IMG/VR virus record: IMGVR_UViG_3300020159_001341
Location: 1 to 36,876 of that record
Source of the DNA: a virus
Reading direction: 5' to 3' (one strand)
DNA: 36,876 nucleotides
Shown here: positions 1 through 36,876 of the stretch, piece after piece
Position numbering within the stretch: the stretch's first letter is position 1
Layout of the letters: each line of letters opens with the position of its first letter
Position numbers and translations under genes: made by a program
Notes under the pieces: generated by a model
What the model was told of the DNA's origin: nothing
Databases searched by the model: none
Seen by the model: only the letters and a program-made list of their open reading frames with translations

Positions 1-249
1 GACTTCCGAGCCGCTGGTATTTCTGCCCCTTGGGAATACCAAAACCGCCTTAACGATATGTTCCAGTATGACGGTCGCTACTTCAGCGTGGTGTCCTACC
101 GAGTCCGTGGTCGCGCCCGAGATGATGTCATGCTCGTTGTTGAGGGTATTGAAACCTACATCTCACAGGAAATGGTCAATGACCCAGGTCCTGCCCCTTA
201 TTCAATTTCTAACCTTCCTTGGCCTACATCAATAGCAAATTTAGGATAA
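1..249 (+). CDS. 3' part of a gene of unknown function, probably neck or head-completion
   Basis: The reading frame is open from the first base of the window and ends at TAA 247-249, so the gene starts upstream. The visible 82 residues include the stretch YFSVVSYRVRGRARDDVMLVVEGIETY, given here only as a landmark around residues 28-54 of the fragment. I recognise no domain. Its place two genes before a tail terminator-like gene and three before the sheath suggests a head-tail connector or neck protein. That function is inferred from position only. Confidence 0.6.
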   Translation, partial: DFRAAGISAPWEYQNRLNDMFQYDGRYFSVVSYRVRGRARDDVMLVVEGIETYISQEMVNDPGPAPYSISNLPWPTSIANLG

Positions 250-258
250 AATACATGT

Positions 259-280
259 ATTGGAGATGCGCGTCTTCAAT
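259..280 (+). promoter_or_regulatory. small intergenic hairpin
   Basis: ATTGGAGA and TCTTCAAT pair as an 8-bp stem (one G-U pair) around the loop TGCGCG, just downstream of a 12-bp palindrome AATACATGTATT. The hairpin lies in the 63-base gap between the first two genes. No T-tract follows, so it is not a convincing intrinsic terminator. It may be an RNA processing or attenuation element, or chance. Confidence 0.25.
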
Positions 281-312
281 GCACATTGCTTAGATTCTCA
301 AAGGAGGTAGTT

Positions 313-720
313 ATGTCTTTCTATACCTTTGGTATCAAATCTATGGCTTATAAAGACTCTTTAATACCTATCTCTGAAGACGATCCACTTGTTCAGATGG
401 TTGAATACTTTAATGGTAAGAGCAATAAATTTAACAAGGCTGTCGTGGACGGTATTAAAAAGTACGAAAAAGAAGCGCGCTCTAATCTAGGCATGTATCC
501 CGAGTGGGCTGAGATTGCTCCCCACCTCACAGTTGGACTCTCTACGGATGGGCAATCACTTTCATATTCCATACAGGGTGGCTCTGATATTGAGCAAAAG
601 TACATGGAACTTGAGTATGGTGGTCCTAGTAGTGGTGCTGGTGGGCGTGTTCGTTCAATGGCAAATAGCGGAGACATTCTGGCTAAAATCCTAGACAATG
701 CCCTAGAGGAGGTTATGTAA
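313..720 (+). CDS. 135-aa unknown protein, probable neck/head-tail joining
   Basis: The start at 313 is chosen over the upstream in-frame ATG at 286 because an ideal AAAGGAGGT ribosome binding site (300-308) sits 4 bases before it. The protein is soluble and mixed in charge, with a Gly/Ser-rich loop (GGPSSGAGG) near residues 106-114 and a helical C-terminus. The YMELEYGGP patch faintly recalls the conserved 'E-x-G' region of HK97 gp10-like neck proteins, but this is not a firm match. The stop codon TAA shares its last base with the next start (TAATG), which indicates translational coupling. Function is unknown, with a neck or tail-completion role inferred from position. Confidence 0.75.
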   Translation: MSFYTFGIKSMAYKDSLIPISEDDPLVQMVEYFNGKSNKFNKAVVDGIKKYEKEARSNLGMYPEWAEIAPHLTVGLSTDGQSLSYSIQGGSDIEQKYMELEYGGPSSGAGGRVRSMANSGDILAKILDNALEEVM

Positions 721-1400
721 TGCCTAACCCCGGATTCCTCTTAGCCGAAGACGCTGCTGTAAAGACGCGTTTCTCAGGTATGACCGTGACAGATGATAAG
801 AATGCCGCACGACCCGTACAGGTGTTCTTCCGTTACCCTGAAGGTGATACGGAGCGCACCTACCCATTTATTACCATTGAAATGATTGACATTGTTCATG
901 CCTTGGATCGCCAGCATTCAGAAGTACAGTTATATGCTTCCACTAGCGGAGCCGCTTCTTTGCAATATACGGGGCCAAACGCTCTCCAATACTGGCCTAG
1001 CGAGCACTACAATTTTACACAATTTGCTGCGTCTGCTTCTATGGTTGCCACCAATGAATTTGTACCAGTAGACATCCTATATCAAGTGTCTACTTACACC
1101 CGCTCTGCCTTGCATGACCGCCAACTTAGTTCTCAAATGCTCCATAGTCGCGCTCGTTTGCGTTATGGCTTTATAGATGTACCTGAGGATGGGACTATCC
1201 GCAGATTTGATCTCCTTGATTGGGTTACAGCCGACCTCCTTGACCCTGAGGCTGGCTACCGAAAGAGGATATTTAGAAAAGTGTATACCTTAAAAATGTC
1301 CGCAGAAATGACAACTACAAGTATGGTATCCTCTAAGCGAGTTGCCACAATTAGTAGTAGTATTTCTGATACGAACTCCAACCTGACCGAAACCTATTAA
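720..1400 (+). CDS. probable tail terminator / tail completion protein
   Basis: A 226-residue protein with a GAGGAGG ribosome binding site and a start overlapping the previous stop. It has no signal peptide or membrane segment. The N-terminal part contains the phrase VQVFFRYPEGDTERTYPFITIEMIDI, a strand-rich layout with a conserved-looking YP-F-I pattern around residues 38-55 (quoted as a landmark). A gene directly before a contractile sheath gene commonly encodes the protein that caps tube and sheath after assembly (T4 gp15/gp3-like). The assignment rests on synteny; I do not recognise the family from sequence. Confidence 0.6.
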   Translation: MPNPGFLLAEDAAVKTRFSGMTVTDDKNAARPVQVFFRYPEGDTERTYPFITIEMIDIVHALDRQHSEVQLYASTSGAASLQYTGPNALQYWPSEHYNFTQFAASASMVATNEFVPVDILYQVSTYTRSALHDRQLSSQMLHSRARLRYGFIDVPEDGTIRRFDLLDWVTADLLDPEAGYRKRIFRKVYTLKMSAEMTTTSMVSSKRVATISSSISDTNSNLTETY

Positions 1401-1422
1401 ATAATCCACTGGAGGATTACTC

Positions 1423-2988
1423 ATGGCTTATACCCGCCCCGGAGTCTATGTAACAGAATCTCCGTTAAAGACAATTGCACGAGCAGACAACGGAACCGCT
1501 ACTGCGGCTTTTGTTGGTATTAACCCTCGTGGACCACTTACCCCAACCCTGATTACCTCATGGTCCGCATATACCAACCAATTTGGTGACCTGAACACCT
1601 TGTATGATTTGGGTTACGCCGTGTATCAATTCTTTGCCAATGGTGGTCGTAGTTGCTATGTATCTCGCGCTACTTACGCTAACGCAGTCAAAGCCACCGC
1701 CGCTTCAGTTATGTACTACCAGCCAAATAGCACTACTGCGTCAGCCTCATTGTTTAGTGCCACGGCGCTTGATCCAGGTACTTTTGGTAATGACATCACA
1801 CTGACCACAACTGCTGGCACTACCACATTAGATGTGGCTTCAAATAACTTCCCAACATTTAACTTGTCGGTTAAAATAAATGGTACAGAAGTTGAATTAT
1901 GGAATGAACTCAGTCCATCACCAAACAGTAGCCGTTATGCTCCAATTATTGTTAACAACTACTCTGCATATGTAAATATTACTAGTTTTGCCGCACAGAC
2001 ATCAGCATCCGCTGGGTTTACTTACACAGGGGCGAGCGTTGCTGGATTTGCTTTAAATAAAGCACTTACTGGTGGTACTGCTGGTACTGCTGCTGTCGGA
2101 TCAGCCGCACCAGCAGATTGGGACACCCCATTCTCTACGGCTCTTAATGCTTTGATTGATCTTCCTGAACCTCTTATTATTAACGCAGTTGGTCAGTTCC
2201 GTTCTGAAATTGTCAAGTCAGCACTCGCAGTTGCCGCTACTCGTGGTGACTCATTTGTGATTATTGACCCAGACCCGTCACTCACCTCGCAGGTTGGTAT
2301 CTCAGCAGTGGCTAACACTTATAACTCTGATCAGGGTTACGGCGCAGTGTATTACCCAATGTTGAAGATGACCGATCCCACTAAGACTGGCGTTGGTGCA
2401 ATCCGTGACACATTCCCAGGTGGTGCAGTTGCTGGTATGTTTGCTCGTACTGAGGTAGAACGCACAGTTGCTAAGGCTCCCGCAGGTTACGGCCTTGAGG
2501 TTCGTAATGCTCTCGGACTTGTTACTCCGTTCACAGAAACGACAGTCGGATTGTTGTACGAATCAGGTGTTAATACTTTTAGGGCAGTTCCTGGCGCTGG
2601 AATTATTATCCAAGGTGCTCGTACTTTGAACTTAGGTAAGGCTGACAAATACATTCCTGTTCGTCGTACTTTAAACTATGTTAAGAACAGTTCAAAAGAA
2701 CTCACTCAGTTTGCTATCTTTGAACCCAACGATTCGCGTTTGTGGTCAAGCATTACTGTAAAACTTAATAAGTTTTTGGCTGACTTGTGGGGAGCGGGCG
2801 CACTTAAGGGTCGTACCCCGAGCGAGGCATTCTTTGTTGTATGTAACTCCACAAACAACACAGCAACATCTATTAGTAACGGACAAGTGAATGTACAAAT
2901 TGGTGTATCGTTGTTGTACCCAGCGGAATTTATTGTTATTAATGTAAGTCAATGGCTTGGTGGAAATACCACCATTGAAACTATCTAA
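1423..2988 (+). CDS. contractile tail sheath protein
   Basis: The start MAYTRPGVYVTE (residues 1-12) is the hallmark N-terminus of phage tail sheath proteins. It is followed by the usual 'vG..rG P...P.lItS...y...FG' region at about residues 30-52 and by C-terminal elements typical of the conserved sheath domain. The 521 residues are within the family range. The protein polymerises around the tail tube and contracts to drive the tube into the host envelope. The ribosome binding site CTGGAGG lies before ATG 1423. The tube gene follows after 8 bases, so the two are almost certainly co-transcribed. The gene establishes that the phage is a myovirus. Confidence 0.95.
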   Translation: MAYTRPGVYVTESPLKTIARADNGTATAAFVGINPRGPLTPTLITSWSAYTNQFGDLNTLYDLGYAVYQFFANGGRSCYVSRATYANAVKATAASVMYYQPNSTTASASLFSATALDPGTFGNDITLTTTAGTTTLDVASNNFPTFNLSVKINGTEVELWNELSPSPNSSRYAPIIVNNYSAYVNITSFAAQTSASAGFTYTGASVAGFALNKALTGGTAGTAAVGSAAPADWDTPFSTALNALIDLPEPLIINAVGQFRSEIVKSALAVAATRGDSFVIIDPDPSLTSQVGISAVANTYNSDQGYGAVYYPMLKMTDPTKTGVGAIRDTFPGGAVAGMFARTEVERTVAKAPAGYGLEVRNALGLVTPFTETTVGLLYESGVNTFRAVPGAGIIIQGARTLNLGKADKYIPVRRTLNYVKNSSKELTQFAIFEPNDSRLWSSITVKLNKFLADLWGAGALKGRTPSEAFFVVCNSTNNTATSISNGQVNVQIGVSLLYPAEFIVINVSQWLGGNTTIETI

Positions 2989-2996
2989 GGAGAAAC

Positions 2997-3647
2997 ATGG
3001 CAGTATTAACTCGTACCGATCCATTGCGTGACTTTAAGTTCACGGTAAAGATTGTCCCAACGGGGACTTTGGAAACGGCTACCGTAGACATTGGTAAACT
3101 TGGTTTTGCCGTTGTTACTGGTTTGAGCGTTACCAACGAAATGATCCCATACCGTGAAGGTGGGATGAATACCCACCCACACAAGATGATTGGTCAGTCA
3201 GACTTTAACCCCATTACCTTCAGTCGTGGCGTGTTTGAAGGACAAGACCAGTTGTGGCGCTGGCAACAATTCATGCATTCCTGGACTCAGGGTGCTCTTG
3301 CTGATGATGCTGGTAGTACTGGTAGCCGTAATGATTACCGTTGTAACATTATTGTTACTGTTTATGACCACCCATACACAGGGGCAGCAGCAGATGCTGC
3401 TGGTAATGCTGGTTATTCACAGGACCCAGGGTCATTGGGTCGTACTGTTTCTCCTGGTAATAAGAAACTTGAATTCACAATCTATAATGCATGGCCCGCT
3501 GGCTATGCATTAGGTGACCTCAACGCTGGTAATAGTTCAATCATGATCCAGCAGATGACGGTTAACCATGAAGGTTTTGAAATTGACTGGAATCCAACTA
3601 ACGAAACCGCAACTTCAACCCCAGCCACAACCGCAGTCGCAGTCTGA
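2997..3647 (+). CDS. tail tube protein (T4 gp19-like)
   Basis: A 216-residue protein with the classic tube-protein opening: DPLRDFKFTVKI (residues 8-19), then a G-V-GLSVTNE block and the R-G-Q-D-F-PITFSRG-type strand followed by a W...W pair around residues 86-100. These features match the T4 gp19-like tube family, whose hexamers stack to form the inner channel. It follows the sheath gene directly, with an AAGGAG ribosome binding site. The C-terminus ends in a Thr/Ala-rich tail (NETATSTPATTAVAV) not needed for the fold. A hairpin lies just downstream and may limit read-through into the chaperone gene. Confidence 0.92.
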   Translation: MAVLTRTDPLRDFKFTVKIVPTGTLETATVDIGKLGFAVVTGLSVTNEMIPYREGGMNTHPHKMIGQSDFNPITFSRGVFEGQDQLWRWQQFMHSWTQGALADDAGSTGSRNDYRCNIIVTVYDHPYTGAAADAAGNAGYSQDPGSLGRTVSPGNKKLEFTIYNAWPAGYALGDLNAGNSSIMIQQMTVNHEGFEIDWNPTNETATSTPATTAVAV

Positions 3648-3650
3648 TAC

Positions 3651-3672
3651 ATAACACTCACTAGGGTGTTAT
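3651..3672 (+). terminator. hairpin after tail tube gene, possible weak terminator
   Basis: ATAACACTC and GGGTGTTAT-type arms form a 9-bp stem (one G-U pair) around the loop ACTA, starting 4 bases after the tube gene stop. It is followed by ATTATGAG rather than a clean T-run, so it is a weak terminator or an mRNA 3'-end stabiliser. Such a site could let sheath and tube be made in large excess over the chaperone and tape measure that follow. Confidence 0.45.
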
Positions 3673-3700
3673 ATTATGAGTACCTAACAAGGAGCATTAC

Positions 3701-4474
3701 ATGACAACAAATGTCCAAAGTTTTGACGCTATCTCTATGGAGAGCGCGCCAACCATGCCTAAGTCACCCAATACGGGTGTTGAACTTATTCGTGGAATTA
3801 AAATAGGAAGTGATTGGGTTACAAATGCAATCGTCCGGGAGATGACTGGTGAGGATGAAGAATTCCTTTCCAGCATGGAAGCCCGAACAACTTCTAACTA
3901 TGGTGAGTATGTACTTGCCTTGTTGAAGCGCGTTGTTGTATCAATTGGTGATATCTCAATTAAGCAAACTCCAGTAGTTCTCAACGAGTTGATTATTGGA
4001 GATCGTGACTTACTATTCTTGGCAGTTATTCGCGCTACATATGGCGAAACGCGAGAATTCAAAGTTTCGTGCCCGCATTGCAATCAATCAAACGATTTAC
4101 TTATTGACCTAAACTCTGACTTCCCAATTGAGGGAGATCAAGAGTCAGTCCGCAAGCAAATCAAAGTTATCCTCAGGGATGGTTCAACGCTTAACTTGAA
4201 TCACCCCAACTCAGATGACAGCGCCAAGATTGGTCGTTCAGGTAAAAATACAGCGCAACAAAACACCATGATGATCGCCCGTTGCGCTCAGATTGATGTT
4301 AATAATAAAGAACAATGGGCACGAAATCTAAGCATTGCAGATCGTTCTACCATTATCAGTGCAGTATTCAACGCCAAAGTAGGCCCGAGTCCTCGGGAGG
4401 TGAATGCCCCGTGCGGACACTGTAATGAGGAGATTACATTGATGTTTGACTGGGTCTCACTTTTATTCGGTTAA
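3701..4474 (+). CDS. T4 gp26/gp51-like baseplate hub assembly / tail assembly chaperone
   Basis: A 257-residue protein with an AAGGAG ribosome binding site. The middle carries the VREMTGEDEE block (about residues 46-55), and two Cys pairs, CPHC (about 125-128) and CGHC (about 240-243), that could bind zinc. This architecture matches the T4-type baseplate hub assembly proteins (gp26/gp51 family) found in many environmental myoviruses between the tube and tape measure genes. In that family the FDW...FF-type segment is usually followed by another ~45 residues. Here the frame stops soon after FDWVSLLFG, and the missing part appears in the +1 frame (see the next entry). Confidence is good for the family and moderate for the exact role. 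Confidence 0.75.
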   Translation: MTTNVQSFDAISMESAPTMPKSPNTGVELIRGIKIGSDWVTNAIVREMTGEDEEFLSSMEARTTSNYGEYVLALLKRVVVSIGDISIKQTPVVLNELIIGDRDLLFLAVIRATYGETREFKVSCPHCNQSNDLLIDLNSDFPIEGDQESVRKQIKVILRDGSTLNLNHPNSDDSAKIGRSGKNTAQQNTMMIARCAQIDVNNKEQWARNLSIADRSTIISAVFNAKVGPSPREVNAPCGHCNEEITLMFDWVSLLFG

Positions 4475-4613
4475 TATTGATAATATATACTGGGAATACA
4501 ACTCCATAGCCACTGTCTACAAAGGATTTTCTTTAAATGAGGTAAAGAACATGCCCGTCAGAGAACGGCTGTTCTGGGGAAAGTTAGCACGGTGGCAAAG
4601 TAATGGAGGGTAG
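4464..4613 (+). CDS. +1-frame C-terminal extension of the chaperone (probable programmed frameshift)
   Basis: The frame +1 to the chaperone gene is open from 4443 to TAG 4611-4613 and encodes about 49 residues, including IATVYKGFSLNEVKNMPVRE. This is the characteristic end of gp26/gp51-like proteins (an aromatic helix, G-F-S, then M-P-V-x-x-R). It has no convincing start of its own: the first ATG (4551) falls inside the conserved block, and a TTG at 4446 is poorly spaced. Slip sites consistent with a +1 shift are CTT-T at 4460-4463 or GGT-TAA at 4469-4474, where the slow stop codon could pause the ribosome. The fusion would be 303 residues. It ends 2 bases before the tape measure start. A separate small protein from TTG 4446 is the alternative. 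Confidence 0.6.
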   Translation, partial: YSVNIDNIYWEYNSIATVYKGFSLNEVKNMPVRERLFWGKLARWQSNGG

Positions 4614-4615
4614 TC

Positions 4616-7327
4616 ATGGCACCGCCAAATGAACCAAACATAGCAGGAAATGGCGCTACCCCTACCCCAATCACTGGCGGAGGAAGTCGTCTTGCAAAGA
4701 TGACACGGGAGGCAACTTCATTGTCGGTTGCTCTTGCTGGTGTTGCTAGATCATTAGATGCCATTACTGCCAAAGGAACTAAAGCCGCCGCCGCTCTAAA
4801 AGGTCTTAATGTTGGCGCTACTGGGGGTGTCACCACTGGTGTTGCTCAGGGTAACCAAGGTCACCCAGTATTGGTTAATAGTGGTCCAGCATCCACCACT
4901 AGTAGTAACACTAATTACAGGCTTGATCCAGCCGCAAGTGGTGGTGGTAGTCGTCGCATGTCTGCGATGGAGGTAATGCAACAAAGTCGTGGTGGAGCAT
5001 TCACGAGTGCGGCAATGGCTATTGGTAATGTGGTTGGTGCTGGTGTTGCGGCAATGGATTCGCGTATTGCGCGAGGTTATGAATATTCATCATCAGCCGA
5101 CAAGATGTCAGTTATGTATCAACAAATTACTGGTCTCAGTAATGCTGGTGTCCGTAATGCTTACCGCCAACCATTAACTAACTACCGCCTCGGTACTAAC
5201 GGTATTAATGCCCTAATGGCAATGCAGGCATCTACTGGTATTAGTGCTCTTGGTAATGCATCCACTGTTGAGGGATTAAATGCTCTATCGGGATACAGCC
5301 TCGGTGCTGAGGGTGTTACTAATATGCTTACTAGTTTAGGTAGCGCCCAAACTACTAACCGCATGTTCATGATGACTGGTCAAAGTCTATATATGCCTGG
5401 GGGTGGTCAGCGTAGTGGTACTGAAGTTATCCAAAACCTAGCGCGAGCATCAGGTTTAACTAATCTCAGAAACCCTGGCGGTGCCTTACAGCAAGGTAGT
5501 AATACGCGTTCCCTCTTAGCAGATATGGGTGTTGACTCTGCCACTCAAGACATAGTTATCCGATATGCAATGGCAAACCAACAGTATGGTGCTAAGGGTG
5601 GCAAGGGTATGTATGACCCTTCTAGCAAGTCTCAGAGGGAGTTTGTCGGTATTGAAGACAACTTCGCTACACAGATTGAAGAAACCACGCGCGTCAAAAC
5701 TGGGCGCGAAGAAGACTTCTATGGTCGTCAACAGGACAACTTTGCCAAACTTGAAAGGACAACTCAAAGCCTTGAACAGGCATTTGGGAGACTTGAGGAT
5801 AGGCTTTCAGGAATTGTTGGTAAGGCTATTGAAACCAAGCCTCAGCGAAAGGCGACTGGTGGTATACTTAAGGCATTAGGTCCAGCCGCAATGATGGCTG
5901 GTGCGGCTATTTCTACCACTGGTGTTGGTGCCGCTGTTGGTGTGCCATTAATGATACTTGGTGGTCTTGCAACTGCATTCGGTGGTGCTATGGATGCTCC
6001 TCCTGCTGGTGACCCAGGTCCTGGTCGTAATCTACCCTCAATGGGTAAAACTGGTGATCCAAATACATCGGGTGGTTCAGGGAAAATGCACCCCACCATG
6101 CAACAGCGTGTGGATCAACTAATTGCCGCATCTGGTGGCAAAGTTGGATTGGGTACAGGTTACCGTAGTAAGGCTGAACAAGAAACTATGTTCCGCTCGC
6201 GTTATCGTAAGACCTCTAGCCCTGTGGATGCTGAAGGTAAAAAGAACTGGGAATGGGATGGCTCTTACTGGGAGCATGTGAGTGGCGCTCAAGCCGCTCC
6301 CCCTGGTCGCTCAATGCATGAAATTGGTCTTGCGGCTGACTTAACTGGTGACATGAGTTGGGTTACCGCTAATGCCGCCCGCTTTGGTTTGAAGCACTTT
6401 GAAAGTATGGGGGAGCCTTGGCATGTCCAGCCATCGGAACTTCCTAATGGTCGTACTGAATACGAAAAGCAGGGCCGCCCATGGGGTGGTGAGCCAATGT
6501 CATCAGGAGGTGTCTCATCTGGAAGAACTGAACACACTGATGGTGCTTACGGAGGTGGTGGTACAACTAACGCAGGCGTAACTACTGCATCTTTTGCGGG
6601 TATGAGTATGGCTGATGCTATCTCTGCGTTCCGAGCAAGTGGATTTCTTGGTTCTACTGGTTTAAGTGGTGGGAGTGGGAAAGGTAGCCCACGGCGCCGA
6701 GGTGGTGTTGGTACATCCACTATGCCTACTAAGTCTGGTGGTCAACTAACTGGTGAGGATGTAGCACGATATGCATACAACGCTGGTTTCCGTGGTGAAA
6801 ACTTAGTTAAAGCAGTGGCTATTGCTTACCGTGAGAGTAGGTGGAATGCAGGGTCATATAACCCTAATGCTTCTACTAAGGACCTTTCGTATGGTCTTAT
6901 GCAGATCAACATGATCGGCGCTCTTGGACCATCACGCCTTAAGCAATTTGGTCTTTCTAGTAATGAAGAATTATATGACCCAGCGATAAACATGAAAGCC
7001 GCCTTCCAAATGTCTGGCGGTAAAGACTTCTATGCATGGGGTCCATATAAGGGTAAAGACCCGTTATATAGCACTAACCCTGAGGCGGCTCGTCAAGCAG
7101 TAGCAAATGCAGGATTCAACACAGAAGGTGATCCTGATATCCGTGCGTCAGCGCGAGGTAGTGGTATGAGTGTTTCTACATTAACAACTGGTGCAACTTT
7201 TAATATTGCCCCAGTTATTAATGTAAACGGAAGTGGTAATCCGCAGGCTGACGCACAGATTATTGCTCGTGAGGTAACAATGATTATTGAGCGCGAAATG
7301 CGATTAAGGAATATGAGGAACGCATAA
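4616..7327 (+). CDS. tape measure protein with M15 peptidase and lytic transglycosylase domains
   Basis: A 903-residue protein in the tape measure position, with a GGAGGG ribosome binding site. Residues 1-400 are Gly/Ala/Ser-rich helical sequence. A hydrophobic Gly/Ala segment lies near 415-460. A VanY-like M15 D,D-peptidase domain follows (about 495-610), with GYRS, the zinc motif SMHEIGLAAD (His568, Asp575) and EPWH (Glu600, His603). A lysozyme-like SLT domain (about 715-840) carries the catalytic Glu in YRESRW (Glu740) and GLMQIN. The protein would set tail length and open peptidoglycan on entry by cutting both peptide and glycan. All catalytic residues are visible. The stop overlaps the next start (TAATG). 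Confidence 0.88.
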   Translation: MAPPNEPNIAGNGATPTPITGGGSRLAKMTREATSLSVALAGVARSLDAITAKGTKAAAALKGLNVGATGGVTTGVAQGNQGHPVLVNSGPASTTSSNTNYRLDPAASGGGSRRMSAMEVMQQSRGGAFTSAAMAIGNVVGAGVAAMDSRIARGYEYSSSADKMSVMYQQITGLSNAGVRNAYRQPLTNYRLGTNGINALMAMQASTGISALGNASTVEGLNALSGYSLGAEGVTNMLTSLGSAQTTNRMFMMTGQSLYMPGGGQRSGTEVIQNLARASGLTNLRNPGGALQQGSNTRSLLADMGVDSATQDIVIRYAMANQQYGAKGGKGMYDPSSKSQREFVGIEDNFATQIEETTRVKTGREEDFYGRQQDNFAKLERTTQSLEQAFGRLEDRLSGIVGKAIETKPQRKATGGILKALGPAAMMAGAAISTTGVGAAVGVPLMILGGLATAFGGAMDAPPAGDPGPGRNLPSMGKTGDPNTSGGSGKMHPTMQQRVDQLIAASGGKVGLGTGYRSKAEQETMFRSRYRKTSSPVDAEGKKNWEWDGSYWEHVSGAQAAPPGRSMHEIGLAADLTGDMSWVTANAARFGLKHFESMGEPWHVQPSELPNGRTEYEKQGRPWGGEPMSSGGVSSGRTEHTDGAYGGGGTTNAGVTTASFAGMSMADAISAFRASGFLGSTGLSGGSGKGSPRRRGGVGTSTMPTKSGGQLTGEDVARYAYNAGFRGENLVKAVAIAYRESRWNAGSYNPNASTKDLSYGLMQINMIGALGPSRLKQFGLSSNEELYDPAINMKAAFQMSGGKDFYAWGPYKGKDPLYSTNPEAARQAVANAGFNTEGDPDIRASARGSGMSVSTLTTGATFNIAPVINVNGSGNPQADAQIIAREVTMIIEREMRLRNMRNA

Positions 7328-9171
7328 TGGCAAAGGCATATGAGTCTTATACAACAAACCAGTGGTACAACTTAGAAGGTGGAGTTACTGGCCCTAAAGA
7401 TCACAAGAGTTTCTATCGCACTACTTACGACAACCCTCCGTTTATGTTCCCGGGTTCGGTCGTACCTGGAGCGGCGGATAGGCGTAGAAATATTGGTCTT
7501 GACGGAGATGAATTTAAATTTCCCCCAAACGCAAGTAAAATACAGCGTGGGTTTATGCGGTGCTTATTAAGTGAAGTACCAACTGGTGCGGCACAGAGTC
7601 TCCCTAACCGACGCTTCTTTTTTCAGTTTAACCCTGAGCGTATTATGCGTAGTGTCTCACTTTCTAGTGGTATGACAAACATACTATTTCAAGACCCGGG
7701 ACAGTTCTCAGTAGCAACTCCTGGTAATGCCACTTTCTCTTTTGATATCATGCTTAACCGAGAAATGGAAGTTAATAATCATAAGAAAAACGACAGAACC
7801 AAGCCAGCGGCTAAGAATGTAGGTACACCACCAGGCCCCCAGGATGTAGGGCAAATTGGTGTGCTTGCAGACCTAATGGTTATGGACAGTGTTATTGGTC
7901 AAGGTATATCTGAAGATATCATTGATGCCCTGTCTAAAATTACCAGTGTTTCTAGTACATGGGAACCCGCGGATTCTTCATCAGGTGCATCTGGTAATAC
8001 TAACTATATTTCAGAAGAAACAGCGAAAAGTGCGTTTAATTCAATTAGGGGTAACAGTGCTTTTCTAGTTAGTACGCCTGTTCGTATTGTTTTCTCAGCC
8101 ATGTTCATGGTTGATGGTTTTATTCAATCATCATCTGTTAACTTCACTAAATTTAGTACTCAAATGATTCCTACTATGTGTACCATTAATGTAACTGTTG
8201 AGGCAAAGTATATTGGTTTTGCTAAAAAAGATACATACCTAACACAAGCACTAGGTAAACTAAAAGCCGCACCGCCAACCTCTGGTGGTGGTGGTGGTGG
8301 TGGTGGTGACACATTACCTACAACTCAAAAGGGTGCTGATTATGATGTACTTGTAGCGGCACTTAAAGAACAAGGAAAATATCAAATAGCACTTGGTGGT
8401 ATTGAAGATTCAGATCATCCTGCATTTGGCGAGTGGATTAAAGGTGCGAGTTTTGAGGACCCCGATGAGAAAAGATCCTATGACCCAACTAGACAGTGGA
8501 AAGGTTACGAGGATATTTGGGAAATATTACATTATGGAACCTTTTTGCTAGTTGCTGGGTTTGTAAATGTTGGCCCATCAGGGTCAAGAAATTCAGGAGT
8601 TTACACGGGTATTAATAAATTGTTCTTTGACCGGCAATACAATGTAAAAATTGAGCATACTCCATATATTAAAATATACCGACAATTTGTAGGAACAGAA
8701 AAACAATTTGCAAATGCTCACCCTAAGAAAAAAACAACATCAGGTCAGGACATAGGGCCAGGGACTAAGTATGTCAGTTTTTGGGGAAGCGAGGTATCTC
8801 GTGATGTTCTTTTGCTAGATGTTGCGGGAGAAAAGGCAACTGCAACAACTTTTGAAGAATGGCTAAAATGGTCTAGGTATGGATATACTGATAAGAATCA
8901 AATACCGAGTCACGATAATAGACCTAACAATGTGTTTAAAGATTCAGGTGCGTCAAGAAATCTAGCCAACAAATTATATTTAGAAGGTGCTAATGCTGAC
9001 AACTATAGGACTACAAAAGTAGTTATGGACCTTGAAATACATTTTTCTGCAACTATTTCTAAACCAGGTAGTTCTGATAAATCAACATTTTCAAAGATAA
9101 TTAAGTTTTCCAAGATGGTAACCGCAGAAAATATATGTCATACACATTACAATTTTGCTTATATAAAGTAA
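7327..9171 (+). CDS. tail/baseplate hub-associated protein, unrecognised C-terminal domain
   Basis: A 614-residue protein translationally coupled to the tape measure gene. Residues 90-320 include RRFFFQFNPERI, which resembles the 'fqFNPe' block of the tube-initiator/LysM-adaptor proteins of contractile injection systems, and a later PVRIVFSAMFMVDGFI strand pair. A run of eight glycines encoded by GGT repeats (8284-8307, residues 320-327) separates this from a second domain of about 285 residues, rich in aromatic residues, that I do not recognise. The gene sits between tape measure and LysM protein, so a role at the tube-baseplate junction is likely. The second half is more AT-rich than the sheath region. 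Confidence 0.6.
   Translation: MAKAYESYTTNQWYNLEGGVTGPKDHKSFYRTTYDNPPFMFPGSVVPGAADRRRNIGLDGDEFKFPPNASKIQRGFMRCLLSEVPTGAAQSLPNRRFFFQFNPERIMRSVSLSSGMTNILFQDPGQFSVATPGNATFSFDIMLNREMEVNNHKKNDRTKPAAKNVGTPPGPQDVGQIGVLADLMVMDSVIGQGISEDIIDALSKITSVSSTWEPADSSSGASGNTNYISEETAKSAFNSIRGNSAFLVSTPVRIVFSAMFMVDGFIQSSSVNFTKFSTQMIPTMCTINVTVEAKYIGFAKKDTYLTQALGKLKAAPPTSGGGGGGGGDTLPTTQKGADYDVLVAALKEQGKYQIALGGIEDSDHPAFGEWIKGASFEDPDEKRSYDPTRQWKGYEDIWEILHYGTFLLVAGFVNVGPSGSRNSGVYTGINKLFFDRQYNVKIEHTPYIKIYRQFVGTEKQFANAHPKKKTTSGQDIGPGTKYVSFWGSEVSRDVLLLDVAGEKATATTFEEWLKWSRYGYTDKNQIPSHDNRPNNVFKDSGASRNLANKLYLEGANADNYRTTKVVMDLEIHFSATISKPGSSDKSTFSKIIKFSKMVTAENICHTHYNFAYIK
8284..8307 (+). repeat. GGT x8 trinucleotide repeat (polyglycine linker)
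   Basis: Eight consecutive GGT codons encode Gly8 between the two halves of the hub-associated protein. The same codon is used every time, which points to replication slippage as its origin and makes its length likely to vary between relatives. It probably acts as a flexible interdomain linker. Confidence 0.85.
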
Positions 9172-9173
9172 AC

Positions 9174-9233
9174 ATGAGCGACATTTTAAAGAAAAAAACA
9201 CTAACATCTAGATGCTGGGATTGGACTCTCTAA
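9174..9233 (+). CDS. tiny 19-aa reading frame, possibly a coupling leader
   Basis: ATG 9174 opens a 19-codon frame (MSDILKKKTLTSRCWDWTL) that fills the gap between the hub-associated gene and the LysM gene exactly: it starts 2 bases after one stop and ends 1 base before the next ATG (TAATATG). It has no good ribosome binding site, and the LysM gene has only a weak one. It may serve to bring ribosomes to the LysM start rather than make a useful peptide. Equally it may be chance. Confidence 0.25.
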   Translation: MSDILKKKTLTSRCWDWTL

Positions 9234-9234
9234 T

Positions 9235-9495
9235 ATGGCGTTTGTACAATCAATATCACGATATTCCACACAATCATCGCCTGATGGTAGTGGGGCATAC
9301 ATATCTACCCGTAGATATGGGGGTAACTCAAGGTACTACACATACACCTCAGTAGAAGGTGATACCTTTGATCGCATTGCCTTCCGTGCCCTTCATGACT
9401 CAGAACGCTACTGGGAGATTGCAGACATAAACTCTCATGTTCCTTTCCCTGATGAAATCCCCGTGGGAACACTAGTTCGGATTCCACTTAAATGA
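9235..9495 (+). CDS. LysM-type tail protein (gpX / gp53-like)
   Basis: An 86-residue protein. Residues 35-86 form a LysM-like unit: YYTYTSVEGDTFDRIAFRAL, then a YWEIADIN core and a PVGTLVRIP ending, the typical 'GDT...IA......W..Ia..N.i..P..l..G..l.iP' layout. Small LysM proteins of this kind sit next to the hub protein in P2-like and other contractile tails and clamp the hub or first tube ring; peptidoglycan binding is not implied. The stop overlaps the next ATG (ATGA). Confidence 0.85.
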   Translation: MAFVQSISRYSTQSSPDGSGAYISTRRYGGNSRYYTYTSVEGDTFDRIAFRALHDSERYWEIADINSHVPFPDEIPVGTLVRIPLK

Positions 9496-10655
9496 TTTTT
9501 ACATCGCATAGCCGCATATCACCAAACATCAACTTTGTGATAGACAACGCCCCTATGCGATATATGTCTATTGTTCAAATTGAATTAGGTCTTGCTGAAA
9601 ATCAGCATGATATCCTGCGTGTGCGTGTGGCTGGTGTGCCACCACAACTACTCACAGAATACCTATCTAAGCCAGTCCTTTGTTACTGGGGTTTTGGTAT
9701 AGACAAGCATGAATTCTGTGGATATGTTGCTTCGGTTGAACCTTCATTTAGAAACTCTGATGGTGTGATTAATGGAAGCCCATTTCAATTAGTTGAACTT
9801 GTGTGTATGGGCGCATCATACAAAATGCGCGCTAAGAAAACACGGCTGTGGGAAAACGCATCTATTCAAAGTATTGCGACAACCTTGGCAGACGAATATA
9901 AGTTCAGTGTTTCTTCTGTGACTGAACCATTCGCATACCCCCGTATCGTTCAGTCGGAAGAATCAGATTGGGAGTTTTTAAACAAAGTTGCCAGTATGTA
10001 CGGATTGTCTGTATCAATGCATGGTACTCATATACATGTATGGAACCCTATGAACTCACTGGGCCGACAAATCTCGTATCACCAACTCAAGAATATTAAA
10101 GCGCGTAATGGTGATACTAGAACATACCCCGCAGTAATTTTATCAATGCAGGGTATTTTTGGTGATTCTATTAAACCATTAAGCACACATTCAGTATCAG
10201 CCACTGTATTAGATAATCAAGGTAAAACTTATACATCAAATAAGTTTAACGAGACCACGGGATTTGGTAAACAGATTGATTTAGGTATTACTGACAGCGT
10301 CAGTGTTAACGCAACTTCTACCACTATGGCAGACACTCTCGTGTCCGCACACAATCGTGGCATTAATACCCTTACCGCACAGTTATCACTTACTGGGACT
10401 GCTGGAGTTCTCCCAGGTGGGATTGTCAGCATATCTAATTTTGAATCTAATTTTGAAGGTTTTTGGTATGTAAAAGAAGTTACACATACAGTTACTCGTG
10501 ATGAATTCTTTACTCAAATGACAGTGTCACGAAAAGACACTAATGATATCAATGCGTATATGACCATGCAATCAACTATGCCCGAGGTGCCAGAATCGGC
10601 GTTTGTGGATAGCACCTGGCGAGCATCTAGGCAAATGGAGGATATTTATGTTTAA
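9492..10655 (+). CDS. baseplate hub protein, phage late control gpD-like
   Basis: A 387-residue protein with the gpD/VgrG-gp27-like pattern: an N-terminal beta region ending in LLTEYLSKPVLCYWGF, a central ESDWEFLNKVASMYGLSV block (residues 156-173), the classic 'sdwefl..la.~~~G' signature of late control D proteins, and a C-terminal HNRGINTLTAQLSLTG segment typical of hub barrel folds. It would form the trimeric hub that adapts the tail tube to the spike and central baseplate. It overlaps the LysM gene by 4 bases and the downstream membrane peptide gene by 8 bases. Confidence 0.85.
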   Translation: MIFTSHSRISPNINFVIDNAPMRYMSIVQIELGLAENQHDILRVRVAGVPPQLLTEYLSKPVLCYWGFGIDKHEFCGYVASVEPSFRNSDGVINGSPFQLVELVCMGASYKMRAKKTRLWENASIQSIATTLADEYKFSVSSVTEPFAYPRIVQSEESDWEFLNKVASMYGLSVSMHGTHIHVWNPMNSLGRQISYHQLKNIKARNGDTRTYPAVILSMQGIFGDSIKPLSTHSVSATVLDNQGKTYTSNKFNETTGFGKQIDLGITDSVSVNATSTTMADTLVSAHNRGINTLTAQLSLTGTAGVLPGGIVSISNFESNFEGFWYVKEVTHTVTRDEFFTQMTVSRKDTNDINAYMTMQSTMPEVPESAFVDSTWRASRQMEDIYV

Positions 10656-10767
10656 GGTAATCCTTAGAGGATTTTCAGTAATACTTATTGGAGCATTTAT
10701 TACGAGCAGTTATATCTCATGGTGCGTCTATGCTTTATATAAGAATTCACAAGGTGATATTAAATGA
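10648..10767 (+). CDS. 39-aa single-span membrane protein in the baseplate operon
   Basis: ATG 10648 follows GGAGGA (10637-10642) at ideal spacing, overlaps the hub gene by 8 bases and the gp25-like gene by 4 (ATGA). The product begins MFKVILRG, has one strongly hydrophobic stretch of about 24 residues (FSVILIGAFITSSYISWCVY, residues 9-28, then AL), and ends with the charged tail KNSQGDIK. The coupled start and stop on both sides and the good ribosome binding site argue that it is really translated. A transmembrane peptide is unexpected among baseplate genes. It could be a small lysis or antiholin-like factor or a membrane-contact factor. Function is unknown. Confidence 0.7.
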   Translation: MFKVILRGFSVILIGAFITSSYISWCVYALYKNSQGDIK

Positions 10768-11165
10768 AAGCAATATATTTACCATTTCAATTTAAAAATG
10801 GATCAGTTGCTACTGTAGGTGATTTTGATTCTATTATTAAACAACAAATTTTAGATGTCCTATCGGTGTCTAACGAAGAGCGCGTCATGAACCCTGATTA
10901 TGGTGTTGGGGCATACTCCATGATTTATGAATTAATTGATCCCCTTGTTTGGGAAGATTTTAAAGAGGTTGCTATGCGAGAAATCTCTGACAATGTTCGT
11001 GGTGTAAATATTATAGATATTGTTATTTCAAACAATGATCCAGAACAAATGGGAAGCGAACAAACATCTGTTTATATATCTGTATTTTACGAAATATCAC
11101 CATCACAAAAATCTAGTGTTACACTAAGTGTGAGCGACTTCTTGAGCGAGGATATTTATGCCTAA
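10764..11165 (+). CDS. baseplate wedge protein, gp25/gpW-like
   Basis: A 133-residue protein with the family signature NEERVMNPDYGVGAYSMIYE (residues 38-57), the ER-x-M-x-P-x-(Y/F)-G motif of T4 gp25 and P2 gpW relatives, preceded by a helix (IIKQQILDVL) and followed by the strand-forming INIDI-type segment. It forms part of the wedge that nucleates sheath assembly. It is coupled to the preceding membrane peptide (ATGA) and overlaps the J-like gene by 8 bases; the same GAGGATATTTATG start context occurs at both 10648 and 11158. Confidence 0.9.
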   Translation: MKAIYLPFQFKNGSVATVGDFDSIIKQQILDVLSVSNEERVMNPDYGVGAYSMIYELIDPLVWEDFKEVAMREISDNVRGVNIIDIVISNNDPEQMGSEQTSVYISVFYEISPSQKSSVTLSVSDFLSEDIYA

Positions 11166-12660
11166 TTTTGACTACACAGCGCGAGACTACAACGCTATTC
11201 GTTCGTCTCTTCAGGCACGAGCCTCTAATTCTATTCCCGAATGGTCGGGAGTTGCCGCCTCAGATTTTATGTCATCGCTAATTGACCTATGGGCGTACAA
11301 CGCAGACATTATGCATTATTATATTGACAGGGCATCTACTGAAGCATTTTTGTCAACTGCTACACAGCGCGAAAGCGTCTTAGCAATGGCAAACCTTTAT
11401 GGTTATACCCCTAATTATATGAGTTCATCAACCGCTACTTTGACGCTTACCAACAGTGGTGCGGCATCCGTGACTATCTTAGAAAATACCCCATTTGTAT
11501 CAACAAACGGTTTGTACTTCTTTAACGAAACATCAACAATTATTCCAGCATCTTCAACAAGTACTATTGTTGTGCGACAGGGTGTCAGGTATTCAAATGA
11601 ATCTGTTACTTCAGATGGTAATAATAATAACTCAACTAAGAGTGATGGTAACGCTAGTCAAAGATTTAATATCTATCGCCAAAGTGTAGATTCTGAGTCT
11701 ATAGTTGTTAATGTTGCTGAGGGTTCATTTGGAGAAATTAAAACTTGGACACGAGTCAATAGTCTTATTCCGTATGGTCCTGACGATTCAGTGTTCTCAG
11801 TATCAGTCACTTCATCAGGAGTTACTCAGGTTGTATTTGGTAATGGGATCAACGGGCGCATTCCGCCAATCAACTCACCAATCACAGTTACCTACATTCA
11901 ATGCGCTGGGTCTATTGGTAATGTCGCGGCTGAGACAATCACTGCTATTGGTAACAGTCAGTACCCAACAATCACTGATGTTACTAACCTCTTTGCGGCT
12001 GGTGGTGGTTTAGACTTTGAAACAATTGACTCTATTAAACAAATTATTCCCAGCACGGTTCGGACACGCAATGGTGCAGTGACGCTCTCTGACTTTGCTG
12101 ATATTGCCCTAGTAACTCAGGGTGTTTCCAAGGCTACTGTTTCTTACCTTGGGTCATCTTCCACTGGTGCTTCTATTACAGCGACGGTTATTGACAAACA
12201 AACGGAATACCTTACGGATGGTGCCGCATCTGTGAGTATCCCACAGGTACTCCGTGACCGTGTTTCACGAGAACTACTAGATAGCGCAATGCTTGGCGTA
12301 ACTCTTATTAATGTTCCTTCATCAGTTAGTTTTACTAAAATTTATATATATCTAGATTTATATGTTACATCTAACTACATTCAGTCGGTTGTTAAGGCGG
12401 AAGTACAAAGCGCATTAGAGTCTCTATTTTCTTTTGAAGATGTAGCCTTTGGCGACACAGTAACTGTGGGTGAGGTATACCGAACAGCCATGGCTATTAC
12501 AGGTGTTGATTATGTAATCATTAAAGGATTTACAACCAGCACAGCAGGAACCCCTGCTACTACTATTGACAACAGTGGAAAGATTACTGTAGCCGCTAAT
12601 CAACTTCCAAAATTAGGTATTGTTAGTATAACGCCTAACGGAGGAGTAACGGCAGTCTAA
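11158..12660 (+). CDS. baseplate wedge protein, gp6 / gpJ-like
   Basis: A 500-residue protein. The N-terminus (YTARDYNAIRSSL, then DFMSSLIDLWAYNADIMHYY and TQRESVLAMANLYGYTP, residues 5-85) is characteristic of baseplate J-like proteins, which dimerise to form the wedge ring. The middle holds a GNGINGRIPP-type loop (about residue 230), common in the family, and the C-terminal third matches the VYRTAMAITGVDYV pattern. The order gp25-like, J-like, gpI-like is as in P2 and many environmental myoviruses. The stop TAA overlaps the next ATG. Confidence 0.92.
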   Translation: MPNFDYTARDYNAIRSSLQARASNSIPEWSGVAASDFMSSLIDLWAYNADIMHYYIDRASTEAFLSTATQRESVLAMANLYGYTPNYMSSSTATLTLTNSGAASVTILENTPFVSTNGLYFFNETSTIIPASSTSTIVVRQGVRYSNESVTSDGNNNNSTKSDGNASQRFNIYRQSVDSESIVVNVAEGSFGEIKTWTRVNSLIPYGPDDSVFSVSVTSSGVTQVVFGNGINGRIPPINSPITVTYIQCAGSIGNVAAETITAIGNSQYPTITDVTNLFAAGGGLDFETIDSIKQIIPSTVRTRNGAVTLSDFADIALVTQGVSKATVSYLGSSSTGASITATVIDKQTEYLTDGAASVSIPQVLRDRVSRELLDSAMLGVTLINVPSSVSFTKIYIYLDLYVTSNYIQSVVKAEVQSALESLFSFEDVAFGDTVTVGEVYRTAMAITGVDYVIIKGFTTSTAGTPATTIDNSGKITVAANQLPKLGIVSITPNGGVTAV

Positions 12661-14927
12661 TGGCCCGCATATCTTTTACACTAAAAAGTAATGTTGGTAG
12701 TGCGGCAAGCACTACTGGTTCATTCCTTCAAGCCGCTTCCGTTAATATTGGTGCTGACGACTCATCAGCCTTACGAGGTGACGGTTATGTCACTACACCA
12801 ACAAGTGCCCCTGGGTCTACATCATCCTTGTCAGCATCACCAACTAATTATGATCAGGTTGACCTATCATGGATTATTTCAACAGTACTGAATGAAACAA
12901 AAAGTGAAACACCTAGTATTACTGGCCTATCGTTGTGCTATTCACTTATTGGACCTCCCCAAACTCGTGCTGAAGGTATAGAACTTATTGAAATAAAAGC
13001 AGAAAATAGTGCTTCATCATTTAGCCATACTAACTTACCTAGTGGCAAATGGATTTATTACACATTATTTTCAAAATATGAATCAACTGTAACTCGCTCA
13101 TGGTATGAACCAGTTGCCTCAACTGAAGTACTTGTACCTAAAGATTATGGCTACTCCGATAATCTTTTCCGAAGAATACCCCTGCACTACCGAATTCAGG
13201 ATGAGCAGATTGGTATAACCAACTTAGGTAGCCCTTATCTGGCTGACCTTCCTGAAGCACTTAAGGTAGCCGGACCACTACAGCGAATGCTTGATGTTTT
13301 TGGTTGGGAAATTAATGTTATTAAAACAATCATTGATTATGTGATGGTACAAAAAGACCCGTTTGTTGCCAACAGTGAGATGATTGAAAAACTGGCTGTG
13401 GAGGTTGGTCTTCCTCTAACTGTGGCTGACTTGGGTACCGCAAAACTTCGTGATTTGATTTCTTCTTTTACATACCTAACCCAGAATGAGGGGCTACTAA
13501 CTGGTGTGGAAGAATACATTACGGCTATTACTGGATGTAACACTCGTATTAACACTACCCAGCCTGACCTTTTAACCAGCACTCACCATGCTATGACTTC
13601 GGCGTCGGTGACTACCTCTGCATCCGTAGCACCTGCTACTAACCAATGGTTACTGGAAAGTTCGGCGCATACTATGACAGCCGCAAGTGTTTATCCATAC
13701 TCCAGTATGTTCAAAACAACCAAGGCTTTGGCTATCGCTCATTCAAGCGGGGCAAGTGTTCAGATGGCTTGTTTAAAAACAAAAGTACAGAGTGTGAGTC
13801 AAGCCAGTCGTTTATATATGGATTTTGGTGCCACATACACTGGTTTGGGTGCAAGTGTTGTGGGTTGTTGGATGGGTGCATCGGTGGTTCCAGGAGCGTC
13901 TGTGACTTTTGCTCCGATAACGGGTGCATCTACATCGTTACCTAACTTTATTACTACAATAACTAATGGAAGTACTAGCACCTTTGAATGGCCCGTAGAT
14001 TTTGGTGTATGTGGTGATGGTTCGTTAGGTACCACAGATATGTATCTACACATTTGGATTGCATCTCAGTCATCTGATGCTGGGACTTTATATCTCATTC
14101 CTAATGGAGTAACAACTTTAAATAGATACCCTTATTACATAGATGTATACTCGCGTAGATTAAACCTTTTCCGTGATCCCCAATTCGCAGTTGCTCCTCC
14201 AAGTACCGCAGTACAGGCAACAAGTACACTTGCTTATTGGAGAGTAAGCACTACTTCTGGTACGGTTACATCCGCTGTTGATAATGGGACAAAACAATTT
14301 ACCGCAACACCAAGTCTTTCGGCATCTGTCACATTATCCACAGATGTAAATAACACGAGTTTTGGTATGCAGTACACCCCAATTAATAGTAGTACTGATT
14401 ACTTCTTATCAATTGATGATTACAACAATAATATTGTTGAAGTAAGTGTAAAGAACTTGGATGGTACAATTACTCTTGCATCAGCCACAACTCCTTATAT
14501 TGAAAAAACGCTATCAGGTACTTCAAAGCGTAAATGGTGGAAATTAGAGTTTGTTAATAATTACCCTTGGTACCCAAGTAATTCATATTTGTATCATATA
14601 GAGATCACTGCCACGGCTACAGCAACATCACCACTAGTTGTTCGTCGCCCATTATTTGAACCGTCATCTCCTGGTGAATATTTTGATGGTAACAGTGATA
14701 ATGGTGGGTGGATTGGTGGTACAGCAACTGCTGGGGCATCCGATTACCGCTGGGGGACAAGTTCTGCCCATACTAATATTTCGTACTACACAGCAGACTA
14801 TCGTCGTGTAGTTGAGGCAACCAAACGAATGATTGAACACATGGTTCCCGTAACTGAAACAACCTATGCTCTTGCTAACCTGAGGTTTAACCGAATCCCG
14901 GGATACACAGGAGAAACAACATTGTGA
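12660..14927 (+). CDS. baseplate gpI-like protein with large receptor-region extension
   Basis: A 755-residue protein. Residues 165-300 contain the phage tail protein I-like core: FRRIPLHYRIQDEQ, then LQRMLDVFGWEINVIKTIID and LAVEVGLPLTV...LRDLISSF...GTR-like region. Residues 300-450 are rich in the tripeptide Ala-Ser-Val (about ten copies, often G-A-S-V). Residues 480-720 look like one or two beta-sandwich, carbohydrate-binding-like domains (FRDPQFAVAPPSTAVQATSTLAYW onwards, quoted only in part). Such C-terminal extensions usually connect to or act as host recognition fibres. A GTGA overlap couples it to the holin-like gene. Confidence 0.7.
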   Translation: MARISFTLKSNVGSAASTTGSFLQAASVNIGADDSSALRGDGYVTTPTSAPGSTSSLSASPTNYDQVDLSWIISTVLNETKSETPSITGLSLCYSLIGPPQTRAEGIELIEIKAENSASSFSHTNLPSGKWIYYTLFSKYESTVTRSWYEPVASTEVLVPKDYGYSDNLFRRIPLHYRIQDEQIGITNLGSPYLADLPEALKVAGPLQRMLDVFGWEINVIKTIIDYVMVQKDPFVANSEMIEKLAVEVGLPLTVADLGTAKLRDLISSFTYLTQNEGLLTGVEEYITAITGCNTRINTTQPDLLTSTHHAMTSASVTTSASVAPATNQWLLESSAHTMTAASVYPYSSMFKTTKALAIAHSSGASVQMACLKTKVQSVSQASRLYMDFGATYTGLGASVVGCWMGASVVPGASVTFAPITGASTSLPNFITTITNGSTSTFEWPVDFGVCGDGSLGTTDMYLHIWIASQSSDAGTLYLIPNGVTTLNRYPYYIDVYSRRLNLFRDPQFAVAPPSTAVQATSTLAYWRVSTTSGTVTSAVDNGTKQFTATPSLSASVTLSTDVNNTSFGMQYTPINSSTDYFLSIDDYNNNIVEVSVKNLDGTITLASATTPYIEKTLSGTSKRKWWKLEFVNNYPWYPSNSYLYHIEITATATATSPLVVRRPLFEPSSPGEYFDGNSDNGGWIGGTATAGASDYRWGTSSAHTNISYYTADYRRVVEATKRMIEHMVPVTETTYALANLRFNRIPGYTGETTL

Positions 14928-15178
14928 CCTTGCTCATAGGCGGCTTAGCCGTTTATAAAGTTATTCATATCATTACAAGTGCATTACCTAAGAAGTTGAA
15001 CGGTTGGGTCATTGTTTTGTCTGGGGCAATTCTGGGCATCATTACTTCCGTCTTCATATCTTCAGGGAATGTTGTGTTTAGTGGGTTGGCTATGGCTACA
15101 ATTGCCAGTGCCACTCACTCGGTGTTGCGATTGATCACCCTCGTAGGTGACTCATCAATACGCCAGTCCTTCCAATAG
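14924..15178 (+). CDS. small two-span membrane protein, holin-like
   Basis: An 84-residue protein starting at GTG 14924 within the previous stop (GTGA), with GGAGAA upstream. Two hydrophobic stretches are visible: about residues 1-19 together with a short basic loop (KKLNG), and about residues 27-62 (VIVLSGAILGIITSVFISSG onward). The C-terminus is polar. Size, topology and a position at the end of the tail operon fit a holin, although no endolysin gene is next to it. Without a lysin neighbour the call stays tentative. Confidence 0.5.
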   Translation: MTLLIGGLAVYKVIHIITSALPKKLNGWVIVLSGAILGIITSVFISSGNVVFSGLAMATIASATHSVLRLITLVGDSSIRQSFQ

Positions 15179-15187
15179 GAGAACAAC

Positions 15188-16021
15188 ATGCCCACCAAGA
15201 AAGTTATTGGTGTTATCGGAAAAGGTAACGCCAGCCTCAACATCATTGAAGACTCATTGTCCGAACTGGTCAACGACAGTATCTTTGTCCTGCCGTGGTA
15301 CGGCGGTAAGCCCGATGAAAGCCTTGACCGCGTTTACACCGCAATCATTGACTTCGGTCATGAGTACATCATGGTCGGTAATCGCATTCCGCGCTCAGTC
15401 TTAAAAGATGCCAAGGATTGGGAAGACACTGAGGATGCAAACTCAGCAGTACTCAACTATGTCCAACGACTAGCGGGTGAGAAGTCACTACTGGTTTTGT
15501 GGGATGACGCACCTGAAACTGAAGACACATTACTGAAGGCTCATGCCATCGGTATCCGTCTACTTGATCTCACAAATGCACTTGCACCAATTGATGTCGT
15601 TGATGTTCAGGAAGTTGTAGAAACCCCTGAAGTGCCCGCAGTAAACACTGCACGAGAAGAAGCACTTGAAGAAGCGCTTGCTGACATTAATGAGAAGTAC
15701 GGTTCAGAAGTAGTCGCTCCTGAGTCAGGGGCATTCACTGAAGCGGAACTTCGTTCTCAACCAATCGCATCATTGCGTCGTCAGGCTAAGTTGCTTGGAG
15801 TTGAAATTGAAAAGACTACGACCAAAGAACAACTCATCGGTATCCTGCTGAATGGGCTTGATGACATTGGTTTGGTTGAACCAGTAACTAAACTTCCCTC
15901 AACTACTTTGAAGGTCACCGTGCACAGGTCTGAGTATGAATTGGCGCATTACATGTTTGCTAGTGAAAATATTCCCCATGTTGAACAAATCTTGGGCGCT
16001 CTACAGATGATTGCACCGTAG
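15188..16021 (+). CDS. 277-aa unknown protein with C-terminal SAP/Rho-N-like region
   Basis: The start ATG has an AGGAGAACAAC ribosome binding site. The N-terminal half begins KKVIGVIGKG, which looks like a Rossmann-type strand-loop (residues 4-13), and continues as an alpha/beta fold. Residues 150-180 are Glu/Ala-rich. Residues 190-225 (FTEAELRSQPIASLRRQAKL, then LGVEIEKTTTKEQLIGILL) have the helix-extended loop-helix form of SAP or Rho N-terminal domains, which often bind nucleic acid. It is the last gene before the terminator at 16054. I do not recognise a family for the whole protein; a regulatory or DNA-associated role is a guess. Confidence 0.65.
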   Translation: MPTKKVIGVIGKGNASLNIIEDSLSELVNDSIFVLPWYGGKPDESLDRVYTAIIDFGHEYIMVGNRIPRSVLKDAKDWEDTEDANSAVLNYVQRLAGEKSLLVLWDDAPETEDTLLKAHAIGIRLLDLTNALAPIDVVDVQEVVETPEVPAVNTAREEALEEALADINEKYGSEVVAPESGAFTEAELRSQPIASLRRQAKLLGVEIEKTTTKEQLIGILLNGLDDIGLVEPVTKLPSTTLKVTVHRSEYELAHYMFASENIPHVEQILGALQMIAP

Positions 16022-16053
16022 CCACATTCATTTCAAAATGTAGCCACAATGTG

Positions 16054-16083
16054 AAACACCCCCTTTCGGGGGGTGTTTTTGTT
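16054..16083. terminator. intrinsic terminator between convergent operons
   Basis: AAACACCCCC pairs with GGGGGTGTTT (10 bp) around loop TTTCG and is followed by a T-run. It lies 33 bases after the tail-operon stop and 3 bases before the end of the minus-strand operon. On the minus strand the same stem is followed by a shorter T-run, so it may work in both directions. It is the clearest terminator in the window. Confidence 0.9.
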
Positions 16084-16085
16084 AT

Positions 16086-16718
16086 CTACTTCTTTTTAAC
16101 TTCGTATTCGTAGCGGTTATCATCAGAAGTTACCCACTTGTGAGCATCTTCGGTATCCCATTTTCTTGTATTCACAAGACGCTCAATAAGGGTGCCAGTT
16201 TTAGTGGTAAATGACGGGTCAAACAAACGCACTCTGTTGTTTGGTTGGATTGCAAAGTTACCGTCATCTCTTTCAATGACATGACCACATTTGTGCTGAC
16301 CAGGATTCAAAGAAAAACCACCGTTAAGCACATTGTCGTCTGGAGAGTGCCAATCAAGCGTGAACAGGTATTTGCCGTTGACAAATTCTCCTGAACGGGC
16401 AACATAGGTCATACGCATATTTCGCATAGCCTGAAATTCAGTGACAGCAATGTTTGCCGAAAAAGAGTTCCAAAGTACAAGTTCGTGAATATCAACCTCA
16501 GGAGAATCTTCACGAGAACAAAAGGCTGAAATCGGCATACGCCACCACACGCCACCATCTTCCATAAGAAAATGAAACAGTGGGCTTCTTCCTTGTATTG
16601 AAGTTACCCCAAAGATCATGCATGGAAACTTGAGATCATGGCTATCACGCTGATCGCGCAAATAGTTACCACGGACAAAACATTCAATAACAGGAATGTT
16701 TGCATTTAATTCGGGCAC
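16086..16718 (-). CDS. 210-aa unknown protein, last gene of the minus-strand operon
   Basis: Starts at GTG 16718, overlapping the preceding stop codon by one base (TAGTG). The sequence is soluble with many aromatic residues: LFHFLMEDGGVWWRMPISAF (about residues 47-66), GKYLFTLDWHSPDDN (about 115-129), and a basic end. The late RMPISAF and YLFTLDW blocks feel like those of a hypothetical protein recurrent in environmental T4-like phages, but I cannot name a family. No catalytic motif is evident. It shares an operon with Dps and three small basic proteins. Confidence 0.7.
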   Translation of the reverse strand: MPELNANIPVIECFVRGNYLRDQRDSHDLKFPCMIFGVTSIQGRSPLFHFLMEDGGVWWRMPISAFCSREDSPEVDIHELVLWNSFSANIAVTEFQAMRNMRMTYVARSGEFVNGKYLFTLDWHSPDDNVLNGGFSLNPGQHKCGHVIERDDGNFAIQPNNRVRLFDPSFTTKTGTLIERLVNTRKWDTEDAHKWVTSDDNRYEYEVKKK

Positions 16719-16885
16719 TACTTACCACTTTTTTTCTTAGATGCATTCATGTTGTCAACAAGATTAGGGTAAGGCCGGCCCGCGGCTTTAGCAGAGGCTT
16801 TTGCCTTTGCTTTTTGCTCAGGGGTTAGTTTCTTATCTGACTTAGTGGGGTCCTTGGTTTCCCAAACTTTCTTCTTCTCAGCCAT
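16718..16885 (-). CDS. 55-aa lysine/alanine-rich basic protein
   Basis: ATG 16885 lies 2 bases after the upstream stop and behind GAGGAAAGAAG. The product has a highly basic start (MAEKKK), a helical Lys/Ala stretch (LTPEQKAKAKASAKAAGRPY, residues 20-39), then PNLVDNMNASKKKSGK. The PYPNLVDN segment looks conserved rather than low-complexity. It could be a DNA-compacting or capsid-internal protein by charge alone. It overlaps the next gene by one base (TAGTG). Confidence 0.7.
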   Translation of the reverse strand: MAEKKKVWETKDPTKSDKKLTPEQKAKAKASAKAAGRPYPNLVDNMNASKKKSGK

Positions 16886-16887
16886 GA

Positions 16888-17151
16888 TTACTTCTTTCCT
16901 CGGTTACGGGCGCGGTTCTTGGATGGGTCTTCTTTGACAAGCCCACCATCTTTGGTATGGGACAGATCATCTCCACCCTTGCCCATGATGCCACGCTTAC
17001 GACGCTCTTCTGAGAGTTCGCGGCGCTTCTCTTTTTGTTCGGGCTTAGCGTTAAATTTCTTATCCGTCTCAGCCTTCTTCTCCCGAGCCTCAGGATGATC
17101 TCGGTAGTACTTTGCTGTTCTCTTTGGGTTTTCTGCTTTACGGGGAGCCAT
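16888..17151 (-). CDS. 87-aa very basic small protein
   Basis: Start MAPRK at 17151 is chosen over an in-frame ATG at 17175 because it overlaps the upstream stop codon (TAATG) as elsewhere in this operon. About a third of the residues are Lys or Arg. The pattern KYYRDHPEAREKKAE (residues 14-28), a run of charged helix, and the ending SHTKDGGLVKEDPSKNRARN (residues 64-83) resemble small basic proteins encoded by many cyanophage-type myoviruses, some of whose relatives have an HNH-like look. No complete HNH motif is present here. Function unknown; nucleic-acid contact is likely from charge. Confidence 0.7.
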   Translation of the reverse strand: MAPRKAENPKRTAKYYRDHPEAREKKAETDKKFNAKPEQKEKRRELSEERRKRGIMGKGGDDLSHTKDGGLVKEDPSKNRARNRGKK

Positions 17152-17441
17152 TACCATTTCACCTTGTCGGCCCAATAAGCCGCGCTCATCTTACCCTTAG
17201 CAATATTTTTACCGTGGCGAGCCTTAAAAGATGCGCGCTTATCCTTCATACGCTCAGACTCTCCCTCTTTGGGCTTGCCTGCTGTTTCGGCGCCCTGCTC
17301 ACCAAACCTAATCAACTTGACGGTCTCTCCCTGTTTTGCAAGGACCGCATGTGATTTGCTGGGATGATCAGGTGTTGCCTTCGGCTTGTTATAACCCGAG
17401 AAGGTTTCTCCACTGCGTGTGTATTTATTCTTTTCAACCAT
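17151..17441 (-). CDS. 96-aa conserved environmental-phage protein
   Basis: Has a GAGGTAACC ribosome binding site and starts 11 bases after the Dps stop. The sequence GYNKPKATPDHPSKSHAVLA (residues 16-35), the core VKLIRFGEQG, and the ending GKNIAKGKMSAAYWADKVKW (residues 77-96) are the recognisable conserved parts of a small basic protein common in aquatic phages; I believe it is catalogued as a domain of unknown function (possibly DUF5872, not verifiable here). The high conservation of the C-terminal SAAYWA-KVKW motif suggests a specific binding role. The function is unknown. Confidence 0.75.
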   Translation of the reverse strand: MVEKNKYTRSGETFSGYNKPKATPDHPSKSHAVLAKQGETVKLIRFGEQGAETAGKPKEGESERMKDKRASFKARHGKNIAKGKMSAAYWADKVKW

Positions 17442-17451
17442 GATGGTTACC

Positions 17452-17895
17452 TCACTTAACCGATGCTCGTAGTTGCCATGACCATTTCATTTGACTGTCA
17501 ACCCTCTCAGACAAGAAGTTTGCAATACCCTGCTGGTCGGCTTTGGTTGCTTCTTTGAATGAGGTATTTAACTGAGTGATCAGCGCCTCGTTAGCCTTCA
17601 ACAATGCCGTTGACATTGCCTTCGGATTCGGGCTTACTTCTTTAACTTCAATCGTACGAAGATCAATAAACTTCTGAAGATTGAACGGGGCGTAGTCATC
17701 TAACTTGCGAATGTTCTCAGCCACTGGGTCAATCATCGCATATACATCTTCATAGATTTCTGCGAAGAGACCGTGGTACTGACTGAAGTCAGAACCCTCA
17801 ACATTCCAGTGAAATCCGTGCGCCATGAAGTAAAAGGTGACGGTGTCAGATAGCAGGGTTTTGAGGGATTTGGTAAGGGCTGGGGCTGTCGCCAT
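17452..17895 (-). CDS. dps: Dps-like ferritin (DNA protection during starvation)
   Basis: A 147-residue protein with the Dps signature HWNVEG (residues 29-34). The inter-subunit ferroxidase ligands are all present: His29, His41, Asp56 and Glu60, with the 12/15/4 spacing of E. coli His51, His63, Asp78, Glu82. Dps dodecamers oxidise Fe(II) with peroxide and store iron; some also bind DNA. This one lacks a long basic N-terminal tail (it begins MATAPALTKSLK), so DNA binding is uncertain. AAGGAG precedes ATG 17895. It heads a five-gene minus-strand operon with three Lys-rich proteins and is divergently transcribed from the initiator gene. Confidence 0.9.
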   Translation of the reverse strand: MATAPALTKSLKTLLSDTVTFYFMAHGFHWNVEGSDFSQYHGLFAEIYEDVYAMIDPVAENIRKLDDYAPFNLQKFIDLRTIEVKEVSPNPKAMSTALLKANEALITQLNTSFKEATKADQQGIANFLSERVDSQMKWSWQLRASVK

Positions 17896-17910
17896 GTGTG
17901 GACTCCTTGT

Positions 17911-17960
17911 ATGGAATGGGGCGCTTATAGCATAACTCTACACTATAGCGCCCCATCCAT
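17911..17960. promoter_or_regulatory. 50-bp imperfect palindrome in the divergent promoter region
   Basis: ATGGAATGGGGCGCTTATAG (17911-17930) and CTATAGCGCCCCATCCAT (17943-17960) are inverted copies differing by two single-base gaps, around a 12-base centre. -10-like hexamers occur on both strands (TATGCT/TATAAG on the minus strand, TACACT/CTATAG on the plus strand). The site lies 15 bases from the Dps start and about 140 bases before the initiator start. It is well placed to be a shared operator bound by a dimeric regulator, perhaps the HTH initiator itself. Promoter positions are by eye. Confidence 0.6.
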
Positions 17961-18102
17961 AACCACCACGCTGAGCAAGGAGATCAGCGATCCGAGGAGA
18001 ACCACCAACTCGGTGTTTAGATCATACAGAAAGAAATCAGTGTACGCAACACCTTCTCCCCCCTTTTCTTGTGTATGCTTTCCGACACCACGAGGAGCCA
18101 CC

Positions 18103-19353
18103 ATGTCTAGAAAACTTAACGGACCGTTTGCCGCAGTCCCAATATGGGCGATTGATTTGATCACCAAAAAGGGCAATCCGACCCACTCCCATATCCTCAT
18201 GTGCATCATCCGCTTGACACCATTTGACGGCAATCCGATCATGACAATTGACGACATCTCGGGAATATCAGGGATGTCTCCTTCTACAGTTAAACGATCA
18301 ATTAAGTGGTTAGAGTTACACAAAGTAGTAACATCAACCATACTCTCAGCGAACCGCGGGAAGAGCATAATTGTCAATTACCGCAAGCCCAAAGGGGGGT
18401 TCACCAGTGACCTAGCCCTACGCAAAGGTGGGGTCACCAGTGACCTGCCTACCCCCAAAGGGGGGGTCACCCATGACCTACCAGGGGGGTCACCCATGAA
18501 CCCCCCACGAGGCTGTGAGCAGGGGGAACGCGTCTCTATAGATAGTACTTTAGATATAGTACAAAGGAAAATGTCTAACGACATTTTCCTTTGTGGGCTT
18601 CGCCCGAAAAAACAACAAGGAGAACCTATGCCCACTTTTGGTGCTGACCCCGACAACGACCGACCATGGGATGAGACCATCGCCCTGAAGAAAACCACCA
18701 GCGAAGTCTCACAAGTACTAGACCATTTTGAACTCACCGCCCGCAGGGTTGGTGGAAAGACAACCCCTACGGGTGAGCGCCCAGCGTTCCGCGCTCAGAT
18801 CAAGCGCTTAATCAACGCTGGGGTCAAGGTCCCTGACCTGACCAAGATGACCGAGGAATTCTTTGCCCTATCGCGGAACATTGAATCACCAGCGCCATGG
18901 CGAGTCTTTTGTTCCCGAGAAGTCCAAACAGGCATGATGTCCAAAATGACGGGGGTCTCGCAGAACTCCCCGATACTGGGGTGGGTATCCGATGATTTTC
19001 AACATGGTTCCGATCTCCCATGGGACGAAGACATTAATCAAAAAATGCAAAAGATCATTTGGAGGCGCGGGATGGATGTCGCCTATAGGTACCCCGAGTT
19101 GCTGGTGGGTATCGCAGAAGTGGCATTTGAAGACATCTCGTTTTTTGATACCTTGATCCAGTCAGCATCATTCCTCATCACGAATTGCACGACAATGTTT
19201 GACAACGACCTGGCTCCTGTGCGTAGTATCTTGACCGACGCAGGGATTGCCATCCCCGAAGATATTCTTGCCCGCAAGAACTTGCGTGAGTTAGCACCAT
19301 CACTCAAGCAAGCCGTAGTTAATTACCAACTCACAAGGAGAACCACAACATGA
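18103..19353 (+). CDS. helix-turn-helix replication initiator with embedded origin
   Basis: A 416-residue protein. Start 18103 is chosen (ACGAGGAG 5 bases upstream) although the frame is open to 17896, because upstream residues look non-coding and the leader holds the divergent promoter. Residues 45-80 form a winged-helix HTH (TIDDISGISGMSPSTVKRSI). Residues 97-135 are a KGG-x-T-x-D-L repeat encoded by an iteron-like DNA array. The C-terminal part (residues 176-416) is helical and likely contacts the loader or helicase. It is followed directly by a DnaC-like loader and a DnaB-like helicase, as lambda O is followed by P. A strong internal start at 18628 may give a second, shorter product. Confidence 0.72.
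   Translation: MSRKLNGPFAAVPIWAIDLITKKGNPTHSHILMCIIRLTPFDGNPIMTIDDISGISGMSPSTVKRSIKWLELHKVVTSTILSANRGKSIIVNYRKPKGGFTSDLALRKGGVTSDLPTPKGGVTHDLPGGSPMNPPRGCEQGERVSIDSTLDIVQRKMSNDIFLCGLRPKKQQGEPMPTFGADPDNDRPWDETIALKKTTSEVSQVLDHFELTARRVGGKTTPTGERPAFRAQIKRLINAGVKVPDLTKMTEEFFALSRNIESPAPWRVFCSREVQTGMMSKMTGVSQNSPILGWVSDDFQHGSDLPWDEDINQKMQKIIWRRGMDVAYRYPELLVGIAEVAFEDISFFDTLIQSASFLITNCTTMFDNDLAPVRSILTDAGIAIPEDILARKNLRELAPSLKQAVVNYQLTRRTTT
18391..18502 (+). repeat. four iteron-like repeats inside the initiator gene (candidate origin)
   Basis: Four copies of a core GGGTCACC-A/C-A/G-TGACC are seen at 18398-18413, 18431-18446, 18464-18479 and 18487-18502. Copies 1-3 start exactly 33 bp apart and share a preceding AAAGG(G/T)GGGG. 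Copy 4 follows after 23 bp, so it is in a different codon phase, which argues that the DNA and not the peptide is conserved. Each core is itself a near palindrome (GGTCAC-CA-GTGACC in copy 2). An AT-rich stretch follows at about 18535-18580, as in the lambda origin. Confidence 0.75.
18561..18605 (+). promoter_or_regulatory. perfect 15-bp hairpin plus small TTCG-type hairpin upstream of an internal start
   Basis: ACAAAGGAAAATGTC (18561-18575) and GACATTTTCCTTTGT (18580-18594) pair without mismatch around the loop TAAC. GGGC-TTC-GCCC (18595-18605) follows immediately, then an A-rich stretch and the ribosome binding site for ATG 18628. It is inside an open frame and has no T-run, so it is not an intrinsic terminator. 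It could be part of an origin, a primer-start structure, or an RNA element controlling the internal translation start. Confidence 0.8.
18628..19353 (+). CDS. possible nested in-frame gene: C-terminal 241 residues of the initiator
   Basis: AAGGAGA (18617-18623) sits 4-5 bases before ATG 18628, in frame with the initiator, at codon 176. This signal is as strong as any start in the window. The segment before it (hairpin and repeat region) reads as a poor linker, and the segment after it is ordinary globular protein (MPTFGADPDNDRPWDETIAL at the start). The likely result is two products, a full-length DNA-binding initiator and a short form lacking the HTH, similar in principle to nested phage genes. 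Expression of the short form is inferred. Confidence 0.5.
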   Translation: MPTFGADPDNDRPWDETIALKKTTSEVSQVLDHFELTARRVGGKTTPTGERPAFRAQIKRLINAGVKVPDLTKMTEEFFALSRNIESPAPWRVFCSREVQTGMMSKMTGVSQNSPILGWVSDDFQHGSDLPWDEDINQKMQKIIWRRGMDVAYRYPELLVGIAEVAFEDISFFDTLIQSASFLITNCTTMFDNDLAPVRSILTDAGIAIPEDILARKNLRELAPSLKQAVVNYQLTRRTTT

Positions 19354-19943
19354 CCTCAGCACCGCCGACCGAATGGAAATCAGCACGATGGTGGCAGAAC
19401 CGACCCCTTGAGGAGCGTCTTGCATGGGCCAATTTCCCACCGCGTTGGAAAGACGCCCAGTACGAAGAATCTATGATCTCAGACAAGACCTTTAACGCCA
19501 TTGCTAAGTTCATCAGCGGTGAGTCCAACGGTTTGTTTTTGCATGGACCAAGCGGTGCTGGCAAGACCCCAATCGCAGTATCTATCTTGCGTGACATCCT
19601 CACAAACAAATCTGCTTCAGGTCGGTTCATTACGGCAGATCGCTATGTTGAGATGCTCAAGGACCAGTTTGACAACGATAACGAACTTCCCGAGATGTAC
19701 TCCATGCCACACATCGTCAAGTACCTCAAGGGTGTTTTTGACATTGTCGTGCTTGATGCAGTTGGGGATGAACGATCAACTGAATTCTCACAACATGAAA
19801 TCGGGAGTTTATTGCGCCGACGCAATGAGGACCTTCGTAAAACAATCATTACAACATGCCTGTCTCCAACCGAGTTTGTTCGGCGCTACGGTGATCGTGT
19901 TGCGACTGTTCTAGAGGACATGACGATCAGCACGGTGTCCTGA
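19350..19943 (+). CDS. DnaC-like helicase loader ATPase
   Basis: A 197-residue AAA+ protein, coupled by ATGA to the initiator gene. Walker A is FLHGPSGAGKTPIAVSI (about residues 58-74), with Pro after the Thr; a Walker B-like strand is DIVVLDAVGDE (about 129-139); a sensor-like segment KTIITTCLSPTEFVRRYGDR follows (about 169-188). The layout matches the DnaC/IstB family, which delivers DnaB helicase to single-stranded origin DNA. The standard VIDELG-like Walker B motif is changed to VLDAVGDE, but acidic residues remain. The position between initiator and helicase supports the role strongly. Confidence 0.85.
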   Translation: MTSAPPTEWKSARWWQNRPLEERLAWANFPPRWKDAQYEESMISDKTFNAIAKFISGESNGLFLHGPSGAGKTPIAVSILRDILTNKSASGRFITADRYVEMLKDQFDNDNELPEMYSMPHIVKYLKGVFDIVVLDAVGDERSTEFSQHEIGSLLRRRNEDLRKTIITTCLSPTEFVRRYGDRVATVLEDMTISTVS

Positions 19944-20377
19944 TGCAGGGCAATGACTTAGCCCCATACGCACCAATCCAGCAAGCAGTTTTGTTTGAGG
20001 GAGTCTTAGCAAGTTATCCAAAAGGCGCAAAGTCAGTACGCAATTGGTTTGCATCAAAAGCCAAAGACATGCCCACACTGGTTAACACTATGAAGCCAAA
20101 CGAACTACCACTGAAGTCTCTAATTGATTCAGTGAACCGCCGTGGTATCGGTACATTGATTTACACGCTCATGCCAGTTGAGGCAGTTCCCGAAATTGAG
20201 CATTGGTTAATCCGCAAAGGTGTTTCTACTTCGGTAGAGGCTTACCCTGACATTGAAACTTTGGCAGAAGACCTACGCTTCAACAGAAGTATTCATGTTA
20301 TTTATGTTGCCACCCAAGAACAGCAAGCAATCATTGGGATACGCGCTACAGTGCTTGGTTCTGAAAGAGCGTGGTAA
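19943..20377 (+). CDS. 144-aa unknown protein in the replisome cluster
   Basis: Starts within the previous stop (TGATG). No known motif is evident. The second half (IGTLIYTLMPVEAVPEIEHW, then STSVEAYPDIETLAEDLRF, IHVIYVATQEQQAIIGIRA) has the alternating strand-helix order of a small alpha/beta fold and superficially recalls HAD-like scaffolds, but the nucleophile Asp motif is not visible. It lies between the loader and helicase genes, so a replication accessory role is likely. Function unknown. Confidence 0.65.
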   Translation: MQGNDLAPYAPIQQAVLFEGVLASYPKGAKSVRNWFASKAKDMPTLVNTMKPNELPLKSLIDSVNRRGIGTLIYTLMPVEAVPEIEHWLIRKGVSTSVEAYPDIETLAEDLRFNRSIHVIYVATQEQQAIIGIRATVLGSERAW

Positions 20378-20379
20378 TC

Positions 20380-21633
20380 ATGTCGTCACCCGAACATCTC
20401 CTAGTTTCAAAAATCATCCAAACTGCCGACATTGCGACGCCGTTAAAATCCGGAGTTAAAGAAGAACACTTCTCAGATACATGGCAAGGTGTATGGCATT
20501 GGCTTACGGGCTTTTACCGAGAGCACAACGCCGTACCGACAGCGCGTGTATTCAAGTCACAATACGCCGACATCCAGTTGTACGACGCCGAGGCTGAAAC
20601 ATTCTCACGACTCATTGAGGAAATCTTTCAGGCGCATACCCAGCACCGTTTGATTGAGGTCATCTCAACAACAATGCCATTGCTGAATGTTGGTCGCACC
20701 AAGGATGCCCTAGACACACTGACGGTTGGTATTCAAACAGCCGCGGTTGAGGTGTCCCGTATGCGGGACATTGACATCATTCAAAACTGGGAAACGCGCG
20801 TTATGCGCTACGAAGAAATGCGTAGCACACCAAACTCCCTACGCGGTATCCCAACAGGGTTCTTTGGTCTAGACAGGATTACTTCAGGTCTCAGACCGCA
20901 ACAGTTCGTTGTGTTCGTAGGTGAGCCAAAGCGTGGTAAGTCTTTGTTTGCTCTTATCATTGCTAACTCTTGTCACATCCATGGCAAGATTCCCATGTTC
21001 GTTTCGTTTGAAATGAGCATTGAGGAACAAGAAGCGCGTTACGACGCAATCATCTCCAAGACCCCATTCAATAAGATTCTTCGTGGTGAGTTAGACAACA
21101 AAGAAATGGAACGCATTCGTCGCTCCCTCATGCAACGCAAGAACATGCAACCGTTTATCTTCAGTGAAGACACCTCGTCACTTACGACCATCTCAGCCCT
21201 TACGGGTAAGGTCAAGGAATACTCACCTGACTTATTAATCGTTGACGGTGTGTATCTCATGGACGATGAGGAAGGCGAAGCCAAGGGAAGCCCTCAGGCA
21301 CTCACTAACATCACCCGTGGTCTAAAGCGTATGTCTCAGAAACTTGACATCCCTGTCGTGGCAACGACGCAGGCTCTTGGTTGGAAACTTGGCAACAAGA
21401 AGACGCGAGCAATTACTACCGACGCAATTGGTTACTCATCATCGTTCGTGCAAGACGCAGACTTAGTGCTCGGCGTTGAGCGCAACCCCGACCTAGATGA
21501 CCAAGCAATCATTCGCGTTGTCGCGGCTCGTTCAGCACCGACAGGTGAAGTACATATCAAGTGGGATTGGGAAAACATGGACTTCTCGGAGGTGACTGCG
21601 GATGGCTATGGTGTCGGAGACGCATTTGACTGA
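20380..21633 (+). CDS. dnaB: DnaB-like replicative helicase
   Basis: ATG 20380 is taken (2 bases after the previous stop); GTG 20371 would add three residues. The N-terminal domain (about 1-110) is helical, as in DnaB. The RecA-like ATPase domain begins with RGIPTGFFGLDRITSGL (about 152-168), Walker A VGEPKRGKS (about 183-191), the FVSFEMS segment (about 210-216), Walker B LLIVDGVYLM (about 284-293), and TTQALGW (about 328-334) with the later VVAARSAPTGE arginine-finger region. It moves 5' to 3' on the lagging strand. The 417 residues are normal for the family. It overlaps the primase gene by 32 bases. Confidence 0.92.
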   Translation: MSSPEHLLVSKIIQTADIATPLKSGVKEEHFSDTWQGVWHWLTGFYREHNAVPTARVFKSQYADIQLYDAEAETFSRLIEEIFQAHTQHRLIEVISTTMPLLNVGRTKDALDTLTVGIQTAAVEVSRMRDIDIIQNWETRVMRYEEMRSTPNSLRGIPTGFFGLDRITSGLRPQQFVVFVGEPKRGKSLFALIIANSCHIHGKIPMFVSFEMSIEEQEARYDAIISKTPFNKILRGELDNKEMERIRRSLMQRKNMQPFIFSEDTSSLTTISALTGKVKEYSPDLLIVDGVYLMDDEEGEAKGSPQALTNITRGLKRMSQKLDIPVVATTQALGWKLGNKKTRAITTDAIGYSSSFVQDADLVLGVERNPDLDDQAIIRVVAARSAPTGEVHIKWDWENMDFSEVTADGYGVGDAFD

Positions 21634-22519
21634 TCTTGGGAATGTTCTCAAGTCACTCGGCGTAGACATTCGCCGTGCCGAGGGCAAGGAAATCTCAGGA
21701 CGCTGTCCCGTACATAAGCGTGTGACGGGACGCGATGATGGTTCCCCATCATGGAGCATGAGCGCCGAGACTGGTCTATGGATTTGTTTCTCATGTGGTG
21801 CCCGCGGGACACTGAGCATGTTGGTCTCAGAATTGACTGGCGAACCAGACGCAATTATGGCTGTCCATCACTTTTTGATTGACCGCAACTTAGAAAGACT
21901 TACTTCTGAGGTAGAAGTAGTTAAAAAGAAACCCGAAGTTGATTGGATTTCATTTTCAAAGTTTGGTGCAGCGCCCGAAACAGAACTTAAGAAACGAGCG
22001 ATTGATCCTGACCAAGCCCGAATGTATGGTATCCGATGGGATACGGAGCGAGCCGCTTGGATTATCCCCATCGTTAACCAGTTTGGTGATCTTCAGGGGT
22101 GGCAGACCAAGGCTCGTGACTGGGTACGCAACTTCCCAGTAGGTGTTAAGAAGTCGGAAAGCCTCTTTGGAATTGAGCGCTTTAAGGGTGGCACAGCAAT
22201 CTTGGTGGAATCACCACTTGATGTTGTACGCTTCGCCAGCGTCTTTGACAAGCCACAGGCGTTAGCCACTTTCGGAGCGGCTGTTAGCGCCAAGCAAATT
22301 GGACTCCTAGCATCGGTTGCCGACAAGGTGATCATTGCAATGGATAATGATGATGCTGGAAAGCAATCTTCTAAGAAGTTCTTTAAAGCCTTGCCTTACT
22401 TCCGCAAAGGTGTATGGTGGTGGGATTATTCAGGTACTACCGCCAAAGACATTGGCGACATGACCAATAATGAGATAGAACTTGGATTAATAAACTCAAC
22501 GCAAATGCCAAATTGGTAA
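21602..22519 (+). CDS. DnaG-type primase, short
   Basis: A 305-residue protein. The zinc domain has GRCPVHKR...WICFSCGARG (Cys, His, Cys, Cys; about residues 32-63). The Toprim domain has AILVESPLDVVR (about 199-210) and IIAMDNDDAGKQ (about 241-252), which carry the conserved Glu and the DxD pair. It is about half the length of bacterial DnaG and lacks an obvious helicase-binding C-terminal domain. It lays down RNA primers beside the DnaB-like helicase whose gene overlaps it. The start at 21602 gives a long overlap; ATG 21608 is also possible. Confidence 0.9.
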   Translation: MAMVSETHLTDLGNVLKSLGVDIRRAEGKEISGRCPVHKRVTGRDDGSPSWSMSAETGLWICFSCGARGTLSMLVSELTGEPDAIMAVHHFLIDRNLERLTSEVEVVKKKPEVDWISFSKFGAAPETELKKRAIDPDQARMYGIRWDTERAAWIIPIVNQFGDLQGWQTKARDWVRNFPVGVKKSESLFGIERFKGGTAILVESPLDVVRFASVFDKPQALATFGAAVSAKQIGLLASVADKVIIAMDNDDAGKQSSKKFFKALPYFRKGVWWWDYSGTTAKDIGDMTNNEIELGLINSTQMPNW

Positions 22520-22558
22520 TCTGCGCGCTATATTTACAAACCAACCCAGGAGGACCAA

Positions 22559-22993
22559 GTGCCCAAAATTATTAGACAAGAACCATCACCGTCTGAGGAC
22601 AATTACATCCAAAGACTTACCGAAGAATACCTCAAGTCAAAGACCTTCAGTGATTTAGCCACTGCCCGTACCGACGAATTGAAAAAAGAGTTGTCGGCGT
22701 TAGTTGACACTGATGGGTATGCCGACCATAAGGGAAGCAAGTGGATTGAGACCAAGGGCGGTATTCAGTTAAAGCGTGAGCGTCGCGTCTCAGTTTCCTT
22801 AAACCATGAGTCAGCCCGCGAATGGGCTGAGAAGAATGACCTGTGGGATCAGGTATCCGTCACCGTTCAGATGTTGGATGAAGATGCCCTTGCCACCGTG
22901 GCTTGGGAACACCCTGAATTGCAATCAGAAATCCAGGAACTGTACTCCGAAAAGGAATCGTGGGCTTTTAAGGTCATTGAACCTAAAAAGTAA
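22559..22993 (+). CDS. 144-aa unknown soluble protein
   Basis: Starts at GTG 22559 behind CAGGAGGACC, a strong ribosome binding site. The N-terminal half is helical (YIQRLTEEYLKSKTFSDLAT...DELKKELSALVD, residues 17-50). The second half is mixed, with GSKWIETKGGIQLKRERRVS strands and a helical end rich in Glu and Trp. The pattern is reminiscent of small phage proteins near replication and recombination genes, such as nuclease-inhibitor or siphovirus Gp157-like proteins, but I do not recognise it. Function unknown. Confidence 0.7.
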   Translation: MPKIIRQEPSPSEDNYIQRLTEEYLKSKTFSDLATARTDELKKELSALVDTDGYADHKGSKWIETKGGIQLKRERRVSVSLNHESAREWAEKNDLWDQVSVTVQMLDEDALATVAWEHPELQSEIQELYSEKESWAFKVIEPKK

Positions 22994-23026
22994 TACATGA
23001 TAACCTTAAAACAAAGGGAGGCAGTC

Positions 23027-23209
23027 ATGTCTAAGTCAACAACCGATCAAGTACCTCCCGGGAGATGGGAATGTCCGAAATGTGGCTCTCTACTGGAGAC
23101 GATGATCCCAACGAACGGACCACCTCTGTGTTCCCGACACACTGGTGGCGTCGTCCCGTTCATAATGACAACCAAGAAGCCCGCGAAGGAGACTCCGAGT
23201 TCATCCTGA
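23027..23209 (+). CDS. 60-aa zinc-ribbon protein
   Basis: Start MSKSTTDQ at 23027 is preferred over the upstream ATG 22997 because AAAGGGAGG (about 23013-23021) precedes it at good spacing. The motif WECPKCG (residues 15-21) with a later LCSRH (residues 34-38) makes a likely four-ligand Cys2/Cys-His zinc site. The C-terminus is Lys/Pro/Ser-rich. It may bind nucleic acid or another replisome protein; the exact role is unknown. Confidence 0.65.
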   Translation: MSKSTTDQVPPGRWECPKCGSLLETMIPTNGPPLCSRHTGGVVPFIMTTKKPAKETPSSS

Positions 23210-23211
23210 CA

Positions 23212-23376
23212 ATGGATGCAATTATTAGTCTTTTACGAGTAATCTCTGTATGTCCAACTGAAGATTTAGCAAATGCATTATGTGATTCTGAAACTGGTGT
23301 TTCATTAGATGAACAAGAGCGAATAGTCTCATGGTGCGATAATTTGGCTGACGATATTGTTAGTTACGAGGAATAA
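23212..23376 (+). CDS. 54-aa small acidic protein
   Basis: ATG 23212 comes 2 bases after the zinc-ribbon gene stop, so translation is likely coupled; no strong own ribosome binding site is visible. The frame is open further upstream (to 23065), but that part overlaps the zinc-ribbon gene and looks like its shadow. The product MDAIISLLRVISVCPTEDLA is helical and then acidic, ending in ADDIVSYEE. No family recognised. Confidence 0.55.
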   Translation: MDAIISLLRVISVCPTEDLANALCDSETGVSLDEQERIVSWCDNLADDIVSYEE

Positions 23377-23378
23377 CA

Positions 23379-23807
23379 ATGGGGATTGACCCAATTGAAC
23401 TAATGGGAGGATTGCCTGACTGGCCTGGTTCCCGTCCACCTAAAAATAGAGGTAAAAACAAACCAATTGCAGTCAATACTATTAATGGCGCACGATCTAA
23501 AAGTTACCGCATTAATGGAGTAGATGTAGAAATGTTCACAATTGGCGAAGCAGGAAAAGCAATTAACCGATCAGCAAGTACACTAAGAATGTGGGAGCAT
23601 CAAGGGTGGATACCAAAGACCAACTACAGGACATCCGCACCTCGGAAATCCCAGTTACCAAACAAAGTACCCAAGGGTCGTCGCCTGTACACTCGCAAGC
23701 AAGTAGAATTCCTGAACGATTGTATAAAGCGCTTCAACTTGGACGACAGAAACTCCAAGCACTGGAATGATTTTAGACATTACGCAATAACTAATTGGCC
23801 CAAGTGA
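23379..23807 (+). CDS. MerR-like HTH protein
   Basis: A 142-residue protein. Residues 50-105 fit the MerR/excisionase-type winged helix: VEMFTIGEAGKAINRSASTL, RMWEHQGWIPK, then GRRLYTRKQVEFLNDCI. The N-terminus (residues 1-45) is Pro/Lys/Gly-rich and probably disordered. The dimerising and effector domain of true MerR proteins is missing, so it is more like a phage DNA-binding switch or recombination directionality-type protein. No integrase is in the window, so a role in transcription or replication control is favoured. Confidence 0.75.
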   Translation: MGIDPIELMGGLPDWPGSRPPKNRGKNKPIAVNTINGARSKSYRINGVDVEMFTIGEAGKAINRSASTLRMWEHQGWIPKTNYRTSAPRKSQLPNKVPKGRRLYTRKQVEFLNDCIKRFNLDDRNSKHWNDFRHYAITNWPK

Positions 23808-23941
23808 CTTGGGAAATTCTTAAGAAAAGCGCACCGAACAGCAAATCGCAAGATATGCTCGGTCACCAAGAACTTATCGGTCGCCAATAGGCGCCTGACA
23901 AGTAACCAACAAACACAAACACACACGAGAAAGAAAACACC
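23808..23941 (+). promoter_or_regulatory. 134-bp leader before the SSB gene, A/C-rich end
   Basis: The gap between the MerR-like gene and the SSB gene is one of the longest in the replication region. Its last 45 bases are almost pure A and C (CAACAAACACAAACACACAC around 23908-23927), an unstructured leader of the kind that favours ribosome access, followed by GAGAAAG before ATG 23942. A 28-codon frame from GTG 23804 runs through the first part but looks unlikely. A promoter for SSB may lie here; I could not place -35 and -10 boxes with confidence. Confidence 0.4.
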
Positions 23942-24670
23942 ATGCCAAGATACGATGATGACGACGACGCTTTTGAAAAAGATGAAGTCGCCTACGAAGC
24001 CCCAAGAAAGTCACGAGCCGTTGAGGACGATGACGATGATGATGATGCCCCCGTGCGTAAAGCAACCAAAGTTGCAGAAGCACCCCGCAAAGTAATTCGC
24101 GGTGGTTGGGAAGGCGTCTCCCAGTTAAAGTCAAGCGTTACCGACTCGTCATACGCACAGCGCCTCAAGATTGCTGAAGAGCCAATCATTATCAAGTTCC
24201 TTGAAGCCGCACCATACGCCGCCTATCGCCAACATTGGATGGAGCGCACTGGTCAGAAGTCATTCACCTGCATCGCCAATATTGATGATCGTGGATGCCC
24301 ACTGTGCGAATCAGGTAACAAGCCCAGCAACAAGTTCGCATTTAATGTGGTCCTGTTGACTCAAGGTGAAGAACCCGTACTTCGCTCATACGAAGTTGGC
24401 TCACGCGTCATTGACCAGTTGAAGAACTTCAATGATGATCCACGCCAAGGACCACTCCCCAAGCACTACTGGGCTGTTTCACGCTCAGGCAAGGGTGCGA
24501 CCACCGCTACCAACCATCAGTTGGTAAAGGCTCGTGACCTTGAAGAGGAATGGGGTGTTCAGGACTTGAGCGATGATGAATTAGGCAAGTTTCTTCGGAG
24601 TGCTTATACGGAAGAGATTATCCCGATTCCCAACCGCAAAGAATTACTCGCCATTTCGTCTGAAGAATGA
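23942..24670 (+). CDS. single-stranded DNA-binding protein, T4 gp32-like, with acidic N-terminus
   Basis: A 242-residue protein. The N-terminal 40 residues hold two poly-Asp runs (YDDDDDAFEKDE and DDDDDDD). The core (about residues 55-200) includes a zinc-binding-like pattern SFTCIANI...RGCPLCESGNK, a Cys-x-x-Cys pair with a nearby Cys and His, as in the gp32-like SSBs of many phages, followed by FAFNVVLLTQG. Such proteins coat single-stranded DNA and contact polymerase through an acidic tail, usually at the C-terminus, so here the tail seems moved to the N-terminus. The stop overlaps the polymerase start by 4 bases. Confidence 0.72.
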   Translation: MPRYDDDDDAFEKDEVAYEAPRKSRAVEDDDDDDDAPVRKATKVAEAPRKVIRGGWEGVSQLKSSVTDSSYAQRLKIAEEPIIIKFLEAAPYAAYRQHWMERTGQKSFTCIANIDDRGCPLCESGNKPSNKFAFNVVLLTQGEEPVLRSYEVGSRVIDQLKNFNDDPRQGPLPKHYWAVSRSGKGATTATNHQLVKARDLEEEWGVQDLSDDELGKFLRSAYTEEIIPIPNRKELLAISSEE

Positions 24671-26766
24671 GCGTAAATATTCGTAGCGAGGGGAGGGGTC
24701 TAACAGCCCCTCCCCTTGTTGTTTCTACGATTGAAGAAATCCATGAGATCGTTAAGATCGTGCAAAGCGTAGGTGCTTTTGCATTTGATGTGGAGACACG
24801 CGGAATAGTTGAGCGTCATGCTGACGCCATGAATGCATTTAACACTGAACTCAAGCAACACCTAGCCGACATGGTGACTACTTCCCCAGCGGTTAGGGAA
24901 GCCACGCAAGAACGACTGATGGAAAAGTGGCGAGGTATCATCGCCCTTGATCCCTTGCGTAACGAAGTCTTTTGGATTGGTATAGCCACCGATGGTCATT
25001 CCTGGGCTATACCAATGGGTCATCTATGCGGTGAGATCATTGTCCCCGAAGAAGTTGGTGACGGTTCAACCGTTCCCCCTACTGGCTACCGCAAACTAAA
25101 AAAGGATGGGACTGAGTCCGAGGCAAAGATTCGTTACCGTATCCCCGCCGTATTCAGTGCACCACCTGAACAACTATCTCGTTCTGATGTGTTTAAAGCA
25201 TTAGAACCCTTATTCTCTGACCCAAATATCATCAAGGTGGGTCACAATGTCAAGTTTGACGCCCGCTCTATTCGCAAGTATCTAAATGTTGAGTTACCTT
25301 TGTCAGGATTTATGGACACGATGCTCATGCAACACATCGTGAATGAGAATCTCCGTGGCTACAGCCTGACAGATTTAATCGCCCATAACTATGATGGGCA
25401 TGATGCCTACTACAAAGAAGGCAAACTCGGCAAGATCATTAATACCGTGGCGTTCTCATCGGCTACCAAATATGTGCATCTAGATGTCCGCTGGACATGG
25501 ATGCTGTACAAGCGACTGTGGAACAAGATCAAGAATAAAGAGGGTCTACGAAACGCCCTTGATCAAGATATGGTCGTACTCCGTGTCATTATGGATATGG
25601 AAGACATTGGTATTCCTGTCAAGAAAAGTGCCATGGTTGTCCTTGGTCGTGAACTGGATGGTCGCATGCGCGATCTCTTAAATGAGATGTCCCAGTTCAC
25701 TCCCTTAGGGTTCAACCCCGACAGCAACAAGAGCAAGCAAGAATTCTTATTTAAAAGCAAAGCAGACGGTGGTCTTGGTCTAAAGTCCCACAAGCAGACC
25801 GCTAAGGGCGCATCATCTGTTGACGAAGAAGCATTGCGCTTCATTGAAAATGCCCACCCACTCATCCCACTGTTACTTGAGTGGCAAGAAGTAAAGAAGA
25901 TGAAGTCAACCTATGTGGACAGCCTTCTTCTAAAGTTAGTCAACAACAGCCTTCACCCCTCATATCATCTCCACAGAACCGCAACTGGTCGCCTGTCTTC
26001 TAGTAACCCCAATCTTCAAAACATTCCAAGAGATTCCAGCATCCGGAGTTTGTTCGTAGCACCAGCCGGTCATACATTGCTCGTGGCTGACTATGATCAG
26101 ATTGAACTAAGGGTTATGTGCATGTTTTCTAAGGATAAGAATATGAGTAAGTTCTTCCTTGAAGAGCAGGACATCCATGCTGGCGCTGCCGCCCTTGTCC
26201 TAAACAAACCAGTCGCTGATGTAACTTCCGAGGAACGACAGTTGGGTAAGGGGGTTAACTTTCTGACAGCGTACGGTGGCGGTGCACAGAAACTTGCCCG
26301 TACTACGGGAATTACTGAAAAAAGAGCAAGAGAAGTAATTAATAACTATTACAAACAATTTAGTGGAATATCTGCGTGGAAGAATACTGAGATTATAAAA
26401 GCAATACAGCGCGGGTATGTGAGTACCTTGTCAGGTCGTCGTCGTCGGCTACCTGAACTTACAAGTCGTGATGAAGGTTTGCGAGCACGAGCAGAACGCC
26501 AAGCAATCAATGCTATTGTTCAAGGTTCCGCGGCTGATATCTGTAAGATCGCTATGATTGATGTTCATGAAGCACTTAAACCATTCAATGCCAAGATACT
26601 GGTACAGGTGCATGACGAGTTAGTGGTAGCAGTCCCAAATAAGTACATAGAAGAAGCACAAAAAGTAATGGTTCAAGCCATGGGTCAAGACCGAGTTATC
26701 GCTGGTATCCCATTGAAGGTATCCTGTCATTCAGCAAACTCATGGTCGGAGGCTAAGGGAAAATGA
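24667..26766 (+). CDS. polA: family A DNA polymerase with 3'-5' exonuclease domain
   Basis: A 699-residue protein. Exonuclease: FAFDVETRG (Asp/Glu, about residues 38-46), VGHNVKFDARSI (about 192-203) and YVHLDVRWTWMLY (about 269-281), so all exo motifs look intact. Polymerase: TATGRLSSSNPNLQNIPR (about 438-455), motif A DYDQIELR (about 475), O helix RQLGKGVNFLTAYGGG (about 524-540), with Phe at the ribose-discriminating position, and motif C VHDELVV (about 648). There is no 5'-nuclease domain. The linker between exo and pol holds an inserted ~60-residue segment between exo motifs I and II. ATGA-type coupling joins it to SSB. Confidence 0.96.
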   Translation: MSVNIRSEGRGLTAPPLVVSTIEEIHEIVKIVQSVGAFAFDVETRGIVERHADAMNAFNTELKQHLADMVTTSPAVREATQERLMEKWRGIIALDPLRNEVFWIGIATDGHSWAIPMGHLCGEIIVPEEVGDGSTVPPTGYRKLKKDGTESEAKIRYRIPAVFSAPPEQLSRSDVFKALEPLFSDPNIIKVGHNVKFDARSIRKYLNVELPLSGFMDTMLMQHIVNENLRGYSLTDLIAHNYDGHDAYYKEGKLGKIINTVAFSSATKYVHLDVRWTWMLYKRLWNKIKNKEGLRNALDQDMVVLRVIMDMEDIGIPVKKSAMVVLGRELDGRMRDLLNEMSQFTPLGFNPDSNKSKQEFLFKSKADGGLGLKSHKQTAKGASSVDEEALRFIENAHPLIPLLLEWQEVKKMKSTYVDSLLLKLVNNSLHPSYHLHRTATGRLSSSNPNLQNIPRDSSIRSLFVAPAGHTLLVADYDQIELRVMCMFSKDKNMSKFFLEEQDIHAGAAALVLNKPVADVTSEERQLGKGVNFLTAYGGGAQKLARTTGITEKRAREVINNYYKQFSGISAWKNTEIIKAIQRGYVSTLSGRRRRLPELTSRDEGLRARAERQAINAIVQGSAADICKIAMIDVHEALKPFNAKILVQVHDELVVAVPNKYIEEAQKVMVQAMGQDRVIAGIPLKVSCHSANSWSEAKGK
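24689..24720 (+). terminator. terminator-like hairpin inside the first codons of the polymerase gene
   Basis: AGGGGAGGGG (24689-24698) pairs perfectly with CCCCTCCCCT (24707-24716) around the loop TCTAACAG and is followed by TGTTGTTTCT, a loose T-rich tract. It lies 22-50 bases into the polymerase gene. This is a likely attenuator or translational brake that keeps polymerase well below SSB on the same transcript. Its effect is inferred from structure. Confidence 0.65.
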
Positions 26767-27260
26767 ACGAAGAGTATGAACCGCTAAACCATAGGACATT
26801 CCTCCTGACTATGTCCCCACAGGATGGTCAAGAGATTGCCGAAATGGCTGGTTTCTCGCTTCCCTCAGAAGAAGTTATGGAACAGGAAACTACAGATGTT
26901 ATGGGTAAGTGGTTTACCCTAAAGGCTCTTGGGCTACTTGACGACATAACTAAGTGCTCTGAATGGGTGTCCCATATCATCCAGTTACAAAATGACCTTG
27001 ATGAGAAAGAGGTTGATGTTTCCGTCGCCTTGTTCACCTCGTTTGGTGTTTCACTTATAACCATGCTCTTAGATAACCAAGATATTAAAATATGTGGAGA
27101 AATCCCACTAGTTATTCCACCCGATGCACTCAACCAGGTGATCTCAGTGATTAGTATGTTCTCAATTGACCCTCCCGATTCCGATTCCGATTACGACGAT
27201 GAGGATGATGGATGGGACGCATATTTCAACGAAGAACAGGAGGACGAAGACGATGAGTGA
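26763..27260 (+). CDS. 165-aa acidic protein of unknown function
   Basis: Coupled by ATGA to the polymerase gene. Residues 1-130 are a predicted all-helical protein with hydrophobic stretches that are amphipathic rather than membrane-spanning (VSVALFTSFGVSLITMLL is the most hydrophobic, about residues 85-102). The last 35 residues are strongly acidic (SDYDDEDDGWDAYFNEEQED). Acidic tails of this kind often mimic DNA or bind SSB-interacting partners. No family recognised. Confidence 0.65.
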   Translation: MNEEYEPLNHRTFLLTMSPQDGQEIAEMAGFSLPSEEVMEQETTDVMGKWFTLKALGLLDDITKCSEWVSHIIQLQNDLDEKEVDVSVALFTSFGVSLITMLLDNQDIKICGEIPLVIPPDALNQVISVISMFSIDPPDSDSDYDDEDDGWDAYFNEEQEDEDDE

Positions 27261-27624
27261 CTGGTGGTCAAGAAAAATAGGTAATCAACCCTCACCCCCA
27301 CCTCGGACGCCCCCATCAACCATGCCGTCTAGCCCGAGCAACATTAGGTTTCCTCAGGTCCAACAGCCCGCACCTCAGGCACATTCACAAGTTCAAGCAT
27401 CTGTTGACGCAAACGGTGAAATTAACATGGGTGAAGCAATCCGCTCATGGAAGGGTGGCGAAGCCGCAAGGCGCGAAACACATGACTGCCCTGAATGTGG
27501 CAGTAGCCTAGTGTTCAGCCGATCAAAAGGAATGATCAATGGTCATGCCCCTGCACCCCGCTGTTACTGTTGCGGATGGAATGGTAAATACTCACAAGCA
27601 GACCAATCTTCTTGGTCTATCTAA
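27253..27624 (+). CDS. 123-aa proline-rich zinc-ribbon protein
   Basis: ATG 27253 (MSDWWSRKIG) is chosen over ATG 27166, which is deep inside the preceding gene. Residues 10-55 are Pro/Gln/Ser-rich and likely disordered. Residues 75-115 form a zinc ribbon, CPECGSSLVFSR...PRCYCCGWNG, with four or five cysteines. It overlaps the acidic gene by 8 bases and sits before recA. Similar Pro-rich zinc-ribbon proteins occur in many phages without a known role. Confidence 0.7.
   Translation: MSDWWSRKIGNQPSPPPRTPPSTMPSSPSNIRFPQVQQPAPQAHSQVQASVDANGEINMGEAIRSWKGGEAARRETHDCPECGSSLVFSRSKGMINGHAPAPRCYCCGWNGKYSQADQSSWSI
27600..27618 (+). promoter_or_regulatory. hairpin before recA
   Basis: AGACCAA and TTGGTCT (7 bp) pair around TCTTC at the end of the zinc-ribbon gene, 21 bases before ATG 27640. 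It may protect or attenuate the recA part of the transcript; it may also be chance. Confidence 0.3.
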
Positions 27625-27639
27625 CAAACGGAAAATAAG

Positions 27640-28653
27640 ATGGACACTTTTGAATCAATCAAGGACATCATCAATAAGAAGCATGGTGCTAACACCATCA
27701 TCAAGGGTTCAGAGATGCGCCAAGAACTTCCCCGTATTACTACGGGAGTCTTGGCATTTGACCTCATGCTCGGCGGCGGTTGGCCTGTCAACCAATGGTC
27801 TGAGATCATTGGAGACGAGTCATCAGGGAAGACTGCCCTTGTTCTAAAGACAATCGCGGCTAACCAAGCATTAGACCCAGAGTGGGTCGTCCTGTGGATC
27901 GCGGCTGAAGAGTTCGTTCCTGAGTATGCCCAAGCCATTGGCATTGACCTAGAGCGCATTTGGATTGTTGAGACCAACATCATGGAACAGGCGTACGATC
28001 TCATTACTAAGGCTTTAGATAACCGAGCCGTGGATTGCATTGTGGTTGACTCGTTCCCAGCACTCATTCCTAACGATGAGAATGAAAAAATGATGGAAGA
28101 GTTCACCGTAGGTCTCGGTGCACGACTCACTAGTAAGTTTATGAAGAAGAGCGCTAAGGCTCAGAAACGCTCAATGGTTAACGCTGATCGCGGTTGCACA
28201 GGTTTAATGATTAATCAGTGGCGCGAAAAGATTGGTGTTATGTATGGAGACCCCCGAACCACACCAGGTGGTAAGGCTAAGAACTACCATTACTTCACTC
28301 GCGTAGAAGTTAAACGCGATGAGTGGATCAAAGAAAAGGACGAAGCCTTTGGTCAGGTCATTAAAGCGCGTACTTTAAAGAATAAGACTTACCGCCCACA
28401 ACAGACAGCGCAAGTTGACTTCTACTTTGCGGACGGTAGCGCCAGTGGTTTTAAACTCGGTGAGTTTGACACCATAAAAGATATCGTTAATATCGCCATC
28501 GCTATTAACGCCATCACACGCGCTGGTGCGTTCTATTCATTCAACGGTCAAAAGTGGCAGGGCAAGGACGCTGTCCTTGCATCAGTCCGCGAAGACCTTG
28601 ATCTTAGGAATGCACTCACCGAAGTCGCACGAAATCATTTCGCTGTCAAATGA
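27640..28653 (+). CDS. recA: RecA-like recombinase
   Basis: A 337-residue protein. Walker A is IIGDESSGKTALVL (about residues 62-75), Walker B DCIVVDSFPALIP (about 130-142), and the L2-region segment GCTGLMINQWREKIGVMYGD (about 186-205) matches RecA, followed by TTPGGKAKNYHYFTRVEVKR (about 207-226), the conserved bacterial RecA block. It is closer to bacterial RecA than to T4 UvsX. The C-terminal domain is present but diverged. It catalyses strand exchange for recombination-dependent replication or repair and is followed by nuclease genes that make a full recombination set. Confidence 0.93.
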   Translation: MDTFESIKDIINKKHGANTIIKGSEMRQELPRITTGVLAFDLMLGGGWPVNQWSEIIGDESSGKTALVLKTIAANQALDPEWVVLWIAAEEFVPEYAQAIGIDLERIWIVETNIMEQAYDLITKALDNRAVDCIVVDSFPALIPNDENEKMMEEFTVGLGARLTSKFMKKSAKAQKRSMVNADRGCTGLMINQWREKIGVMYGDPRTTPGGKAKNYHYFTRVEVKRDEWIKEKDEAFGQVIKARTLKNKTYRPQQTAQVDFYFADGSASGFKLGEFDTIKDIVNIAIAINAITRAGAFYSFNGQKWQGKDAVLASVREDLDLRNALTEVARNHFAVK

Positions 28654-28982
28654 TCATCGGCTCAGACGGTAGCGAAAAGCGGTACATTCAGAAGAAGTCG
28701 CGCAAACAAGAAGACCGAACAGCATCTGCCTATAAGGGGAGCCGTAACGCTGGGTCAGGATCGGGTTGGTTGCGTAAGAATGATGTCAGATCAGAACATT
28801 TTCTTATTGAGAATAAGTTTACAGATAACCTTAAATCTTACTCAATCAAGTTCACGGACCTCCGTGACCTAGAAACTGTGGCTATCAAAGAAGACCGAAC
28901 GCCAGTTCTACAATTTGACTTAGGTGGCAAGAGGTATGTCATCCTGCGTGAAGACGATTTCTTGGAGATGATCAGTGAGTAG
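28650..28982 (+). CDS. PDDEXK-like nuclease, Holliday junction resolvase-like
   Basis: A 110-residue protein coupled to recA by ATGA. The pattern NAGSGSGWLRKNDVRSEHFL (residues 33-52) then IENKFTDNLKSYSI has the spaced Asp (NDV) and Glu-x-Lys (ENK) expected of a small endonuclease, with a leading glycine/serine loop usual in phage resolvase-like proteins. QFDLGGKRYVILREDDFLEM closes the fold. The functional assignment is by motif and by its place after recA. An alternative is another nucleic-acid enzyme of the same fold. Confidence 0.6.
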   Translation: MIIGSDGSEKRYIQKKSRKQEDRTASAYKGSRNAGSGSGWLRKNDVRSEHFLIENKFTDNLKSYSIKFTDLRDLETVAIKEDRTPVLQFDLGGKRYVILREDDFLEMISE

Positions 28983-29994
28983 CAGTAAATGGTTATTAGA
29001 CCAGTTCAAAGAAAATGCTAAATCAACTGGACGGATCGTACCAATTGTCCGAGTCCAGGCGTCATTAGAAAATGTTAATGGTCAGGCTAAGCGCGATACC
29101 TTAGGCTTACACCCCAGCGAAATCTGCAAGAAAGATTGGTGTCCGCGCTCGTCATGGTATGCAATTAAGGGTTTCCCTAAACCAGCCGAGACACTCACCT
29201 TTGGTCGTCTTAACATCTTTGCTGAAGGTAACGCCATCCACCATAAGTGGCAACAGTGGTTACGGAACGCTGGAGTACTGCGAGGGTTGTTCAAGTGTAA
29301 TGCCTGTGGAACTGTCTCAGAAGAAGACTTCTCATTATGTAGTTGTGGTTCCAACAGTATCCGTTACGCAGAAGTTCCAATCCGTAATGAGGAATACAAC
29401 ATCACGGGTCATGCAGACGGAATTGTTGAAGATGCAAACGGTCAACTTTTGATTGAGATCAAGAGTGTCGGCACTGGAACCATTAGATTTGAGGCTCCTG
29501 AGTTATTCGTACCTTACTCTAAGGGTGAAATAACCATAGATGAGTTATGGAATCGCATCCGTAAGCCTTTCCCATCTCACCTCCGCCAAGCAAACATGTA
29601 TATGTTTTGCACGGGCATCCATGAACTAGCATTCATCTACGAATGGAAACCTACTCAGGATGTCAAAGAATTCAATGTCAAGTTTCAACCTGAAATTATT
29701 GAGAATATCCTTACTGGATGCGACACTGTTAACACACATCTTGAAGGTAAGAGACCACCTATGCGCCCAATGTGGGCGTCAGGAATAGACAACGCAACAT
29801 GCAAGAAATGCCCATACAAAAACAAATGCTGGGGAGAAGATGATGACACGAATAATCAGATCAGTACCATCCAACGATCCGTTGGAGAGGTTCACGGACA
29901 AGTTCAGCCTTCCAGCGAGACCAGCGGAAGCGCCACCCGAGATACCGAGGGACCTAGACGGGTTATCAGACGCCGATCTGATGAATCTCTATAG
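28975..29994 (+). CDS. Cas4/RecB-like PD-(D/E)XK exonuclease with zinc ribbon
   Basis: Starts at GTG 28975, overlapping the resolvase-like gene by 8 bases. The 339 residues contain HPSEICKKDWCPRSSWY (about 42-58, the first Cys of an Fe-S cluster type), an inserted zinc ribbon FKCNACGTVSEEDFSLCSCG, the nuclease core GHADGIV...LLIEIKSV (Asp and Glu-x-Lys, about 143-163), QANMYMFCTG (Gln motif, about 204-213), and a C-terminal Cys set CKKCPYKNKCW. This is the Cas4/AddB-like arrangement of an exonuclease with an Fe-S cluster. It likely resects DNA ends for RecA. The last 50 residues are low-complexity and share DNA with the next gene. Confidence 0.85.
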   Translation: MSSSKWLLDQFKENAKSTGRIVPIVRVQASLENVNGQAKRDTLGLHPSEICKKDWCPRSSWYAIKGFPKPAETLTFGRLNIFAEGNAIHHKWQQWLRNAGVLRGLFKCNACGTVSEEDFSLCSCGSNSIRYAEVPIRNEEYNITGHADGIVEDANGQLLIEIKSVGTGTIRFEAPELFVPYSKGEITIDELWNRIRKPFPSHLRQANMYMFCTGIHELAFIYEWKPTQDVKEFNVKFQPEIIENILTGCDTVNTHLEGKRPPMRPMWASGIDNATCKKCPYKNKCWGEDDDTNNQISTIQRSVGEVHGQVQPSSETSGSATRDTEGPRRVIRRRSDESL

Positions 29995-30340
29995 AGAGTT
30001 CATGGGTTGGGTCTCCTACTCACAGGCTGAATTAGTCAAGGCTGAGATTGACGAAGACAAGCAGTCACATAAATGCCGACTATCTGAGTCCATGGTCCTT
30101 ATTAGCCAGTGGAACTCAGCCGACAAGGCTGACCGAGTAACCTTGGCTAAAGCACGACGCGATGTAGACCCCGTGGTGGTTGCCCAACAGGAGGCATACC
30201 AAGTTGCTCGCGCATATCGTAAACTGGTACAGACTATGTTTGATACCTGTGAGCGAGGAGCACAACTCCTATCCCGTGAACTATCCCGACGCATCGGGCT
30301 TGGTAGCAAAGACAACCGAATAGCAAGGTACACAGCATGA
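29840..30340 (+). CDS. 166-aa unknown helical protein overlapping the Cas4-like gene
   Basis: ATG 29840 or 29843, behind GGGGAGAAG, gives a 155-base overlap with the Cas4-like gene in another frame. The overlap frame reads as sensible protein here (PLERFTDKFSLPARPAEAPP), while the Cas4-like tail is low-complexity. Residues 45-150 are strongly helical, starting LSDADLMNLYREFMGWVSYS, with heptad-like charge; a coiled coil or structural role is likely. A later start at ATG 29981 cannot be excluded. Function unknown. Confidence 0.7.
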   Translation: MMTRIIRSVPSNDPLERFTDKFSLPARPAEAPPEIPRDLDGLSDADLMNLYREFMGWVSYSQAELVKAEIDEDKQSHKCRLSESMVLISQWNSADKADRVTLAKARRDVDPVVVAQQEAYQVARAYRKLVQTMFDTCERGAQLLSRELSRRIGLGSKDNRIARYTA

Positions 30341-30546
30341 GCGACATCTATGAATGGCTTAAGAATAAACAAACCATCAACACGGCGTCAGGCGTCTCTT
30401 ATGATGTCACTAAGTTTGCCGAGGCGGTTCATCTAATTGAAACGCTCATGGCTGACCGTGACAAACTGGCTCAGGTCATTGCCTCCATGTACAAGTGGAC
30501 TGACAAGAGTACTGATGACATCCTCAAGGCTTTTAAAAAGGTCTGA
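30337..30546 (+). CDS. 69-aa small helical protein
   Basis: Coupled by ATGA to the preceding gene. MSDIYEWLKNKQTINTASGV opens a small helical fold, followed by a conserved-looking acidic helix (FAEAVHLIETLMADRDKLAQ) and a Lys-rich end. No family recognised. Confidence 0.6.
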   Translation: MSDIYEWLKNKQTINTASGVSYDVTKFAEAVHLIETLMADRDKLAQVIASMYKWTDKSTDDILKAFKKV

Positions 30547-30548
30547 CG

Positions 30549-30914
30549 GTGGCTAACCCCTCTAAACAAAAAGGTACATCGTTTGAGACGATGATTAAAA
30601 ATTACCTCAATGAGCACGGCTTTCCTGATGCAGAGCGCACCCCACTCAAAGGTGGTGCTGACACTGGCGATATCAACGGTATTAAAAACCGAGTAACTGG
30701 TAGAAATGCTATTGTTCAATGTAAGAACCAACGGCAGTTCCAACTCAGTCAATGGCTTGATGCCACGGTAGAACAAGCCAAACAAAAGGGTGACGCTATT
30801 CCTGCTCTAGTAGTTAAACGACCAAATAAGGGAGTTAATTCACTAGGTGATACTTATGCTGTCTTACGCCTTGATGACCTTATAGAACTGCTTAAAGAGG
30901 CTAATTACTTCTAA
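30549..30914 (+). CDS. Hjc-like Holliday junction resolvase
   Basis: Starts at GTG 30549. The 121 residues begin KQKGTSFETMIKNYLNEHGF (residues 6-25), the lysine/Glu-bearing first helix of archaeal Hjc-type and phage resolvases, then AERTPLKGGADTGDIN (catalytic Asp in GDI) and IVQCKNQRQ (residues 55-63), in which Gln-Cys-Lys stands where the usual Glu-x-Lys is expected. The substitution is worth noting, since the acidic residue may be supplied elsewhere. W-A-type helix LSQWLDATVEQAK closes the core. It follows the Cas4-like gene cluster. Confidence 0.75.
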   Translation: MANPSKQKGTSFETMIKNYLNEHGFPDAERTPLKGGADTGDINGIKNRVTGRNAIVQCKNQRQFQLSQWLDATVEQAKQKGDAIPALVVKRPNKGVNSLGDTYAVLRLDDLIELLKEANYF

Positions 30915-30917
30915 GAT

Positions 30918-30940
30918 AAGAGGGTTAAACAAACCCTTTT
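30918..30940 (+). terminator. weak terminator-like hairpin before the spoVS-like gene
   Basis: AAGAGGGTT and AACCCTTTT (9 bp, one G-U) pair around AAACA, with a short T-run built into the 3' arm and A/T following. It lies between the resolvase gene and the SpoVS-like gene (40-base gap). It may end part of the replication transcript, so that SpoVS and downstream genes are less expressed or use a separate promoter. Confidence 0.5.
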
Positions 30941-30954
30941 AAATTGGAGTACAA

Positions 30955-31245
30955 ATGTCTCAAGAACTAAATGCGCCGCTAGAGGACATTATTAAAGTGT
31001 CAGGTAGCAGTAATCCCCAAAGCGTCGGTTCAATCGTTGCTCGTGCAGTTATTGCTAAACAGCAACCTAAGATTCGCGCTATCGGAGCATCAGCCGTTAA
31101 CCAAGCCGTTAAGGCTTGCGCTATTGCCCGTGGTTTCGTTGCACCACGCGGTGTTGACCTTACCTTTGTCATAGGTTTTGATGACATTGAAGGCGAAAAT
31201 GGTACTACAATAAGTGCTATGTCCTTCAAACCTGTAGAAAGGTAA
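30955..31245 (+). CDS. spoVS: SpoVS-like protein (stage V sporulation protein S family)
   Basis: A 96-residue protein with a TTGGAG ribosome binding site. IKVSGSSNPQSVGSIVARAV (residues 13-32) and RAIGASAVNQAVKACAIARG (residues 41-60) followed by FVAPRGVDL are near-diagnostic for SpoVS, whose Bacillus form has the same KVSAKSNPNSVAGA...AIGAGALNQAVKA...IARGFVAPSG order. The fold is Alba-like. In Bacillus and relatives SpoVS affects spore coat assembly and septation; homologues occur in many bacteria that do not sporulate. In this phage it lies between resolvase and AT-hook genes. A host-modulating or nucleic-acid-binding role is inferred. Confidence 0.9.
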   Translation: MSQELNAPLEDIIKVSGSSNPQSVGSIVARAVIAKQQPKIRAIGASAVNQAVKACAIARGFVAPRGVDLTFVIGFDDIEGENGTTISAMSFKPVER

Positions 31246-31248
31246 ATA

Positions 31249-32040
31249 ATGGCTGATAACATTAACTTTAATACCTCTGAGGATGATTCCAGCCGACCTA
31301 CTGGTTCTGCTCAATTTGAACGCATCCGCGGTGCAATCAATAGGAGTTCGCATTTCCTTTTGGGACGAAGCACTGTACCCAATGCCTCTCCCGTGGCACA
31401 GTTAGGCTCAGATGAAGAAATTCGTGCCCGACTTGCTGAGGGTCGTAGTGGTATTCCTGTAGATACTAGTGAAGCACTAACAGATACCGTAACGGGAGCA
31501 ACTAGCGTACAAGGTGATGAACGGGCTGTAATGTTTCCAAAAGCATTGCGTAAAACCTCAATCCCAAGTTCGGAACCAAGATCACCCCAAACTAACGAGA
31601 CGAGTCTTGTTGGTCCTGGAGTTCCTCGTATTGTTACCAGTCCACGAGTTGACCCAGTTCAGGCTCGTTCGGAAGATGCGGCTCTTTTTGAAGGAATACT
31701 TCGTGACCGAGCGGCGTTAGTAGACATGATGACAGACACTGGCGCACCTATTTACCGCGCACCACAGCGTTCTGAAGGCATGGATGCTGAAATGGTACAA
31801 CAAGACAGAGCCGCACAGAATAGACTGAGAGAACTTACGCGAGATGTTCGTGATGCTGAGGGCAATGTAATTGACATGAAGGCTAAGCCTAAGGTTCAAG
31901 CCAATGATAAGCCTAAAGGACCAAACAAAGGTGGTCGCCCTAAGAAAGACACCACCCCAGCACCTAAGAAGGCTGTTGGTCGCCCTAAGAAAGAGACTGC
32001 ACCTAAGAAGGCAGTCGGTCGTCCAAAGAAAAATAAGTAA
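31249..32040 (+). CDS. AT-hook protein, probable DNA-binding
   Basis: A 263-residue protein that starts 3 bases after the spoVS-like stop. The first 210 residues are polar, low in aromatics and probably largely disordered (ASPVAQLGSDEEIRARLAEG is typical). The C-terminal 50 residues carry three AT-hook cores: GGRPKKD, VGRPKKE and VGRPKKN, separated by AP-rich linkers. AT hooks bind the minor groove of AT-rich DNA, as in HMG-I and some bacterial nucleoid proteins. It could coat phage DNA or silence host genes together with SpoVS. The assignment as DNA-binding is firm; the process is unknown. Confidence 0.8.
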   Translation: MADNINFNTSEDDSSRPTGSAQFERIRGAINRSSHFLLGRSTVPNASPVAQLGSDEEIRARLAEGRSGIPVDTSEALTDTVTGATSVQGDERAVMFPKALRKTSIPSSEPRSPQTNETSLVGPGVPRIVTSPRVDPVQARSEDAALFEGILRDRAALVDMMTDTGAPIYRAPQRSEGMDAEMVQQDRAAQNRLRELTRDVRDAEGNVIDMKAKPKVQANDKPKGPNKGGRPKKDTTPAPKKAVGRPKKETAPKKAVGRPKKNK

Positions 32041-32056
32041 ATAAAAGGCTAACAAT

Positions 32057-32215
32057 ATGGCACCGCTAGACCCACCCTCATGGGATGACATGCTGGACAA
32101 CTTGGGATACTCAACTGATGAAGATGATGATCTTTACTATGTAAGAAAAGCATCTAAAGATAAAAGCAAAGTTAAACCCAAAGTTAAAGATTATGAATGG
32201 GACGATTACGACTGA
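32057..32215 (+). CDS. 52-aa small charged protein
   Basis: ATG 32057 to TGA 32213-32215, with a start 16 bases after the AT-hook gene and an AAAGGCTAACAAT leader. The product MAPLDPPSWDDMLDNLGYST is followed by DEDDD and Lys-rich runs and ends EWDDYD. It shares one base pair pattern TGATG with the next start. Too short to classify; no family recognised. Confidence 0.6.
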   Translation: MAPLDPPSWDDMLDNLGYSTDEDDDLYYVRKASKDKSKVKPKVKDYEWDDYD

Positions 32216-32352
32216 TGGCAAAGAAAACATACCGACCTGACCCCCGTAATGAGTTCCTCAAGCGAGGAACTAAAAAACCACGCCCTGTGGAGCCTTTCGG
32301 TGGCGGTCAAGGTGGCATGTTCACTGGTACATCTCCGGGATTTGGTGGCTAG
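32215..32352 (+). CDS. 45-aa small basic, glycine-rich protein
   Basis: ATG 32215 overlaps the previous stop (TGATG) and TAG 32350-32352 overlaps the next GTG. MAKKTYRPDPRNEFLKRGTK is basic and the tail FGGGQGGMFTGTSPGFGG is Gly-rich. The two-sided overlap argues for real translation. No family recognised. Confidence 0.6.
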   Translation: MAKKTYRPDPRNEFLKRGTKKPRPVEPFGGGQGGMFTGTSPGFGG

Positions 32353-32840
32353 TGGCTACCTCATTTGCCAACTGGCAGTCCCCATCATCTAGCCCTGAAT
32401 CAGGGATGGTCTCGGGAACGGGTCCAACGCCCGTATTCCGTAGCGCCAAAGATCAACGAATTTCTGCATTTGGTGTCGGTCCTGACACCCAATACCCTGA
32501 TGGGTATCTTGGGACCATGTCCAGCAACCGCCGTCAGGACAAACTAACTAACGCCGCGGTTCGTGCCAATCAGCGGGCATACTCCCGCGGAGTTCATAAG
32601 GGAGAGCGGATTAATGCTGGGGATTACATTTGGCCTCAAGAATTTAATCTTTTAACTGGAGTCATGCTTGAATCTAAGGGTAAGAAGTTTGCGCCCCCAG
32701 GAGCAGAACCAGTCCGATTGACTAATGACGGTAAGGCAGGACCTCGCGGTATTCCGCGTGGTTTAGAGCGCCCCGACAAGCAAATTATAGATATGCAACG
32801 AAGAAGCATGCTAAAATCACTTGCACCAATGTGGAAGTAA
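32352..32840 (+). CDS. 162-aa unknown protein, possible structural
   Basis: GTG 32352 begins within the previous TAG (TAGTG). The sequence is soluble, rich in Arg, Gly and Pro, with a segment YPDGYLGTMSSNRRQDKLTN (residues 48-67) followed by AYSRGVHKGERIN and a C-terminus ending RRSMLKSLAPMWK. The composition resembles accessory virion or internal proteins of environmental phages. No catalytic motif is seen. Confidence 0.65.
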   Translation: MATSFANWQSPSSSPESGMVSGTGPTPVFRSAKDQRISAFGVGPDTQYPDGYLGTMSSNRRQDKLTNAAVRANQRAYSRGVHKGERINAGDYIWPQEFNLLTGVMLESKGKKFAPPGAEPVRLTNDGKAGPRGIPRGLERPDKQIIDMQRRSMLKSLAPMWK

Positions 32841-32863
32841 ACACATCCTAAGGAGTAATTATC

Positions 32864-33148
32864 ATGGCAAAAGTAATGCGTGGCGTCCATCGCCGTAACC
32901 GTGAACATGGACAAGCATGGGGAACCTCAGTAAATGCACCTGCCTATGGTGGCAGTCAAGCCTATTTTGGCGACGACTATGAACAGGGTGACAGTATGTA
33001 CGATGAGGCTTGGGGTCCTGTTGAATCACAGGCTGAAGCCATTGCTATGCAGGGTTACATGACCGCACAGACTCCTACTGGTCCGTCATACCCAGTGACC
33101 AGCAAAAAAGACTGTGACTGCGGTACGCCTAACTGCGACTGCAAGTAA
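32864..33148 (+). CDS. 94-aa small protein with C-terminal cysteine cluster
   Basis: AAGGAG precedes ATG 32864. The N-terminus is basic (MAKVMRGVHRRNREHG), the middle is Gly/Tyr/Asp-rich, and the last 13 residues carry Cys-x-Cys and Cys-x-Cys (CDCGTPNCDC), which could bind a metal or form disulphides. No family recognised. Confidence 0.65.
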   Translation: MAKVMRGVHRRNREHGQAWGTSVNAPAYGGSQAYFGDDYEQGDSMYDEAWGPVESQAEAIAMQGYMTAQTPTGPSYPVTSKKDCDCGTPNCDCK

Positions 33149-33154
33149 AACACC

Positions 33155-33415
33155 ATGGAAGTCATTAAAGAACTACAGCCACTTGCTGGTGGAAGTATGG
33201 GTAGCGGTGGTGGCTCTAAGAAGCCACCGACCACTCCCAACGACCGCGATAACTCAAGTGGTGACTGGCGTGAACCACGACAGTGGGATGAGCGTTCGTT
33301 AAACCCGCGCCAAGGCCATTTCCGTACTGGTCATGTTGAATCTAAACAACAGAATTACTATGACCAAAAAGGACCTAAGACACAGAATTACTATGACCAG
33401 TTAGGTAACTACTGA
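33155..33415 (+). CDS. 86-aa Gly/Gln/Tyr-rich protein with QNYYDQ repeats
   Basis: Starts 6 bases after the previous stop. Residues 10-25 are Gly/Ser-rich (GGSMGSGGGSKK), the centre is Asn/Asp/Arg-rich, and the tail contains two copies of QNYYDQ separated by KGPKT. The composition suggests a disordered protein. It is one of a run of small overlapping genes; the stop overlaps the next ATG (TGATG). Confidence 0.6.
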   Translation: MEVIKELQPLAGGSMGSGGGSKKPPTTPNDRDNSSGDWREPRQWDERSLNPRQGHFRTGHVESKQQNYYDQKGPKTQNYYDQLGNY

Positions 33416-33594
33416 TGGACGGGCAATCATTAAACCCAAGGCGCAAGACAGACCGTTACGCGCATAACACGCGTATCAGTAAGCAAGATGAGTACTATGG
33501 TACTGGTGACTGGGACGACGACATGGACCCTGACACACGCCGTAGTGTTATGAACAGGATGTCAAACCGACGAGATTTGGAAGACGATTACTAG
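33415..33594 (+). CDS. 59-aa small charged protein (KTDR...HN family, copy 1)
   Basis: ATG 33415 overlaps the previous stop. MDGQSLNPRRKTDRYAHNTR is basic; DDD-containing acidic middle, then an Arg-rich end. It shares the KTDR-x(2-3)-HN pattern with the 33771-33935 gene, so the two may be diverged duplicates. Function unknown. Confidence 0.6.
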   Translation: MDGQSLNPRRKTDRYAHNTRISKQDEYYGTGDWDDDMDPDTRRSVMNRMSNRRDLEDDY

Positions 33595-33597
33595 AGC

Positions 33598-33768
33598 ATG
33601 ACCCAATTAAATGGACCACAATTCCAACGACCGCGTCTTAAATCAGTACCTGCTGATCAAATCAGCGATGACTTCAAAGCCGTAGGCGAAGCCATTAAAG
33701 GCGTTGTACATGACAAGTTTAATAATCAACCTAAGCAAAGACCTACACTTAAGACTAAGGAGAAATAG
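33598..33768 (+). CDS. 56-aa small basic protein
   Basis: ATG 33598 comes 3 bases after the previous stop. MTQLNGPQFQRPRLKSVPAD begins the product, with a short helix SDDFKAVGEAIKGVVHDKF and a Lys/Pro-rich end. It is followed within 2 bases by the next ATG. No family recognised. Confidence 0.55.
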   Translation: MTQLNGPQFQRPRLKSVPADQISDDFKAVGEAIKGVVHDKFNNQPKQRPTLKTKEK

Positions 33769-33770
33769 CC

Positions 33771-33935
33771 ATGGACTCACAGGCTAATCAACCAAAGCGT
33801 AAGACAGACCGCGAATCACATAACAAGCGATTAAACGATCTTGCGAAACGAACGGGAACGCGCGGTGGTCCCGGAAAATTAGTGCGTAATGAAACAGTTG
33901 AAGATAAAAATAGTGGATGGTATTTACAACTTTAG
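33771..33935 (+). CDS. 54-aa small basic protein (KTDR...HN family, copy 2)
   Basis: AAGGAGAAATAGCC precedes ATG 33771, so its ribosome binding site overlaps the end of the previous gene. MDSQANQPKRKTDRESHNKR repeats the KTDR...HN pattern of the 33415 gene, followed by a basic, glycine-bearing loop and ending SGWYLQL. Function unknown. Confidence 0.6.
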   Translation: MDSQANQPKRKTDRESHNKRLNDLAKRTGTRGGPGKLVRNETVEDKNSGWYLQL

Positions 33936-33958
33936 TTAGTACTAGAGATTGAGAACTA

Positions 33959-34249
33959 ATGGCAAAACCTTGGCAATCCCACGAAGAGTTTCTCGTTGAT
34001 CAGGCTCTAGAAGCCGCGATTAGCGACCCCAAAACTATTCGTGAGATTCGCCCTGCACATCCACAAGTATTATTCCCTGAGACACGAGGCATGGTCAAGA
34101 TGGTCGCTGGTATCAATGACATCCTCTCTATTAACCGCTACGCCGCGAGCAACCGCTCGTGGCTCTCAGGAATGCCCGTACGACGCACAGAACTCGCCTC
34201 AGGCGAATGGACAGGTACTGGGCGTTATTCAATGGAGTCATTAGGATGA
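33959..34249 (+). CDS. 96-aa unknown protein
   Basis: ATG 33959 gives MAKPWQSHEEFLVDQALEAA, a helical start, then HPQVLFPETRGMVKMVAGIN, and ends in a Gly/Arg-rich tail. It has no strong own ribosome binding site (GATTGAGAACTA precedes). The stop overlaps the next start (ATGA), so the following Pro-Ala repeat gene is coupled to it. No family recognised. Confidence 0.65.
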   Translation: MAKPWQSHEEFLVDQALEAAISDPKTIREIRPAHPQVLFPETRGMVKMVAGINDILSINRYAASNRSWLSGMPVRRTELASGEWTGTGRYSMESLG

Positions 34250-35286
34250 GCGATTACTTTAACCAAAGTAATAATTACACTGCCACTAATAACAATAGTC
34301 AGCGTAAAAACTATCAAGGTTCAATGCCTACTACTAACTATCTGTTACCTGCTACCTACAGGCAAAGAAACATAGAATTTCCTAAATCCGCAGGTTTCAC
34401 CCAATTCACACCAGTTAACTCAGGAATAAAGCATGACTGGTCAGGTTCAAAGATGGACATTCCTGAGTTTAAGGTACTTAATCAATTAGGAAAAGGTCTT
34501 AGTCGCTTGGCAAATGCTAGGCGGTTCTCACCGCAAGAAGAAGATGACGATGATGGTTCTACTGCGGCATCAACCCCAAATGCTGGTCTACCTAATAACC
34601 CAGCACCACAACCAAATCAACCAATTAACCCAAACCCACCAGTACAACCCCAACCAGCGCCTGCACCAGCGCCTGCACCAGCGCCTGCACCAGCACCAAA
34701 GCCTGCACCAGCACCTGCACCAGCGCCTGCACCAGCGCCTGCACCAGCACCAAAGCCTGCACCAGCACCTGCACCAGCGCCTGCACCAGCACCAAAGCCA
34801 AGCGCCCCAACACCAACACCATCCCCTGCGCCAAGGACTAGACCCGATGGTTCTCCGATTCCACCATTTCCTAAGTTTGATTCAGGGGCACCTACCCCAG
34901 CAGGTCTACCACGACGACAAGTCGTAAAGCGCCCGTTGGGTGGAACACCACAAGAACAACCTGCGGAGAGTACACTCGGTCGTAGACTCACTAAACCATT
35001 AACACGCCCCACAACAAGAACACTAGGTCGTGGTGGTCCTGCAACCGCTCGCCGTAGCCGTGAGTCAATTGCCTCAGCAGTTGCCGACGCAATGTCTCGT
35101 TCGCTAGGCCAGGGGGACACCACGGAAGACCAATCATCGGGTAATGTAGGGGATATGAATAAGCCTTTAACCAAGCCTTTAACCAAGCCTTTAACCAAGA
35201 GGCTCCCCTCTGAGTCTCGTCAAACACCATCCTCATCCGCGGGTGGTCGTAAACCTTCAACGAAAAGGAACCGCTATGGCAGTTAA
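34246..35286 (+). CDS. 346-aa Pro-Ala repeat protein, probable virion or linker
   Basis: ATG 34246 is coupled to the previous gene by ATGA and is preferred over upstream in-frame ATG 34159, which lies inside that gene. Residues 1-100 are Asn/Gln/Tyr-rich and then carry an acidic EEDDDDG stretch; residues 135-185 are Pro-Ala dipeptides with periodic Lys-Pro; residues 190-345 are Arg/Pro/Thr-rich with tandem KPLT. Rigid Pro-Ala runs act as periplasm- or capsid-spanning linkers in other proteins. It may be a flexible tether on the virion; no catalytic domain is seen. Confidence 0.65.
   Translation: MSDYFNQSNNYTATNNNSQRKNYQGSMPTTNYLLPATYRQRNIEFPKSAGFTQFTPVNSGIKHDWSGSKMDIPEFKVLNQLGKGLSRLANARRFSPQEEDDDDGSTAASTPNAGLPNNPAPQPNQPINPNPPVQPQPAPAPAPAPAPAPAPKPAPAPAPAPAPAPAPAPKPAPAPAPAPAPAPKPSAPTPTPSPAPRTRPDGSPIPPFPKFDSGAPTPAGLPRRQVVKRPLGGTPQEQPAESTLGRRLTKPLTRPTTRTLGRGGPATARRSRESIASAVADAMSRSLGQGDTTEDQSSGNVGDMNKPLTKPLTKPLTKRLPSESRQTPSSSAGGRKPSTKRNRYGS
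34652..34800 (+). repeat. 12-bp tandem repeats encoding Pro-Ala, with Lys-Pro at larger intervals
   Basis: The unit CCAGCGCCTGCA (or CCAGCACCTGCA) is repeated about a dozen times. A variant with AAAGCC (Lys-Ala or Lys-Pro) recurs at 34698, 34752 and 34794, at steps of 54 and 42 bp, that is, differing by one unit. The sequence therefore grew by tandem and block duplication and is likely to vary in length between relatives. Confidence 0.85.
35161..35196 (+). repeat. three tandem 12-bp repeats encoding KPLT
   Basis: AAGCCTTTAACC occurs three times in a row with no change, encoding KPLTKPLTKPLT near the end of the Pro-Ala protein. Exact identity suggests recent slippage. Confidence 0.9.
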
Positions 35287-35473
35287 CTCCTCACGATCAA
35301 TGAATGAAGACCTCCAACACGGCATCAATGACGGTGTCTTTAAAAGCCTCCCACCCGACCGCGGTGGCGAGGTTGAAATGCAAGATGTCCGTGAACGCGC
35401 CATGATGCTTCAGGCGCAGTACGACATGAATGACATCAAGATGGCTGTCGTTCAAACCGCACAATACAACTGA
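35276..35473 (+). CDS. 65-aa small acidic protein
   Basis: ATG 35276, behind AAAAGGAACCGCT, overlaps the Pro-Ala gene by 11 bases; an earlier in-frame ATG at 35243 is inside that gene. The product is helical: MAVNSSRSMNEDLQHGINDG then VEMQDVRERAMMLQAQYDMN and ends VQTAQYN. No family recognised. Confidence 0.65.
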   Translation: MAVNSSRSMNEDLQHGINDGVFKSLPPDRGGEVEMQDVRERAMMLQAQYDMNDIKMAVVQTAQYN

Positions 35474-35505
35474 TTTAACTATCTGTAACTAATAAGGAGA
35501 ACAAT

Positions 35506-35964
35506 ATGCCCCGTCTTTTGACATGCCAGTCTTGTGGAACCATGTACCGAATGAAGGACTATGAAGGTCCTGCTGAGTACGACATGGAACTCATTGAGTT
35601 ATGTCAGCGTCATTTAGGTCAGGCTTCTAACCCCGACCCCGATGCTCATAAATCCATGATTCTCCGTTGTGACCAAGCCACATGGGAAAAACTCGGTGAT
35701 GAGACCCAAGTCAAAAAAGAGTTAATGAAGAACGAAATTGAAGTGCGCGAGGTGCGCGACGACCTTAAGGTAGAGGCTCTCAAGTGCTTCAGTCGCCACA
35801 ACCGCCCAGCAGGTATGTGCATTGATTACGAAGACGACAGCAAGACCATTGGTCGCAAGATCGGTATCCCAAAGACTCAACGACAATATCTCTGCCATTA
35901 CTGCCCAGCGCAAGAGTTTGTGACCCACAAGAATCGTACCGCTAAAGGGATGTATGATTCGTGA
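35506..35964 (+). CDS. 152-aa cysteine-rich protein, likely zinc-binding
   Basis: AAGGAGAACAAT precedes ATG 35506. Cys pairs CQSCG (residues 7-11) and later LCHYCPAQEF (about residues 129-138), with CQRH and CFSRH between them, indicate one or two zinc sites. Between lie charged helices (KKELMKNEIEVREVRDDLKV). It may be a nucleic-acid-binding or regulatory protein. Coupled to the next gene by GTGA. Confidence 0.7.
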   Translation: MPRLLTCQSCGTMYRMKDYEGPAEYDMELIELCQRHLGQASNPDPDAHKSMILRCDQATWEKLGDETQVKKELMKNEIEVREVRDDLKVEALKCFSRHNRPAGMCIDYEDDSKTIGRKIGIPKTQRQYLCHYCPAQEFVTHKNRTAKGMYDS

Positions 35965-36443
35965 TCATCTTCCACTTTGATGCATTAGCCACCAAAGCCC
36001 CAACCTTTGGTCAGCGTCAGCCGAGCATGGAAGGTCGGCGCCTTTGGGACTCGTTTTTCCACAAATACATGGGTCGCGTTTATCTCGTTGCTGACGCAGA
36101 CGACGACATTGAAATGGTTAAGACATGGCTTAAGCGAGAGGGTTATAAGGTCTCTGCTATCTATCAAACGACCGACCTCGTGCGTGATGGTTCAACACCT
36201 AGAGCCGAAGCCGTATGGACAATTGCCTCAGCATTAGGTCGCCCACACTTCTATATAGACACCGACCCCGAGACCTGTGCCTATGCCGTTAAGCAGGGCA
36301 TCACAGCCCTCCTGATGGCTGTTCCCCAATTCATGCGCCCCGAGTTCCATACCCCCAACAGCATCCGAGCATGGGATACTGTGGTGGATGAACTTGACGC
36401 TCAGGCGCTCAAAAAGTCTGAAAGGACATGGGGTGACATATGA
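35961..36443 (+). CDS. 160-aa alpha/beta protein, HAD-like or Rossmann-like fold suspected
   Basis: GTG 35961 starts within the previous stop. The order MIIFHFDALATKAP, GRVYLVADADDDIEMVKTWL (an Asp-rich strand-turn, about residues 37-57), HFYIDTDPETCAYAVKQGI (about 92-111) resembles an alpha/beta fold with acidic loops, as in HAD or TOPRIM-like domains. Catalytic motifs are not complete, so I leave the function open. The stop overlaps the next start (ATGA). Confidence 0.6.
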   Translation: MIIFHFDALATKAPTFGQRQPSMEGRRLWDSFFHKYMGRVYLVADADDDIEMVKTWLKREGYKVSAIYQTTDLVRDGSTPRAEAVWTIASALGRPHFYIDTDPETCAYAVKQGITALLMAVPQFMRPEFHTPNSIRAWDTVVDELDAQALKKSERTWGDI

Positions 36444-36876
36444 GGGTATTCTTTGGTGGAGCCGAGAAAGGCTCACACCGTCGCATCCTTGAGAAAGCCG
36501 ATGTCATACGGTTTGGGGTCAATCTAACCCACTTCCCAATCCCTAAGACTAAGGAGTTAGTCCTATCTGAGGTGTTCACGGGTGAGACCCTGATTTACAC
36601 CAGCGAGAACGACGAAGACATCAACCGCTTTGACGACTTCTTACGGCAACATGAACATAACATCACCACCGTTATCGGGCGCCCCGATTATGACGGGACA
36701 TGGCTTGGAGATAAATACATTCCGGTGTGGTCTGACGGCGAAGACCTAGAAAGATTGGCATTCTTATGTCAGCGTTATGGTCGCGTGGCTATTTCTGACA
36801 AGGCGATTAATGGTAAGAACATACCCCGAATCCGATCCCTGTCCCAGCGTTGGGGTGCCGACCTCTACGGTCTAAC
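36440..36876 (+). CDS. 5' part of a gene of unknown function, cut by the window edge
   Basis: ATG 36440 is coupled to the preceding gene by ATGA and the frame is open to the last base (145 residues visible). The start MRVFFGGAEKGSHRRILEKA, then IPKTKELVLSEVFTGETLIY and a run of alternating strands and charged helices, indicates an alpha/beta enzyme-like fold. No motif I recognise. Function cannot be assigned without the rest of the gene. Confidence 0.6.
   Translation, partial: MRVFFGGAEKGSHRRILEKADVIRFGVNLTHFPIPKTKELVLSEVFTGETLIYTSENDEDINRFDDFLRQHEHNITTVIGRPDYDGTWLGDKYIPVWSDGEDLERLAFLCQRYGRVAISDKAINGKNIPRIRSLSQRWGADLYGL

Follow-up and report, generated by a model that had tools for sequence, protein, structure and literature searches.

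A probable replication origin of repeated dyads inside the initiator gene of an uncultured tailed phage and its relatives

The DNA at about 18373-18625, inside the linker-coding part of an initiator gene, is very probably the replication origin of the phage represented by IMG/VR virus record IMGVR_UViG_3300020159_001341 (positions 1 to 36,876, the whole stretch of DNA analysed, referred to here as the window). We read this as an origin of the lambda/SPP1-type intragenic kind with a dyad of its own; the plan is already known from lambda and SPP1, and the sequences here differ. Computation establishes that the repeats are dyads with restricted spacings, where the weakest duplex lies, how the genes are ordered and that each of 12 records has one cluster. 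The features of the gene that bear on the array and the tract behind it are as follows.

18103-19353, plus strand: initiator gene, 416 aa (from translation; Pfam HTH_24, E 4e-5)
About 18373-18625, plus strand: block of raised synonymous conservation, window versus five relatives (array, melting tract, hairpins, internal Shine-Dalgarno)
18399-18412, plus strand: dyad site 1, GTTCACCAGTGACC, 11 of 12 matches to GGTCACnnGTGACC
18432-18445, plus strand: dyad site 2, GGTCACCAGTGACC, 12 of 12 matches to GGTCACnnGTGACC
18465-18478, plus strand: dyad site 3, GGTCACCCATGACC, 11 of 12 matches to GGTCACnnGTGACC
18488-18501, plus strand: dyad site 4, GGTCACCCATGAAC, 10 of 12 matches to GGTCACnnGTGACC, in the other codon phase
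18537-18572, plus strand: probable DNA unwinding element, with many TAG and ATA words; no other 36 bp of the gene are less stable

The preliminary description of this DNA had reported four repeat copies within the initiator gene, three of them 33 bp apart and the fourth following after 23 bp in another reading phase. This holds: the sites occupy 18399-18501 with 10-12 of 12 matches and start spacings of 33, 33 and 23 bp, copies 1-3 share a codon phase, and copy 4, the weakest of the four, lies in a different one. Each copy is a dyad, GGTCAC-nn-GTGACC, and so more than a direct repeat. The window and its relatives L022 and L023 have CCCATGA in copies 3 and 4, where L014, L015, L017 and L019 (98%-identical relatives) and L024 have CCAGTGA. 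The array sits about 300 bp inside the gene, in DNA encoding a predicted disordered linker, and no further copy with at most one mismatch is found anywhere in the 36,876-base window. Synonymous codon shuffles within the gene gave three sites at 11/12 or better in 0 of 2000 cases and four sites at 10/12 or better in 1 of 1000.

The comparison covered 41 distinct genes (the window and 40 relatives), with protein identity down to about 25%. The relatives came from overlapping collections obtained with the initiator as query (9 loci), with the loader (31) and with an initiator alignment (58); identical copies and two re-reads were removed, four genes are partial and some differ by only a few bases. 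An extra scan with L098 found only L098, and none of 39 candidate stretches in a scan of bacterial genomes was confirmed as a relative. All 41 genes carry three or four dyads (26 with three and 15 with four; 138 sites), whose arrangements fall into eight layouts, the spacings being 22, 23, 33, 34 and 45 bp and no others, although counts of this kind are not independent trials, as the relatives share history. On a 31-row tree built without the linker and without the four partial genes, parsimony calls for 8 changes of layout. In each of 20 genes, shuffles reached the observed number of sites at 11/12 or better in 0-3 of 2000 cases; at the 10/12 limit it was reached in 0-34 of 1000, with L027 (34) and L025 and L069 (21 each) the weaker genes. 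Measured in 13 representatives, the spacings fall near multiples of 10.5-11.5 bp (R 0.93-0.96), and each of the 12 records of 72-96 kb has a single cluster of dyads and 0-2 strays. Three genes (L035, L036 and L069) have a stray 10/12 site (GTTCAT..GTGACC) at coding position 588-600, downstream in the gene. Streptomyces phage Alone3, whose DnaB is the nearest named one, has no dyad within 61845-73056.

Over 76 distinct sites the consensus is about ATRGGGTCA-N4-TGACCCYAT. The underlying tally held 144 sites in 43 entries, including L079 and L089, which are re-reads of L031 and L030 and were left out of the 41-gene count of phases and layouts; the 76 distinct sites are unaffected. The outer dyad pair at -4 covaries, being AT in 43 and GC in 16 of the 76 sites, and 0 of 5000 permutations scored as high, a rough test because the 76 sites share history. 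The pair at -3 covaries less, and those at -5 and -6 not at all.

The preliminary description had also noted an AT-rich stretch after the array. By duplex stability, calculated from nearest-neighbour energies, the 36 bp beginning at 18537, 35 bp after the array, are the weakest of the gene: none of its 1216 windows is less stable, and 0 of 500 synonymous shuffles reach this. By plain base content, however, the stretch is modest, the richest 60-base bin after the array being 58% A+T versus 50% for the gene, and the A+T content of a wider 87-base segment is not unusual, with 120 of 1000 synonymous shuffles attaining it. All 13 of 13 representatives have the weakest 36-bp duplex of their gene behind the last counted dyad, and only 0-6 of 500 shuffles are as unstable. 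The tract is also distinctive in its words. The TAA and TAG count in the surrounding 87 bases of the window was reached in 1 of 1000 shuffles, and over 13 genes ATAGTA occurs 9 times and TAG 43 times, where shuffles lead one to expect 0.4 and 12.4. Taken gene by gene, 15 of 20 have a TAA and TAG count that no more than 15 of 1000 shuffles attain; the weaker cases are L069 (27), L088 (46), L032 (52), L082 (88) and L073 (218). A DnaA-trio reading of these words was considered and not adopted because their polarity relative to the dyads is reversed. The words are enriched but run 5' to 3' away from the dyads; the B. subtilis trios, in the excerpt of the source describing them, are 3'-GAT-5', and it is the complementary strand that reads 5'-CTACTATTAC... 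away from the boxes (PMC10201434). The motif appears also in an excerpt of PMC10797057.

Cumulative GC skew has no extremum or switch at the array, either in the window or in four 92-94 kb relatives. The switch that the preliminary description had proposed to look for is thus absent; we count this against the origin reading, at low weight, since skew is a weak test in phage. The cumulative A-T skew of the window has its minimum at about 17643, near the gene-direction switch upstream of the initiator.

Replication genes follow the initiator.

19350-19943, plus strand: DnaC-like helicase loader (phrog_50, E 3.6e-24)
20371-21633, plus strand: DnaB-like replicative helicase (phrog_19, E 2.3e-55; Pfam DnaB_C, E 2.7e-33)
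21602-22519, plus strand: DNA primase (phrog_47, E 5.4e-39)

The order downstream is DnaC-like loader, a gene of unknown function, DnaB and primase, so that of the succession first proposed, initiator then loader and helicase, the loader is indeed directly next, but the helicase is the third gene after the initiator. In 30 of 31 loader-anchored loci the initiator lies directly upstream of the loader; the other, L041, starts only 168 bases before it. The nearest named DnaB proteins belong to Streptomyces phages (about 32% identity), and this hints at an actinobacterial host. Two genes upstream of the initiator are divergent, on the minus strand: a ferritin/Dps-like gene at 17452-17895 (Pfam Ferritin) and a gene of a PHROG 'ferredoxin' family at 16086-16718. 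In L030 (at 2430), L032 (2435) and L040 (2430) the initiator ATG is preceded by no Shine-Dalgarno and has the word TACAGT shortly upstream, and these starts may resemble those of leaderless mRNAs. Elsewhere in the window, the 903-aa product of 4616-7327 has VanY and SLT/lysozyme-like domains and is probably a cell-wall enzyme associated with the tail.

The AlphaFold2 model of the initiator has a mean pLDDT of 65.9, with residues 94-198 under 50, and predicts a winged helix at about residues 14-93, a disordered linker at 94-198 and a helical C-terminal domain at 199-416. The window protein matches no PHROG family at E 0.001, its best being an unnamed family at 0.0075. Seven of ten family proteins (L030, L032, L040, L042, L062, L070 and L098) match phrog_270, 'replication initiation protein', at E 0.001 or better, the best at 7.8e-12 (L040), and most of them also match families 391 or 678. 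The window protein and its nearer relatives L022 and L025 have no phrog_270 match at E 0.001, and the label 'initiator' rests therefore on distant relatives, gene order and fold. The best structural match in BFVD, A0A6J5N5Y0 (E 8e-19), is a 'helix-turn-helix domain containing protein' of an uncultured Caudovirales phage; it is 25% identical to the window protein over nearly the full length and carries no named function. BFVD gave 16 matches at E 0.001 or better, mostly unnamed phage HTH proteins, and its 'replication initiator' and 'replisome organizer' entries scored E 0.0015-0.0067. A fold search of the PDB gave none at E 0.001 or better; its top ranks are mostly winged-helix regulators from E 0.11, with TFIIB-related chains among them. 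Among named phages there was no match for the window protein or L070, and a single weak one for L040 (E 2e-3).

The DNA-binding domain of lambda O is a winged helix. The PHROG families 391 and 678, called 'O-like', are matched by lambda O as well as by the proteins studied here; with 391, lambda O and these proteins align best to separate parts of the profile, which makes 678 the better link. What lambda O and these proteins have in common through the PHROG profiles is mostly the winged helix. Against Pfam Phage_rep_O (PF04492) the window protein gave no match at E 0.001 and nine relatives none at E 0.01, with lambda O itself, the positive control, at 5.7e-36; a direct hhalign comparison of the window family with lambda O, from a shallow alignment, gave a probability of 0.2%. 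To the preliminary description the proteins had looked unrelated to those of lambda. This goes too far for the initiator: distant relatives share the O-like families with lambda O, although the direct comparison and the Phage_rep_O match fail. We therefore say that the protein would act like lambda's origin system, but do not file it under Phage_rep_O.

We infer that this protein binds the dyads, that the tract melts and that replication starts here. In the mechanism we propose, winged-helix dimers would occupy the GGGTCA-N4-TGACCC dyads, three or four in number and roughly aligned along one side of the double helix. Their binding would strain the DNA, and the adjacent tract at 18537-18572 would open. 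The C-terminal domain of the initiator would then recruit the DnaC-like loader, which would put the phage DnaB helicase on the opened strand, with phage primase and a polymerase to follow.

The dyads might instead be an operator array, through which the winged-helix protein controls transcription within its own gene, with the A+T-rich tract as an internal promoter. In sequence and in fold the winged helix is indeed matched most closely by transcription regulators, all of them weakly (best E 0.034 and 0.11, respectively), an array of dyads beside an A+T-rich tract could serve transcription too, and a promoter near the origin is also of importance in lambda, according to an excerpt of PMC3985674. 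However, the dyads are far inside the gene, the 12 records have neither a second cluster nor a site with at most one mismatch just upstream of the gene, and a promoter scan, confined to the sigma-70 consensus, finds none in the tract. With relatives that match replication-initiator families, and with a loader and helicase downstream, we consider an operator array improbable and the origin the better account.

Towards the end of the conserved block lie two hairpins and an in-frame ATG.

18561-18594, no strand assigned: perfect 15-bp hairpin with a 4-base loop (from sequence and DNA folding)
18595-18605, no strand assigned: small hairpin GGGC-TTC-GCCC, invariant in six genes
18617-18630, plus strand: candidate in-frame internal Shine-Dalgarno (AAGGAG) and ATG at 18628-18630 (from sequence)

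A 91-base segment with both hairpins folds as DNA at -19.8 kcal/mol, versus -5.9 when shuffled. In six genes of the two nearer clades every one of the 19 pairs in the two hairpins is formed (114 of 114 cells), and at two pairs in the larger stem both bases have changed in a compensatory manner; column shuffles reached the two-pair count in 44 of 500 cases and the covariation score in 3 of 500. Synonymous shuffles reached the large hairpin in 0-3 of 300 cases in 11 genes of the nearer clades. The distant clades have a short G+C-rich hairpin in the same place, which stands above synonymous shuffles in 13 of 15 genes (0-17 of 500) and does not in L070 and L073 (101 and 156 of 500); a longest-stem test did not single out this small stem in most distant-clade genes. 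The hairpin was examined as a terminator and rejected, there being no T-run after it and no hit there in a terminator scan.

The internal ATG is a possible second start, for a 241-aa C-terminal form, and is suggestive only. A Met lies a few residues before a GADPD-like motif in 13 of 13 representatives. The internal Shine-Dalgarno has a duplex energy of -8.0 kcal/mol, which 7.8% of codon positions equal; two further in-frame ATGs of the window gene (codons 132 and 324) score better, as additional in-frame ATGs do in some other genes. It is weak in L042, L062, L082 and L098, where 10-24% of codon positions are as good, and synonymous shuffles give the internal start no support in any of 20 genes taken alone (171-1414 of 2000). 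The excerpted account of plasmid pIGRK describes RepR/RepR', an initiator gene with a second in-frame start (PMC6854812), to which the candidate start read from the sequence here would be similar. It is conceivable, if doubtful, that one 250-bp stretch combines linker code, an origin and the start of a C-terminal-only protein without the DNA-binding domain, which would compete with the loader or feed it; if this is true, origin opening and initiator dosage would be coupled in one piece of DNA.

These elements could also be taken to mean that the block works as RNA, with mRNA hairpins controlling downstream translation, including that from the internal start. The 15-bp hairpin, or the small G+C-rich one of other clades, does lie just before a Shine-Dalgarno-like word and ATG in frame, and the dyads can fold as RNA too. 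But the block has no Rfam match, the internal Shine-Dalgarno is weak in several clades, and an RNA function accounts neither for the dyad spacings and the lambda-like layout nor for the place of the weakest duplex in 13 of 13 representatives. As an account of the whole block it is therefore very improbable; for the hairpin part, an RNA role may be true in addition to the origin.

Selection acts on the DNA of the dyads, the tract and the hairpin beyond the needs of the protein. In 14 gene pairs, synonymous codons for unchanged residues were kept in 192 of 204 cases at the sites and 321 of 364 in the tract that follows (here, from the sites up to the internal ATG), versus 2022 of 3457 elsewhere. 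Each of the 14 pairs has higher values at the sites and in the tract than in the remainder of the gene; the pairs were chosen, overlap in part and leave out the four partial genes. This comparison across relatives, proposed in the preliminary description, argues strongly for its suggestion of selection on the DNA. Sliding-window conservation between the window and five relatives is 0.74-0.98 at starts 18373-18589, 0.68 at 18607 and mostly 0.3-0.6 elsewhere, so that one main block is raised, with smaller rises near 18913, 19111 and the end of the gene. Those in the C-terminal part reach 0.81-0.94 at 18913-18966 and 0.72-0.74 at 19111-19164, from 17-25 codon comparisons per window.

In 41 of 41 genes the dyad DNA is translated in two codon phases, giving the peptides GVTxDP and GSxxTP; these are both of the stop-free phases, since the third would read TGA. 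The claim that the DNA core is kept despite the phase difference thus extends to relatives at about 25% identity, which retain the core while the codon phase changes. The loss of the core with retention of the peptide, which the preliminary description had set against its reading, is found at one site only, the fourth repeat of L073, where the peptide DRVVHDPI is similar and the core has decayed to GGTCGTACATGACC, below 10/12; elsewhere the three or four dyads are kept in all 41 genes. There is accordingly next to no chance that the repeats are a protein feature, with a selected GVTxDP peptide and only secondary DNA similarity: a GVTxDP-like or GSxxTP-like repeat is visible in the genes and L073 fits such a reading, but codon phase changes while the DNA stays, synonymous codons are held, the linker is predicted to be disordered, and L012 and L024 lack one whole 33-bp unit present in the window.

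The origin reading is consistent with the anatomy of lambda, whose ori/O/P layout the preliminary description had taken as a parallel. As a control, the four annotated iterons of lambda O fall in codon phases 0, 2, 2 and 1, the weakest 36 bp of the gene start 6 bp after the last iteron (none weaker among 865; 10 of 500 shuffles), and potential hairpins follow the A+T-rich tract. Both systems thus have repeats in more than one codon phase well inside the initiator gene, followed by its weakest duplex and by potential hairpins, and a loader gene directly downstream of the initiator. An excerpted account places the lambda origin in the middle of O, with each iteron an inverted repeat and O a dimer, and describes the A+T-rich tract as crucial for unwinding (PMC7466680). 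In contrast, the lambda iterons are of the ATCCCTCAAAACGAGGGA type with spacings of 20, 24 and 23, unrelated in sequence to the dyad here, as the preliminary description had said of the repeats; the loader here is DnaC-like and not P-like, and DnaB and primase are phage-encoded. In the excerpt describing SPP1, oriL lies within gene 38, with repeats inside the initiator gene and an A+T-rich unwinding element, and the phage encodes a separate loader and a DnaB-family helicase (gp38/gp39/gp40; PMC6316719). By this published description SPP1 shares with our phages the intragenic repeats, the unwinding element (a probable one here), the loader and the phage DnaB-family helicase, but it has a second origin, oriR, whereas a single cluster is seen here in each of 12 records. 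Open-access literature, the scope of our search, yielded no paper on the origin of this group among the matches listed and no wet-lab data.

Taken together, these results would extend the lambda/SPP1 plan to uncultured tailed phages, with contigs of up to 96 kb, whose proteins are barely like lambda O. The family offers a natural experiment, in that protein identity falls to about 25% and the same dyad nevertheless persists across eight layouts and both codon phases. Multi-phase dyads in the code for a disordered linker, followed by the weakest duplex of the gene, may furthermore provide a signature for finding origins in unannotated phages.
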